Shown here one piece after another: positions 1 through 44,403 of a stretch of 44,403 bases of DNA (position 1 is its first letter; each line of letters opens with the position of its first letter). The notes below the pieces were generated by a model, which had not been told where the DNA came from, did no database searches, and was given only the letters and a program-made list of their open reading frames with translations. Origin of the DNA: a virus; the IMG/VR virus record IMGVR_UViG_3300042387_001497, positions 1 through 44,403 of that record, one strand, 5' to 3'. Both the position numbers and the translations under genes were made by a program.

Positions 1-245
1 TCGTGGTTTATACCTTTCCCATATATACGAGTATCTCCCTGTTTCACTGACTATCTAATTTCCACCCCAAAAAGATGGTTTCTTGCTTCCAGGTGAAAAA
101 TGCAAAGGAAGGGAATGAGTGATACCAAGCAAAGGGGTTTCCACCTGTAGGGGGAATACTGGGAAAGAGTGTTACCAAGCATTAGACCTTTTCCAGAAGG
201 GGGGAAAAGAGTGATACCAAGCAAAACGGGATTCCCACATGGGGG
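1..245. repeat. Left copy of the terminal direct repeat
   Basis: These 245 bases recur at the right end with one substitution (A at 118, G at the matching position 44276). This is what a terminally redundant phage genome or a circular assembly looks like. The mismatch means the repeat is not a simple copied assembly overlap. No convincing gene lies inside. It contains two full units and most of a third unit of the 40-bp repeats described at 117-246. Confidence 0.93.
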
Positions 246-246
246 G
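117..246. repeat. Three imperfect ~37-bp repeats with embedded hairpins
   Basis: Units begin at 117, 167 and 209. Each starts with GAGTGATACCAAGCAAA or a close variant (GAGTGTTACCAAGCATTA in the second) and ends in TTCC, a few bases and a G5-G6 run. The second half of each unit is partly self-complementary, for example CTTTTCC...GGGAAAAG in the second and ATTCCC...GGGAAT in the third. A fourth unit lies at 734. Such arrays can be protein-binding iterons, packaging or recombination sites, or RNA hairpins; the sequence alone does not decide. Confidence 0.7.
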
Positions 247-310
247 AATACAGGCCAACAAGCCTGGCCGAAACTGGCCCTGGCCGATCCAGCTCGGATT
301 TCACCTGTGC

Positions 311-343
311 AAAGAAAGAGGGGCCCCCCGTAGAGGACCCCTC
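311..343 (-). terminator. Rho-independent terminator, leftward
   Basis: Read on the minus strand, a GAGGGG...CCCCTC stem (318-323 with 338-343, plus two inner G-C pairs after a mismatch) is followed by TTTCTTT. It lies just downstream of the leftward 70-residue gene at 362-574 and supports that gene being real. Confidence 0.6.
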
Positions 344-361
344 GCTGTGTTTCGTTATCGA

Positions 362-574
362 TTACTCGGTAACGGGCAAGACCTGGCTGCCGAACTCTCG
401 CTTGGCACGGTCAAGGAAAGCAGTCTTGCTTTCCGACCTGCCCCGCAAGAGCACCTTGGCATCCACGGTCGCCAGCCCTTGGAAGGCAAGGGAGTCCGCC
501 TCGGCCGTCATTCCGACGAACCCGACGAGGCGACCACCGATGCCAGCCCGAAGGGGCAGGATGATGTAGGACAT
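362..574 (-). CDS. Small hypothetical protein, paralogue of 1243-1455
   Basis: This is a 70-residue protein that I do not recognise. By eye it is identical at about 50 of 70 aligned positions to the protein at 1243-1455, including PLRAGIGGRLVGFV, LATVDAKV, LRGRSE and the C-terminal LPVTE. Conservation of two separate copies in the same reading frame is the main evidence that it is translated. It has no signal peptide and no membrane segment; the Gly-rich centre could form a small beta fold. A promoter (663-691) matching the one before its paralogue lies upstream, and a leftward terminator (311-343) lies downstream. The roughly 80-base leader between promoter and start is G/C-rich and can fold. 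Function is unknown; the place next to the genome end suggests an early host-takeover role, which is a guess. Confidence 0.65.
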   Translation of the reverse strand: MSYIILPLRAGIGGRLVGFVGMTAEADSLAFQGLATVDAKVLLRGRSESKTAFLDRAKREFGSQVLPVTE

Positions 575-662
575 TGCGTGTCTTTTGTTGCTTTTTAACC
601 ACGGCAGGGGAACCGCCCCCCACCCTCAAAGTTCGACTGTCAATCAACAGGCTGACGGAGAC

Positions 663-691
663 ACTATACCATATTTCCCCCTATCTGTCTA
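663..691 (-). promoter_or_regulatory. Leftward sigma70-like promoter with conserved start region
   Basis: On the minus strand: TAGACA (-35), 17 bases, TATAGT (-10), then GTCTCCGTCAG. The same block GGTATAGTGTCTCCGTCAG occurs on the plus strand at about 37440, and a close variant occurs before the paralogous gene at 1243-1455. Conservation that runs past the -10 box into the transcribed region suggests more than plain sigma recognition. Confidence 0.7.
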
Positions 692-733
692 GGGGGGTAA
701 ACAGGGTATTAGGGAAACTGATAGGGGGTATTA

Positions 734-770
734 GAGTGATACTAAGCAAAATAATGTTTCCATGCGGGGG
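734..770. repeat. Fourth, isolated unit of the ~37-bp repeat
   Basis: GAGTGATACTAAGCAAA followed by TTTCC, a short spacer and GGGGG, the same layout as the units at 117, 167 and 209. It lies outside the terminal repeat, so the repeat family is not only a product of the genome ends. Two copies of GGGTATTAG (704 and 726) precede it. Confidence 0.6.
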
Positions 771-827
771 ACCAAGATAGCCAGCCAACCGGGTCGTCAA
801 CAGATCTTTAAACGAATAAGTGGACAC

Positions 828-855
828 AAAAAAGGGAGACCCCGTAGGGCCTCCC
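828..855 (-). terminator. Rho-independent terminator, leftward
   Basis: On the minus strand GGGAG and CTCCC pair (834-838 with 851-855), an A-C mismatch follows, then CCC/GGG close a CGTA loop. The stem is followed by six T residues. It starts 17 bases after the stop codon of the gene at 872-1141. The loop region resembles that of the terminator at 311-343. Confidence 0.75.
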
Positions 856-871
856 TGTTGTCTTTACTGTT

Positions 872-1141
872 TCAACCTCGCCTTGCTCGCCTGACCTGTT
901 TCAACTTTTCCTTTAGTGCCCTGACCTTTTCCTTTAGCCACCTATTTTCTTTCCTATACTTCCTGCACTTTATGGTCTGACCCTTTGCGTGCATCCTGGA
1001 ATGGTATTGGTTGTTTCTCGCTTTCTTTAAGTTTCGCCTTAATTTCTCTATTTTGATAACTAGGATGCAATGCGATTGGAGGTATCCCCTCCCCTCTACT
1101 TTAGTCTGTTGCGTTTCTACTGTTTCGGTTGGTTTTTCCAT
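872..1141 (-). CDS. Small basic coiled-coil protein, hypothetical
   Basis: This is an 89-residue protein that I do not recognise. Its C-terminal half (about residues 45-89) is extremely rich in Lys and Arg and has the heptad-like spacing of a helix (ENRWLKEKVRALKEKLKQVRRARRG lies in this region). This is compatible with nucleic-acid binding or a short coiled coil. A good leftward terminator sits 17 bases past the stop. Upstream lies a strong hairpin (1163-1182) and then the 70-residue gene at 1243-1455, so both are probably on one transcript from the promoter near 1600. I chose the outermost ATG; an internal start cannot be excluded. The low-complexity composition keeps confidence moderate. 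Confidence 0.5.
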   Translation of the reverse strand: MEKPTETVETQQTKVEGRGYLQSHCILVIKIEKLRRNLKKARNNQYHSRMHAKGQTIKCRKYRKENRWLKEKVRALKEKLKQVRRARRG

Positions 1142-1162
1142 TGTGTGTGGTGGGAAAGACAG

Positions 1163-1182
1163 AGGGTCAGTTTCCTGACCCT
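1163..1182 (-). promoter_or_regulatory. Perfect 8-bp hairpin with GAAA tetraloop on the minus strand
   Basis: AGGGTCAG pairs with CTGACCCT; on the leftward transcript the loop is GAAA, a GNRA tetraloop. It lies between the genes at 1243-1455 and 872-1141. It is followed by CTGTCTTT rather than a clean T-run, so partial termination or protection of the upstream mRNA's 3' end is as likely as full termination. Confidence 0.6.
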
Positions 1183-1242
1183 TCCAATCCTTGGCACTTC
1201 TGCTTTAGGATTCCAATCCCTTGCGGGTTGGCTGACAGTCAC

Positions 1243-1455
1243 TTATTCGGTGACAGGCAGGGTATCGGTGCCGAAGACCCGCTTGGCACGCTCAAGGAAG
1301 GACGACTTGCCCTCCGAGCGGCCACGCAGGATGACCTTGGCATCGACAGTGGCAAGGGACTGGAAGGCCGCCGCATCCGCCTCAACGGAGATGCAAACGA
1401 AACCGACCAACCTGCCACCGATACCCGCACGGAGCGGGAACACCACAGACGACAT
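1243..1455 (-). CDS. Small hypothetical protein, paralogue of 362-574
   Basis: This is a 70-residue protein (starting MSSVVFPLRAG) about 71 percent identical by eye to the one at 362-574. The open frame continues upstream to 1671, but similarity between the copies begins exactly at this ATG and the promoter lies at 1599-1627, inside the extension, so 1455 is the start. Conserved blocks are PLRAGIGGRLVGFV, EAD, LATVDAKV, LRGRSE, FL-RAKR and LPVTE. The sequence around the stop codon folds as GTCAC...GTGAC. A long leader of about 135 bases separates promoter and start. Function unknown. Confidence 0.65.
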   Translation of the reverse strand: MSSVVFPLRAGIGGRLVGFVCISVEADAAAFQSLATVDAKVILRGRSEGKSSFLERAKRVFGTDTLPVTE

Positions 1456-1598
1456 CTGTATTAGGGTATTTTTCGATGGTTTAACCTTGGAAAGTGGGAC
1501 AGGGTGACTTACCCTAGGGAATCCCGCCCTTCCTTCAAATTTGCTACTTTTTCGACTTTCAGAGAACCGCAGGGAGGCTTCCCTCACCTGACAAAGAC

Positions 1599-1627
1599 AG
1601 TATACCACACCTAGCCAATGCCGTCTA
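1599..1627 (-). promoter_or_regulatory. Leftward sigma70-like promoter
   Basis: On the minus strand: TAGACG (-35), 17 bases, TATACT (-10), followed by GTCTTTGTCAG. This matches the promoter at 663-691 in -35, spacing, -10 and the first transcribed bases. It drives the paralogous gene at 1243-1455. Confidence 0.7.
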
Positions 1628-1871
1628 CTGAACAGGTGTTCACTAGTGCCGTAACTTGCTCCGCAAGTCACTGATTACCAACGACTTACGCCGACACACA
1701 ATTGTAACATTTGTAAACGCTGGTTTTACCTTATTGAGACGCTTGTTGAGACGGGGGCGGGGGGGGTGAGACCCCTGTTACTGTGATAGAATGTCGACGG
1801 ATTCACACGGATGGAATTTTTTTGCAAAAAAGAGCTTGCATTATTAGGTAAATGCTGGTATGTTTGTGAAT
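1628..1871. other. Non-coding region before the late genes
   Basis: No gene seen. It holds a G-rich tract near 1754-1770, a direct repeat of TTGAGACG (about 1733 and 1746), and a perfect 14-base palindrome TTTTTTGCAAAAAA (1818-1831). A possible rightward promoter is TTGCAT (1836-1841), 17 bases, TATGTT (1859-1864), which would give a nearly leaderless transcript for the gene at 1872. This promoter is weak and only one of several readings. Confidence 0.4.
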
Positions 1872-2117
1872 ATGGCAACATACAAGGGAAAGAAAGTGGC
1901 GTTGAACAGGCCTTTTAGGACGCCAGGCGGGTCTAAGAAGTCTGCTGTTTATGTGAAGGGTCGAGACGGGAAGGCTAGGATTGTTCGTTTTGGGGACCCT
2001 AAGATGAGCATCAAGAAGCACGACCCGAAGAGGCGAAAGAGTTTCAGGGCTAGGCACAAGTGTGCGAATCCTGGGCCTAAGACTAAGGCGCGCTACTGGA
2101 GTTGCAAAGCCTGGTAA
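1872..2117 (+). CDS. Small basic phage protein of the conserved 'ARYWSCKxW' type
   Basis: This 81-residue protein begins MATYKGKK and ends GPKTKARYWSCKAW. It contains a KKHDPKRRKSFRARHKC segment. I recognise this as a widespread small protein of marine and environmental phages and some large viruses: a basic protein with conserved Lys/Arg blocks and a C-terminal Trp-Ser-Cys motif. In several phages it is linked with capsid or prohead proteins, but I know of no proven function. The frame is open from an ATG at 1860; I chose 1872 because family members start with this Met-x-x-Tyr-Lys-Gly block. It heads the rightward late block. Confidence 0.7.
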   Translation: MATYKGKKVALNRPFRTPGGSKKSAVYVKGRDGKARIVRFGDPKMSIKKHDPKRRKSFRARHKCANPGPKTKARYWSCKAW

Positions 2118-2121
2118 ATTT

Positions 2122-2556
2122 ATGGACAACTACATTGACTACAACCAAGTGACAGAATCATCCATTGCCAAGGAGAGGGGTCTTACCCGTGTGCGCATGA
2201 GAAAGCTTCGTGAGAAGGCGAAGCAGGACATTCATTGGTACAAGGCGCCCGACATTGGAACACGCAAGGGACCCGTTTGCTGGACCGACGAGGGCCTTGA
2301 GTGGCTCGATGGGGAGCTGGGTACCCCTGAGGGGGGCAAAGGGCTTCCTGGGGCCTCTGAGGAGGTTTTTGGCAGGGTTGTGCAGAAGCCCATGAACCAG
2401 AAGCTGCTTGTCTGTGAAATCAGGGGTAGGGGTGAAAAAGTTCTTGTCAGAAATCAAAAGAACTTCAAGATAGGCATGCTTGTTCCCGTCAAGCAGGTTG
2501 ATGGCAACATTTACATTGCCACCAAGCATCCGAACCATGCGGGCAAATTTCTATGA
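2122..2556 (+). CDS. Hypothetical protein with N-terminal HTH-like segment
   Basis: A 144-residue protein. Residues about 8-35 (SSIAKERGLTRVRMRKLREK) resemble a helix-turn-helix, followed by a VCWTDEGLEWL segment of the kind seen after MerR/excisionase-like HTH units. The C-terminal 60 residues (LLVCEIRG..KVLVRNQKNFKIGMLVPV) look like a small beta-barrel found in phage proteins near terminase genes. It may be a DNA-binding packaging or regulatory protein; a small terminase role is possible but unproven. Start chosen at 2122, five bases after the previous stop; an upstream in-frame ATG at 2062 would overlap the preceding gene. It overlaps the next gene by ATGA. Confidence 0.7.
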   Translation: MDNYIDYNQVTESSIAKERGLTRVRMRKLREKAKQDIHWYKAPDIGTRKGPVCWTDEGLEWLDGELGTPEGGKGLPGASEEVFGRVVQKPMNQKLLVCEIRGRGEKVLVRNQKNFKIGMLVPVKQVDGNIYIATKHPNHAGKFL

Positions 2557-2696
2557 GAAAGAGCACTAACAATAAGGGTGAGAAGGCCATTGAGTCCGTT
2601 TGGGGCAAGGGCTCGTGCTGCGGTTGCAGCAGAACCAAGAATTACAAGGGCAATGATGTCGGCTCAAAATACTCCAAGCCCTCAAAGCGGAAGTAA
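2553..2696 (+). CDS. 47-residue Lys- and Cys-rich protein
   Basis: A very short frame starting MRKSTNNKGEKAIESVWGKG, with a CCGC cluster at residues 23-26 and a Lys-rich C-terminus. Its ATG overlaps the stop of the preceding gene (ATGA), the coupling arrangement used throughout this block, which is the main evidence that it is translated. Cys-x-Gly-Cys could bind metal, but with only three cysteines this is speculative. Function unknown. Confidence 0.55.
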   Translation: MRKSTNNKGEKAIESVWGKGSCCGCSRTKNYKGNDVGSKYSKPSKRK

Positions 2697-2871
2697 TCCG
2701 CTGAGAAGTTGGCCGCCCCCCAACATCAGCCATAGCGATATGGCCACGGCGGAGCTGTTGATTAAGGCACAACAGCAGAATCACGACAACTTCTACATCT
2801 GGAACCGCAGACAGATGGCTTCCCAAAAAATCGGAAGTCGCCCTAACGGGCGACAGAGAAGCAATGCCTGA
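2656..2871 (+). CDS. 71-residue hypothetical protein
   Basis: A Pro/Ser-rich N-terminus (to about residue 30) is followed by a helical, Gln-rich segment (MATAELLIKAQQQNHDNFYIWNRRQM). The frame is open from 2578, but a start at 2656 (or 2653) overlaps the preceding short gene by only about 40 bases and is preferred. The stop overlaps the start of the 997-residue gene (2864), which suits translational coupling. No family recognised. Confidence 0.5.
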   Translation: MSAQNTPSPQSGSNPLRSWPPPNISHSDMATAELLIKAQQQNHDNFYIWNRRQMASQKIGSRPNGRQRSNA

Positions 2872-5857
2872 TGTCAATTTGAGGGAGGACCCTCGTTTTG
2901 GTGATGTCAGAAAGTACATTACTTCAACTGGTAGTGACCTCGGCGGAAACTATTATGAGGGGCAACACATCTCAAATCCCAGGATAATTGTTCAGAACAT
3001 GGATGCCGAGCAGATAACTGCGGCATTGCAAAGGTACCTTGCTGTAACAAGCGACTTTGACGACCTCGGCGTAACCTATTCCGACAACACCCCAGATATT
3101 GTTGATTTTCCAGAAGAGTCTGTTAAAGTTCTAAGGACAAGGCTTGGTCAGGCACAAAAAGCAAACCCAAGGCTAAGGGGTGACAAGCTTATACAGGTGG
3201 CTGCGGCAATAGAAGCTGGAACTGGCCAGGCAAGAAGGAAGCCAGGTGAAATTGTTTTGGATTCGGAACTAAACAGGGTCAAGCCGCAGGACGAACTGAA
3301 ACAGATGTTGGCTAGAAACAACGAAAGAATCGACGCTATAAGCGAAAGGTACAGAAATATTTCTGACAGGGCAATTGGGACATCCTTTGTCGACACGCTT
3401 GTTAATGACAAAGGAGTTGGACTTTGGAATATTCCAGAAAGCCTCAGGGGTGACGCTTACAGAATCCTGAGGGATGTCGGTGGTCCGAATCCAAATCCTT
3501 TTGAAAAAAACCCAGCGCTTGGAGATTTTGTTAAATCTGGAACAGTAAGGGGGACCGACCATTTTCAGGCACTAACTTACAGCGCAAGAAACGCCCCTCT
3601 TCCCAACTATTGGGGTGATGATGGAAGCGCAATTGCGGTTATTGACGAAGGGCTTTTTTCAAAAAATCCCAACTATGAAATCACAAAGGCTCACGACAAT
3701 CTTAGAAGAACAATTGGTGCAGACGGAAAAGACAGGTATCTGACTTGGGACCCAGCAGACCCACTGGACTCAAATGGAAGAACTGCTGGTCTTTCAACGC
3801 CAAACATAGACACTGGTTACAAGGGCCCAACATGGCTAAACACAGAGCTAGACCCAAACAATATTAAAACCAGGGTGTGGAACAGGATGTCGGATAATGA
3901 AAAGGCGCTGGCAATTGCAAACGCCAGGGAATCCGATGGGCCGTTTGGCAGCAACAACATCGCAGGTAGGATTCTTTCTGCTTCTGGCATAGATGAGAAA
4001 TACCCAAATTCACCTGGACAAAAAACCATTGTCGAGGAAGTTAACACTGGAGTTGGAACAACTGGCACAAGAAGGGTTTCATCAGAAAGTTCTTTTTCAA
4101 AAACAAGTCCCTCAACAATATCTGAAAAGCTTGACAGGATTTACCAAGATGTGGACAATAGGTACACTGTCGGAAATCTTCTTGGAGCAAATCAACCTTC
4201 CACTGATGCGCTTGCAGCTGAGTTTGAGAACATTCCAAAGTTGATTGAACAAAGGTCAGAATCAACTGCACAAAGGGTTGCTGGACTTATCGACAAGTCA
4301 AACAGGGTAATCAAAAACTCAGTCGTTAACGATGCTCCGCTTGAGGCATTGCTGGACGGGGAATTTGGAAAGAACGCCGACCTTTTCAGAAGCAAGTTTG
4401 CTCCAAGAACCGACAACTCTCTTTTTGCTCCACAAACAATAGAGGTGCTTGATAAGTATTCTGGAAACTCGCTTAATCCCCAGGGAATAATGTCAACCCC
4501 CCTGACGGAGGGGGGCATGACAACAAAACAAAAGATTGATTTGAGGAAAATCGGACTTTTTGCAAGCACTGGGGCTGGTATTTCTGACAGATGGTCCGAC
4601 GAGCTTCTAAGGGAGTTTGATTTTAGAAGCGGACTTACTCCAGAGGCTATGCGCTCCATGAAGTCTGACAAAGAATTGCTGGCATTGATGGACAACATCC
4701 TTGGACAGGACGACTTGGGTGGGTTTACTCCACAGATTTCTAATAAGCGAACTCCTGGGCAGGCACTTGTCAGCGACGCTTATAATGCCGTTCTTGAAAC
4801 GGCTAGCTCGACTGAAGATGTTGTCATGGGACAACTAGATAACAAAAAAACAATTTTCAACAGGCTTTTTGGTTCCAAAAACATTTCCAACGAACAAAAG
4901 ATTGCTGCAATGAGGGAGCTTCTCAGGCGGTCCAGAGCCGCCCAACTAGCAACGACAGCGCTTGAAAAAGCGTCTGAAACGGCTGATTCAATTGATGAAA
5001 TTGTCATGGCGCAAAACAAGATACACAATCTAAAAAACAACCCAGACCCAGAAATCAGGGCTGCCGTTTTGCAGGAACTTATTGAAAGATACGCAGGAAT
5101 TGCTTCATCGTCGCAAACAAAAAACCTCAAATACACAAGCGCAACACCAAATCTTTTGAGAAGGGTTCTTCCTGGTGCAAACGCTGGTATAAGAATTATT
5201 CACGACCCCAACCCCAATCCCATCACAAGAATTCATGTTCCTACAAATCAAAACCAGGGCGTACACCTGCAGGGTTTTGGAACAGCATTTGATAGTGTTG
5301 AGTTTCCTTCCAGGCCTTCCGATTGGAAAGTTGTTTATGACAAGACAACACCGTTCATGAAGAGGCCACTTTCAACTCATCTTGCAAATTTGACAGCCGA
5401 TGCCCAAATTCTAAAAAGCCAGGCTCCTCTTATTGGAAAATCACTAAGAAACGATGCTTTGGCGTTCTCAAGGTTTGGCGGAGCTGCCCTTGCAAAGGGA
5501 AATGTTGCTTTCACTCCGCTGCAAATAGCAACGCAAGGTGCTGCTGCTGGAGGAGCGTTTGACCAAAATAATGTTCCTAGACACATGACAAGGGAATATG
5601 GCATGTCTGACCCGCTTGGTGTAAGACCAGTTGTTGATTCAGTCATGCAGTCGCTTGGTGTTTCTGGCTCAGAAGGACCCTCTTACTCTCAAAGGGTAAA
5701 CGACCCTCAGTGGATGGAACAGCAGCCCTTGTTCGGCCCCATTTATGCTGCTACAACTGGCAACCTTAAGCCGCTTGGTGCTTTCGCAGCAGCCTATCTT
5801 CCTGGTCTTGACCCTAATGATTTCCAGTGGAGCAATCAAGAAACGAAAAAGAAATGA
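2864..5857 (+). CDS. 997-residue hypothetical protein upstream of the terminase
   Basis: A large protein with no domain I recognise. It is rich in Asn, Ser, Asp and charged residues without obvious signal peptide. A helical region of about residues 610-760 contains several heptad-like stretches. The C-terminal 100 residues are rich in Gly, Ala and Pro and include DPLGVRPVVDSVMQSLG and GPIYAATTGNLKPLGAFAAAYLPG, which resemble the membrane-active ends of injected virion proteins. It overlaps the terminase start by ATGA, so it is translated with packaging genes. A virion or ejected protein is the best guess from size and place. Arginine is encoded almost only by AGA and AGG, matching the phage tRNA-Arg. 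Confidence 0.75.
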   Translation: MPDVNLREDPRFGDVRKYITSTGSDLGGNYYEGQHISNPRIIVQNMDAEQITAALQRYLAVTSDFDDLGVTYSDNTPDIVDFPEESVKVLRTRLGQAQKANPRLRGDKLIQVAAAIEAGTGQARRKPGEIVLDSELNRVKPQDELKQMLARNNERIDAISERYRNISDRAIGTSFVDTLVNDKGVGLWNIPESLRGDAYRILRDVGGPNPNPFEKNPALGDFVKSGTVRGTDHFQALTYSARNAPLPNYWGDDGSAIAVIDEGLFSKNPNYEITKAHDNLRRTIGADGKDRYLTWDPADPLDSNGRTAGLSTPNIDTGYKGPTWLNTELDPNNIKTRVWNRMSDNEKALAIANARESDGPFGSNNIAGRILSASGIDEKYPNSPGQKTIVEEVNTGVGTTGTRRVSSESSFSKTSPSTISEKLDRIYQDVDNRYTVGNLLGANQPSTDALAAEFENIPKLIEQRSESTAQRVAGLIDKSNRVIKNSVVNDAPLEALLDGEFGKNADLFRSKFAPRTDNSLFAPQTIEVLDKYSGNSLNPQGIMSTPLTEGGMTTKQKIDLRKIGLFASTGAGISDRWSDELLREFDFRSGLTPEAMRSMKSDKELLALMDNILGQDDLGGFTPQISNKRTPGQALVSDAYNAVLETASSTEDVVMGQLDNKKTIFNRLFGSKNISNEQKIAAMRELLRRSRAAQLATTALEKASETADSIDEIVMAQNKIHNLKNNPDPEIRAAVLQELIERYAGIASSSQTKNLKYTSATPNLLRRVLPGANAGIRIIHDPNPNPITRIHVPTNQNQGVHLQGFGTAFDSVEFPSRPSDWKVVYDKTTPFMKRPLSTHLANLTADAQILKSQAPLIGKSLRNDALAFSRFGGAALAKGNVAFTPLQIATQGAAAGGAFDQNNVPRHMTREYGMSDPLGVRPVVDSVMQSLGVSGSEGPSYSQRVNDPQWMEQQPLFGPIYAATTGNLKPLGAFAAAYLPGLDPNDFQWSNQETKKK

Positions 5858-7470
5858 GCATTGTAGACAAACTAACACCACATCCAGTGATGAAAATACC
5901 GTCATTGGAAGAAATGAAGCTTCTTGCTGAGAAAATCGGCCCAGAAAAGCTAAAGGAAACGCTAGAAATGCGTGAGGAGATGATTCGCCTTGAGAGAGAG
6001 GACCCTTATAGGCATGGTTATGAGCCAGCACACTGGCGTGATGCTGACGAATTGTTTAACAACAAGACGGAAATCTGCATTCTTGGCGGCAACAGAGCTG
6101 GTAAGACTGAGTGGGCAGCAAAAAAGGTCATCAAAACACTCATGGAAAAGCCTGGCGCCCGTGTTTGGTGCCTTCACACCACATCGCAATCGTCAGTTCA
6201 GATGCAACAGAATGTTGTTTGGAAGTATATGCCCAAGGAATTCAGGGGTTTGAAGAAAAATAAGGTTACAAACATTCAATATAGCCAGAAAAACGGATTT
6301 TCAGACAACACATTCATCCTGCCGAACACTTCCCAGTGCTTTTTCATGAATTATTCGCAGGACAGGGATGTTATCGAGGGTGGTGAGGTTGACTTGGTGT
6401 GGTGCGACGAGCTTGTTCCGCTGGATTGGATTGAAACGCTTAGATATCGTATCGTCACAAGGGGTGGTAAGTTGATTGTTACATTTACTCCAATCAATGG
6501 ATACTCTCCTGTCGTCAAGGAGTATGTGGCAGGTTGCAAAATTGAGAAGTCTTTGGAGGCAGACATGCTTGACCCTGAAAATCAACATGTAAGTGGGTGC
6601 AAAGTCGGTCATATGCCTTATATTGCATCATGTTATGGAAAAAAAGACTCGTCAGCGATGTGGTTTCACTCCAAGCTCAATCCCTTCAACCCATATGAGA
6701 ACCTCAAGAAGACGCTCCAAGGCAAGACGAACTACGAAATCAAAATCCGTGCTTACGGTTACGCCGAAGCCCTCGCAGGTACGCAGTTTCCTCGATTCAG
6801 CGATTCACACATACTCAGTGCTGAGAAAGTTCCTGAGGAAGGCACAAACTACATGGTGGTTGACCCAGCTGGTGCAAGGAATTGGTTCATTCTTTGGCTC
6901 CGTGTATCAGAAGACGGCACGGGTTATGTCTATCGGGAATGGCCAGACATCTCGCTCGGCGAATGGGCGCTTCCTGGCGAAAAACCAGACGGCAAGAGGG
7001 GTTTGGCGCAAAACAACGGGTCGGGAAGAGGTCTAAACGAGTACAAGGAAATCATCAGAGAGCTAGAGGGGGACGAACAAATCGAAGTCAGGTACATTGA
7101 CCCTCGTGCTGGTGCCACCCAATCTGTCGGCAAGGAAGGTGGCACATCTCTGATTGAACTTCTTGCAGAAGACCCTGACCCGATGCTTTTTGAGCCGTCC
7201 GCTGGCGTTAAGCAGGAACAGGGCATTTCGATGATTAACGACCTGTTCTCCTACGACAACAATCAGCCAGTGTCGCCCATAAACCAGCCCAAGTTGTTTG
7301 TTTCCGAAGATTGCCAAAACCTAATCTACTGCATCAAGGAGTGGACTGGGCTTGACAAGGAAAACGGAGCCAGCAAAGACCCGATTGACTGTCTTAGGTA
7401 CCTTGTTGTTATGAATCCTATTTACACTGACGAGGACTCGTTTAAGGCTGTCGGCGGGGGCTCATATTAG
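5854..7470 (+). CDS. terL: Terminase large subunit
   Basis: A 538-residue packaging ATPase-nuclease. Walker A is GGNRAGKT (78-85), Walker B is VDLVWCDE (179-186) with the catalytic Glu at 186, and the coupling motif is LIVTFTP (207-213). The C-terminal RNase-H-like nuclease has acidic residues in MVVDPAG (Asp337), YIDPRAG (Asp416) and KDPIDCLRY (Asp509/512). The protein translocates DNA into the prohead through the portal encoded next. The start at 5854 overlaps the stop of the preceding gene (ATGA); an upstream in-frame codon at 5827 lies inside that gene and is not preferred. Length is normal for podovirus-type terminases. No small terminase is certain; candidates are the HTH proteins at 2122-2556 and 36979-37446. 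Confidence 0.95.
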   Translation: MSIVDKLTPHPVMKIPSLEEMKLLAEKIGPEKLKETLEMREEMIRLEREDPYRHGYEPAHWRDADELFNNKTEICILGGNRAGKTEWAAKKVIKTLMEKPGARVWCLHTTSQSSVQMQQNVVWKYMPKEFRGLKKNKVTNIQYSQKNGFSDNTFILPNTSQCFFMNYSQDRDVIEGGEVDLVWCDELVPLDWIETLRYRIVTRGGKLIVTFTPINGYSPVVKEYVAGCKIEKSLEADMLDPENQHVSGCKVGHMPYIASCYGKKDSSAMWFHSKLNPFNPYENLKKTLQGKTNYEIKIRAYGYAEALAGTQFPRFSDSHILSAEKVPEEGTNYMVVDPAGARNWFILWLRVSEDGTGYVYREWPDISLGEWALPGEKPDGKRGLAQNNGSGRGLNEYKEIIRELEGDEQIEVRYIDPRAGATQSVGKEGGTSLIELLAEDPDPMLFEPSAGVKQEQGISMINDLFSYDNNQPVSPINQPKLFVSEDCQNLIYCIKEWTGLDKENGASKDPIDCLRYLVVMNPIYTDEDSFKAVGGGSY

Positions 7471-7473
7471 TTC

Positions 7474-7503
7474 TTGACTTTTCAAATAAATAATATCTAA
7501 TAA
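7474..7503 (+). promoter_or_regulatory. Putative rightward promoter before the portal gene
   Basis: TTGACT (7474-7479), 18 bases, TAATAA (7498-7503) in a 52-base A/T-rich gap, one of the few real gaps in the late block. The same -35/18/-10 pattern (TTGACG, 18, TAATAA) occurs at 36939-36968. Confidence 0.5.
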
Positions 7504-7522
7504 CCAAACGCTCAGAAAACGC

Positions 7523-9667
7523 ATGGAAAAAGAAAACTACAAATACCGCAAGGATAAGTTGGCATTCGTTACCGATTCACCAGATATTGAATATCTGTGC
7601 GATGAGTATGAGCGTTCCATCTTCAACGGAGGAAATGTCTCAAGATTCAACGAAAGCGACAACATTAGGCTTGCGAGATGGGACTCACAGTCCGAAGACG
7701 GCAAGAAGTGGTCCCACAACATGGAGTCTGGCCAACAGGCTTTCCCTTTCGAGGGAGCCTCGGATGTGAGAGCCAGGGTTATCGACAGAATCATCAACGA
7801 GATGACATCCAACCTGATGACTGCCTGGCAGCGTTCATCGCTTAGAATCAGCGGCATTGACATCTCCGACGCATCAACGGCTGGTGCAGCCCAGCTTCTC
7901 ATGAAGTGGGTTACCCAAAACAAGCTTCGCTCGGAGCTGGAGAAGGAGTTCGAACTTTGGATTCAATACACTCTTACATACGGTTGGTCGGTAATGCACA
8001 TTGGTTGGGAACAGCGACTGGCAAAGCGATGCATCAAGCTGACGCTTGACGAGCTTACAGTTCGTTCCGCCGAGAACCCCATGCTCAGCGTAATCGTTGA
8101 CGCAATTAAGGTTGGCGAGTACAGCGACATTGTTACAGATGTCCTGGTCAACACATTTGGCATGACCAAGAAGGAGTCTGGAAAGTTCTTCAGGGACATG
8201 GGCAAGGAAGGCGTTGCTGATATCTACGAGTCCTATGTGTCAAAGAACCTTCCTGTTGTTGCGGCACTCAAGCCCTATGACGAGTTTGCCGTACCCCCTG
8301 AAACACTGGACCTTCAGGACGCAAGAGTTGTGTTCAGGAGAACATTCATGACCGAGGTTGAACTTCGTTCAGCAGCAATTGCAGAGGGCTGGAGCGAGGA
8401 GTTTGTCGAACAGGCTTGCGAGACACAAGGTAAGTCAAACTTCTACGAGATGAGCAACCTTGTTCCAGTCTCGGAGCACCTTGCTGGCACCCTCAACAAG
8501 TCGGACAACCTGGTTGAGATTGTTTACGCTTACAGCAAGCAAATCACTGAAAACGGCACACCTACCATTTATTACACAATCTTCTGCCCGAATGTCAGGG
8601 AAGATTTCTACGCCAAGCACGAGATGCTTGACTACGCACACGGGGAGTACCCCTTCATCGAGCTTCGTCAGGAAAACATCAGAAGAGCAATTTGCGAGTC
8701 AAGGGGCATTCCCGAGCTTTCATTCACCGACCAGGAGGAAATCAAGGCCCAGCACGACTCAATTCGTGACAGAACCGCACTTGAGACAGTCCCCACAATC
8801 CTGGCCAAGAAGCGTACTGGCGTATCTAACAGGGTTGGTCCTGGAGTCATCCTTCCTGTGCTTTCAAAGGACGATTACTCATACATGCCCCCGCCCCCTG
8901 GAACACCCCAGCTTGCGTTCAACTTGATTGAAAGAGTTGAGATGAAGCTTTCTGAATACTATGGCCTGTACCATCCAGCCGTGCCTCAAATCAAGACTCA
9001 GATTAGGCAACAGTTCCAGGTTAACAAGTTCCTAACGGCATCATCCCAGGTTTACAGGCAGGTTTTCTCGCTTTGCCTTCAATATATGCCAGCAGAACTT
9101 ATTGAAAGAATCACTGGCTCCAGGATTGATGTCTCCCCCAACGATGTGAACACAATGTACGACTTCTGCGTTAAGTTTGATGTCAGAGAGCTGGATGTTG
9201 ATTGGAACATTGAAAAGCTTCAGGCAATCTCGCAGTTTGCCCTTCCGATGGATAACATCGGCGTTATTGACAGAGCCAAGCTCCTTGAGAACATCGTCAG
9301 GGCTATTTCGCCTGATGTTGCCGAACAGGTCATCATTGACCAGAGAAACGCCTCTCAGAAGACATATGACGACATGCAGGTGGAGGCCGCCAAGATGCTC
9401 ATGGGCATCGAGCCTAGGTATCCTGAGAACGACCCTCAGGCCCAGCAAAAGATGCAGGCAATGCAGGACATTGTTGGCAAGTCAATGAAGGCTCAGCAGA
9501 TGCTTTCAAGCGACCCCCAGGCACAGGCAATCTTCCAGAATTACATGAAGTCCCTGCAAATGTCCGTGTCGCAAGAGCAGAACAAGGTTATTGGCAGGAC
9601 TGGCGTGACACCCGTTTCGGACGAGATGATGCAGGAACAGGCTCCTACGGCTCAGCCCCAAATTTAA
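7523..9667 (+). CDS. Portal protein
   Basis: A 714-residue protein following the terminase. Features typical of portal proteins are the N-terminal substrate-like region with FPFEGASDVRARVIDRIINEMTSNLM (about residues 75-100), a long helical centre and a Gln/Met-rich C-terminal helix (about 620-714) with repeated QAQ/QQ motifs. It would form the dodecameric ring at the capsid vertex through which DNA is packaged and ejected. The order terminase, portal, scaffold, capsid supports the call, as does the length, which is close to that of P22-type portals. The assignment rests on context plus overall character rather than a catalytic motif. Confidence 0.87.
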   Translation: MEKENYKYRKDKLAFVTDSPDIEYLCDEYERSIFNGGNVSRFNESDNIRLARWDSQSEDGKKWSHNMESGQQAFPFEGASDVRARVIDRIINEMTSNLMTAWQRSSLRISGIDISDASTAGAAQLLMKWVTQNKLRSELEKEFELWIQYTLTYGWSVMHIGWEQRLAKRCIKLTLDELTVRSAENPMLSVIVDAIKVGEYSDIVTDVLVNTFGMTKKESGKFFRDMGKEGVADIYESYVSKNLPVVAALKPYDEFAVPPETLDLQDARVVFRRTFMTEVELRSAAIAEGWSEEFVEQACETQGKSNFYEMSNLVPVSEHLAGTLNKSDNLVEIVYAYSKQITENGTPTIYYTIFCPNVREDFYAKHEMLDYAHGEYPFIELRQENIRRAICESRGIPELSFTDQEEIKAQHDSIRDRTALETVPTILAKKRTGVSNRVGPGVILPVLSKDDYSYMPPPPGTPQLAFNLIERVEMKLSEYYGLYHPAVPQIKTQIRQQFQVNKFLTASSQVYRQVFSLCLQYMPAELIERITGSRIDVSPNDVNTMYDFCVKFDVRELDVDWNIEKLQAISQFALPMDNIGVIDRAKLLENIVRAISPDVAEQVIIDQRNASQKTYDDMQVEAAKMLMGIEPRYPENDPQAQQKMQAMQDIVGKSMKAQQMLSSDPQAQAIFQNYMKSLQMSVSQEQNKVIGRTGVTPVSDEMMQEQAPTAQPQI

Positions 9668-9669
9668 CA

Positions 9670-9909
9670 ATGGAAGACAAAATCAATAAGTCGTTGCAGT
9701 TTGCCCAAAATGACCTTTGGGACTCTGTGCTTACAGTAATTGACACAATTGTTAGCAGTGAGGTTGATATTGCTATCTCTCAGGACCTAACAAACGAGGC
9801 AAGGGCTCACCAGTGCGGTAGAGCAGAAGGTGCAAAGGCTGTTAAGTCTGTGTTGCTTGATTTGTACGAACAGGCAAATTCCCAGAAGTACTCTGCCAAA
9901 ACAAAATAG
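9670..9909 (+). CDS. Small hypothetical protein between portal and scaffold
   Basis: A 79-residue, mostly helical protein (DLWDSVLTVIDTIVSSEVDIAISQDL..AHQCGRAEGAKAVKSVLLDLYEQA). It starts two bases after the portal stop, so it is co-translated with it. No family recognised; small helical proteins at this place in other podophages are uncharacterised. Confidence 0.75.
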   Translation: MEDKINKSLQFAQNDLWDSVLTVIDTIVSSEVDIAISQDLTNEARAHQCGRAEGAKAVKSVLLDLYEQANSQKYSAKTK

Positions 9910-9923
9910 GTTAATATACCTTC

Positions 9924-9952
9924 TTGACAAAACAAAGAAAACTGGGACAATT
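9924..9952 (+). promoter_or_regulatory. Possible promoter before the scaffold gene
   Basis: A perfect TTGACA preceded by TTC, as at 7471, lies in the 68-base gap before the scaffold gene. The -10 region at normal spacing (ACAATT) is poor, so this may depend on a phage factor or be fortuitous. Confidence 0.28.
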
Positions 9953-9977
9953 CAATTAGATTTCTGCATTAGATTAA

Positions 9978-11024
9978 ATGCTGTTTATGCAAAATAACGA
10001 AAATGAAGTTAACGGGTCTTCCCAAACCGTGGAACAAGAGGCTCCTACCACTCTTGCAAGTCGAACAATCGCTGACCAAATCAGCGATATCCTGTTTGGA
10101 GGAACACAGGAAGAGCAACAGCCCGAAGGCTCTCAACAGACGGGCGAAGTCCAGACGGAGGACAAGTTCGAGGAATCATCCAGCGACACTGAGTCAGGTT
10201 GGGAAACCAGCTCAGAAGAGGAAGAAAACCTTGAACCCAAGGCCGAGGATGGCGAAGACCAGGTTCATTCACAGACAAATCAAGACGGTCAGATGGAAGA
10301 AGAAGTTCTTCCCAATGGCGTTCAAAAGCGGATTAACAAGCTAACTGCAAGAAACAAGGCTTATGAGGAGAAGATTTCTTCTCTTGAGACTAAGCTTACA
10401 GAGCTTGAGCAGAAGCTTTCTACCGATACCAAGTCCACACAGGAGCCCACGAGGGTTGTCACGGAGAATCCTTTCTCCAACCTTGATACTATCGAGAAGG
10501 TCCAAGCAGAAGCCGAGAACGCCCGTTGGCTGAGATTCAAGTGCGAGGAGAACCCTGACGGGTTCCAGCTCGGTGATTCTTACATTGATGCCGAACAGGT
10601 CAGGAAGATTAAGGTCAATGCTCTAAGGGCACTTGAAGAAGACCTTCCGAAGCAGGTTCAGTTCATTAAGTCTCATTCCGAGTTCTCTGCTGCAGCAACC
10701 AAGGAATACCCTTGGTGGAGCAAGCCAGAGACCAAGGAACACAAGATGGCTCAGGAGGTACTCAAGAACTTCCCGCAGTTCAGGAATTTTCCTGACTTCC
10801 AATTGTTCGTTGGAGACTATGTTCGTGGCTACATGACACGCACTAACTCCAAGCAGCAAAGCGCCCCTGCGAGGGTTGCTCCTGCACTCCAAGTTAGACC
10901 CAGAGTTGCCCCTACCCAGGCGACAACCAGAGAGTCTACCGACAGAGGGACATATGACCGATTTGTTAAGTCTGGCGGCAAAGAAGGCCTGGCGAAAATC
11001 CTTCTACAGAAGGGCTTCGTTTAA
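9978..11024 (+). CDS. Capsid scaffolding protein
   Basis: A 348-residue protein immediately before the major capsid gene. Residues about 15-110 are very acidic and rich in Glu, Gln and Ser; residues about 112-145 form a coiled coil (KRINKLTARNKAYEEKISSLETKLTELEQKLS); the C-terminus is basic and includes RPRVAPTQATTRES. Acidic N-terminus, central coiled coil and basic capsid-binding tail are the usual design of phage scaffolds, which guide prohead assembly and then leave. No protease motif is visible. Start: ATG at 9978 has an A-rich leader; ATG at 9987 is nearly as good. Confidence 0.82.
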   Translation: MLFMQNNENEVNGSSQTVEQEAPTTLASRTIADQISDILFGGTQEEQQPEGSQQTGEVQTEDKFEESSSDTESGWETSSEEEENLEPKAEDGEDQVHSQTNQDGQMEEEVLPNGVQKRINKLTARNKAYEEKISSLETKLTELEQKLSTDTKSTQEPTRVVTENPFSNLDTIEKVQAEAENARWLRFKCEENPDGFQLGDSYIDAEQVRKIKVNALRALEEDLPKQVQFIKSHSEFSAAATKEYPWWSKPETKEHKMAQEVLKNFPQFRNFPDFQLFVGDYVRGYMTRTNSKQQSAPARVAPALQVRPRVAPTQATTRESTDRGTYDRFVKSGGKEGLAKILLQKGFV

Positions 11025-11048
11025 TCCAAACCCAAATCCTATACTATC

Positions 11049-12092
11049 ATGGCAATTCTACTCGAAAGAAATAACACATCGGGTCGCAGAGAAGACCTCG
11101 CTGACCTCATCTCACTCGTGGACGCTAAGGACACCCCCTTCACCTCAATGGCGAAGAAGGGTGCGCAGCCTGGCAATGTCCTCTTCCGCTGGCAGGCTGA
11201 CTCCCTTCCTGAGCCCAGAACCACTGGCATCATGGACGGCAAGGATGTCGTGCTCTCTACGGATGCTGAAAACTATGTCAAGGACGGCGGCGTGACCTAT
11301 CGTGCCGAACTGAGCAATTACATCCAAATCTTCAGACGCACCGTCCGTGTCTCGAAGCTCACGACCAACCCTGTGACCAACATCGCTGGCGTGAAGTCCG
11401 AGCTCTCGAACAATGTCGAGAAGGGCATCAAGATGCTCAAGCGTGACATCGAAAAGACCCTCTGCGGCACCAATGGTGCCCAGGCCGAGGCTATTGTCGG
11501 CGGCAATGACAGACCCTACCTCACCAGAGGTCTTGACAAGTGGGTTGAAAACATCGCCAATAAGGACGCCACACTTCCTGTTCCCGATGCCTTCTGCACA
11601 CCCTCAGGTTCGATTCTTCGTGCTGCTGGCGGCCACTCGACTGCCAACCTGGACGAAATCAAGGTCCAGGATGTCCTTCAGAGCATGTTTGAACAGTCTG
11701 GCAGATTCCAGGACCTCGACCTCCTTGGCGGCACAAAGCTGAAGAGAGCGTTCACCAACCTGCTGTATACCACCAAGGGCGAGGACGACACCTCCCAGTC
11801 CGTGATTCGTACACTGAATCGCAACTCGGAAGATAATGTCTACCGTTCCACGGTTGATGTCTTCGAGGGCGACTTCGGCAGACTCCGCATCCATGTCTCG
11901 CAGTTCCTCAAGAACTCGTTCTCGGGCTACATCATCCCGTTTGACATGGTTGAAATCAAGTACGGTGGCCAGGTTGCTGAAGTGACCGAACTGCCCGACT
12001 TCGGTGGCGGCCCTGCCAGAAACATCGAGGCTGTGCTCGCCCTGTGCGTCCACAACCCGCTGGCCTTCGGCAAGTTCGACTTCACTGCCTAA
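11049..12092 (+). CDS. Major capsid protein, SU10 type
   Basis: A 347-residue HK97-fold capsid protein. The N-terminal GRREDLADLISLVDAKDTPFTSMAKKG (about residues 12-38) followed by FRWQAD is the signature of the SU10 major head protein family. Later segments (YVKDGGVTYRAELSNYIQIFRR, LKRDIEKTLCG) agree with this family. The gene uses more GGC, CTC, ATC and TCC codons than its neighbours, as expected of the most highly expressed virion gene. It follows the scaffold gene with a 24-base gap containing TATACT just before the start, and overlaps the next gene by TAATG. Confidence 0.93.
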   Translation: MAILLERNNTSGRREDLADLISLVDAKDTPFTSMAKKGAQPGNVLFRWQADSLPEPRTTGIMDGKDVVLSTDAENYVKDGGVTYRAELSNYIQIFRRTVRVSKLTTNPVTNIAGVKSELSNNVEKGIKMLKRDIEKTLCGTNGAQAEAIVGGNDRPYLTRGLDKWVENIANKDATLPVPDAFCTPSGSILRAAGGHSTANLDEIKVQDVLQSMFEQSGRFQDLDLLGGTKLKRAFTNLLYTTKGEDDTSQSVIRTLNRNSEDNVYRSTVDVFEGDFGRLRIHVSQFLKNSFSGYIIPFDMVEIKYGGQVAEVTELPDFGGGPARNIEAVLALCVHNPLAFGKFDFTA

Positions 12093-12472
12093 TGTCTAAG
12101 CTCGGCCTCATCGAGTCTCTTACCCAGGTCATTCCTGAGCACCTCCACGCTGAGGTGGCTCAGGAACTTGCCAGGGGTTGGAGGCTCGAAGAGGTTCGGG
12201 CGAAGCATGCGGCTGCACAATCGGCTAAGCTCAACAGAAGTCTTGAGCACAGAGAGGTGAAAGGACTGGGTAGGCTCGTTGCACGAATCCCTGCCCAGTC
12301 TTTTGCTTATTGGAACAACAGAAAGGGCATGCAAGGCTGCTGGAACGACAAGCAGTTTTTCAAGGAATTCCTTAGGGACAATCCTGAATGTGCCGTAACA
12401 AACCAACATAAAAACACAGTCGTAAACGGTGCCAAGGGGTTGTTTGACTCAAGTGGCAAGAAAATCACATGA
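12092..12472 (+). CDS. Hypothetical protein after the capsid gene
   Basis: A 126-residue basic, helical protein starting MSKLGLIESLTQVIPEHLHAE. A region about residues 15-45 could be an HTH-like pair of helices (AQELARGWRLEEVRAKHAAA). Its ATG overlaps the capsid stop codon (TAATG), and its own stop overlaps the adaptor gene. The same frame runs upstream into the capsid gene, but that extension is a shadow. A capsid-associated or head-completion role is possible from place only. Confidence 0.7.
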   Translation: MSKLGLIESLTQVIPEHLHAEVAQELARGWRLEEVRAKHAAAQSAKLNRSLEHREVKGLGRLVARIPAQSFAYWNNRKGMQGCWNDKQFFKEFLRDNPECAVTNQHKNTVVNGAKGLFDSSGKKIT

Positions 12473-13230
12473 AGACAATTGACTTCAGCACCATCCTTTT
12501 TGAGTCCCTCCAGGTTGCTGGACAGGACAGATACAATATTCAGCCTGAGACATTTTCACAGTTCAGGGACTTTGCCAACGCAAGGCTTAGATTTGCATGG
12601 GATGCGTTCGAATGGCCTGATGCAGTAAGGGTTTCAGAGCTTACACTCACAACAGAAAACGGTGTTACATTTGCAGTATATCCAGCCAACGCTGTCGACA
12701 TTTTGCATGTTTATGTAAACAACCCGCTTTCTACCACCTCGAATAAAGAGGTCAGTTTTAAGATTTATCAGGACGGTGCCACAAAGAAACTTATCTTCCT
12801 TAGCAATCCCGAAACAGCATGGGTGGAGTACAAGATTGAAAAGCCTGTTGTATTTGGAGATGCTTGGAGTGCTTCGGTTTCATATAGGGTTGGTGCACAG
12901 GCTTATTTTGACTCTGGAAGCTCAAGCGGTTCAATTATTCCAGTCGTTGGTTTTCCGCACAGTGGCAACTTTTATAAGTGCCTGATTAACACAAACATAG
13001 GAGAAAGTCCGTCAACAGCTCCAACAAAGTGGCAAAAGGTTGAAATTCCGTATTTTATGGCATCCTATGTGCCAAGAGCTGTTCATGCCGACTGGCTTAG
13101 GTCTGAAATGCAGATTGAACTTGCTGGGGCAGCAGAACAGGTTGCAGAATATGTCTTGACAGAGGAGATTGGAAAGGTTACAAGAACACAAGGTCAGACA
13201 GATAGACTTAATTTCATATATACATACTAA
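12469..13230 (+). CDS. Head-tail adaptor-like protein with carbohydrate-binding-like insert
   Basis: A 253-residue protein. The N-terminal helical part (FSTILFESLQVAG..FRDFANARLRFAWDAFEWP) and C-terminal helices (about 198-246: MASYVPRAVHADWL..EEIGKVTRTQGQTDR) match the style of podovirus adaptor proteins, which sit between portal and tail nozzle. Between them (about 130-192) is a module with the pattern Trp133, Tyr139, Gly142, Tyr169-x-Cys171, Pro181, Trp188, like small carbohydrate-binding (CBM5/12-like) modules found in phage structural proteins. The insert could decorate the neck or bind surface glycans. The adaptor call is inferred from position and helices. Confidence 0.68.
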   Translation: MKTIDFSTILFESLQVAGQDRYNIQPETFSQFRDFANARLRFAWDAFEWPDAVRVSELTLTTENGVTFAVYPANAVDILHVYVNNPLSTTSNKEVSFKIYQDGATKKLIFLSNPETAWVEYKIEKPVVFGDAWSASVSYRVGAQAYFDSGSSSGSIIPVVGFPHSGNFYKCLINTNIGESPSTAPTKWQKVEIPYFMASYVPRAVHADWLRSEMQIELAGAAEQVAEYVLTEEIGKVTRTQGQTDRLNFIYTY

Positions 13231-13231
13231 A

Positions 13232-13534
13232 ATGAGTTACTCAATTGCATATCAGGGTCCGTTCATCAAGAGAATGTTCGGGTCGTCCCACACGGCTGGC
13301 AGAACATCCGAAAACCCTCTTTTTGGTGAAGCCTTTAGCGCAACCGTTTCCACTCCAAACAGAAGAATCTACCTTATGATTCAAAATGTTGGAGGCACAG
13401 ATGTTGACATTACATTTACTGGTGGTGGTTCGGTTCCGCTGAAGCTTTTTGCTGGAACAACGATTACTTTTGACAATTGCAATTTTGGTTTCACCGCATC
13501 AGCTGAAGTTAAGGTCTTCGAAGCATTCGCCTAA
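13232..13534 (+). CDS. Small beta-rich virion-associated protein
   Basis: A 100-residue protein, predominantly beta strands in the second half (NRRIYLMIQNVGGTDVDITFTGGGSVPLKLFAGTTITF region), of the kind seen in small phage decoration or tail-tip proteins. The frame is open from 13169 but the ATG at 13232, one base after the adaptor stop, is the natural start. It overlaps the fibre gene by TAATG. No family assigned. Confidence 0.65.
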   Translation: MSYSIAYQGPFIKRMFGSSHTAGRTSENPLFGEAFSATVSTPNRRIYLMIQNVGGTDVDITFTGGGSVPLKLFAGTTITFDNCNFGFTASAEVKVFEAFA

Positions 13535-14721
13535 TGAGCATCAACCTTTCACCTAACATTCCTGCCAATGTAGTTGAAATTGGCAATGAAGTAACACAAA
13601 ATGTCGTTGACTCACTTGCCAACGCATCCAGCCCTAGCGCTGCGAACCCCCTTCTGACAGCCTCCGCTGGCAACGCCGCTTACGCTGGCCTGACAGCCAA
13701 CAACACGCTGACTGGCACTCAGGCTTACAACGTCAATTCCGCAGGAGCCGCTTTTCGCATTTCACAGGCTGGTGCTGGTGAGGCTTTCAGGGTTGAGGAC
13801 ACTACCACCCCAGACACCTCTCCATTTGTAGTCACGGCTGACGGCAGGGTTGGCATCCAGACCACTACTGTTGGGAGTAATTCATTGGCTGTTGTTGGCA
13901 ACACCTCGATTACTAGCGGTGGATTGACTGTTTCAAGCACCGTTGCAAGTACATTTACAATGACCAGCGGCACTGGTGTGCCTCTGACCATTCAGAACAA
14001 CGGCACAGGCAACTCATTCGTTGTGAACGATGAGCCCAGTGACACCTCGCAGTTTGTCATTGATGCCAACGGAGATGTTGGAATTGGGGGCGGTGTTGTC
14101 GCTGGGAGCAAACTTAATGTGCAGGGCAACCTTCGTGTCATTGGCACATCTACGCTTGCTGGAGCCGCAACAATCACAGTTTCGTCTGGTTCAACAGTTC
14201 CGCTTACAGTCCAAAACAGCGGCACGGGCAACTCGTTTGTCGTTAACGATGATGCTGGTGACACCTCGCCGTTTGTCATCGACAACGCTGGCAATGTGGG
14301 CATCAAGAGGTCTTCGCCAGCCTACGACCTCGATGTGAACGGCACAGTCCATGTTGGCACACTTAGGTTCGGTGACGGCACTTCAATGACTACGGCTCCC
14401 AGTGCTGGTGGTCCTCTGGTTTTGACTGATGGGCTTTACACCACAACTTACGGGGAGGGTTTTATTGAGATGGAGAACGATGGAGACATTTACTTTTCAG
14501 TAAGCGGACCATACATTACTCTTACAAATGGCACTTCCGTAATGGAAATTGGCGGGACAAAAATCATCTTCCCTGACGCCACTGAGCAAACCACAGCGTA
14601 TGTTCCTCCAACCTACGAAACTACTGGCCTTGCCACCAATGTTAACCGCACCGACTTCCCCAACGAAATCGCCATTGTCATCGCTGGTGTCACTTATCGC
14701 ATCCCTGCCCGACAGGTCTAA
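13534..14721 (+). CDS. Tail fibre-like protein with internal repeats
   Basis: A 395-residue Gly/Thr/Asn-rich protein. Two clear copies of GNSFVVND followed by DTS-x-FVID-x-x-G-x-VGI occur at about residues 158-188 and 231-261, and a divergent one (EAFRVEDTTTPDTSPFVVTADGRVGI) at about 84-109. Such repeats form beta-strand rods in phage fibres. The C-terminal part contains TLRFGDGTSMTTAPSA and KIIFPDATEQTTA, both typical of receptor-binding fibre shafts. No collar anchor motif is recognised. It would be part of the adsorption apparatus. Confidence 0.75.
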   Translation: MSINLSPNIPANVVEIGNEVTQNVVDSLANASSPSAANPLLTASAGNAAYAGLTANNTLTGTQAYNVNSAGAAFRISQAGAGEAFRVEDTTTPDTSPFVVTADGRVGIQTTTVGSNSLAVVGNTSITSGGLTVSSTVASTFTMTSGTGVPLTIQNNGTGNSFVVNDEPSDTSQFVIDANGDVGIGGGVVAGSKLNVQGNLRVIGTSTLAGAATITVSSGSTVPLTVQNSGTGNSFVVNDDAGDTSPFVIDNAGNVGIKRSSPAYDLDVNGTVHVGTLRFGDGTSMTTAPSAGGPLVLTDGLYTTTYGEGFIEMENDGDIYFSVSGPYITLTNGTSVMEIGGTKIIFPDATEQTTAYVPPTYETTGLATNVNRTDFPNEIAIVIAGVTYRIPARQV

Positions 14722-14725
14722 TCTT

Positions 14726-14845
14726 ATGTTCACCACAATCATCATTGTTTCACTTGTTCTCGCCGCTGGCGTGGCTGGTTTCTGGGCTGGCGTTAAGCAC
14801 TCGGAAAAGGCTCGTGCCGTCAAGGACTTTGCCAAGAAGTTTTAA
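14726..14845 (+). CDS. 39-residue single-pass membrane protein
   Basis: Residues 2-23 are a membrane helix (FTTIIIVSLVLAAGVAGFWAG) with a small-residue Gly pattern, followed by a basic tail HSEKARAVKDFAKKF. Its start follows the fibre stop by four bases and its stop overlaps the next ATG (TAATG). Similar tiny membrane proteins occur among structural genes of marine podophages. It may be an inner-membrane ejection or lysis helper; function unknown. Confidence 0.65.
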   Translation: MFTTIIIVSLVLAAGVAGFWAGVKHSEKARAVKDFAKKF

Positions 14846-16776
14846 TGGCTGTTGAGTATCTGACAGACGGAGACTCTGGGTTTATTGGGTTGAACTCAAG
14901 GGATAACCCTGTCAGCCTACCAAAGGGGGTTGTAACAAGGTCAGAAAACTTTAGACTCAACAGGGGTATTGCTTCTGTCAGAAAAGGCATGAAGAGGCTT
15001 TTTCAAAGGGACATTGACCCTGGAGACGCAAACAACCTCAACCTAAGGTATGTGACTCAGTATAGAAATTCTCTTGGACAAGACCTAATTGTGTTTATTT
15101 GCAATAGTAAGCTTTTTACCTATAACACATCAACTGGGGCAAACTCAATTAATAGTCCAATTTCCTTCCCAACAACTGGTGGAAATCAGGAGGTTATTTC
15201 TGCAACAGACAATGTTGACGCATTTCAGGCTCTAAACAAGATTTACATTCTTAGGGGATACTCAAAGGCTCCCTTGGTTTGGGATGGGGCAACAAGCGTG
15301 ACTGTTGTTCCGCAGCCAGGAACAAGCCATTTTCCCAACTCAAAACACGGTGTTTATTTTGGAAACAGGGCCTTTGTTCAGACATCATCTGATGAAATAG
15401 CCATCTCGCATTATCTTAACCTTGGAAGCTTCAGCAAGTTGGATGTTTTTAAGATTAACGACGGTTCCAACGACGAGATTGTTGCAATCGCACCCTGGGT
15501 TCTAAACGAGGCTGTCATATTCATGCGTAACAAGATGTACTACGCATCTGCTGGCTCTGGTGCATACGCTGCTGGTGATTCAGTGCTTGCAGAGGATTCT
15601 TATGTCAAGGTAATGGCAACTGACATTGGTTGCGTGGCAAGAAGGTCGATTGTGCAGGCAGCAGGTGGCATGATTTTCCTGTCTGATTTCGGAGTTTACA
15701 TGATTACGCCGCAGCAGGCCACAACTCCAGAAGGCATGAGAGCTGGCGTGCTAGGTGAGCCTATTTCGGCACCAATCGAGGATGTTATCCTTAGAATTAA
15801 CAAGGAATATGTGCATAATGCGTGTGCTATGTATCACGACAACAGGTACTATCTTGCTGTTCCTGTTGACAACGAACCCGTTGGCCTTAGTTCTCCTCTT
15901 ATTTACATAAATGAAGAACAGGTCAGGATTGGCACTGGTTTTGAATTCCAGGACCAGGTTAATGTTGGTGATTTTGTCAGAATTAGCCAGTTCCAATACA
16001 TTGACACATCCGAGGTTGTTCCTCCTGGAGGAAGCAACACAGTGTATAGTTTTTCTGGTGAATACGAGGTTGTTTACTCAGAAAATGGTATTATTGGAAT
16101 TGACATACCTGGCTTTGATTACGAAGACTTTGAGATTCAGGAATCTCCTTCGCAGTTTGAAATTCAGCTTGTTTCAAGAAGAAACAATAAGGTTCTTATC
16201 TTTAACATCGTAAACAAGTCGTGGGAAAGCGTGGACTCATTTACCATTGACATGTCTGTTGCCTTTATTGCGAGCACTCTTTATAAAAACAGAAAAAGAC
16301 TGATGTTCGTTGACCCTAAAAAGGGATTGTTTTTGACAGAAGAAACCAAGAATGGAGATGAGTTTGGTAATTCCTTTGGTAATCCAATTCTAGACGATGT
16401 TATCCTTCCTTTCTTCCTTGAGGAGCTTCAGTACACAAGAAAGCCAGTCAAGGGGGTGCTAGAGACACGCTCATACAACTTTGGGAATCTTGATGACAAA
16501 AGGTATTCATCGGCAGAGGTTGACATTCAGTCTCCACCTGGTTCTATGACTAAAATTTCAGTAATTACCCAGAATCCAGATGTTACAACAACTGTTGACA
16601 TTTATGGTTCTGCCAACGAGTCTGACGCAGAAACCGATTCCGCCAGAGACCTTCCTGTTAGGAAAATTGCTTCATCTGCAAAGATTAGAGTTGACAGTTT
16701 GTATGGACAGCCTACAATTAGGTCAATCTACATACAGGCAGTTGATACTGGCAACAATACTATATCTAAAAAATAA
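14845..16776 (+). CDS. Tail nozzle/hub protein, probable beta-propeller
   Basis: A 643-residue beta-rich protein. The N-terminus GFIGLNSRDNPVSLPKGVVTRSENFRLNRG (about residues 12-40) followed by RKGMKRLFQ is characteristic of a group of podovirus tail proteins that resemble T7 gp12 or P22 tail-hub components. Repeated strand-turn units (KIYILRGYSKAPLVWDG, NRAFVQTSSDEIAIS, GGMIFLSDFGVYMI) suit propeller blades. A Ser/Gly-rich insert lies at about 345-460. It would form the distal tail tube closed before ejection. Assigned from character and place after the adaptor. Confidence 0.75.
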   Translation: MAVEYLTDGDSGFIGLNSRDNPVSLPKGVVTRSENFRLNRGIASVRKGMKRLFQRDIDPGDANNLNLRYVTQYRNSLGQDLIVFICNSKLFTYNTSTGANSINSPISFPTTGGNQEVISATDNVDAFQALNKIYILRGYSKAPLVWDGATSVTVVPQPGTSHFPNSKHGVYFGNRAFVQTSSDEIAISHYLNLGSFSKLDVFKINDGSNDEIVAIAPWVLNEAVIFMRNKMYYASAGSGAYAAGDSVLAEDSYVKVMATDIGCVARRSIVQAAGGMIFLSDFGVYMITPQQATTPEGMRAGVLGEPISAPIEDVILRINKEYVHNACAMYHDNRYYLAVPVDNEPVGLSSPLIYINEEQVRIGTGFEFQDQVNVGDFVRISQFQYIDTSEVVPPGGSNTVYSFSGEYEVVYSENGIIGIDIPGFDYEDFEIQESPSQFEIQLVSRRNNKVLIFNIVNKSWESVDSFTIDMSVAFIASTLYKNRKRLMFVDPKKGLFLTEETKNGDEFGNSFGNPILDDVILPFFLEELQYTRKPVKGVLETRSYNFGNLDDKRYSSAEVDIQSPPGSMTKISVITQNPDVTTTVDIYGSANESDAETDSARDLPVRKIASSAKIRVDSLYGQPTIRSIYIQAVDTGNNTISKK

Positions 16777-16778
16777 TT

Positions 16779-17810
16779 ATGGCACAAATTCAAGCTGGAG
16801 AATCTTACGACACTGGAGACCAGGTTACAGCGGCTAACCTAAACAACCATGTTAATGGTGCTGTTTTGCTTCCTGGTGCAATTCTTGACCAACCAGAAGA
16901 AACATCTCCAAATGTTACAGCTGGTGGTGATGTCATTCTTATTTACGACACATCAACATCGCTTCTAAAAAAGGCTAAACTTTTTAACATTTTTTCGCAG
17001 GAATTCGACCTTCTTAAGGTAGAGTCTATCCTAGGTAAAGCAAATACGGACATTGACATCAGGACATCTGGTAGTGCTGATATTGTAATCGCAACCGACC
17101 CGCTTGCAAATCCTCCTACTACAAACGCAATCACAATTTCCGCTGATGGCCTTCTGACTCTTTCAGGGGAATCAGTTTACATTTCAGGAAACACTCAACC
17201 TGAAGTTCTTAGATATGCCAGCGCTTATCCCCAGCAGCTTGCTGGCGTTACAACATCTCAACTTAAGCTTCCCTGGGGCACAACATCACAAAGACCGACA
17301 ACAAGCCCAATTTCAGATGACTATGCTGGCACATCTGATGTCAATGTCAAGCTTCAGGGCACAGTCAGGTACAACACACAAACCAAGAATGTTGAGTACA
17401 GGACCCAGGATACCACCAACAATTGGAAGACTGTTGCAACCACAGAATATGTTGACACAGCATCTTCCCAGGCTGGACCCAAGTGCAAGGTAATGGCTGT
17501 TTATAACGGACAGACCCTTACGCTTCAAAACGGTTACAATGTAACAAGCATTACAAGCACCCCTGGTCAGGCAGGATGGATGAACGGCCTGGCAAGAAGA
17601 ATCACATTTACGACACCTTTTGCAAATACAAATTACGGTGTTTCGCTTTCTGTTGAAACAACAGGCACCTCCTTTATTGTTGTAGGTGGTTATGTTGTTG
17701 CAAAGGCTCTTACATATGTTGATGTTATTTTTTCTTATGACTCACCAGCGGCTGGAACATATGCACCAATTGCAGGAACACGGGCACATGTGATGTGCTT
17801 CGAGGTTTGA
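16779..17810 (+). CDS. Tail fibre or appendage protein
   Basis: A 343-residue protein. An N-terminal segment (GESYDTGDQVTAANLNNHVNGAVLLPGAI) is typical of the virion-attachment end of phage fibre proteins. The middle resembles fibre shafts (ADIVIATDPL, ITISADGLLTLSGESVYISG), with QGTVRYNTQTKNVEYRTQ at about 190-206 as seen in many fibre proteins. The C-terminal 100 residues form a beta-rich domain (RRITFTTPFANTNYGVSLSV) like receptor-binding C-termini. It overlaps the next gene by TGATG. Confidence 0.75.
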   Translation: MAQIQAGESYDTGDQVTAANLNNHVNGAVLLPGAILDQPEETSPNVTAGGDVILIYDTSTSLLKKAKLFNIFSQEFDLLKVESILGKANTDIDIRTSGSADIVIATDPLANPPTTNAITISADGLLTLSGESVYISGNTQPEVLRYASAYPQQLAGVTTSQLKLPWGTTSQRPTTSPISDDYAGTSDVNVKLQGTVRYNTQTKNVEYRTQDTTNNWKTVATTEYVDTASSQAGPKCKVMAVYNGQTLTLQNGYNVTSITSTPGQAGWMNGLARRITFTTPFANTNYGVSLSVETTGTSFIVVGGYVVAKALTYVDVIFSYDSPAAGTYAPIAGTRAHVMCFEV

Positions 17811-18229
17811 TGGTTGATATTGTTCAATTCCTGAAAAGACGAAGGGAATCCTTCAAGAATCCCTGTTTCAGAATTGAGCCACTGATGGACTGGATTAACT
17901 GGTCTGCGTCTAACGGAACACTTTTTCATATTTCAACAAATCCAGGCACTTTTGAAGGCATGGCAATAGCCTGGAAAGTCAATAGAGTGGAAGGAGAAAA
18001 GAACCTAGATTATTTTATTAAGAACTACGACCCCACATCTAGTGATTACGACCTATTCATACTTGACTTTTTCTGCGAAAATGCGGCCTCAAGAAGAATT
18101 TTGATTGACAAAATACGACAAAGCAACAAAAACCATGTTGATGTTTGGTGCCTAAGGAAGGGCGACATTGGCAAAATTAAACCCTCATATATTAATCTAT
18201 TTTACAAACTACAATGGGAAGCAAAGTAA
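17810..18229 (+). CDS. Hypothetical protein before the internal virion proteins
   Basis: A 139-residue alpha/beta protein (MVDIVQFLKRRRESFKNPCF...). The segment FHISTNPGTFEGMAIAWKVN followed by YDLFILDFFCENAASRRILIDKIRQSN resembles small acyltransferase-like proteins that precede internal virion genes in several podophages. I see no decisive catalytic motif, so that remains a resemblance. It starts at the ATG overlapping the fibre stop; its end overlaps the next gene by 16 bases. Confidence 0.65.
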   Translation: MVDIVQFLKRRRESFKNPCFRIEPLMDWINWSASNGTLFHISTNPGTFEGMAIAWKVNRVEGEKNLDYFIKNYDPTSSDYDLFILDFFCENAASRRILIDKIRQSNKNHVDVWCLRKGDIGKIKPSYINLFYKLQWEAK

Positions 18230-19074
18230 GCGCACCTCCTCCTAGGAACTACCAAAAGGAAATGGAACAGGCAATGTTGGCTCAGTTCAACATGGCTCCT
18301 GAAATGATTGCAATGGAGAAGTCTCTTATGCCGAGGCTTCAGGAGCTACAAATGCTTGGTCTCAGGGGTCAGGCAAACAACATGTTCAACCTTATGGGTG
18401 AGTTTGCACCCTTGGCTGCACAAAGAACGGCTGAATATAACGAAATGATGTCCCCTGTCATGGGGAGGCTTGGCGTACAAGCCAGGGAAAACTACATGCA
18501 GACACTTGGTGGTGGTGCAGATATCTTGAACTCGCTTACAAGCCAGGCAAACGCTGGTTTGGCCGCTGGGCAGGGTTTGACAAGGGAGGAGCAGGACTAC
18601 ATCAATCAGGTCACAAGGGCTTCCTATGCCGCACGAGGACTTGGAACAAGCGGCAATGCGGCTGTTGCAGAGGCTCTCAACTCCTTCCAGATGAGAAGGG
18701 CAAACGAGGACAGAAACAGAGGGTTTGCGGCAAATGTCCTTGGTCTCAATACCAATGTCGCAAACACTGGGTACCAGCTTTTTGGCCAGCCCCTTATGGC
18801 TAACACGGCAGCATACAGCCCTAGCGGTATGCTTGGCATCAGCCAGCAGTTCAATCAGGCAGTTGGTCCTAATTACCTGAGACCTGAATCACAGGCAGCA
18901 TTTGACATCAACTCTGCCAATCAGTCCATGGATTTCCAGGCCAGGGCAGCAAGCTCCGCAAACAAGGCAGCCATTACTGGTGCAATTATTGGTGGCATTG
19001 GGACCATGGCTGGCGGCTGGGCCAAGGGTCTGGCAATGAGACCTCCTGTTCCTGGTGGCGATAAAGGTAATTAA
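18214..19074 (+). CDS. Internal virion (DNA-ejection) protein A
   Basis: A 286-residue helical protein, rich in Ala, Gln, Met and Asn. The segment SYAARGLGTSGNAAVAEALNSFQMRRANEDRNRGFAANV region (about 133-170) is a pattern common to podovirus internal proteins. A Gly/Ala-zipper membrane helix lies near the C-terminus (ITGAIIGGIGTMAGGWAKG). By analogy with T7 gp14-like proteins it could insert into the outer membrane or form part of the ejection channel. Its place first in a run of three internal proteins supports this. Confidence 0.72.
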   Translation: MGSKVSAPPPRNYQKEMEQAMLAQFNMAPEMIAMEKSLMPRLQELQMLGLRGQANNMFNLMGEFAPLAAQRTAEYNEMMSPVMGRLGVQARENYMQTLGGGADILNSLTSQANAGLAAGQGLTREEQDYINQVTRASYAARGLGTSGNAAVAEALNSFQMRRANEDRNRGFAANVLGLNTNVANTGYQLFGQPLMANTAAYSPSGMLGISQQFNQAVGPNYLRPESQAAFDINSANQSMDFQARAASSANKAAITGAIIGGIGTMAGGWAKGLAMRPPVPGGDKGN

Positions 19075-19083
19075 TTTAAAAAC

Positions 19084-21798
19084 ATGGCATCACCATTTAA
19101 AGAATACCAAGGCGGCATTCAGGCTATTCCCAACGCATATCAGATGATGACTGCTCCAACGAGCATCATCGCACAGAGTGCTTTGGCTGGTCTTGACAAA
19201 TACATGAAGGGCAAGGAAGAGGGTGAACAGCAAGCCGCTGCCATTGCCGAAAAGAGAGAAGACAGGGCGCTGAAGGCCCAGGAACTAAACAGAAAGTATG
19301 TAAAGGACCAGGCTGACAGAAACACCAAGATGTATGAGCTAAAGCTCAACGAGGGAAAGATTGAACTGGACACAATCAAGGACGAGCAGGATTCGACCAG
19401 GGCTGAGTTGGCCGACTTGCAGGCACAGGCCATGCTTTTTAAGCAGACATCTGGCAGGGGGAGAACACAGCATGAAATCGGGGAAATGCCAGAATACAAG
19501 TCATTGGTTGAAAGAATTACACAGCTTAATGCTGACATTGCCGACCAAAATTCCAGAAGAAAGGATGTTCTTTCAAGAAACAGGGTTTACAATCTTGCCG
19601 CACAAAGGGCAGCAAACGCTGAACCCAATGTTAGTCCTATGGACGCTGGCAAGGCTGCAAGATTTGTTACGGCTGCAATCAACCAATCACTTGGAAATCC
19701 TATTGGTCAGGTTATGGATGCGTTTGGTGGAACTGGAAATATGGCTGACATTCTGAGGCTTGGAAACCAGCTCTCAAACTTCTCCAATTCACAGGGCGGG
19801 GTTCAGACAAATTCCGTTACACAGACTCCAGCAACTGGCATGTCGGAGCCTACGCCGACAATGCCAACCAACAGACCTGACGCTGGACCAAGAATGCAGG
19901 AACCAGTTGATGGCGGCTCAGTTCCAGCACAGCCCCAAGAAGAGCCCATCACGGCAACATATCCAGAAACTGGAGCCCTTGTTGATTCGGAAGGAAACCC
20001 CTTGAAATTTTCCCAGACACCTCCTCCTGAAAGCGAGGAGTCTGTCATGTTCAGAGCCAGGCACCAAGGTGGACTTCTAAGGTTTAATACTGTCGGTGCT
20101 AATGGTCTGCCTCCTAGTGCTGGAGATGGAATTTGGCAGCTTGGCAAGCAAGGTTTTGAAATTGGGAAAAACTTTGTCGTTGACCCTGACGCCGAGATTG
20201 CCGCTGGTGTTGGCGAAGGTTGGGCCCGTGTCGGTGGAAAGCGTGAGTACAAAATGACGCCAAGTCTTTCCATGACAACGGAAGGGACAAAAACTGCAAC
20301 AGACCTATATAATAAACTTAAGGCGTCTGGAAAACTTAGTGCTGAATGGAGTCTTGCTGATTTCCGTGACGCATATGCTGTCAGGGCCTATCTTAACAAC
20401 ACTGGCGAAGTCAGGCCTGATGCCGTTGCACAACACTCGGCTATGTGGGCTGACCTTTCGAGAACAAACAGGGGACAAACAACTGATGGGAATATTCCCG
20501 TTCCTGCTGCATATGTGGCGTCAGACCTCAGGTCCCCAGTGTCTGAGTATAAGCCGTACACGCCAGAAAACATCCCTCCGTTTCCAGAACAGGACCCTTA
20601 TGTAATCATCCCAACCAAGGCTGGAATTCCAATCTCCAACCTTGTCAACTCTGCAATTAATCAGAGAAACGAGGCTGCCACAGCCAGGTGGAGGGCCGAA
20701 GTTGCAGCCGTTCAAAACAGAACCGAGGCTGCAAAGGCACAGGCAGAAGGTGCAAAGGCTCTTGCAGAAGGCGCAAAGGCTGAAAACGAAAGACTTCAGA
20801 TTCAAAGCAAGGAGGAAATTGAAGCTGCAAAGCATGTGGCAACAAGCGCCCAGGCAATGCCTGGACTAACGCCCAACTCAACCAATAGGGCAAACGGCTT
20901 CGTAAGATATGCTGTCAGCCCTGAAACAAGAACTGCGTTTGATTCAATTGCAAAATCTTCTGCAAGCAGTGGCAGAAGGCAAAATCCCTCAAACATTGAC
21001 TATTCCAGGGCGTTCATGGGCATTGCGTCCGCTGGCGTCGACCCCGAGCTTGCAAAGAAGGATGTTGTTGGCTCCAGGGAGTCCTGGGAGTCGTTTAGAA
21101 AGGGCTTCCTTGCTTCAGGAATCCTTACGGCAGAGCTTGAAAGACAGGTTACAGAGGCCAATCAGGACTTTGGTGTGATTCTTGGAAGAGTCAAAAATCA
21201 ATTCAGACCTGGAACGGCGGCTGCATCAAACTACAGAATGTTCTTGCTTGGTGCCTTCAGAAAGTCAACTGTTGGTCTTGGTAACCCCTCAAACTTCGAA
21301 CAAGAGCTACTGCTCTCGCTTATTCCTGACCCTAAGGCAATCTTTGAGATGAAGGATTCAGCACTTGCGAGAGCCAGAATGCTTATGTTCTACCAGGCCG
21401 CCACAATGGTCAGAGAAATGGATATGCACAACATGGAGTTGACTGAGCAGACTGAGGAGCAGTTGACTCAGATGTTTAGAAGTGCTGGTGTTATTCGTGG
21501 AAGCCAAAGAATTACAAAGGCTGCCATGGAAGACCTTAATACAGTCCTTAGAGACATTAACGACAACCCTCAGATTCAGGTTGACAGAATCATGAACTGG
21601 GTTACAAGAAATCAGTACCATATTGGGGCAGAAAGACAATTCGATACTCTCAGAGAAGAGCTCAGAACAAGATGGCTTAGGTCTGGTTCTACTGAACACG
21701 CAAAGGCTCGTGAGGCACTTGTGGAGGAAATTGGAAGAGAACCCGACCCCAAGACAAGAACAAGACTCCTCGAAATGGTCGCAGATTCTTACAAATAA
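19084..21798 (+). CDS. Internal virion (DNA-ejection) protein B
   Basis: A 904-residue protein. Residues about 40-165 are strongly helical and charged, with coiled-coil character. A Pro/Gln/Thr-rich linker follows (about 235-320). A second long Ala/Glu helix (AAKAQAEGAKALAEGAKAE within about 540-590) contains a repeated AxAEGAKA unit. The C-terminal 300 residues are helical. The middle position of three and overall helicity resemble T7 gp15-type proteins, which form a periplasmic conduit. No enzyme motif is visible. Its stop overlaps the start of the giant protein (TAATG). Confidence 0.72.
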   Translation: MASPFKEYQGGIQAIPNAYQMMTAPTSIIAQSALAGLDKYMKGKEEGEQQAAAIAEKREDRALKAQELNRKYVKDQADRNTKMYELKLNEGKIELDTIKDEQDSTRAELADLQAQAMLFKQTSGRGRTQHEIGEMPEYKSLVERITQLNADIADQNSRRKDVLSRNRVYNLAAQRAANAEPNVSPMDAGKAARFVTAAINQSLGNPIGQVMDAFGGTGNMADILRLGNQLSNFSNSQGGVQTNSVTQTPATGMSEPTPTMPTNRPDAGPRMQEPVDGGSVPAQPQEEPITATYPETGALVDSEGNPLKFSQTPPPESEESVMFRARHQGGLLRFNTVGANGLPPSAGDGIWQLGKQGFEIGKNFVVDPDAEIAAGVGEGWARVGGKREYKMTPSLSMTTEGTKTATDLYNKLKASGKLSAEWSLADFRDAYAVRAYLNNTGEVRPDAVAQHSAMWADLSRTNRGQTTDGNIPVPAAYVASDLRSPVSEYKPYTPENIPPFPEQDPYVIIPTKAGIPISNLVNSAINQRNEAATARWRAEVAAVQNRTEAAKAQAEGAKALAEGAKAENERLQIQSKEEIEAAKHVATSAQAMPGLTPNSTNRANGFVRYAVSPETRTAFDSIAKSSASSGRRQNPSNIDYSRAFMGIASAGVDPELAKKDVVGSRESWESFRKGFLASGILTAELERQVTEANQDFGVILGRVKNQFRPGTAAASNYRMFLLGAFRKSTVGLGNPSNFEQELLLSLIPDPKAIFEMKDSALARARMLMFYQAATMVREMDMHNMELTEQTEEQLTQMFRSAGVIRGSQRITKAAMEDLNTVLRDINDNPQIQVDRIMNWVTRNQYHIGAERQFDTLREELRTRWLRSGSTEHAKAREALVEEIGREPDPKTRTRLLEMVADSYK

Positions 21799-24700
21799 TG
21801 ACTCCCACACAACCTAGACCGTCACAACCGATTGCAGACAACGACCCTCTTTTCACTGTTGGAACACAGGAGTCGCTGCTGACAATCAAGAACGAGGAGC
21901 AGTCCGACTCGTTCCTTAGGCACAACGCAACGGCATCTCTTGCACAGGTTGCAAAGGAAAGACTTAGACCTACCACCGTTCAAACGGTGGACCCAGCCAC
22001 TGGAAGGGTTCCCTCAATGGACCAGCTAACCAGGTCATTTACAGCCTCAACGCACGCAAAGTGGTATGCGTCCGTTGGTCTTCCAGAAGGGGTGACGCAC
22101 AATTCTACAGAAAGCGTCATGCTTTCGGTTGCCAGGCAAAGAGAGTCAACACGAAGGGTTGTCGAGCGCCTTAAGCCCCTTGTTGCAAGGGCATATGCTG
22201 GCGGGGGAGTTGACCCAGCTGATACTGGTCTTGGCGACAAGCTTCTTGCTGCCGATGTCGATATTTGGGTTGATATGTTTGGCCAGCAACTGACTCCGAA
22301 GGAAAAGGAAGATTTCAGGAGATATATTGGCTCGGTTGACGCCCAAATGGGCATTTCCCCGTTTAACGAACTTAGGAACTTTGTCGTTGGTCTTTCTCCA
22401 GTCCACAAGGAAGGCAGACTTATCTATGAAAAGATGAGTGCCAGGGACGGGTTCAGAATCCCTACAACAGACGAGGGCCTAAGGCAGCTTGAGTCACTTT
22501 CGTCTTACAGAAGATACTTGTCTGAAAGCGGACAGGACAGCATGGACTTTGCATCCATTCCAGAAATGTTTGCAAACGCAATTACAAATGTCGCAAGGGG
22601 TATCGGCAACATTGCGGTTCCCGATGACGACATTTCAGATGAATGGAGGTCTGACCCGAACAAGTACGCAAGGGTTCGTGCGGCTCTTGATTCGTTTGCC
22701 AAAATTGGTAAGCTTTACGGCGAAAACCCCCTGCTGGACAGCGGCACGGAAAAGGAGATTACTTATTCAAGGCGTGTTGCTGCGTCAAGGGGAATGCTTG
22801 ATACGCTTAACACAAAGGATGTAATCGTTTCAAATCCAGCCCAGGTTGGACGGATGTTTGTTGACGAACACATTGGTTCTGCAAAGGAACTTGTTCAGCT
22901 TTATAACGAGGGTGCTTTCAAGCCAAACAGCAGGCTTGCCCCGCTTGCCTCATCGCTTGACGGCCTTGTTGTCTCTACAGCTGGACTTGCTGCACTGTTT
23001 TACCATTCTGAAGACCCCAACTCCCTTGTCAATGTCGTCAGGCAAATTGATGACAATATCACCCTGAGCGATGAAAGCATTAGAAGTTACGCAAACAGCA
23101 AAGGAATTACAGTTCAGCAGGCCAAGGAACAAATGAGAAAGCTGGCCCTTATTGAGACAATCAACTCGGCGCTTGAGTTCAGGGAAGCTGAGGCAAATTG
23201 GCAAAGATACGGTTGGGCTTTCAGGACAAACGGTGGAGCAACTGGCAAGACATATATTGGCGACCTTGTTGGTCTTGGCGGCGACAATGACATGCTTCAA
23301 GGTGCTCAAATTCTTGCAGACCCTTTTGTGGCTGCTGGTCTTGGATTCAAGGCAGTAAAGGCTGCTTCGGCGGCAAGAACTGCAACTCAACTTACTGGAA
23401 GGCTGGCTTCCGCCACCCGTGCTCTTGAAAAGCTCCAAAGCATTGGAATCACAACAGGTGCACTTCCCGACACGCTCAAGTCAATGGTAGAAAGCATCAG
23501 GGTTTCGATGGCAAGCAAAAGGGGTGTTGCCGCAGATACAATTAGCGAAATGGATGTGCTTTCCCACATCGAGCGTGGCGAGGCACGAATTGGTGAGCTT
23601 GTCACAGACAAGTCTGGTGCGACACGGTGGGTTGAAAGAAAGCTCACAAAGTCCGAGCTTGCAATGTTCAGCGACGAAGTTGTTAAGTCCGCAGCAAGGG
23701 TTGAGGCTTATCATGCGAAAAGAATCGCTGCCGCACGCAAGCTCATGGAAAGAAACCAGGGTAAACCGTTGTCCACATGGGGTAAGTGGGTTGGTGAAAA
23801 CTTCCTCACGGAACTGAGCGCTGGATTTGACAATCCTATAGTCAAAAAGCTAATTGATTCGCTCACAAAGGTTGGTATTACTGGTCAGGTTGGCCAGTCG
23901 GCTGCTGCCGATGTCTCAAGGGGTGCTCTGAACAGAAGTGCCATCTTTGGTGGTGCAAAGGCTGTTGATATTTGGAGAAGAATCAGTGGAGCTGGCGCTG
24001 CTGGTGTTGCGGCGGTTCCTGGTAATCCATTCAGCCTTGCCGCTGGTGCGGTTGGCGTTGCTTTGTTCCTTCCAGACCTTTTGTCAGCCGTTGGCTGGTC
24101 TGGCAATACTGGCAAGTATTTTGCCAACTACATGCGTTATTATGGTGCGAATAGACAACTTGGTGGCTCAATTGCTGCAGCAAGACTAAGAGACATTTCC
24201 AGCGAAATTGAGAGGCTTAATGCGTTTAAGTCTGGCGGTGCGTCGCTTACAGAAGAGGAAATCAAAAAGTGGCGCCTTGGCGAAATCTCAGCAGGAAGAC
24301 TTTCATCCGAACAAATCAGAACAATTGAGGCGCAAATCGAGCTTTTGACTGGAGAGGCTGCCTGGGTTCAAAACCTTCATTCGATTGGGTTTGAGTCTAT
24401 CATGGTTGGTGCAATGAAAAACTCTGGTGCGTTGATTTCGTCCACGCTTGTTCTTGACGCAATGCTGAAGGCAAATGACTCAAATTCAAGAATCGGAACG
24501 GCTGCAATGTTTGCCATGAGTGGAAATGTGCTTAATTCTGCCGCTGGTGTTTTCTACAGAAACACAAACAATGTCAGAAGAAGGGTTGACCTTAACAGAA
24601 TCGAGTTCCACAACCTTATTCATAAGTCAAAGCCACATGACGCACAGCGCCTAATCCAGGCTTATATCGCACATAGGTCAGCTGGAACAGCAGACAACTT

Positions 24701-27700
24701 TGTTCAGGCAATTGTTCATTTGAACAGAATTGTCAACCCCAACACTGGTATTCTTTATGTGGACAGAGCTGGCATGGCTGCAAATTCGCAACTAATCCAA
24801 GCGGCAAATCTTGTTGATTCAACAAGCCAAGAGGCATCAAGGCTTAGGCTTGAGGCTGAAGGCAAGGCAAAGGGTCTTTCTGGCCGTGACCTTGGCAAGT
24901 ACATTAGAAACGGTCTTAAGAATGAAACACAGGCCGCAACTGGATATGACCTTAGAAGAACGCTGATTGAGGAGGCAAACGCAAGAGGCCTAAAGGGGGA
25001 TGAGGTTAACGCTTTTGTTCAGACTGAACTTGAAAAGCGTCTTGCAGCAAGAGCAAGCGTTGAACAAAAGCAAAAGCTTGAGTCTGAATACGCCATGCTT
25101 GCGGCTGAATCCAGGTTGATTGCTGACAAGGTTGAAAAGGCACATGTCGAAGAAGCTTCTGCTCTCGATGTGCTTGAGCAGTCGTACAGCGAACTCGGAA
25201 TCCCTCTAAGAAAGAAAGACGGAAGCCCAGTTGCATTCGCACCAGCTGACTTTTCGTCCGCAGAGGCGTTTGTTGATGCCGTAAGAAGGGAGGCTGGACA
25301 GGATGTTATTGGCGGAGTTGTTGACGGAAAAGCAACTGGCCTTATGGCACTTCCTCCTGACCAGTTCAAAGAGATGTTTGAAAGATTCAAGATTGCGCAA
25401 GTTGGACACCTAAATGCCCAAAAGGGAAAAATGACTCTTATTGCCGATTTTAATTCTGTCATGAACAGGTTTGAGGCTGTTTCAAAGGAAAGAATGGCCA
25501 ACATCGACATGGACGCATCACTTGATACAAGAAATTGGAGAAGGGGTAGCACATTTGTTTACACAGACTACGGAATGGGCAGCGGACCTGGGCTTGGCTA
25601 TGTTGTCGCCGACGGTGTTTTTGTCGTTGATAGACCCATGCCAGATGGAACAGTCAAGTCTGACATCGTTCTTAACCTTGAAGACCTTAAAATTGGTCCT
25701 ATTTACGAGGAACTTGCACATGCAATCTTTGTGTCCACAAGCTTTAGGGGCTTCAGGAACCTCATTGAAAAGAACCTTTATGGCGACTGGGTTTTCAACC
25801 CTGAATCTGGGACATGGATTTCGAAGAATCCTCCAGAAGGAGAGGCTTCAACACACCCCCTTGCTGGTCTTTGGGCCTCCAAGAACTCAAGCGTAGAAGG
25901 CGTCTTGGTGTCCTTTGATGACAAGGGCAAGCCATCAATGCCAGCACTTAGGCTTTTTTCAGAGGCATATTCAGACAACCTGACACCCGAAGGAAAGAGA
26001 CAGTTCATGTCCAAGTTTGACAGGGCTGAGGAGCTGTTTTCCCATAATCCAGAGCTTGGAATTAGGCTAATGCAGGATGTCACAAACGAACTGTTTGCCT
26101 TTGCTTACAGACAGCGCCTTATGAATGCATCGCCTGGGTCGTTCAAAAACAGCTACGACCCTGCAATGACAGCCACCTCGCCAATCGAAATCGAGGGTTC
26201 TCCGCTTACTCCAAACGCTGGTGACGCTGGCCCTGCATCAAACAGCAGGGCATCAGCAAGCCTAAAGACAATGTTCTATAAGATGCTTGTTGGGGAGTTG
26301 ACCGCAAACGAAGGTGCGCAGATGCTTCTTAAGATTCAAAAGGGCGACTTCGGCCCCATGTCTCCATCCGAAATGCAACTGATGGGCACAGAAAGCATCG
26401 CAAAGTTGCTGGCTGTGTTCGGAAGAAATGGCATCTACGACAGACTTACTGCAAAAACGCTGTCAAAGCACCTGCTTGAAAGCGGTCTTTCTCCTGAGAT
26501 TTTTGGAGCTGGTAATTGGTCTTCGGCCAAGCTTTTCCACGAAGTAACTGGGGAGGCGCTTGACCTTCCTCCTGGACTCAGGGAAATCGTTGACACAGTT
26601 CATTACTTTGCAAGGGACAGGATTGGTGAAACAGACCCTTACATGTTTGAGGATTACTCTGTTTGGGATAGCAAGACTGGAGTTCCCATTGATGTCTGGC
26701 CCCCCAATCACCCCCTTGCTGGACAGCCAGTCAACCATGTTCTCTACGCCGCAACAAGGAATAACATGAACCTTATTGACGGCAAAACAGGCAGGCTTCG
26801 CAACCTACATGAGATTATCTCAGAGGAAAGAAGAAGCATGGACCAGTTCACACGACTTCTCCTGCACGGAAACCAAAAGGGTGAGATTACATCATTCCAG
26901 GTTACCGATGGTGCTGTTTATCTTAATGGCGCTGGCAAGATGACCAAGCAGGAATCCGAAAGAATCATCAAGGCTGCCAAAGATTCAAAGATGAATCCCA
27001 ACCAGCTAACTGCTCTTATCAAGATTGTTTCAGACCTTGCTGATTCCAATCCTGACAATCCCATCATTCCCGAGAGGGCTGGTAGACTACCTATTTATCA
27101 GATTATCTATCGTGGTGTTGAACAGCAGGACAAGATGGGTAGGCACAGGAGGGTTGGTGGCATCCTTTCTGACAGACACGGTGTCATTTACAATGTCTTT
27201 ACGGACTGGACTGGCTTTGACAGCAATGGTAGGCCAATCATTGATGAAAGAGGCAATCAGCAGTATATCAGGGCTGCATATGCAAATATGTTCGACCTGG
27301 ATGCGCTTGGCAGAAGATTCGAGCTTTTCTGGAATGGTCAGCTTAGGGATGAAAATGGTGCTATTCCCACTTTGATGAAATACAACAGCGTCAGGGCTAG
27401 GTTCAAGAACAAGTCTGAAATCCAGGAAGTTGTTGACCAATACTTGGTTCACCTTGCAGAAGGCGGAAGAATCGCAAGGGACCTCAAGGACACTAAGGCT
27501 CCAAGCAAGACTGCTGTTGAGACATTCAGAGACTTCCTGATTTCACAGGGCAGGTATCCAGACCAGGCCGAGGCAGAGTATCTTGCCAGGGTTGCACACT
27601 TTGTGGTGGGCAGCAGGGCAAGCGAATACATCCTAACTGGCAAGATGCCTGGGGAAGGTGTTCCTGACATGGACATTGGGTCAAGAAAGCTTAGGCAGAG

Positions 27701-29480
27701 GGGTTCAATTCCCGACCCTGTTCAGGCTGCCAATGACATGAACTTCCCGATTACCACAATTAGACTGGATAGAGTTGTGTCGCTTGCAGACCTCAAGGGC
27801 TACGGTTCAATGGGTGGTCAATATACATTCCCCTGGACCCAGTTCTCATCTGGTTGGCTTAATGTTGCATATTCGGCCTCCAATGGTTGGAACACTCTGG
27901 TTCCGCCCAAGGGCAGCAGCTATGGCATGTTCCTGACAAAGGAAATTGCAGCGAACACTGCCCTTGAAAAACAGGTTGCCGAGGGAGTCAAGGCTCTATA
28001 TTCCCACCCGCTTGGCTACAAGATTATTAGCCTTTCTAATGGCAAGTACCAAATTTACGATGCTGACGCAAAGTTTGTCAGGGATGTCACATCGTATGGA
28101 GATGCGGTTGCGGTTGCCACATCACACGCAAGAATGCGTCCGCTTAGGTCAAACAGCCAGTTTGACGCCCTCATGACCAATCTTGGTTTCTCTCCTGTTG
28201 GTCTGGAAACAGTCAACCTTAGGGGCCAGAGAAGGGCAAACTTCCTTACTCCAGACAAGCAATTCACAATTAGATTCAACCAGCGTGGCATTGCCACAAT
28301 CGTGGACAATAACACAAACAGCACGGTCGCAAAGAACATTGCCGTTGACTTGCAGCCAGATGGAAACTTTGACTTCTCGGAATTGCAGGCAGCGCTTCAG
28401 CTGTCTTACGACAATGTAACCCTTGGTGCATCAAAGCTGGACTTGTCCGTTGTACCCGAGGAAACAACCCCTATGCAGTCGTTCTTGTTCGGTGGTGCTG
28501 GACTTGAACACAGGGGCCTTACAAGACAAAGAAAGGCTAAGTCGGAAAGAGCAAAGCAGCTTGAGGCCAAATACGGCCCTGACTTTATCGAGTTTGTTCC
28601 TGTTGTCGTTGGCAGAAATGTCCAGGGCAAAAAGATGTACTCCAGGACAAACCAGGCATATTACACAATCAAGGCAAGGCTTATTGACGCATATGGACCC
28701 AAGGGTGCTCTTGCTGTCATATCAGAAATGAAGAAGCAGCTTGGGGACGATGTTGTTTCAACAAGCGAAAAGGCTGTTGTCGAATGGTTTGACGCACATC
28801 TCAGAACCAAGGAGTCAGAAAGGATTGCAGCCGAAAGACAGGCGGAGATTGACAGAAAGGCAAAGGAGTGGACACAGGCAACCAGCGAGGTTGACAAGAG
28901 AAAGCGCGTCATGAGGGCTGCATTCACAGACCCCGTTAACAGGGCCATCCTGGGAATCAACCAGTCAAGGCAAACCTCTGCACTTCCCCCTATTTCGTCG
29001 ATTTCACCCGCAGAATCCAGGGCCAACCTGGTTGCGGAACTCGATGCAATAAAGAGAAGACTTGCATCACAGCCTGAATCAGATGCCGCTAACCTTGCCG
29101 ACTTCAGGGCGGCAATGGAAAGACTTGGAGGCTCAACAGAAAACCTGTCAAGAAACATGGCTGAAAACACCGCTGTCATGTGGAAAAACAACGCTGGCTA
29201 CATCATCATGCTGGACATGCTTGACCAGCCCACGCCAATCCACGGCCTTGATGTTTCAGTGAACATGTCTTGGCTTTCACAAAGACTTGGGCAGGGCAAC
29301 GCCAAGCTCAGGTTTAGGGTTTACAACCCCAATGGTGCCTTGATGGGTTACTACTCAAACAGGCAAGTGCTTGCCGAGGACTTCCTGGAAAGGGTTGAGG
29401 CCACAGCAAATCAAAACCTTTCCGAGTACGGAAAGAATCAAAGTTTCAAGAGGGATATTAATCCCGCCAAAACACGATGA
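21798..29480 (+). CDS. Giant internal virion protein (2560 residues)
   Basis: The largest gene, in the position of T7 gp16-type ejection proteins. Helical regions dominate residues 1-720; a Gly/Ala-rich hydrophobic stretch at about 733-766 (GAAGVAAVPG..LAAGAVGVALFLPDLL) could enter the membrane. Long coiled coils lie at about 1080-1165. At 1302-1310 the sequence IYEELAHAI resembles a zinc-peptidase helix, but the first His is Glu. The C-terminal third is mixed alpha/beta. No transglycosylase motif was recognised, unlike in T7 gp16. Such very large multi-domain proteins are common in environmental podophages and are thought to be injected with the DNA. It overlaps the holin start (ATGA). Confidence 0.78.
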   Translation: MTPTQPRPSQPIADNDPLFTVGTQESLLTIKNEEQSDSFLRHNATASLAQVAKERLRPTTVQTVDPATGRVPSMDQLTRSFTASTHAKWYASVGLPEGVTHNSTESVMLSVARQRESTRRVVERLKPLVARAYAGGGVDPADTGLGDKLLAADVDIWVDMFGQQLTPKEKEDFRRYIGSVDAQMGISPFNELRNFVVGLSPVHKEGRLIYEKMSARDGFRIPTTDEGLRQLESLSSYRRYLSESGQDSMDFASIPEMFANAITNVARGIGNIAVPDDDISDEWRSDPNKYARVRAALDSFAKIGKLYGENPLLDSGTEKEITYSRRVAASRGMLDTLNTKDVIVSNPAQVGRMFVDEHIGSAKELVQLYNEGAFKPNSRLAPLASSLDGLVVSTAGLAALFYHSEDPNSLVNVVRQIDDNITLSDESIRSYANSKGITVQQAKEQMRKLALIETINSALEFREAEANWQRYGWAFRTNGGATGKTYIGDLVGLGGDNDMLQGAQILADPFVAAGLGFKAVKAASAARTATQLTGRLASATRALEKLQSIGITTGALPDTLKSMVESIRVSMASKRGVAADTISEMDVLSHIERGEARIGELVTDKSGATRWVERKLTKSELAMFSDEVVKSAARVEAYHAKRIAAARKLMERNQGKPLSTWGKWVGENFLTELSAGFDNPIVKKLIDSLTKVGITGQVGQSAAADVSRGALNRSAIFGGAKAVDIWRRISGAGAAGVAAVPGNPFSLAAGAVGVALFLPDLLSAVGWSGNTGKYFANYMRYYGANRQLGGSIAAARLRDISSEIERLNAFKSGGASLTEEEIKKWRLGEISAGRLSSEQIRTIEAQIELLTGEAAWVQNLHSIGFESIMVGAMKNSGALISSTLVLDAMLKANDSNSRIGTAAMFAMSGNVLNSAAGVFYRNTNNVRRRVDLNRIEFHNLIHKSKPHDAQRLIQAYIAHRSAGTADNFVQAIVHLNRIVNPNTGILYVDRAGMAANSQLIQAANLVDSTSQEASRLRLEAEGKAKGLSGRDLGKYIRNGLKNETQAATGYDLRRTLIEEANARGLKGDEVNAFVQTELEKRLAARASVEQKQKLESEYAMLAAESRLIADKVEKAHVEEASALDVLEQSYSELGIPLRKKDGSPVAFAPADFSSAEAFVDAVRREAGQDVIGGVVDGKATGLMALPPDQFKEMFERFKIAQVGHLNAQKGKMTLIADFNSVMNRFEAVSKERMANIDMDASLDTRNWRRGSTFVYTDYGMGSGPGLGYVVADGVFVVDRPMPDGTVKSDIVLNLEDLKIGPIYEELAHAIFVSTSFRGFRNLIEKNLYGDWVFNPESGTWISKNPPEGEASTHPLAGLWASKNSSVEGVLVSFDDKGKPSMPALRLFSEAYSDNLTPEGKRQFMSKFDRAEELFSHNPELGIRLMQDVTNELFAFAYRQRLMNASPGSFKNSYDPAMTATSPIEIEGSPLTPNAGDAGPASNSRASASLKTMFYKMLVGELTANEGAQMLLKIQKGDFGPMSPSEMQLMGTESIAKLLAVFGRNGIYDRLTAKTLSKHLLESGLSPEIFGAGNWSSAKLFHEVTGEALDLPPGLREIVDTVHYFARDRIGETDPYMFEDYSVWDSKTGVPIDVWPPNHPLAGQPVNHVLYAATRNNMNLIDGKTGRLRNLHEIISEERRSMDQFTRLLLHGNQKGEITSFQVTDGAVYLNGAGKMTKQESERIIKAAKDSKMNPNQLTALIKIVSDLADSNPDNPIIPERAGRLPIYQIIYRGVEQQDKMGRHRRVGGILSDRHGVIYNVFTDWTGFDSNGRPIIDERGNQQYIRAAYANMFDLDALGRRFELFWNGQLRDENGAIPTLMKYNSVRARFKNKSEIQEVVDQYLVHLAEGGRIARDLKDTKAPSKTAVETFRDFLISQGRYPDQAEAEYLARVAHFVVGSRASEYILTGKMPGEGVPDMDIGSRKLRQRGSIPDPVQAANDMNFPITTIRLDRVVSLADLKGYGSMGGQYTFPWTQFSSGWLNVAYSASNGWNTLVPPKGSSYGMFLTKEIAANTALEKQVAEGVKALYSHPLGYKIISLSNGKYQIYDADAKFVRDVTSYGDAVAVATSHARMRPLRSNSQFDALMTNLGFSPVGLETVNLRGQRRANFLTPDKQFTIRFNQRGIATIVDNNTNSTVAKNIAVDLQPDGNFDFSELQAALQLSYDNVTLGASKLDLSVVPEETTPMQSFLFGGAGLEHRGLTRQRKAKSERAKQLEAKYGPDFIEFVPVVVGRNVQGKKMYSRTNQAYYTIKARLIDAYGPKGALAVISEMKKQLGDDVVSTSEKAVVEWFDAHLRTKESERIAAERQAEIDRKAKEWTQATSEVDKRKRVMRAAFTDPVNRAILGINQSRQTSALPPISSISPAESRANLVAELDAIKRRLASQPESDAANLADFRAAMERLGGSTENLSRNMAENTAVMWKNNAGYIIMLDMLDQPTPIHGLDVSVNMSWLSQRLGQGNAKLRFRVYNPNGALMGYYSNRQVLAEDFLERVEATANQNLSEYGKNQSFKRDINPAKTR

Positions 29481-29779
29481 CATCTCCAGACCCAGATTTC
29501 GCACAAGCCTTCGCTGAATTCAAGCGTGGAGGTTGGCTTGTCAGTCTTTTGGGTTTGGCTGGTGCTGCCGCAAGATGGATGATTACTGACTCTGAAAACA
29601 CCATTTGGAGGCTTATTAGGGTGTCTGTGGCTGGTTCCATTGTGGGGGTCATTTCGTTCTTTGCACTTTACGGACAGGACATTCCAGAGATTTATAAGTC
29701 AATTATTATGACAACATCTGGTGCTATGGCTCCTGAACTTATGTTCCTCATAAGCAGGAAAATTTCTAAAAAGCGTTGA
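29477..29779 (+). CDS. Holin
   Basis: A 100-residue protein with three likely membrane helices (about 19-36, 44-66 and 72-92) and a basic C-terminal end (RKISKKR). The segment KRGGWLVSLLGLAGAAARWM and the later SGAMAPELMFLIS resemble phage holins of the three-helix type. Holins form inner-membrane holes that let the muralytic enzyme out or disrupt the membrane at lysis time. The gene lies directly before the transglycosylase and overlaps both neighbours by four bases, forming a classical lysis cassette. Confidence 0.82.
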   Translation: MTSPDPDFAQAFAEFKRGGWLVSLLGLAGAAARWMITDSENTIWRLIRVSVAGSIVGVISFFALYGQDIPEIYKSIIMTTSGAMAPELMFLISRKISKKR

Positions 29780-30378
29780 TTTTTTGTAACATTACTATCA
29801 TATTCATTATTACTGCTATGTTTTTCCAGAATCCAATGAGGGCTCAGCCCCAACCCCGACAGCAGCCCACAACAATTCAGCCAGTGCAACCTGCCGCATT
29901 GCCTCTTGCAAACCCTGCAAATGCACAGGCAACCCAGGAAGATTGGCTTGCACAGCCATTTAACCCTGAGTTTCTAATTCCCAGGATTAGGATGGTAGAG
30001 TCATCTGGCGACCCAAATGCGTTTAACAAAAAGGAGAATGCGGTTGGTCATCTCCAGATTCGACCTGGTGTCGTCGCAGATGTCAATGAATGGAACAGAA
30101 GGAGGGGGATTCCCACGAGGTATACTCACCAAGACGCAAGGGACCCTGAAAAGGCTATGGAAATGTTCCACGCATATATGGCAAGATATGCCAACGAGCA
30201 AAGACTTGGAAGAAAACCCACTAACAGGGATGCCGCAAGAATTTGGAATGGTGGACCCATGGGATATAAAACTACTGGCCTAGAGCCAGACAAACTAAAC
30301 AGGCTTGATGAATACACCCAGAAGGTGAGGTCCACTGCGCCTCATGAACTTGAAAGAAAACAGCAGCCTAAAAAGTGA
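29776..30378 (+). CDS. Endolysin, lytic transglycosylase-like, TTG start
   Basis: A 200-residue protein with a lysozyme-like fold. The catalytic Glu is probably Glu75 in RMVESSGDPNAF; GHLQIRPG (91-98) and AARIWNGGP-GY (153-164) are the other typical blocks of phage muramidases/transglycosylases. With the TTG start at 29776, which overlaps the holin stop as TTGA, the protein has an N-terminal hydrophobic segment (residues 2-18) and a Pro/Gln-rich linker: a signal-anchor or secretion signal. An ATG at 29818 would remove this segment. The overlap pattern favours TTG. Secretion through Sec would make the holin a timing device. Confidence 0.82.
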   Translation: MIFCNITIIFIITAMFFQNPMRAQPQPRQQPTTIQPVQPAALPLANPANAQATQEDWLAQPFNPEFLIPRIRMVESSGDPNAFNKKENAVGHLQIRPGVVADVNEWNRRRGIPTRYTHQDARDPEKAMEMFHAYMARYANEQRLGRKPTNRDAARIWNGGPMGYKTTGLEPDKLNRLDEYTQKVRSTAPHELERKQQPKK

Positions 30379-31073
30379 GAAACATCTTGCTGGCATCGGT
30401 TCTTTGGGTATCGTTTGTCGGTTGCTCATGGAATACTACACGCCATACGGATTCGTCACCTATGAACGGAACGGCGATAGGTCTATATGCGGACAAGGCA
30501 GACCTTGTTATGTCAAGGGCGGCATCCGCAATAGCCGCCGCAAGAAAGTCAAACTCAGAGGGGAAAAGAGACCTAGTAGAAAATGAACTCTCGGTCGCAG
30601 CGTCCTATCTTCCAAGGCCCAAAAACGAAGATGCGGTCTACGCAAACCAAAGAATACAAGATGCCGAGGCTTCTGACTACGAAAAGGCAGTCAGAGTTGG
30701 AGACGCCCACCAGAGAGAACTCTCCTCAAGATGGGAACTTGTCGTCGCAGAAAGGCAAAGTGCGAAGAACTCAATCGACCAGAAAGCCCTTGAGTTTGTC
30801 GCAGAGAGGAAGATGGTCGCCACCTACGCCCTAACTGGGCTTGGTGCTGTCTTTGTTGTGCTTGGTGCGGTCATGATGTTCCTGGGGTGGAGCAGGGCAA
30901 ACGCCGCAGTAGCAATCCTTACTGGCTCACTTCTTATCGGGGCCGTTTGGATTTTTGATGCTTCTTGGTTTGGCTGGGCTGCTTGTGGCTCTCTTCTTCT
31001 AGTGGGAATTGAGGGGTATAGAAGGCTTCGTCATGCTTCCAAATCGGCTCCTCAACCCACACAGGAGTCCTAG
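30375..31073 (+). CDS. Lipoprotein with C-terminal membrane helices, candidate unimolecular spanin
   Basis: A 232-residue protein starting GTG, overlapping the endolysin stop as GTGA. Residues 1-16 are a lipoprotein signal ending in a lipobox-like FVGC (Cys17). The middle is helical and charged (about 40-145). Three hydrophobic helices follow at about 148-171, 175-193 and 197-213. A lipidated N-terminus in the outer membrane, a periplasmic helix and C-terminal inner-membrane anchoring is the design of unimolecular spanins, which fuse the membranes at the end of lysis. Known u-spanins usually have one C-terminal helix, so three is unusual. The lysis-cassette place supports the call. Confidence 0.65.
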   Translation: MRNILLASVLWVSFVGCSWNTTRHTDSSPMNGTAIGLYADKADLVMSRAASAIAAARKSNSEGKRDLVENELSVAASYLPRPKNEDAVYANQRIQDAEASDYEKAVRVGDAHQRELSSRWELVVAERQSAKNSIDQKALEFVAERKMVATYALTGLGAVFVVLGAVMMFLGWSRANAAVAILTGSLLIGAVWIFDASWFGWAACGSLLLVGIEGYRRLRHASKSAPQPTQES

Positions 31074-31335
31074 GTCCCTCGTAGGCGCCCTTGATGTTGA
31101 AGTCGAAGTATTCGACAGCCTCTTCCCAGTCCCAGCCGTTCATCATCATAAGGATGTTGACTGACTTTTGCTCGGAAAATACTGGCCTAAGGGTAGATGT
31201 AGCCATGTCATAGGTCATACCCATGAACGCATCAACAAGTTCATAAGGTATATCCACCTCGAACCTGTCCTTGATAATCTCTACAACCTCCTTGCTGTTA
31301 GGGTTATTAACCTTCTTGTTTTTCTTATTTTTCAT
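30934..31335 (-). CDS. Conserved phage hypothetical protein
   Basis: A 133-residue protein. The core GWDWEEAVEYFDFNIKGAYEGPRTPVW is a pattern seen in many small phage proteins of unknown function ('eEA.eyFdfNi.gAY.G..TP'). The N-terminus is a Lys/Asn-rich MKNKKNKK stretch and the C-terminus is rich in Lys, Gln and Ser. It is the last gene of the leftward early operon and overlaps the convergent lipoprotein gene by 140 bases, so the last 46 residues are encoded opposite the other gene's membrane helices. Confidence 0.75.
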   Translation of the reverse strand: MKNKKNKKVNNPNSKEVVEIIKDRFEVDIPYELVDAFMGMTYDMATSTLRPVFSEQKSVNILMMMNGWDWEEAVEYFDFNIKGAYEGPRTPVWVEEPIWKHDEAFYTPQFPLEEESHKQPSQTKKHQKSKRPR

Positions 31336-31447
31336 GGTAATATGTGTTTATCGAAAAAGCCATTTGGTCTAGGTTTGTTTGTTCACCTGTTGGAGTGGCT
31401 TCCAGAGAGTCCCGCAGCCCTTCTTGACCAAGGGGCACAGGGGCGCA

Positions 31448-31639
31448 TCACGACTGCACTCCCTTGGCGGCGAGCCACGCCTTCATCAAGTTATCAACCT
31501 GTATGCGGAGACGAGCGTTCTCGGCTTGGAGGGCGGCGTAGTCGGCTTGACGGACAAACTCTCCATCTTCAAACGCCTCCATCTTTGCATCAGAGCAGTA
31601 ATAACTTGCAACGAGGCTGTATCGCTTGGGCTGGATCAT
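31448..31639 (-). CDS. Small phage protein with coiled coil
   Basis: A 63-residue protein. EFVRQADYAALQAENARLRIQVDNLMKAWLA is a short coiled coil of a type common in phage early regions ('DGeyVr.aDYaaLqae'). Its ATG overlaps the stop of the HTH gene before it. Both proteins end with KGVQS, a sign that the two gene ends share sequence. Function unknown. Confidence 0.65.
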   Translation of the reverse strand: MIQPKRYSLVASYYCSDAKMEAFEDGEFVRQADYAALQAENARLRIQVDNLMKAWLAAKGVQS

Positions 31640-31884
31640 GACTGCACCCCCTTGGTTTGGGAAACCTTGTAATAGTTAATCAACTTTCCGTCTATTTTTG
31701 CCACGACCTTTTCGAAACCCTGGACCTTCTCCATCTTCTTGATGTATCTGAGTGCTGTCATTTCTGAGCAGTTCATGGCTTCTTGGATTTCTCTTCTTGA
31801 AACAAAGCCAGGGGGTGGCCTGTCCGCTGGCTGTGCGGCTGACACAGCCTCCATCATTCTTCTGATGTAGTCGTTTGTGTTCAT
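31636..31884 (-). CDS. Small HTH protein, probable regulator
   Basis: An 82-residue protein starting MNTNDYIRRMMEA. Residues about 30-60 (FVSRREIQEAMNCSEMTALRYIKKMEKV) form a winged-helix-like HTH as in ArsR/MarR-type or phage replication-initiator N-termini. A start five codons further upstream (31899) is possible; 31884 is preferred because it overlaps the metallophosphoesterase stop as ATGA, the normal arrangement here. Probably a regulator of early genes. Confidence 0.65.
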   Translation of the reverse strand: MNTNDYIRRMMEAVSAAQPADRPPPGFVSRREIQEAMNCSEMTALRYIKKMEKVQGFEKVVAKIDGKLINYYKVSQTKGVQS

Positions 31885-32633
31885 GCGTTGATTCTCCACT
31901 TTTGACCCATGAGAGCCATGGGGTGTTCGTAGACAAATGGAATGATTGTGTCTTCGCTGTATTCTCCATAAACGATTCCCTGGCTCCAGGCCATGCTTGA
32001 GCGCCTTCTATGGGAATAGGACATGTTGCAAGATGTTCCCCTCTTTGTGAGGGTTCCAACGCAGATGCCAGTGGGGTTGTCGTCTCTGCGACCCTTGGCG
32101 TAACCAACCCTGTGCCAGTGTGCGAACATGGTGACCCTAACTCCGTTCTTGCAATACATCTCGGCCATGTCCCTGCAACAGTTCTCGTTGTAGATTGTGC
32201 CGTGTGTAAAGAGCCCGTCTCCAAGCCTGTATTCCTGGAAGATTCCAGTGTAGGGAATCAGTTCGGCATTAAGTTTCTTTGCCGTGCCCTCGATGTCCTT
32301 GATGATTCGTGTTGAGCACTCGGCGACGATTTCGTTGTTTGAATGCTGGAGTTCCCAAAGCCTGGCCTCGTGGTTCCCGCCGAGGATTACATTGAAGTTT
32401 GCCTCCTCTAGGAATTGCAGTCCAGCCTCAATGTCGGGTGCCACAGGCTCCCCCTGGCCATTGCCACCACCCATGAAGGCTTCCATGTCAAGGAAGTCTC
32501 CAAGGTGTATGAACTTGTGCGGCTTGAATGACTTGGCGAAATCAATAACTGAATCCTTTGCCACTGGGTCAATATGATTGCCGTGTGAGCAGCCAACGGC
32601 TGCAAACCTGTTCCATTTTCTTATCGGGTTCAT
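31881..32633 (-). CDS. Calcineurin-like metallophosphoesterase
   Basis: A 250-residue phosphoesterase with most metal-ligand motifs in order: CSHGNH (15-20), HLGDFLD (43-49, the GDxxD motif), GGNHE (85-89), FTHG (142-145) and FAHWHR (170-175). The first motif usually has Asp-x-His; here the Asp is Cys/Ser (CSH), although His20 and Asp22 could take over. Such phage enzymes may act on nucleotides, nucleic-acid ends or phosphoproteins; the substrate cannot be predicted. It is part of the leftward early operon and overlaps both neighbours by four bases. Confidence 0.87.
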   Translation of the reverse strand: MNPIRKWNRFAAVGCSHGNHIDPVAKDSVIDFAKSFKPHKFIHLGDFLDMEAFMGGGNGQGEPVAPDIEAGLQFLEEANFNVILGGNHEARLWELQHSNNEIVAECSTRIIKDIEGTAKKLNAELIPYTGIFQEYRLGDGLFTHGTIYNENCCRDMAEMYCKNGVRVTMFAHWHRVGYAKGRRDDNPTGICVGTLTKRGTSCNMSYSHRRRSSMAWSQGIVYGEYSEDTIIPFVYEHPMALMGQKWRINA

Positions 32634-32917
32634 AGTGTGATTAGTTCAATGTTTTGTGCGTATTGCAAGGCCATTTTGACCTTTTCCTTGCTTAGTTTGC
32701 CGCCGTTTTCCAGTGGCTCCAGGGCATCCCTTACGGCGGTTGCAAACTTCTGAAGTCTTTCCCTTTCGGTTGTTGCGGCATTTATTGCCCTGTCACGCTC
32801 CACCTGCAGGTCTTGAACCTTGTTGTGTGCGTCTAGCCTTTTTTGGAGTTCATCGGGTGTAATGCACAACGCAAGTGCGGCACCGTTGAATGAGTTGTTG
32901 TGTTGTTTCTTTGCCAT
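32630..32917 (-). CDS. Hypothetical helical protein
   Basis: A 95-residue protein. ITPDELQKRLDAHNKVQDLQVERDRAINAATTERERLQKFATAVRDAL is a long helix with coiled-coil tendency. No family recognised. Its stop overlaps the metallophosphoesterase start (ATGA). The tRNA-Arg gene lies just upstream on the same strand, so the mRNA must be processed there. Confidence 0.65.
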   Translation of the reverse strand: MAKKQHNNSFNGAALALCITPDELQKRLDAHNKVQDLQVERDRAINAATTERERLQKFATAVRDALEPLENGGKLSKEKVKMALQYAQNIELITL

Positions 32918-32929
32918 GGTGAGTTCGGG

Positions 32930-33001
32930 CGACCCTTCTAGGAATCGAACCTAGATTCTCTGCTTAGAAGGCAGATGTTCTATCCGTTGAACTAAAGGGT
33001 C
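32930..33001 (-). tRNA. tRNA-Arg (UCU)
   Basis: A 72-base cloverleaf on the minus strand. The acceptor stem is GACCCTT/AAGGGTC with G as discriminator. The anticodon stem is TCTGC/GCAGA with loop CTTCTAA, giving anticodon TCT. The T arm contains TTCGATT. No CCA is encoded. It reads AGA (and AGG by wobble), apparently the favoured Arg codons of the virion genes. It is embedded in the leftward early operon between the Erf gene and the 95-residue gene. Confidence 0.93.
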
Positions 33002-33013
33002 TTCCCATTAGGG

Positions 33014-33742
33014 TTAGAAGGGCACTTCGTCTCCGAGGACATCATCAATTGCGTCCTCTACCGCATCTCCCTTGGACTGGCGGTCGTTCCACAACTTGAC
33101 AGCGGCGGCCTTTAGTGCGAGGTCCTTGGGTCCAACCTTTCCAGTCTTTTCCCAGGGCTTGGGTTCCCACTTGTTCGCCCAGTAATCAAGGTTGTAGTCA
33201 TCCAGTTCGGACAACTTGCTTCCCTTGTTCTTGCCGAATGGCACAACAGGGTCTCCGTCTGTGCTGGCCTGTGTCTTGGGTGTGGCTGAGGTGGTGGCAG
33301 GGGCGGCGGCGGGGTTGGGGATAAACTTGCCAGTGGTCTTGGCAACTCGGTCGCCCTCGGCGTCATCATCGTCCGTTGCGACACCCGACACGGAGGCCAG
33401 TGCGTAGCGGCGAAGATACGAGATGAGCGCACCAGCGTCCTGTCCCTTGGCTCCAGGAGCCATTGGGATGCCGATGAAACTGCTCATCGTCATTCCGTTC
33501 TTGTGGACGATTGTGGTTCGCACACCGACATTGTTGCCATCCGACTCGGGCAACTGAACGATGGCGAGGTTGTGCTTGGCGGCAAGCGGCTTCAACGCCG
33601 CAAGGTGTGCGGCAAGAGATGCGTACTTGCTCTTGTGGAAAGGATTCACGCTGTCGGCGTGGACATCCTTGGTTTCAGAGATGAACTTGATTAGGTCAGC
33701 GTGCATCTCGGCGTTCTTGTTCATGTAGTCTTCGTTAGTCAT
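33014..33742 (-). CDS. erf: Erf-family single-strand annealing protein
   Basis: A 242-residue recombinase. NPFHKSKYASLAAHLAALKPLAAKHNL (about 33-59) and AGALISYLRRYALASVSGVATDDDDAEG (103-130) are the two signature regions of the Erf family, which anneals single strands in phage recombination. An Ala/Pro/Thr linker follows (about 140-165), then FGKNKGSKLSELDDYNLDYW (about 170-190), a small C-terminal module. The last residues, DDVLGDEVPF, resemble the acidic tail of bacterial SSB and could recruit host repair proteins. It works with the RecE-like nuclease (35744-36514) and RusA resolvase of the same operon. Confidence 0.9.
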   Translation of the reverse strand: MTNEDYMNKNAEMHADLIKFISETKDVHADSVNPFHKSKYASLAAHLAALKPLAAKHNLAIVQLPESDGNNVGVRTTIVHKNGMTMSSFIGIPMAPGAKGQDAGALISYLRRYALASVSGVATDDDDAEGDRVAKTTGKFIPNPAAAPATTSATPKTQASTDGDPVVPFGKNKGSKLSELDDYNLDYWANKWEPKPWEKTGKVGPKDLALKAAAVKLWNDRQSKGDAVEDAIDDVLGDEVPF

Positions 33743-33746
33743 GGTT

Positions 33747-33950
33747 TTAGTGTAGGTTTTCGGGGACTTGTTTCAGTATAGCAGGGTCGCCACACTTTGC
33801 AAGGGTTATTGTGTGCTTGCGAACAATTTTTCTTAGGCTCGCAAGTGCGTCCCTGCTGTCGCCCATGGAGTGCTTTTCCAGCGACTCGTTAAGTTCGGAC
33901 AGAAGGACCTCAAGTTTAATTTTGAAGTATTCTTTGTTCAGTGGTTCCAT
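33747..33950 (-). CDS. Small hypothetical protein upstream of Erf
   Basis: A 67-residue helical protein (KIKLEVLLSELNESLEKHSMGDSRDALASLRKIVRK). It lies four bases before the Erf start and overlaps the end of the HTH gene upstream by 13 bases. No family recognised. Confidence 0.6.
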   Translation of the reverse strand: MEPLNKEYFKIKLEVLLSELNESLEKHSMGDSRDALASLRKIVRKHTITLAKCGDPAILKQVPENLH

Positions 33951-34135
33951 TGTATGTTGTTTGTTTTTCTAGTGGGCTTCCTACCCATTCCGTTTGAGAC
34001 AAGAGATATTCCAAGTTCAGAGGCGGCCCTCATCAACGACTTGTAGTTGGCGTTGAAAAGAAAGCAAGCCTCTTTTGAGGTAATTCCCGAATCATATGCT
34101 ATCTGTGCGATTCTTTTGTAAGATGGCTTAATCAT
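33938..34135 (-). CDS. Small HTH-like protein
   Basis: A 65-residue protein MIKPSYKRIAQIAYDSGITSKEACFLFN..., in which residues 5-45 look like a helix-turn-helix (AQIAYDSGITSKEACFLFNANYKSLMRAASELGI), with a basic C-terminal tail (GRKPTRKTNN). Its start overlaps the stop of the HNH gene as ATGA. The same frame is open further upstream through the HNH gene to 34420; I take that extension as non-coding because the HNH gene is convincing there. Confidence 0.6.
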   Translation of the reverse strand: MIKPSYKRIAQIAYDSGITSKEACFLFNANYKSLMRAASELGISLVSNGMGRKPTRKTNNIQWNH

Positions 34136-34413
34136 AGTATCAAGCCCTTGTCCCTCGCAAGTTGCGGGTATCTGTGTATGTGGTTGTGGCAAGCCCTGCA
34201 CACGGCTATCCAAAACTCCGTGTCGTTGAGCGTTTCCCCCAGTCGGCCTTTCTTGTGATGAATGTCCGACGAGAATGCCGCATTGCAATTCTCGCACCTC
34301 GGATGTTCCTTGATGTACGCTTTTCTCAGAGACGAGTACACCTTGAGTTGCTTTGACCTTTTCTTTGAGACTGGGCTTAGCCTTGTCCTTCGCTTTAGAG
34401 GGCTTCTTTTCAT
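34132..34413 (-). CDS. HNH endonuclease-like protein
   Basis: A 93-residue HNH protein: Cys40-x-x-Cys43, then DIHH (50-53), then Cys72-x-x-Cys75-His76 and further His78 and His80. The N-terminus is very basic (MKRSPLKRRTRLSPVSKKRSK). Small phage HNH proteins of this layout nick DNA and often act in recombination or packaging; within this operon a role in recombination is likely. The start at 34413 is three bases after the loader stop region; a competing ATG at 34420 in another frame overlaps the loader stop (ATGA). Confidence 0.82.
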   Translation of the reverse strand: MKRSPLKRRTRLSPVSKKRSKQLKVYSSLRKAYIKEHPRCENCNAAFSSDIHHKKGRLGETLNDTEFWIAVCRACHNHIHRYPQLARDKGLIL

Positions 34414-34416
34414 TGC

Positions 34417-35112
34417 TCATTCCAGTCCAGTGCCAATTACGGCCATGCCCTCCCTCATGCGGCGAATTAGGGCCGTTGCGGTCTCCTTGGTGGGGAACCT
34501 GTCAATCAATCCGTGCGAATTGAAGTTTGTGGTTACGATTGTATGCCTAAAGTGAGCCATCCTCTCGTCGATGATTGCGAAAATGTCTGTCTCCATCCTT
34601 GGCGTAATTCGCTCCTTGCCCAAGTCGTCAATGATTAGCATCGGGACCTTGCATAGATAGTCGATTGCCTTCTCATGTGCTCCGACTCCGTTCTCAAAAC
34701 TTCCGATGAGCATTGAGTCCAACTTCCTGGGAGAAAGGAACTCGAACCTCATTGGGTAGTTTCGCTCAAAGAACCTCTCGGCAATCCACCAAGCGGCCCT
34801 GCTCTTGCCAGCGCCTGTTGTTCCGTGGAAAAGGTATGAGTAGTTCATCTTGAGCGAAGGCGTTGCGTTCACCTGCGAGAGCACATCCTTGATTCTCTCG
34901 TTTGGAATCTGAAGGATGTTTGTGTTGCAGAACAAAGGTGGTACATCCTTGTGGTGGTCGTGCAACTCAAGCCTGTCTGCGTTCTTCTCGAAGGGGCCTA
35001 TGTGATACCAGCACAGGCCGTAACTGAGATACTTGTCGTACTTGGCTGAATACACCAGCCCGATTTTGTTCGTGCAACCATCGTGGGAGCACTTTGCTGT
35101 TTGTAGGTTCAT
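34417..35112 (-). CDS. DnaC-like AAA+ helicase loader
   Basis: A 231-residue AAA+ ATPase. A zinc-finger-like N-terminus (Cys8, Cys13, Cys34, His37) precedes the ATPase: Walker A GTTGAGKS (97-104), Walker B MLIIDD (158-163), sensor-1 TTN (194-196) and an Arg-rich IRRMRE end (216-221). This is the DnaC/IstB type, which loads the replicative helicase. No helicase is encoded in the window, so it probably recruits the host DnaB to the phage origin. Its start overlaps the stop of the initiator gene (TAATG); an in-frame ATG at 35178 is less likely. Confidence 0.9.
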   Translation of the reverse strand: MNLQTAKCSHDGCTNKIGLVYSAKYDKYLSYGLCWYHIGPFEKNADRLELHDHHKDVPPLFCNTNILQIPNERIKDVLSQVNATPSLKMNYSYLFHGTTGAGKSRAAWWIAERFFERNYPMRFEFLSPRKLDSMLIGSFENGVGAHEKAIDYLCKVPMLIIDDLGKERITPRMETDIFAIIDERMAHFRHTIVTTNFNSHGLIDRFPTKETATALIRRMREGMAVIGTGLE

Positions 35113-35744
35113 TAGAACTCGATGTGGTTTGTTGTGGTTTGTTGCGGCTTGACGGATTCGGGGAACACGCCAATCCAAGAGTGCATAATGCTGTTGTTGA
35201 TGGCGGTTACAAGGACTGATTTGTTAACGCCCTTGAACTTTGCAAGCAGTAGTTGTTCCGCCCTCTTTGTCAAGGGCTTCTTCCTTTCCTTCCTGTAATT
35301 TTTAAACGACTCCCACGCCTCGCTGAACTCCTTGTCGGAGAACAGTTCAGAGTGCTCGTCCTTTATATCTTTAATAGTATTACTATTATTGGTATTATAT
35401 GCTACAGATTTTTCTGTAGGGGGGGCTACAGATTTTTCTGTAGGGTCTGCAGATTTTTCTGTAGGGCTAAACGACCTAGTGCCGCATGTCCTAATTGTGC
35501 GTTTTCCTTCGGGTGAAATGAACCTTGAGACATATGACTTGTCCTCAAGTTCCTTGACACCAGCCCTGATGGTTTCCTTGGAACAATGCATTGTTTCAGC
35601 AAGCCAGTCATTTGACGCAAAGCACCCATGCTTCCCGTCAAGAGACTGGATTAGTCCATATAGTATCTTTGCCGTGCTTGACACGGACTGGTCTTGCATG
35701 ACTTCCCTGGGTATAAAAATACCCCCGAACATTGATTTGTCCAT
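35112..35744 (-). CDS. Replication initiator with winged-helix N-terminus
   Basis: A 210-residue protein. Residues about 1-75 (MDKSMFGGIFIPREVMQDQS..SNDWLAETMHCSKETIRAGVKELEDKSYVSR) form a winged helix like phage replication initiators and DnaD-type proteins. The middle has a threefold PTEKSxx repeat, encoded by the inverted repeats at 35402-35464. The C-terminal half (EFSEAWESFKNYRKERKKPLTKRAEQLLLAKFKG) is typical of phage replisome organisers. The frame is open to 35780 (MARPVP...), but 35744 overlaps the RecE stop as TAATG and is preferred. Its partner is the DnaC-like loader next to it. Confidence 0.8.
   Translation of the reverse strand: MDKSMFGGIFIPREVMQDQSVSSTAKILYGLIQSLDGKHGCFASNDWLAETMHCSKETIRAGVKELEDKSYVSRFISPEGKRTIRTCGTRSFSPTEKSADPTEKSVAPPTEKSVAYNTNNSNTIKDIKDEHSELFSDKEFSEAWESFKNYRKERKKPLTKRAEQLLLAKFKGVNKSVLVTAINNSIMHSWIGVFPESVKPQQTTTNHIEF
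35360..35464. repeat. Putative replication origin inside the initiator gene
   Basis: Three near-identical units of the inverted repeat CTACAGATTTTTCTGTAG start at 35402, 35426 and 35447 (the last has CTGCAG as its left arm). The spacing is 24 and 21 bases. Directly next to them lies a 40-base A/T-rich tract (about 35360-35400). Iterons plus an A/T-rich unwinding region within an initiator gene is the arrangement of lambda-type origins. Confidence 0.65.
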
Positions 35745-36514
35745 TAGATTAGGATTTGCGACTGGGACAGGTCGGGCCAACTGTTATGCGACATGCAAGA
35801 AGAAAACAATGCATTTGCTTGCGTGAAGTCTTCCATGGCTTCGTTTGAGATTTTAGGATTGTCGATTCCAACCGAAACACACGAGAAAGGCTCCTTTGTC
35901 TCCACAAAGATGAAAATCATGTCGTTGACATGAATGCCGTTCTGATTGCACAGAATCATGTATGTAAGTTCCTGCAAGCCGTACTTGTACTCATAAATAG
36001 ACTTCTTGATGTAATGCTTTGTGAGTGGCTTTGAGGTGGTCTTGATATCCACCACAATGTTGTTCTCGGGTGAGATTAGGTCAAGCCTTCCCTTGAGACC
36101 AAATGGGAACTCCTTGTTCCTTACATAAAACGCCTGTTCGACCTTCTTGAGAGGGTCGGACATTGCCTTGTTGAACCAAGGATTCTTCTTAACGGAATCA
36201 GAACAATGCTGTGCAATCGAGTATTCCTCGGGAGACAGGCAAATCTTTCCAAGCGAGGACTCAAGGAACTGAGCCCATTCAATCTTGCCCTGCTTGGTGC
36301 GGCGGTCTCCAACTGCGGAGACTGCGTACTTGCTGTCGAATGTTTCGGGCTCAAGTGCAAGCGAGTGAGTCGCAAGCCCGATTCGCAATTCCCTCTCGGG
36401 GTGCTCGTCCTTGGGCTCTTCAAGCCAAGCCTTGTAATGGGCTGGCGAGATGAGAAGTTTCTTCATGCCGCTTTGGTTGAGGTAGGGGCATGAGTCGTAG
36501 TCGGTGTTGTTCAT
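35744..36514 (-). CDS. RecE-like PD-(D/E)xK exonuclease
   Basis: A 256-residue nuclease of the exonuclease VIII type. YLNQSGMKKLLISPAHYKAWL (11-31) and RIGLATHSLALEP (44-56) are the N-terminal signature with the conserved GxxxH. Catalytic residues are Asp145 in KGRLD, and Asp156 and Lys158 in VVDIKTT; Gln181 and Tyr185 follow (LQELTYM). It resects double-stranded ends 5' to 3' to produce the single strands that Erf anneals. It overlaps the resolvase gene by ATGA. Confidence 0.88.
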   Translation of the reverse strand: MNNTDYDSCPYLNQSGMKKLLISPAHYKAWLEEPKDEHPERELRIGLATHSLALEPETFDSKYAVSAVGDRRTKQGKIEWAQFLESSLGKICLSPEEYSIAQHCSDSVKKNPWFNKAMSDPLKKVEQAFYVRNKEFPFGLKGRLDLISPENNIVVDIKTTSKPLTKHYIKKSIYEYKYGLQELTYMILCNQNGIHVNDMIFIFVETKEPFSCVSVGIDNPKISNEAMEDFTQANALFSSCMSHNSWPDLSQSQILI

Positions 36515-36978
36515 TGTTGTAGCACGGATATTCTACTATGCGTGTCAATGGGGTCGAGTTGTGCGATTCCAACGATGATTGCTGGATTGGGGCCATGCAA
36601 CTTTCTGGTTGCCTTTAGCGCAATTTGGGAATCGTCATGCATGAACCCCTGTTCAGTCAGCACATCCAGCACGGTTTTTTCCATGTTGTCTAGGTCTGGC
36701 CTAGTTGTTTTCCACCTAACCTCTCCAAGGTGTTTCTTGGGAGTGGACTTGGGGTAGCCAAAGACCCATATGATTTCGACATGCAGAGGCCCCTCCAAGG
36801 GCTTTTCGGGCTTGTACCGAGCAAACTCCCCCGCCAAGACAGAAGCCCACCTCTTAGCCTTGCTGGAAGCGTATTTTCCAACGAAGGTTCTTCCAGACTT
36901 AGTGCGAATCACCCTAAGTGCCCCTTGGTGGGTTGCCCTTGACGGCTCGCCCTTGATAGTCATAATAATAGGACTCAT
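36511..36978 (-). CDS. rusA: RusA-like Holliday junction resolvase
   Basis: A 155-residue protein with the RusA signature RPDLDNMEKTVLDVL (93-107) followed by HDDSQI (114-119); Asp95, Asp97, Asp105 and Asp115/116 are the metal-binding candidates. The N-terminal beta region (ALRVIRTKSGRTFVGKYASSK) is normal for the family. It resolves branched intermediates of recombination or packaging. The first ATG at 36978 abuts the divergent start at 36979; ATG at 36963 (MTIKGEP) is an alternative and would leave 15 bases between the genes. It heads the leftward operon. Confidence 0.9.
   Translation of the reverse strand: MSPIIMTIKGEPSRATHQGALRVIRTKSGRTFVGKYASSKAKRWASVLAGEFARYKPEKPLEGPLHVEIIWVFGYPKSTPKKHLGEVRWKTTRPDLDNMEKTVLDVLTEQGFMHDDSQIALKATRKLHGPNPAIIVGIAQLDPIDTHSRISVLQQ
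36939..36968 (+). promoter_or_regulatory. Putative rightward promoter inside the resolvase gene
   Basis: TTGACG (36939-36944), 18 bases, TAATAA (36963-36968), on the plus strand. Same pattern as 7474-7503. Transcription would start close to the ATG at 36979, giving a very short or absent leader. Confidence 0.45.
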
Positions 36979-37446
36979 ATGGAAAATAGCGAACCAGAGA
37001 ACAAGCCAGAGGTCAAGACGATTTCAAAGGCCAAGCGCAAGAAGATTGAGCGACTATTGCTTGACGGCAAGAGTGCCACCGAAACAGCCTACTTGGTGGG
37101 CGCCAAGAGGGACGAAACCAAACTTGTCAAGAGCGAACTTCAAGCCGAGGGCAAGTTGGACATTGGCAAGGTCAAGAACGAAATTGCAAAAAATCTTGCC
37201 GACTTCGCAACGATTGCGTCAAGGAGACTTGCGGCTGAGGTTCACACGATGCCCATCGGAAGGCTGACGCTTGACGCCGCAATCGCCATCGACAAACTCA
37301 GAGACCTAGCGGAAACACAGCAGGTAACAGTGGAGAAGCGTGTCATCGTAACGCAGGACGACATCAACAACATTCTCTCGGTTCAGACGCACATAACAAC
37401 AACAGAGAAGAAACCCCTTGACGAAAGCCAACCGCCTGTGGTATAG
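36979..37446 (+). CDS. HTH protein, regulator or small-terminase-like
   Basis: A 155-residue protein. Residues about 15-60 (ISKAKRKKIERLLLDGKSATETAYLVGAKRDETKLVKSELQAEG) form a helix-turn-helix. The middle (NEIAKNLADFATIASRRLAAEVHTMPIGRLTLDAAIAIDKLRDLAETQQ) resembles the helical part of small terminase-like or phBC6A51-type phage proteins. Its separation from terL by 30 kb speaks against, but does not rule out, a terminase role. It is the first gene rightward from the divergent control point, so a regulator is just as likely. The stop codon TAG is part of the -10 box at 37442-37447. Confidence 0.7.
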   Translation: MENSEPENKPEVKTISKAKRKKIERLLLDGKSATETAYLVGAKRDETKLVKSELQAEGKLDIGKVKNEIAKNLADFATIASRRLAAEVHTMPIGRLTLDAAIAIDKLRDLAETQQVTVEKRVIVTQDDINNILSVQTHITTTEKKPLDESQPPVV

Positions 37447-37447
37447 T
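37418..37447 (+). promoter_or_regulatory. Rightward sigma70-like promoter with conserved start region
   Basis: TTGACG (37418-37423), 18 bases, TATAGT (37442-37447), then GTCTCCGTCAG. The 19-base block GGTATAGTGTCTCCGTCAG is identical to the one on the minus strand at about 652-670. It lies in the end of the preceding gene and drives the small genes from 37511 on, with a leader ending in an A/C-only stretch. Confidence 0.72.
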
Positions 37448-37510
37448 GTCTCCGTCAGCCGATGCACACTGCAAAGGACGACAAACCAACCAAATAAAAA
37501 CCAAAAAAAC

Positions 37511-37921
37511 ATGACCGACAACAACGACAACGACAACCCCTTCTCCGATGTGAGTTTCCACATGGGCGGCAAGAACTACTCATGCAGTGAGTTCGTGGCC
37601 CTCATGAACGAAAAACTCTCGTCTGATGACCCCGAGGAATTTCTCCCAGTCCTAGGGCCGCTTTCATCCAAGCAATCACTGGTTCTAGTTGAGATGACCG
37701 CATGCGGCCTTCTTAGCCCCTCCTACAACTCATACGGATTCATGCTAATCAACACGCTTTGCGAAAACAAGGAACAGGTGTTCAAGATGTACGAATTCGG
37801 TTCTAACCTGTTCAAGGAAAAGCAGGAAGAATACGAGGAAATCATCAGCGAGATTGACAAGGAAACCAACAAAAAGGTCTCCAAGCCATCCAAGAACAAG
37901 AAGAACAAGAAGAACAAGTAA
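37511..37921 (+). CDS. Hypothetical early protein with Lys/Asn tail
   Basis: A 136-residue protein. The acidic N-terminus (MTDNNDNDNPFSD) is followed by a helical body (about 35-120), with KSKPSKNKKNKKNK-like low complexity at the end encoded by a run of AAGAACAAG repeats. The start at 37511 comes right after an A/C-only leader. The tail resembles the N-terminus (MKNKKNKK) of the unrelated protein at 30934-31335. No family recognised; early, highly expressed gene from its promoter. Confidence 0.72.
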   Translation: MTDNNDNDNPFSDVSFHMGGKNYSCSEFVALMNEKLSSDDPEEFLPVLGPLSSKQSLVLVEMTACGLLSPSYNSYGFMLINTLCENKEQVFKMYEFGSNLFKEKQEEYEEIISEIDKETNKKVSKPSKNKKNKKNK

Positions 37922-37932
37922 ACCAAACAAAC

Positions 37933-38346
37933 ATGGAAAAAGAAACACTCATCAAGGCACTAGTCCTAGGTCGTTGCCAAATCACAATTGGCATTAGGCA
38001 AGCGCGCCGCATGGCCCTGTTCTTCGACAATGAGGAACAGTTCTCCAAGACCTCTCCATACGCACTGAACCTAATCATCTATTGCACCAAGGACATTTCC
38101 AAGAACAGGGAAGGCAAACTGTTCGGTGCTGACGCCACTAGGTCTCAGAAGGTAATGCTTTACAGGAAGGCCAACCTTCTAATCAAGGACATCGCCCACG
38201 CCCACAGGCTCACCTCGGGCAAGTCCACGGAGGTCGCCGCCAGCAAGATGTACGCCAAGATTCAGTTCGTTTCAGTGCTTGACTTCCTGCACGAAACTGC
38301 TACTCTCATTTCTAACGGGCTGTCCAACAGCGGCTCGTCTGAATAA
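37933..38346 (+). CDS. Hypothetical early protein
   Basis: A 137-residue, mostly helical, basic protein (MEKETLIKALVLGRCQITIGIRQARRMALFF...). It ends in a Ser/Gly-rich stretch. The leader is ACCAAACAAAC, free of G and T. No family recognised; its place in the promoter-linked early group suggests a host-interaction role. Confidence 0.7.
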   Translation: MEKETLIKALVLGRCQITIGIRQARRMALFFDNEEQFSKTSPYALNLIIYCTKDISKNREGKLFGADATRSQKVMLYRKANLLIKDIAHAHRLTSGKSTEVAASKMYAKIQFVSVLDFLHETATLISNGLSNSGSSE

Positions 38347-38369
38347 CCAACAACCAAACCAAAACAAAC

Positions 38370-38651
38370 ATGCTACCCGAACACCAATACAAAATCACAA
38401 ACCACTTCCTCAATCTCATGAGGGACGACAGCCACAAGGGAGGTTCCTTTGAGGAACTGCCCGAGAGGGAATGTGTCGTTGGATACATCGACGAGATTTG
38501 GTACGACGAGGAGGACGAATACGAGAAGGCTGGAATCATCGTCCCTGTGTCGTACATCTATCCCGATGACTTCGACTACACCGTGGAGGAACTCCCCGAA
38601 CAACTAGATGTTGTCGGATACTATCCCGACAGCGACACTGGAGTCTGCTAA
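38370..38651 (+). CDS. Small acidic hypothetical protein
   Basis: A 93-residue protein dominated by Asp, Glu and Tyr (YIDEIWYDEEDEYEKAGIIVPVSYIYPDDFDYTVEELPEQ). Such acidic early proteins can mimic DNA or bind host enzymes; this is a guess from composition. The A/C-only leader lies at 38347-38369. A strong hairpin follows the stop. Confidence 0.7.
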   Translation: MLPEHQYKITNHFLNLMRDDSHKGGSFEELPERECVVGYIDEIWYDEEDEYEKAGIIVPVSYIYPDDFDYTVEELPEQLDVVGYYPDSDTGVC

Positions 38652-38657
38652 CCCCAA

Positions 38658-38685
38658 TGGGCCAGGGGGTAAAATCCCTGGCCCA
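38658..38685 (+). terminator. Perfect 10-bp hairpin after the acidic protein gene
   Basis: TGGGCCAGGG pairs with CCCTGGCCCA around an 8-base loop. Only CCCCTTT follows, so it may be a partial terminator or an mRNA-stabilising hairpin between the acidic-protein gene and the next small gene. Confidence 0.65.
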
Positions 38686-38696
38686 CCCCTTTCACA

Positions 38697-38873
38697 ATGG
38701 AACAAAACTGGGAATACGAGGTCAACATGACCCTCTCCTTCAAGATGAATTACGAGGACGGAGACATGGCCGCCGAAGAGGGCAGGCTGTTTATCAACAA
38801 CCTCATTCGCCGCTTGAAGGAAGAAGGCGTTGAAGCAACAATCAACTCAGACGAACTCTATGGAAACGAATAA
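38697..38873 (+). CDS. 58-residue hypothetical protein
   Basis: A short frame MEQNWEYEVNMTLSFKMNYED... with Met/Glu/Asn-rich composition, placed 11 bases after the hairpin. Alternating strand and helix suggests a small ferredoxin-like fold. It overlaps the LuxR-type HTH gene (38860). No family recognised. Confidence 0.6.
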   Translation: MEQNWEYEVNMTLSFKMNYEDGDMAAEEGRLFINNLIRRLKEEGVEATINSDELYGNE

Positions 38874-39078
38874 CAATCATCCCGAAAACTGCATCCTAAC
38901 TCCTAGGCAATTGGCGGTGTGCCGAATGCTACGAGACGGCAAGACAGGGAAGGAAATTGCCGCCGAACTTGGAGTGGCATACAAGACAGTTGACAACCTT
39001 AGGGCCTTTGCATATCAAAGGATTAAGGTCAACAAACTTGCACTTATGATTAAGTGGCTTTACGAGAACAAACTCTAA
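38860..39078 (+). CDS. LuxR-type HTH protein
   Basis: A 72-residue protein consisting almost only of a GerE/LuxR-type helix-turn-helix: LTPRQLAVCRMLRDGKTGKEIAAELGVAYKTVDNLRAFAYQRIKV (about residues 12-56). The start chosen is ATG at 38860, which overlaps the preceding gene. Such isolated domains act as DNA-binding regulators; a likely target is an early-to-late switch. Its stop overlaps the next start (TAATG). Confidence 0.78.
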   Translation: METNNNHPENCILTPRQLAVCRMLRDGKTGKEIAAELGVAYKTVDNLRAFAYQRIKVNKLALMIKWLYENKL

Positions 39079-39272
39079 TGAAGCAATACAAGTGCATTTG
39101 TTGCGGAAAAGGGTTGACAGCAAGCAACGCAATATTCGCAAACAACAAGGGCATACTTATGCTCACTGGCGGCAAGCCATATTGTCCCGAGTGTCTGCCT
39201 TCCTCAAATGAGGCAGATTACGAGGAGGACACAATCGAGGAAAAGATAGACAAACTAGCAAATGATTCTTAA
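39078..39272 (+). CDS. Small zinc-ribbon-like protein
   Basis: A 64-residue protein with Cys-Ile-Cys-Cys-Gly-Lys near residues 5-10 and Cys-Pro-Glu-Cys near 36-39, a CxxC...CxxC zinc-ribbon layout, then an acidic tail (EADYEEDTIEEKIDKLAND). Translationally coupled to the HTH gene. The zinc site suggests nucleic-acid or protein binding; function unknown. Confidence 0.7.
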   Translation: MKQYKCICCGKGLTASNAIFANNKGILMLTGGKPYCPECLPSSNEADYEEDTIEEKIDKLANDS

Positions 39273-39333
39273 GATTGCAGTCTTTGCTGTAGTCGCCTGG
39301 TTCCTATACCAAATAGGAAAAGAACTTGACTAA
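39262..39333 (+). CDS. 23-residue single-pass membrane micro-protein
   Basis: The frame MILKIAVFAVVAWFLYQIGKELD starts 11 bases inside the preceding gene. Residues 2-18 are hydrophobic and the ends are charged, as in small membrane proteins of phages. Its context (last frame before the untranslated tRNA region) and ordered composition make it plausible, but such a short frame could be fortuitous. Confidence 0.4.
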   Translation: MILKIAVFAVVAWFLYQIGKELD

Positions 39334-39397
39334 TTTCCACCACCGACAACAAACAATGGGTCTTCTGCCACCCCATCATATCAACCCAACACAATGT

Positions 39398-39522
39398 TAT
39401 AGTAACAAACACTTTCACTAGGGAAACCTAGTGCGCACGGACGACATACGGTGCGGTGGTTAATAACCCAAAAAGGGTGGGGCTGACAAAAATTGTCTTA
39501 ATGGGCCTAACGGCTATGCCCC
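39398..39522 (+). ncRNA. Candidate structured non-coding RNA before the tRNA cluster
   Basis: A TATAGT box at 39398-39403 is followed at once by hairpins: CACTAGGGAAACCTAGTG (39416-39433, 7-bp stem with GAAA tetraloop), CGCAC/GTGCG (39434-39438 with 39451-39455), ACCC/GGGT (39466-39478), GACAA-AAA-TTGTC (39485-39497) enclosed by GGGGC/GCCCC (39479-39483 with 39518-39522). No reading frame uses this stretch. It may be a 5' leader of the tRNA transcript or an independent RNA. Confidence 0.5.
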
Positions 39523-39534
39523 TATACACTTTCC

Positions 39535-39610
39535 GCCACAGTAGCACAATTGGCAGTGCGGCTGCATTGTAAGCAGCGGGTTGTCGGTTCAATTCCGACC
39601 TGTGGCTCCA
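39535..39610 (+). tRNA. tRNA-Thr (UGU)
   Basis: The acceptor stem is GCCACAG/CTGTGGC (39535-39606), discriminator T and encoded CCA (39608-39610). The anticodon stem is GCTGC/GCAGC with loop ATTGTAA, anticodon TGT. It reads ACA, a favoured Thr codon of the virion genes. Confidence 0.95.
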
Positions 39611-39655
39611 TTTACGGCTCCCGCCTCTGGGAAACTACGCGGGGGTCATTCTTTC

Positions 39656-39726
39656 GGGGCGTTGGCTCAACGGTACAGCACTCGGTTTGCATCCGAGAAA
39701 TAGGAGTTCGATTCTCCTACGCTCCA
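39656..39726 (+). tRNA. tRNA-Ala (UGC)
   Basis: The acceptor stem is GGGGCGT/ACGCTCC with one G-T pair, discriminator A and no encoded CCA. The anticodon stem is CTCGG/CCGAG with loop TTTGCAT, anticodon TGC. It reads GCA. The 45 bases before it contain a CCCGC...GCGGG hairpin. Confidence 0.93.
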
Positions 39727-39731
39727 ATTTA

Positions 39732-39820
39732 AGAGGGGTGGCAGAGTGGTCTATTGCGGCGGTCTTGAAAACCGCTTGGGCTTTTGGCTCACAGGGGTTC
39801 GAATCCCCTCCCCTCTACCA
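39732..39820 (+). tRNA. tRNA-Ser (UGA)
   Basis: The acceptor stem is AGAGGGG/CCCCTCT with encoded CCA (39818-39820). The anticodon stem is GCGGT/ACCGC with loop CTTGAAA, anticodon TGA. It has the long variable arm of serine tRNAs (TTGGGCTTTTGGCTCA). It reads TCA, a codon common in the virion genes but avoided in the amidoligase cassette. Confidence 0.95.
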
Positions 39821-40060
39821 TTTTAGTGATGATAAGCAAAAGGTGACGCTAAGCATTATAGCGTTATCTCCGCACCTGGTTCCAGGAAAACAATTTCACC
39901 CGCCGTCAAAATCGAGCCAAATGTCAGGCCGCATTAAAAATCCAAAAGACCTAAAACCAGCAGAACATCCAAAAAGACCAAAACAGCCAAAACGCTCAAA
40001 TCACATGATAACAGCAAAACTTCGTATAATTCAAAAATACCCCAAAATGGCAATATAAGA
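39821..40060. other. Non-coding region with repeat-like elements
   Basis: No gene seen; frames crossing this region also run through tRNAs. Two elements resemble the terminal repeats: AGTGATGATAAGCAAAA (39825-39841) and GGTGACGCTAAGCATTA (39842-39858), in the same order as the AAGCAAA and AAGCATTA units at 117 and 167. The second contains the hairpin ACGCTA/TAGCGT (39846-39864). Confidence 0.5.
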
Positions 40061-40095
40061 TATAATACATATAATACATATAATACATATAATAC
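40061..40095. repeat. Tandem 9-bp repeat TATAATACA
   Basis: TATAATACA occurs three times perfectly and a fourth time up to TATAATAC. Each unit contains a perfect TATAAT box. They may be decoy or alternative -10 elements, an unwinding region, or simple slippage. Confidence 0.85.
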
Positions 40096-40124
40096 GGAAA
40101 AACCAGAAAACTAAAGAAACATTG

Positions 40125-40179
40125 CCGTAACACAACCGTAACACAATCGTAACCCAATCGACATCAAACCGTAACAATT
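40125..40179. repeat. Five tandem 11-bp repeats, candidate operator
   Basis: CCGTAACACAA occurs twice perfectly, then as TCGTAACCCAA, TCGACATCAAA and CCGTAACAATT. The 11-base period is about one helical turn, so a protein would bind all units on one DNA face. The array ends seven bases before a TATAAT box (40186-40191) with no good -35, fitting an activated or repressed promoter for the amidoligase cassette. Confidence 0.72.
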
Positions 40180-40185
40180 GCCTGG

Positions 40186-40191
40186 TATAAT
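40186..40191 (+). promoter_or_regulatory. Probable -10 box of the amidoligase cassette
   Basis: A perfect TATAAT with ATCAAA at the -35 position, so dependence on the 11-bp array is likely. Transcription would start near 40198, leaving a leader of about 85 bases that, from about 40226, consists nearly only of A and C (AAACCC-type runs). Confidence 0.55.
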
Positions 40192-40284
40192 AGGAGATGG
40201 TCAAAATAGGGTAAAAGTAGGATTTACCAAAAAACCCGAAAAACCCGAAAAAACCATAAAACCCAAAACCCAAAAACCAACAAA

Positions 40285-40848
40285 ATGGCCAAAATGATCA
40301 AAATCAACAATATCCAGGATTTCTCGGAATCCTGCCAAAACGAGTTTCACCATCTTTATGGTGAATACTTGAAATCCTGCGGAGTCAGGATTGAGGCAAA
40401 CCCTGTAGACCCGAATATCTGCGATATCGTGTATACCGTGGTTTCCAGCAAGTTGCAGGAACTGGAATCGCCCGAATCCAAGCAAAGCGTCAATATCCCT
40501 GTTCCTGGGTATAACGCATTTGACACGATTTTCTCAATCGGTGAGAACTCAGCAAAGTCCTTTTCCGAGGATTTGAAGCGTTTGGACTATCTGGAGGAAT
40601 CCAGCAAAGTCGTTATCTCCGAAATCCACCAAGCCAATGTTTTGGGCATTATCGGCGCTTTCGTCCGTATGCTGGAAACCAAGGGAATCTACATTGTCGG
40701 CAAAAGCATTGAAGTCGACAATCTGCACGAAGTCGCAGATGCCCTGGAAACCGAGAAAGAGCATTCCAACGATAACCCCATTCCCGAGATTTTCGAAATC
40801 CTTGAATCGGACGATTCCGATTCCGAGGAAAACGGCAATCTCAACTAA
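40285..40848 (+). CDS. 187-residue unknown protein of the amidoligase cassette
   Basis: An acidic protein with a helical N-terminal part (about 8-65), a mixed centre with SSKVVISEIHQANVLGIIGAFVRMLETKGIYIVGKS (about 112-148), and an Asp/Glu/Ser tail (ESDDSDSEENGNLN). No family recognised and no catalytic motif. It is the first gene of the cassette, with the glutamine amidotransferase and amidoligase downstream, and shares their codon use. It could be a regulatory subunit, a carrier, or the protein that gets modified; the acidic tail with several Glu/Asp would be a possible acceptor. That is inference only. Start at 40285; ATG at 40294 is possible. Confidence 0.75.
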   Translation: MAKMIKINNIQDFSESCQNEFHHLYGEYLKSCGVRIEANPVDPNICDIVYTVVSSKLQELESPESKQSVNIPVPGYNAFDTIFSIGENSAKSFSEDLKRLDYLEESSKVVISEIHQANVLGIIGAFVRMLETKGIYIVGKSIEVDNLHEVADALETEKEHSNDNPIPEIFEILESDDSDSEENGNLN

Positions 40849-40867
40849 TTTGGGCATTCCGCCCAAA
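40849..40867 (+). promoter_or_regulatory. Hairpin directly after the stop of the 187-residue gene
   Basis: TTTGGGC pairs with GCCCAAA around ATTCC, beginning at the base after the TAA. No T-run follows; the leader of the next gene, A/C-only, begins at once. It probably protects the 3' end of the mRNA or weakly attenuates. Confidence 0.55.
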
Positions 40868-40899
40868 ACCCAAACCCAACAAAACAAAAAAAAACCAAA

Positions 40900-42081
40900 A
40901 TGTGCAAGTTACTTGCATCCTCGAAACTGCTTGTTCGCAAGCAAAGCCAGATAGTCGAATTAACTCGACTTTCGGCTGAATGGCTAGGAACCACGCAAAG
41001 GGACGGATTCGGATTCGCCCTTTCTCACGAAAACGGGATATATGGCGAAAAGTATCTTCGCCCCGAATCCTGCAAAGGCATGGGAATCGTTTCCCGTGAT
41101 TTGCAGGTTCTCCCGAAAGGCCTGAAAGTCACGGTTGCCCGTAACAGGGACTTCCTGACTTTCGGCAAGTTCCCCGCCTATGACCGAATCAAGGGTTCCT
41201 ACATTTCCCACGGTAGGACCGCAACCTGTGGAAGGGAGATTACCAATACTCACCCTTTCCACGGGATTGACTCGAACAATGGTTCCTGGACTATTGCCCA
41301 TAACGGGGTTGTCGACCATATCGGCGAAAAGCACGAAATGGCCACAACTTGTGATTCTGAGCATATCCTGCATTGCTTCACAAAGGGCAAAGGGGTTCAT
41401 TCCCTAAAAACCCAGATTTCGGGTTATGCGGCAGTCGTTGGAATCAACCCTAACGGCGAATTGTTCGCTTTCCGTGATAATGTGGCTCCCCTGTATTGCT
41501 CGTATATCGAGGATTTGGGTGTTTGCACGCTTTCCACGGACCCTGTGCATTGCGTGGATTACAACAAAACGGTTTGTAAGCATAACAAGGCAAAGCAGAC
41601 TTCCATCACTTCTGCCTATATGATTGAACCCTATGTTCTCCATGTTTTCTCGAAAGACGGAATGGTGGATACCACCGATTTCGAGGCATTCTCCCGATAC
41701 ACGAATTCCGCTTCTGCGGTTTCCCGTAGTTTGGGTAGTGCTGGGGTTACGAGTTATATCGGAAACAGGGACTATCGCCGATATGACGGGAAGTATCCCT
41801 ATCAGGGAAGCACCACTTATCCTGGTTACTCCCATTCCAACTATTCCGACGATTACGAGGAACCCGATGAAATCGGCAATCTCGTTCAACAGGAAATGTC
41901 TGGAATCAAGGATACCGAGGAATTCCTGGATGACCCCGCTTTGAGGGAAGCCGTCAAAAACGGTGAACTCAGGGTTAGGGACATTGCCGACATTGCGGGT
42001 GAAACCCCGAATGACGACCAAATCCGATACCTGGAAAAGCAAATTGAGATGGAAAAGCAGAATGAAAGGAAGTCCAAGTAA
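40900..42081 (+). CDS. Class II glutamine amidotransferase
   Basis: A 393-residue Ntn-type glutaminase. After removal of Met1, Cys2 becomes the N-terminal nucleophile (MCKLLA). Other family blocks are in order: RDGFGFA (34-40), SHGRTAT (103-109), NTHPFHG (116-122), AHNGVV (133-138) and CDSEHI (151-156). It hydrolyses glutamine to glutamate and ammonia, normally for a partner enzyme. There is no synthetase domain after the glutaminase; residues about 230-393 are unrecognised, with a Tyr/Ser-rich stretch and a charged helical end. The partner is most likely the amidoligase encoded next. Confidence 0.9.
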   Translation: MCKLLASSKLLVRKQSQIVELTRLSAEWLGTTQRDGFGFALSHENGIYGEKYLRPESCKGMGIVSRDLQVLPKGLKVTVARNRDFLTFGKFPAYDRIKGSYISHGRTATCGREITNTHPFHGIDSNNGSWTIAHNGVVDHIGEKHEMATTCDSEHILHCFTKGKGVHSLKTQISGYAAVVGINPNGELFAFRDNVAPLYCSYIEDLGVCTLSTDPVHCVDYNKTVCKHNKAKQTSITSAYMIEPYVLHVFSKDGMVDTTDFEAFSRYTNSASAVSRSLGSAGVTSYIGNRDYRRYDGKYPYQGSTTYPGYSHSNYSDDYEEPDEIGNLVQQEMSGIKDTEEFLDDPALREAVKNGELRVRDIADIAGETPNDDQIRYLEKQIEMEKQNERKSK

Positions 42082-42089
42082 GGTCTAAA

Positions 42090-42191
42090 ACCTGGCAACA
42101 GGTGGTTTCTGTGAATGAGCCTAACCGCATTTCCGACCAAAACGGATAGTTCGCAGAAACCTTAAATTTCCCTTTCCGCAGTAAAATGCGG
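42090..42191 (+). promoter_or_regulatory. Three-hairpin element between glutaminase and amidoligase
   Basis: P1 is ACCTG-GCAA-CAGGT (42090-42103), a 5-bp stem with a GNRA tetraloop. P2 follows with no gap: 42104-42115 pairs with 42150-42161 over 12 positions (one G-U), enclosing a small TCCG/CGGA hairpin (42132-42146). P3 is CCGCA/TGCGG (42176-42191). The element ends just before the A/C-only leader of the amidoligase. It could be a riboswitch-like regulator, an attenuator or a processing site. Confidence 0.55.
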
Positions 42192-42225
42192 GATACCCAA
42201 AACCAAACCAAACCCAAAACCCAAC

Positions 42226-44079
42226 ATGCCCCAAAAGCAACAAAACATGCTGTCCCTGTTAAACAGCAATAACCTCGAAATCCTGGACTTTGACAAAGCC
42301 CTGGAATTCGCCAATGCCAGAAAGGAGGTCTTCAACAAGTTCGCCACTTTCGTGGATACCCACGATTGCGTCCGAATCATGGATTACCAAAATCCGCTTA
42401 ACAACCTTTCCAAGGAACAGATGGTTACCTTGAAAGCCCGTTTTGCGTCTTGGGCTGCAAACAGCGCAATCTGCGGTTCTATGATTAACGAGCGAACCAT
42501 GCAAATGATGCCTTGGGCCTGTTTCTCGTTTACTGGAGAAGCCGAAAACCGCAATTTGAGCCATTTCCACAGAACCGTTTCTTACGGAAGGTTCTTTTCC
42601 ACGCTTAACGCTGTTTCGGTTTTCGGCCAATTGCACCCGAAAATCAAGTCCTGGATTTGCAGGGATTACGCCCATAACAGGTTTATGCACTCTTCCAATG
42701 TTTTGCTCATTAACTTCATTCGTGAGTTTTACTTGGAATTGAAGGAAGCGGGGATCCCCCATCTTCCAGAAGTGCCCGAAACACTTGATAGGGAGCAAAT
42801 CGCTAGTTTCATCAATCTTCCCAATACCAGGGAACTCAGGGAAGCCATTATTTCGGCTTTGCAGCAATACAACGAAAACACCAATTCCACCAATAATTCT
42901 TTCATCCGAATCAACGGAAAGAACGAATTCGTTGCTCCTACTGGATTGGCGTTTATCGGTGTTCTCTGCCTTAACTGGGTTGGGGACATTCACACGAAAA
43001 TCCGAAATGTCAACAAAGCCAGAAAGAAGTTGAACCGCCGAATCGAGAATGTCGGAAATATGGTCAATAGGTACGAAAACACGCTTCGTGAACTTTCGGA
43101 GGTTGCCCCTAGATTCTGGGAATCCGATAGTTCCGTTTCCTCGTTTACCAAGTATTGGGCCAAAAAGAAGTATCCCACTGGTTCTATGGTTGGCATTGAA
43201 ATCGAGTTCGTGGGAACCGCCGAAACCACGGAAGGCAGCAATTACATTGCTTGCGGGGATTGCGATATTTGCAATAACGAGGATTCCGATGAAGTCTGCG
43301 AAAACGGGCATTACGAAAACGACATAAAGTGGCCGAAGGCTCCTTTTGTCTGGTTTAAGCGAGATGGGTCAATCAATACTACCAAGGATAACGAGCGAAT
43401 GCTCGAATTCCAGGAAGTCAACATTGTCTGCAATATCAACGATTCCAAGGATTCCAGCAGAATCGCTGATACGCTAAACTGGATGAATAGCCATTATATG
43501 AAAGTCAACAAAACCTGCGGTTTGCACGTTCATGTGGATTGCAGGGATTTCACGGCTAATATGTTTGGCAGGAAAGTCACCAAAATGGATACAGCGATGA
43601 AAAACTGGATTCAGTTTATGGTGCCTTTCAGCAGAGCCTCGAATTCCTATTGCCGTGTTTTCGGTGGTGATATGGATTCCAGGTATACCGCTGTTAACAG
43701 GCTTTCCTTCCAAGAGCACCAAACCCTCGAAATCAGGGTTGGCTCGGCTTCACTCAATCCTACGAAAGTCAAGAATTGGGCGAAACTGATGCATTACCTG
43801 GTTCATACGAGAGAGGATGTTTCCACTATTACGGAATTCCTTAAGTCCGACTGTTCCCCGAATCTCAAGGCTTTTGCGATTGCCAGAATCGTTAAGTTCT
43901 TCGATTCCCACAAGAATGGCCGAACCATGGGACACCCTAATTCCAATGCTTCGTGGGTTCCCTCAAATCCCAATCAACCCGTGGATCCCCATAATCCCCG
44001 AACTGTGATTCCCCCCGAAATCACGGAAATCCACAATTCCTACTATCACACGAATCGCTCCGAAGACACCGAATCCTGA
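42226..44079 (+). CDS. Amidoligase (carboxylate-amine ligase, glutamine-synthetase-like fold)
   Basis: A 617-residue protein. The C-terminal half matches the putative amidoligase family: MVGIEIEFVG (321-330), FKRDGSI (377-383), CGLHVHVD (431-438), and TLEIRVG (500-506). Glu325 and Glu327, His434 and His436 and Arg504 are candidate metal, ATP and substrate residues by analogy with glutamine synthetase. A Cys-rich insert at about 343-362 (Cys343, Cys346, Cys349, Cys358, His362) could bind zinc. The N-terminal 310 residues are helical and unrecognised, and may select the substrate. The C-terminus is a Pro/Asn-rich tail. It should use ATP and ammonia from the glutaminase to amidate a carboxylate. 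Confidence 0.87.
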   Translation: MPQKQQNMLSLLNSNNLEILDFDKALEFANARKEVFNKFATFVDTHDCVRIMDYQNPLNNLSKEQMVTLKARFASWAANSAICGSMINERTMQMMPWACFSFTGEAENRNLSHFHRTVSYGRFFSTLNAVSVFGQLHPKIKSWICRDYAHNRFMHSSNVLLINFIREFYLELKEAGIPHLPEVPETLDREQIASFINLPNTRELREAIISALQQYNENTNSTNNSFIRINGKNEFVAPTGLAFIGVLCLNWVGDIHTKIRNVNKARKKLNRRIENVGNMVNRYENTLRELSEVAPRFWESDSSVSSFTKYWAKKKYPTGSMVGIEIEFVGTAETTEGSNYIACGDCDICNNEDSDEVCENGHYENDIKWPKAPFVWFKRDGSINTTKDNERMLEFQEVNIVCNINDSKDSSRIADTLNWMNSHYMKVNKTCGLHVHVDCRDFTANMFGRKVTKMDTAMKNWIQFMVPFSRASNSYCRVFGGDMDSRYTAVNRLSFQEHQTLEIRVGSASLNPTKVKNWAKLMHYLVHTREDVSTITEFLKSDCSPNLKAFAIARIVKFFDSHKNGRTMGHPNSNASWVPSNPNQPVDPHNPRTVIPPEITEIHNSYYHTNRSEDTES

Positions 44080-44102
44080 TTAACACCTAATCACCCATAC
44101 AC

Positions 44103-44133
44103 GGGGTTCCTGGGAAACTGGGAACCCCTTTTT
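44103..44133 (+). terminator. Rho-independent terminator of the amidoligase cassette
   Basis: GGGGTTCC (44103-44110) pairs with GGAACCCC (44121-44128) around a 10-base loop and is followed by five T residues. It lies 24 bases after the amidoligase stop and closes the cassette before the right terminal repeat. Confidence 0.9.
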
Positions 44134-44158
44134 GTACCTATTAGTCAATACCAAATAA

Positions 44159-44403
44159 TCGTGGTTTATACCTTTCCCATATATACGAGTATCTCCCTGT
44201 TTCACTGACTATCTAATTTCCACCCCAAAAAGATGGTTTCTTGCTTCCAGGTGAAAAATGCAAAGGAAGGGAATGGGTGATACCAAGCAAAGGGGTTTCC
44301 ACCTGTAGGGGGAATACTGGGAAAGAGTGTTACCAAGCATTAGACCTTTTCCAGAAGGGGGGAAAAGAGTGATACCAAGCAAAACGGGATTCCCACATGG
44401 GGG
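44159..44403. repeat. Right copy of the terminal direct repeat
   Basis: A copy of bases 1-245 with G instead of A at 44276. See the left copy. The junction with unique sequence on the left is after CCAAATAA. Confidence 0.93.

Follow-up and report, generated by a model that had tools for sequence, protein, structure and literature searches.

The DNA analyzed here, called the window, comprises all 44,403 nucleotides of the IMG/VR virus record IMGVR_UViG_3300042387_001497. It contains three rightward open reading frames (ORFs) that a first-pass annotation had read as a self-contained cassette with its own control region and terminator; all three were found where that annotation had placed them (Table 1) and are real genes, the first with the weaker grade of probably so. 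Because the record carries a 245-bp terminal repeat and a near-identical second contig runs across the join of its ends, the cassette sits ahead of the late genes rather than at a genome end. That contig was the sole match of single-protein scans of viral contigs, and a scan of genome contigs returned three distant loci. Downstream of the cassette, the intrinsic terminator held up on inspection (-20.9 kcal/mol, z -2.8). Assignment of the upstream control region (40061-40191) is less secure: its tandem repeats are real, but promoter-like sites do not exceed those in shuffled sequences (6 vs 7.3), and these repeats were not seen by eye upstream of the glutaminase gene in six relatives. The CCGTAACACAA array is possibly an operator.

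Table 1. Features of the cassette and its flanks, numbered from the first nucleotide of the window.
Feature	Position	Strand	Description	Basis or remark
Tandem repeat	40060..40095	+	four perfect 9-bp copies of ATATAATAC	AT-rich, -10-like
Direct repeat	40125..40176	+	11-bp CCGTAACACAA, 4.7 copies	
Gene 1	40285..40848	+	orphan, 187 aa	position-linked here, not a conserved component
Gene 2	40900..42081	+	class II glutamine amidotransferase (GATase), 393 aa	PF13522 and key residues
Gene 3	42226..44079	+	Amidoligase_2 (GS/GCS-superfamily carboxylate-amine ligase), 617 aa	PF12224, PHROG 2443
Amidoligase N-terminal extension	42226..43167	+	aa 1-314 (~315 residues)	clade alignment
Amidoligase catalytic domain	43168..43926	+	aa 315-567	AlphaFold2 model, structure comparison
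Cys/His-rich insert	43252..43311	+	within the amidoligase catalytic domain	clade alignment
Intrinsic terminator	44103..44133	+	11-bp stem, 4-nt loop, U5 tail	

By family and catalytic residues, gene 2 is a class II glutaminase, as the first-pass annotation had proposed from its Cys2, and is predicted to be active. It matches PF13522 better than the curated cut-off (E 5.8e-8), and every residue expected for catalysis is present: the product begins Met-Cys, with the catalytic Cys2 directly after the start, and continues with the Q-loop HGRTAT (104-109), the oxyanion HNG (134-136), and DSE (152-154). The Met-Cys start is invariant among all aligned homologues, both the 13 viral GATases and the eight-member clade formed by this phage and seven related metagenomic phages; H104, R106, N135-G136, and D152 are likewise unchanged across the 13 viral proteins, the key residues are conserved without exception in the clade too, and the C-terminal tail is variable. 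Profile comparison with the PDB matched chains of GFAT, PurF, AsnB, and EgtC.

Gene 3 codes for the amidoligase. Both the profile searches (PF12224, E 8.7e-13, 49.1 bits against a gathering cut-off of 22; PHROG 2443 'amidoligase enzyme', E 7.6e-16) and the predicted fold bear out the family proposed at first pass, and the four motifs named then (GIEIEF, KRDGSI, CGLHVHVD, and TLEIRVG) are all found in the product. In an alignment of 15 viral amidoligases, E325, E327, D380, CGLHVHVD (431-438), R486, N491, E502, and R504 are invariant, and the metal/ATP residues among them (ExE, E325/E327; HxH, H434/H436; ExR, E502/R504) are unchanged within the clade as well. The AlphaFold2 model reaches pLDDT values mostly of 70-90 from about residue 400 onward, and in it the catalytic half has a glutamine-synthetase/YbdK fold. 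VIA-align returned 103 chains at a Z of at least 8, including YbdK (Z 9.6; rmsd 4.0-4.6 over ~200 residues), glutamine synthetase (GS; 9.3), PafA (8.6), and Dop (8.4), and each of the 50 matches listed is a GS-superfamily protein, none coming from an unrelated family; Foldseek was weak on its own (E 0.1). The N-terminal extension, by prediction mostly helical and modeled at low confidence, is present in all eight clade amidoligases and evolves fast, the others being only 9-17% identical to that of this phage, and it has no sequence relative outside the clade among the IMG/VR amidoligase loci examined. The Cys/His-rich insert (C343, C346, C349, C358, and H362), possibly metal-binding, occurs in this phage only among the eight aligned clade members.

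The linkage of glutaminase and amidoligase suggested at first pass is well supported. In all seven relatives the two genes, separated here by 144 bp, are neighbors and occupy the same place in the genome, with the RusA/ExoVIII module on one side and the late genes on the other; the relatives' GATases are 44-47% identical to that of this phage, and all eight clade members match both families (PF12224 at E <= 0.01 in 8/8). Across the eight phages the identities of GATase and ligase rise and fall together (r = 0.96, Spearman 0.84), a correlation that is partly expected from common phage ancestry. Because of this correlated divergence, and because the pair is retained in relative L235 even though its gene order is swapped there, it is very likely that the two enzymes act jointly, as a functional unit. 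More widely, a GATase gene sits next to the amidoligase at 48 of 97 IMG/VR loci (22 of the 38 with both flanks long enough); as no such neighbor is seen at the other half, a GATase partner is not a constant requirement of the ligase family. Among records related by terminase or capsid, many of them fragments, 2 of 33 carry the pair.

Codon usage bears on when the pair may act. In the eight phages AGA makes up 0-0.14 of the arginine codons of the cassette vs 0.42-0.67 of those of the late structural genes, and the replication genes are likewise low in AGA. As the usage of the cassette is nearer to that of the replication genes than to that of the late genes, early expression is suggested, and the contrast looks like an early/late division; the replication genes have it too, and it may instead reflect expression level or history. 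Foreign origin was considered as a source of the odd codon usage and rejected, as the seven syntenic relatives present a similar contrast.

The preferred reading, to which we give about an even chance, is that the products of genes 2 and 3 are the two subunits of a glutamine-dependent amide synthetase, expressed early alongside replication and takeover genes, whose most likely target is a carboxylate of a cell-envelope peptide or of another host molecule. The N-terminal cysteine of the GATase would hydrolyze glutamine and release ammonia, while the amidoligase, with ATP and Mg2+, would phosphorylate a carboxylate; by comparison with glutamine synthetase, E325/E327, H434/H436, and E502/R504 would bind metal and phosphate. 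The phosphorylated carboxylate would then combine with this ammonia to yield an amide; the two subunits may form a complex that channels the ammonia, and the variable extension of the ligase would probably recognize the substrate or dock the GATase. In its more general form, amidation of some cellular component by the pair at an early stage of infection, this reading is probably correct; the altered molecule would presumably favor infection.

Among the alternatives, a gamma-glutamylation cycle resembling that of EgtA/EgtC in ergothioneine synthesis is conceivable though unlikely; here the ligase would couple an amine to glutamate or to a different acid, and a GATase-fold amidohydrolase would later trim the gamma-glutamyl group. 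The same two folds do occur in pathways whose GATase-like member is EgtC, a gamma-glutamyl amidohydrolase, which speaks against regarding ammonia transfer as proven. Consistent with such a cycle, the GATase profile reaches EgtC chains, one relative weakly matches TIGR03442 (EgtC, E 0.014), the ligase fold is closest to the carboxylate-amine ligase YbdK, with a weak TIGR02050 match, and gamma-glutamyl cyclotransferases are described in published phage cassettes (PMC5498523, PMC10945688). However, GFAT and PurF, which are true ammonia donors, give much stronger scores than EgtC does (E 2.8e-12 vs 0.004), the glutamine-type Q-loop H-x-R-x-A-T is invariant in the clade, and the window yielded neither a cyclotransferase nor any other enzyme for trimming. 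It is rather improbable that the pair amidates a specific host or phage protein recognized by the ligase extension, a post-translational role in place of one at the cell wall. Slightly less probable again is an auxiliary metabolic role, in which, as has been suggested for Phage-ZRK32, the pair simply raises glutamine or ammonia assimilation in infected cells: GATase and amidoligase are counted there among phage genes thought to help nitrogen metabolism, and the growth effect described is one of the whole phage, with no gene-level test found (PMC10945688). The host very probably has glutaminases of its own (GATase_6 in 14/14 control genomes), a glutamine-splitting enzyme next to a ligase would consume nitrogen instead of assimilating it, and the fast-evolving extension points to a macromolecular or otherwise specific partner.

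The first-pass annotation had further proposed a three-gene system, with the gene 1 product among the possible targets. Read in the manner of Pup and PafA, this product would serve the ligase as substrate or would regulate it. Gene 1 is probably real: when the region was shuffled 2000 times under a Markov model, an ORF of at least 187 codons appeared once, and the codon usage of gene 1 agrees with that of the cassette more closely in its own frame (0.295) than in the other two forward frames (-0.356) or the best reverse frame (0.183). It precedes gene 2 by 51 bp, is read in the same direction, and resembles the pair in its A/C-rich leader and its codon usage; its product ends in an acidic tail, and PafA and Dop are among the matches of the ligase fold. 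It has, however, no match in Pfam, NCBIfam, or PADLOC and no significant match in PHROGs, and its AlphaFold model, computed alone, has a pLDDT of 33, too low to be of use. In 0/7 relatives that retain the pair was a homologue found, by a genome search that, run without a positive control, proves little alone, or by an ORF-level search of the syntenic locus, where the slot holds unrelated small ORFs; nor do the IMG/VR amidoligase loci contain one. With no significant match in relatives or databases, the three-gene order recurs in none of these loci, gene 1 was rejected as a third component, and such a system is very improbable. Class II GATases serve 7-deazaguanine modification of phage DNA, and do such a job in deoxyarchaeosine phages, yet hypermodification of phage DNA with the GATase as amide donor is the least probable reading of all, with no QueC-, DpdA-, or thymidylate-synthase-like partner among the window ORFs scanned (Pfam, PHROGs) and no nucleic-acid domain in either enzyme. 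PADLOC defense-protein models matched none of the three genes.

Returning to the amide synthetase, its ligase shares with the YbdK/glutamine synthetase superfamily (PafA, Dop) the catalytic fold and the ExE, HxH, and ExR metal/phosphate motifs, but at only about 7-14% identity and with an additional N-terminal domain. MurT-GatD, a Mur ligase with a class I glutaminase, has folds unrelated to those of this pair. It is nonetheless a functional analogue, a two-gene glutaminase and ATP-dependent ligase that amidates the lipid II peptidoglycan carboxylate (PMC3267633). For related phage cassettes, peptidoglycan modification and superinfection effects have been published as a hypothesis and not as a tested result (PMC5498523), and action on peptidoglycan is likewise presented as a hypothesis for published cassettes in PMC10580990.

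GATase-amidoligase pairs have been described before in numerous phages, with LUZ24-like, RIO-1-like, and OM43 phages among the published examples. In the podoviruses RIO-1/PSA-HP1, phiEco32, and LUZ24/PaP3/tf they belong to larger sets with a COOH-NH2 ligase, an ATP-grasp protein, and a gamma-glutamyl cyclotransferase (PMC3890496, PMC5498523, PMC3517423). The present cassette resembles the RIO-1/LUZ24 type in its GATase_6-type glutaminase near an Amidoligase_2 ligase within the DNA-metabolism region of a ~45-kb podovirus genome, but differs in having two enzymes only, in the order GATase then amidoligase, and in the ligase extension; none of the window ORFs scanned against Pfam or PHROGs matched ATP-grasp, COOH-NH2_lig, or gamma-glutamyl cyclotransferase. 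OM43 phages MEP401 and MEP402 also combine PF12224 with PF13522 (PMC10580990), though they are of a different lineage and are likened by family content, not sequence. The window contains a metallophosphoesterase gene, and such genes are reported in the OM43 phage group (PMC10580990). The nearest annotated relative by terminase (34%), Phage C75C1 (OQ984151), has its amidoligase between the replication module and the terminase, but unlike this phage possesses a gamma-glutamyl cyclotransferase and no GATase_6 match. The present case stands out by its reduction to two genes, by the length of the ligase's N-terminal extension, and by the cysteine-rich insert found only in this phage.

The patchy presence of the pair in related phages suggests a benefit that depends on host or competitor. 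Phages of many lineages carry amidoligase-glutaminase pairs, and the literature examined yielded no gene-level test of their substrate. This clade offers a clean minimal case, two genes at the same position in eight phages with correlated divergence, and the question of substrate can therefore be reduced to one two-protein assay.

Profile searches uphold the first-pass annotation of gene 2 as a glutaminase and gene 3 as an amidoligase, and the three rightward open reading frames lie where it placed them (see table). Gene 2 encodes a class II glutaminase (GATase) that begins Met-Cys and matches PF13522 (E 5.8e-8), and gene 3 an Amidoligase_2 protein (PF12224, E 8.7e-13; PHROG 2443); in alignments with viral homologues, the catalytic residues of both are invariant. 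The ligase model, mostly at pLDDT 70-90 in its catalytic half and poor in its N-terminal half, aligns best with YbdK (Z 9.6), followed by glutamine synthetases (9.3), PafA (8.6) and Dop (8.4), and all 50 structural-alignment matches listed belong to the glutamine synthetase superfamily. Foldseek alone gave weak scores (E 0.1), with glutamine synthetases at the first 13 ranks.

The most economical reading of the pair is a two-subunit, glutamine-dependent amide synthetase, in which the GATase would supply ammonia and the ligase, with its glutamine synthetase fold, would activate a carboxylate. The main rival is an EgtA/EgtC-like cycle of gamma-glutamylation and trimming. Compared with structures, the GATase profile hits GFAT, PurF and asparagine synthetase and gives a weak match to EgtC; because the ammonia-donor GATases match far better (E 2.8e-12 versus 0.004 for EgtC), we place the cycle second.

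The proposed linkage of the two genes is borne out in other phages. Among 107 IMG/VR stretches retrieved with the CGLHVHVD motif, 48 of 97 amidoligase ORFs have a GATase within 400 bp (22 of 38 when limited to sufficiently long flanks), the ligase coming first in 44 of the 48 pairs. A two-sequence GATase alignment used as query recovered seven contigs, one of them L226/L235 (hereafter L235), plus a near-identical copy of the window. All seven carry a GATase and a long amidoligase (ORFs of ~490-570 aa), with the exonuclease VIII/RusA module on one side and the packaging genes on the other in contigs that extend so far, and both Pfam families are matched in 8/8 members of the clade, window phage included. 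The GATase precedes the ligase in all but L235, which has the opposite order with the pair intact. The window proteins are outliers (44-47% identity to the rest for the GATase, 34-40% for the ligase catalytic domain), and across the clade the pairwise identity of the GATase is correlated with that of the ligase (r = 0.96), in part through shared phage ancestry. The N-terminal ligase extension is also present in 8/8, at only 9-17% identity between the window and the others. A Cys/His-rich insert in the catalytic domain, CGDCDICNNEDSDEVCENGH, is absent from all seven clade relatives and confined to the window.

Gene 1 is not a conserved part of this unit, and a three-gene system is not supported: none of the seven relatives yielded gene 1, unrelated small ORFs preceding their GATases, and it has no relative in the 107 IMG/VR stretches. 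Nor were the window's upstream tandem repeats seen by eye upstream of the GATases in six relatives. Each cassette gene follows a nearly pure A/C leader without a Shine-Dalgarno motif; in most relatives a similar A/C-rich stretch comes before the GATase.

The 44,403-bp record has a 245-bp direct terminal repeat, and the join of its ends is spanned by a second contig, near-identical across all shared sequence. Recognisable genes encode TerL, an SU10-type portal, major capsid, Erf annealing protein, exonuclease VIII, RusA and a DnaC-like loader. From the cassette to the first late gene, ~2 kb lack clear genes and contain at least four copies of 48-58-nt direct repeats (core GAGTGATACCAAGCAAA) and a 195-nt repeat; the corresponding gap in relatives is 1.5-3 kb, with some internal repeats. 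The tRNA cluster and cassette are closely preceded by the gene for an 82-aa LuxR/GerE-type HTH protein (PF00196, E 1.7e-10), a candidate regulator. In relatives, a ~180-aa family, which may resemble Api92/YubB-like proteins, is conserved upstream of the cassette; it was not noticed in the window.

Coordinates of features in the window and in the contigs of related phages
Feature	Sequence	Position
Gene 1	window	40285-40848
Gene 2 (GATase)	window	40900-42081
Gene 3 (ligase)	window	42226-44079
Cys/His-rich insert, ligase aa 343-362	window	43252-43311
A/C-rich leaders of genes 1, 2 and 3	window	40226-40284, 40867-40899, 42197-42225
Gap without clear genes	window	1-2061 and 44155-44403
195-nt repeat (70%)	window	362-556/1243-1437
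LuxR/GerE-type HTH protein	window	38830-39078
~180-aa family	relatives	L237:6678-7214, L239:6580-7107, L240:5795-6373, L241:6131-6688, L242:6056-6613, L243:5946-6533 and 6487-7125, L235:7233-7805
Codon/tRNA observation	window	39535-39820, 32928-33001, all CDS
Codon/tRNA observation	L237, L239-L243, L235	

The window cassette shuns the ACA, TCA, CCA, GTA and AGA codons used by the phage's other genes, and the phage carries tRNA genes for Arg-UCU, Thr-UGU, Ala-UGC and Ser-UGA. Across the clade, the AGA share of Arg codons is 0-0.14 in cassettes and 0-0.31 in replication genes and reaches 0.42-0.67 in late structural genes; the ACA share is 0-0.30 in cassettes versus 0.27-0.47 in structural genes. 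AGA is rare in the early genes (cassette, replication) of the eight phages and dominant or frequent in their late structural genes; tRNA-Arg(UCU) occurs in most of the eight and tRNA-Thr(UGU) in several. Such codon usage would fit cassette expression early, ahead of phage tRNA accumulation, and the early/late difference possibly reflects a temporal division of translation; expression level or gene history could instead cause the contrast. Its recurrence in relatives, consistent with early expression, argues against a recent foreign origin of the cassette.

In the wider phage group, the pair's distribution is patchy: among 33 terminase- or capsid-related records, many of them fragments, two match PF12224 and one PF13522. 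The closest annotated phage by terminase, C75C1, encodes both an amidoligase and a gamma-glutamyl cyclotransferase but gave no GATase_6 match. GATase-amidoligase pairing has been reported in UFV-P2/LUZ24-like phages (PMC3890496), phage tf (PMC3517423), PSA-HP1/RIO-1, under the name 'peptidoglycan modification cassette' (PMC5498523), OM43 phages (PMC10580990) and Phage-ZRK32 (PMC10945688). In the window phage the gene order is reversed and the ligase extended, and Pfam and PHROG scans of its ORFs found no ATP-grasp or cyclotransferase partner. The pairing itself is already described; what this phage adds is a two-gene form in which the GATase comes first and the ligase is extended.
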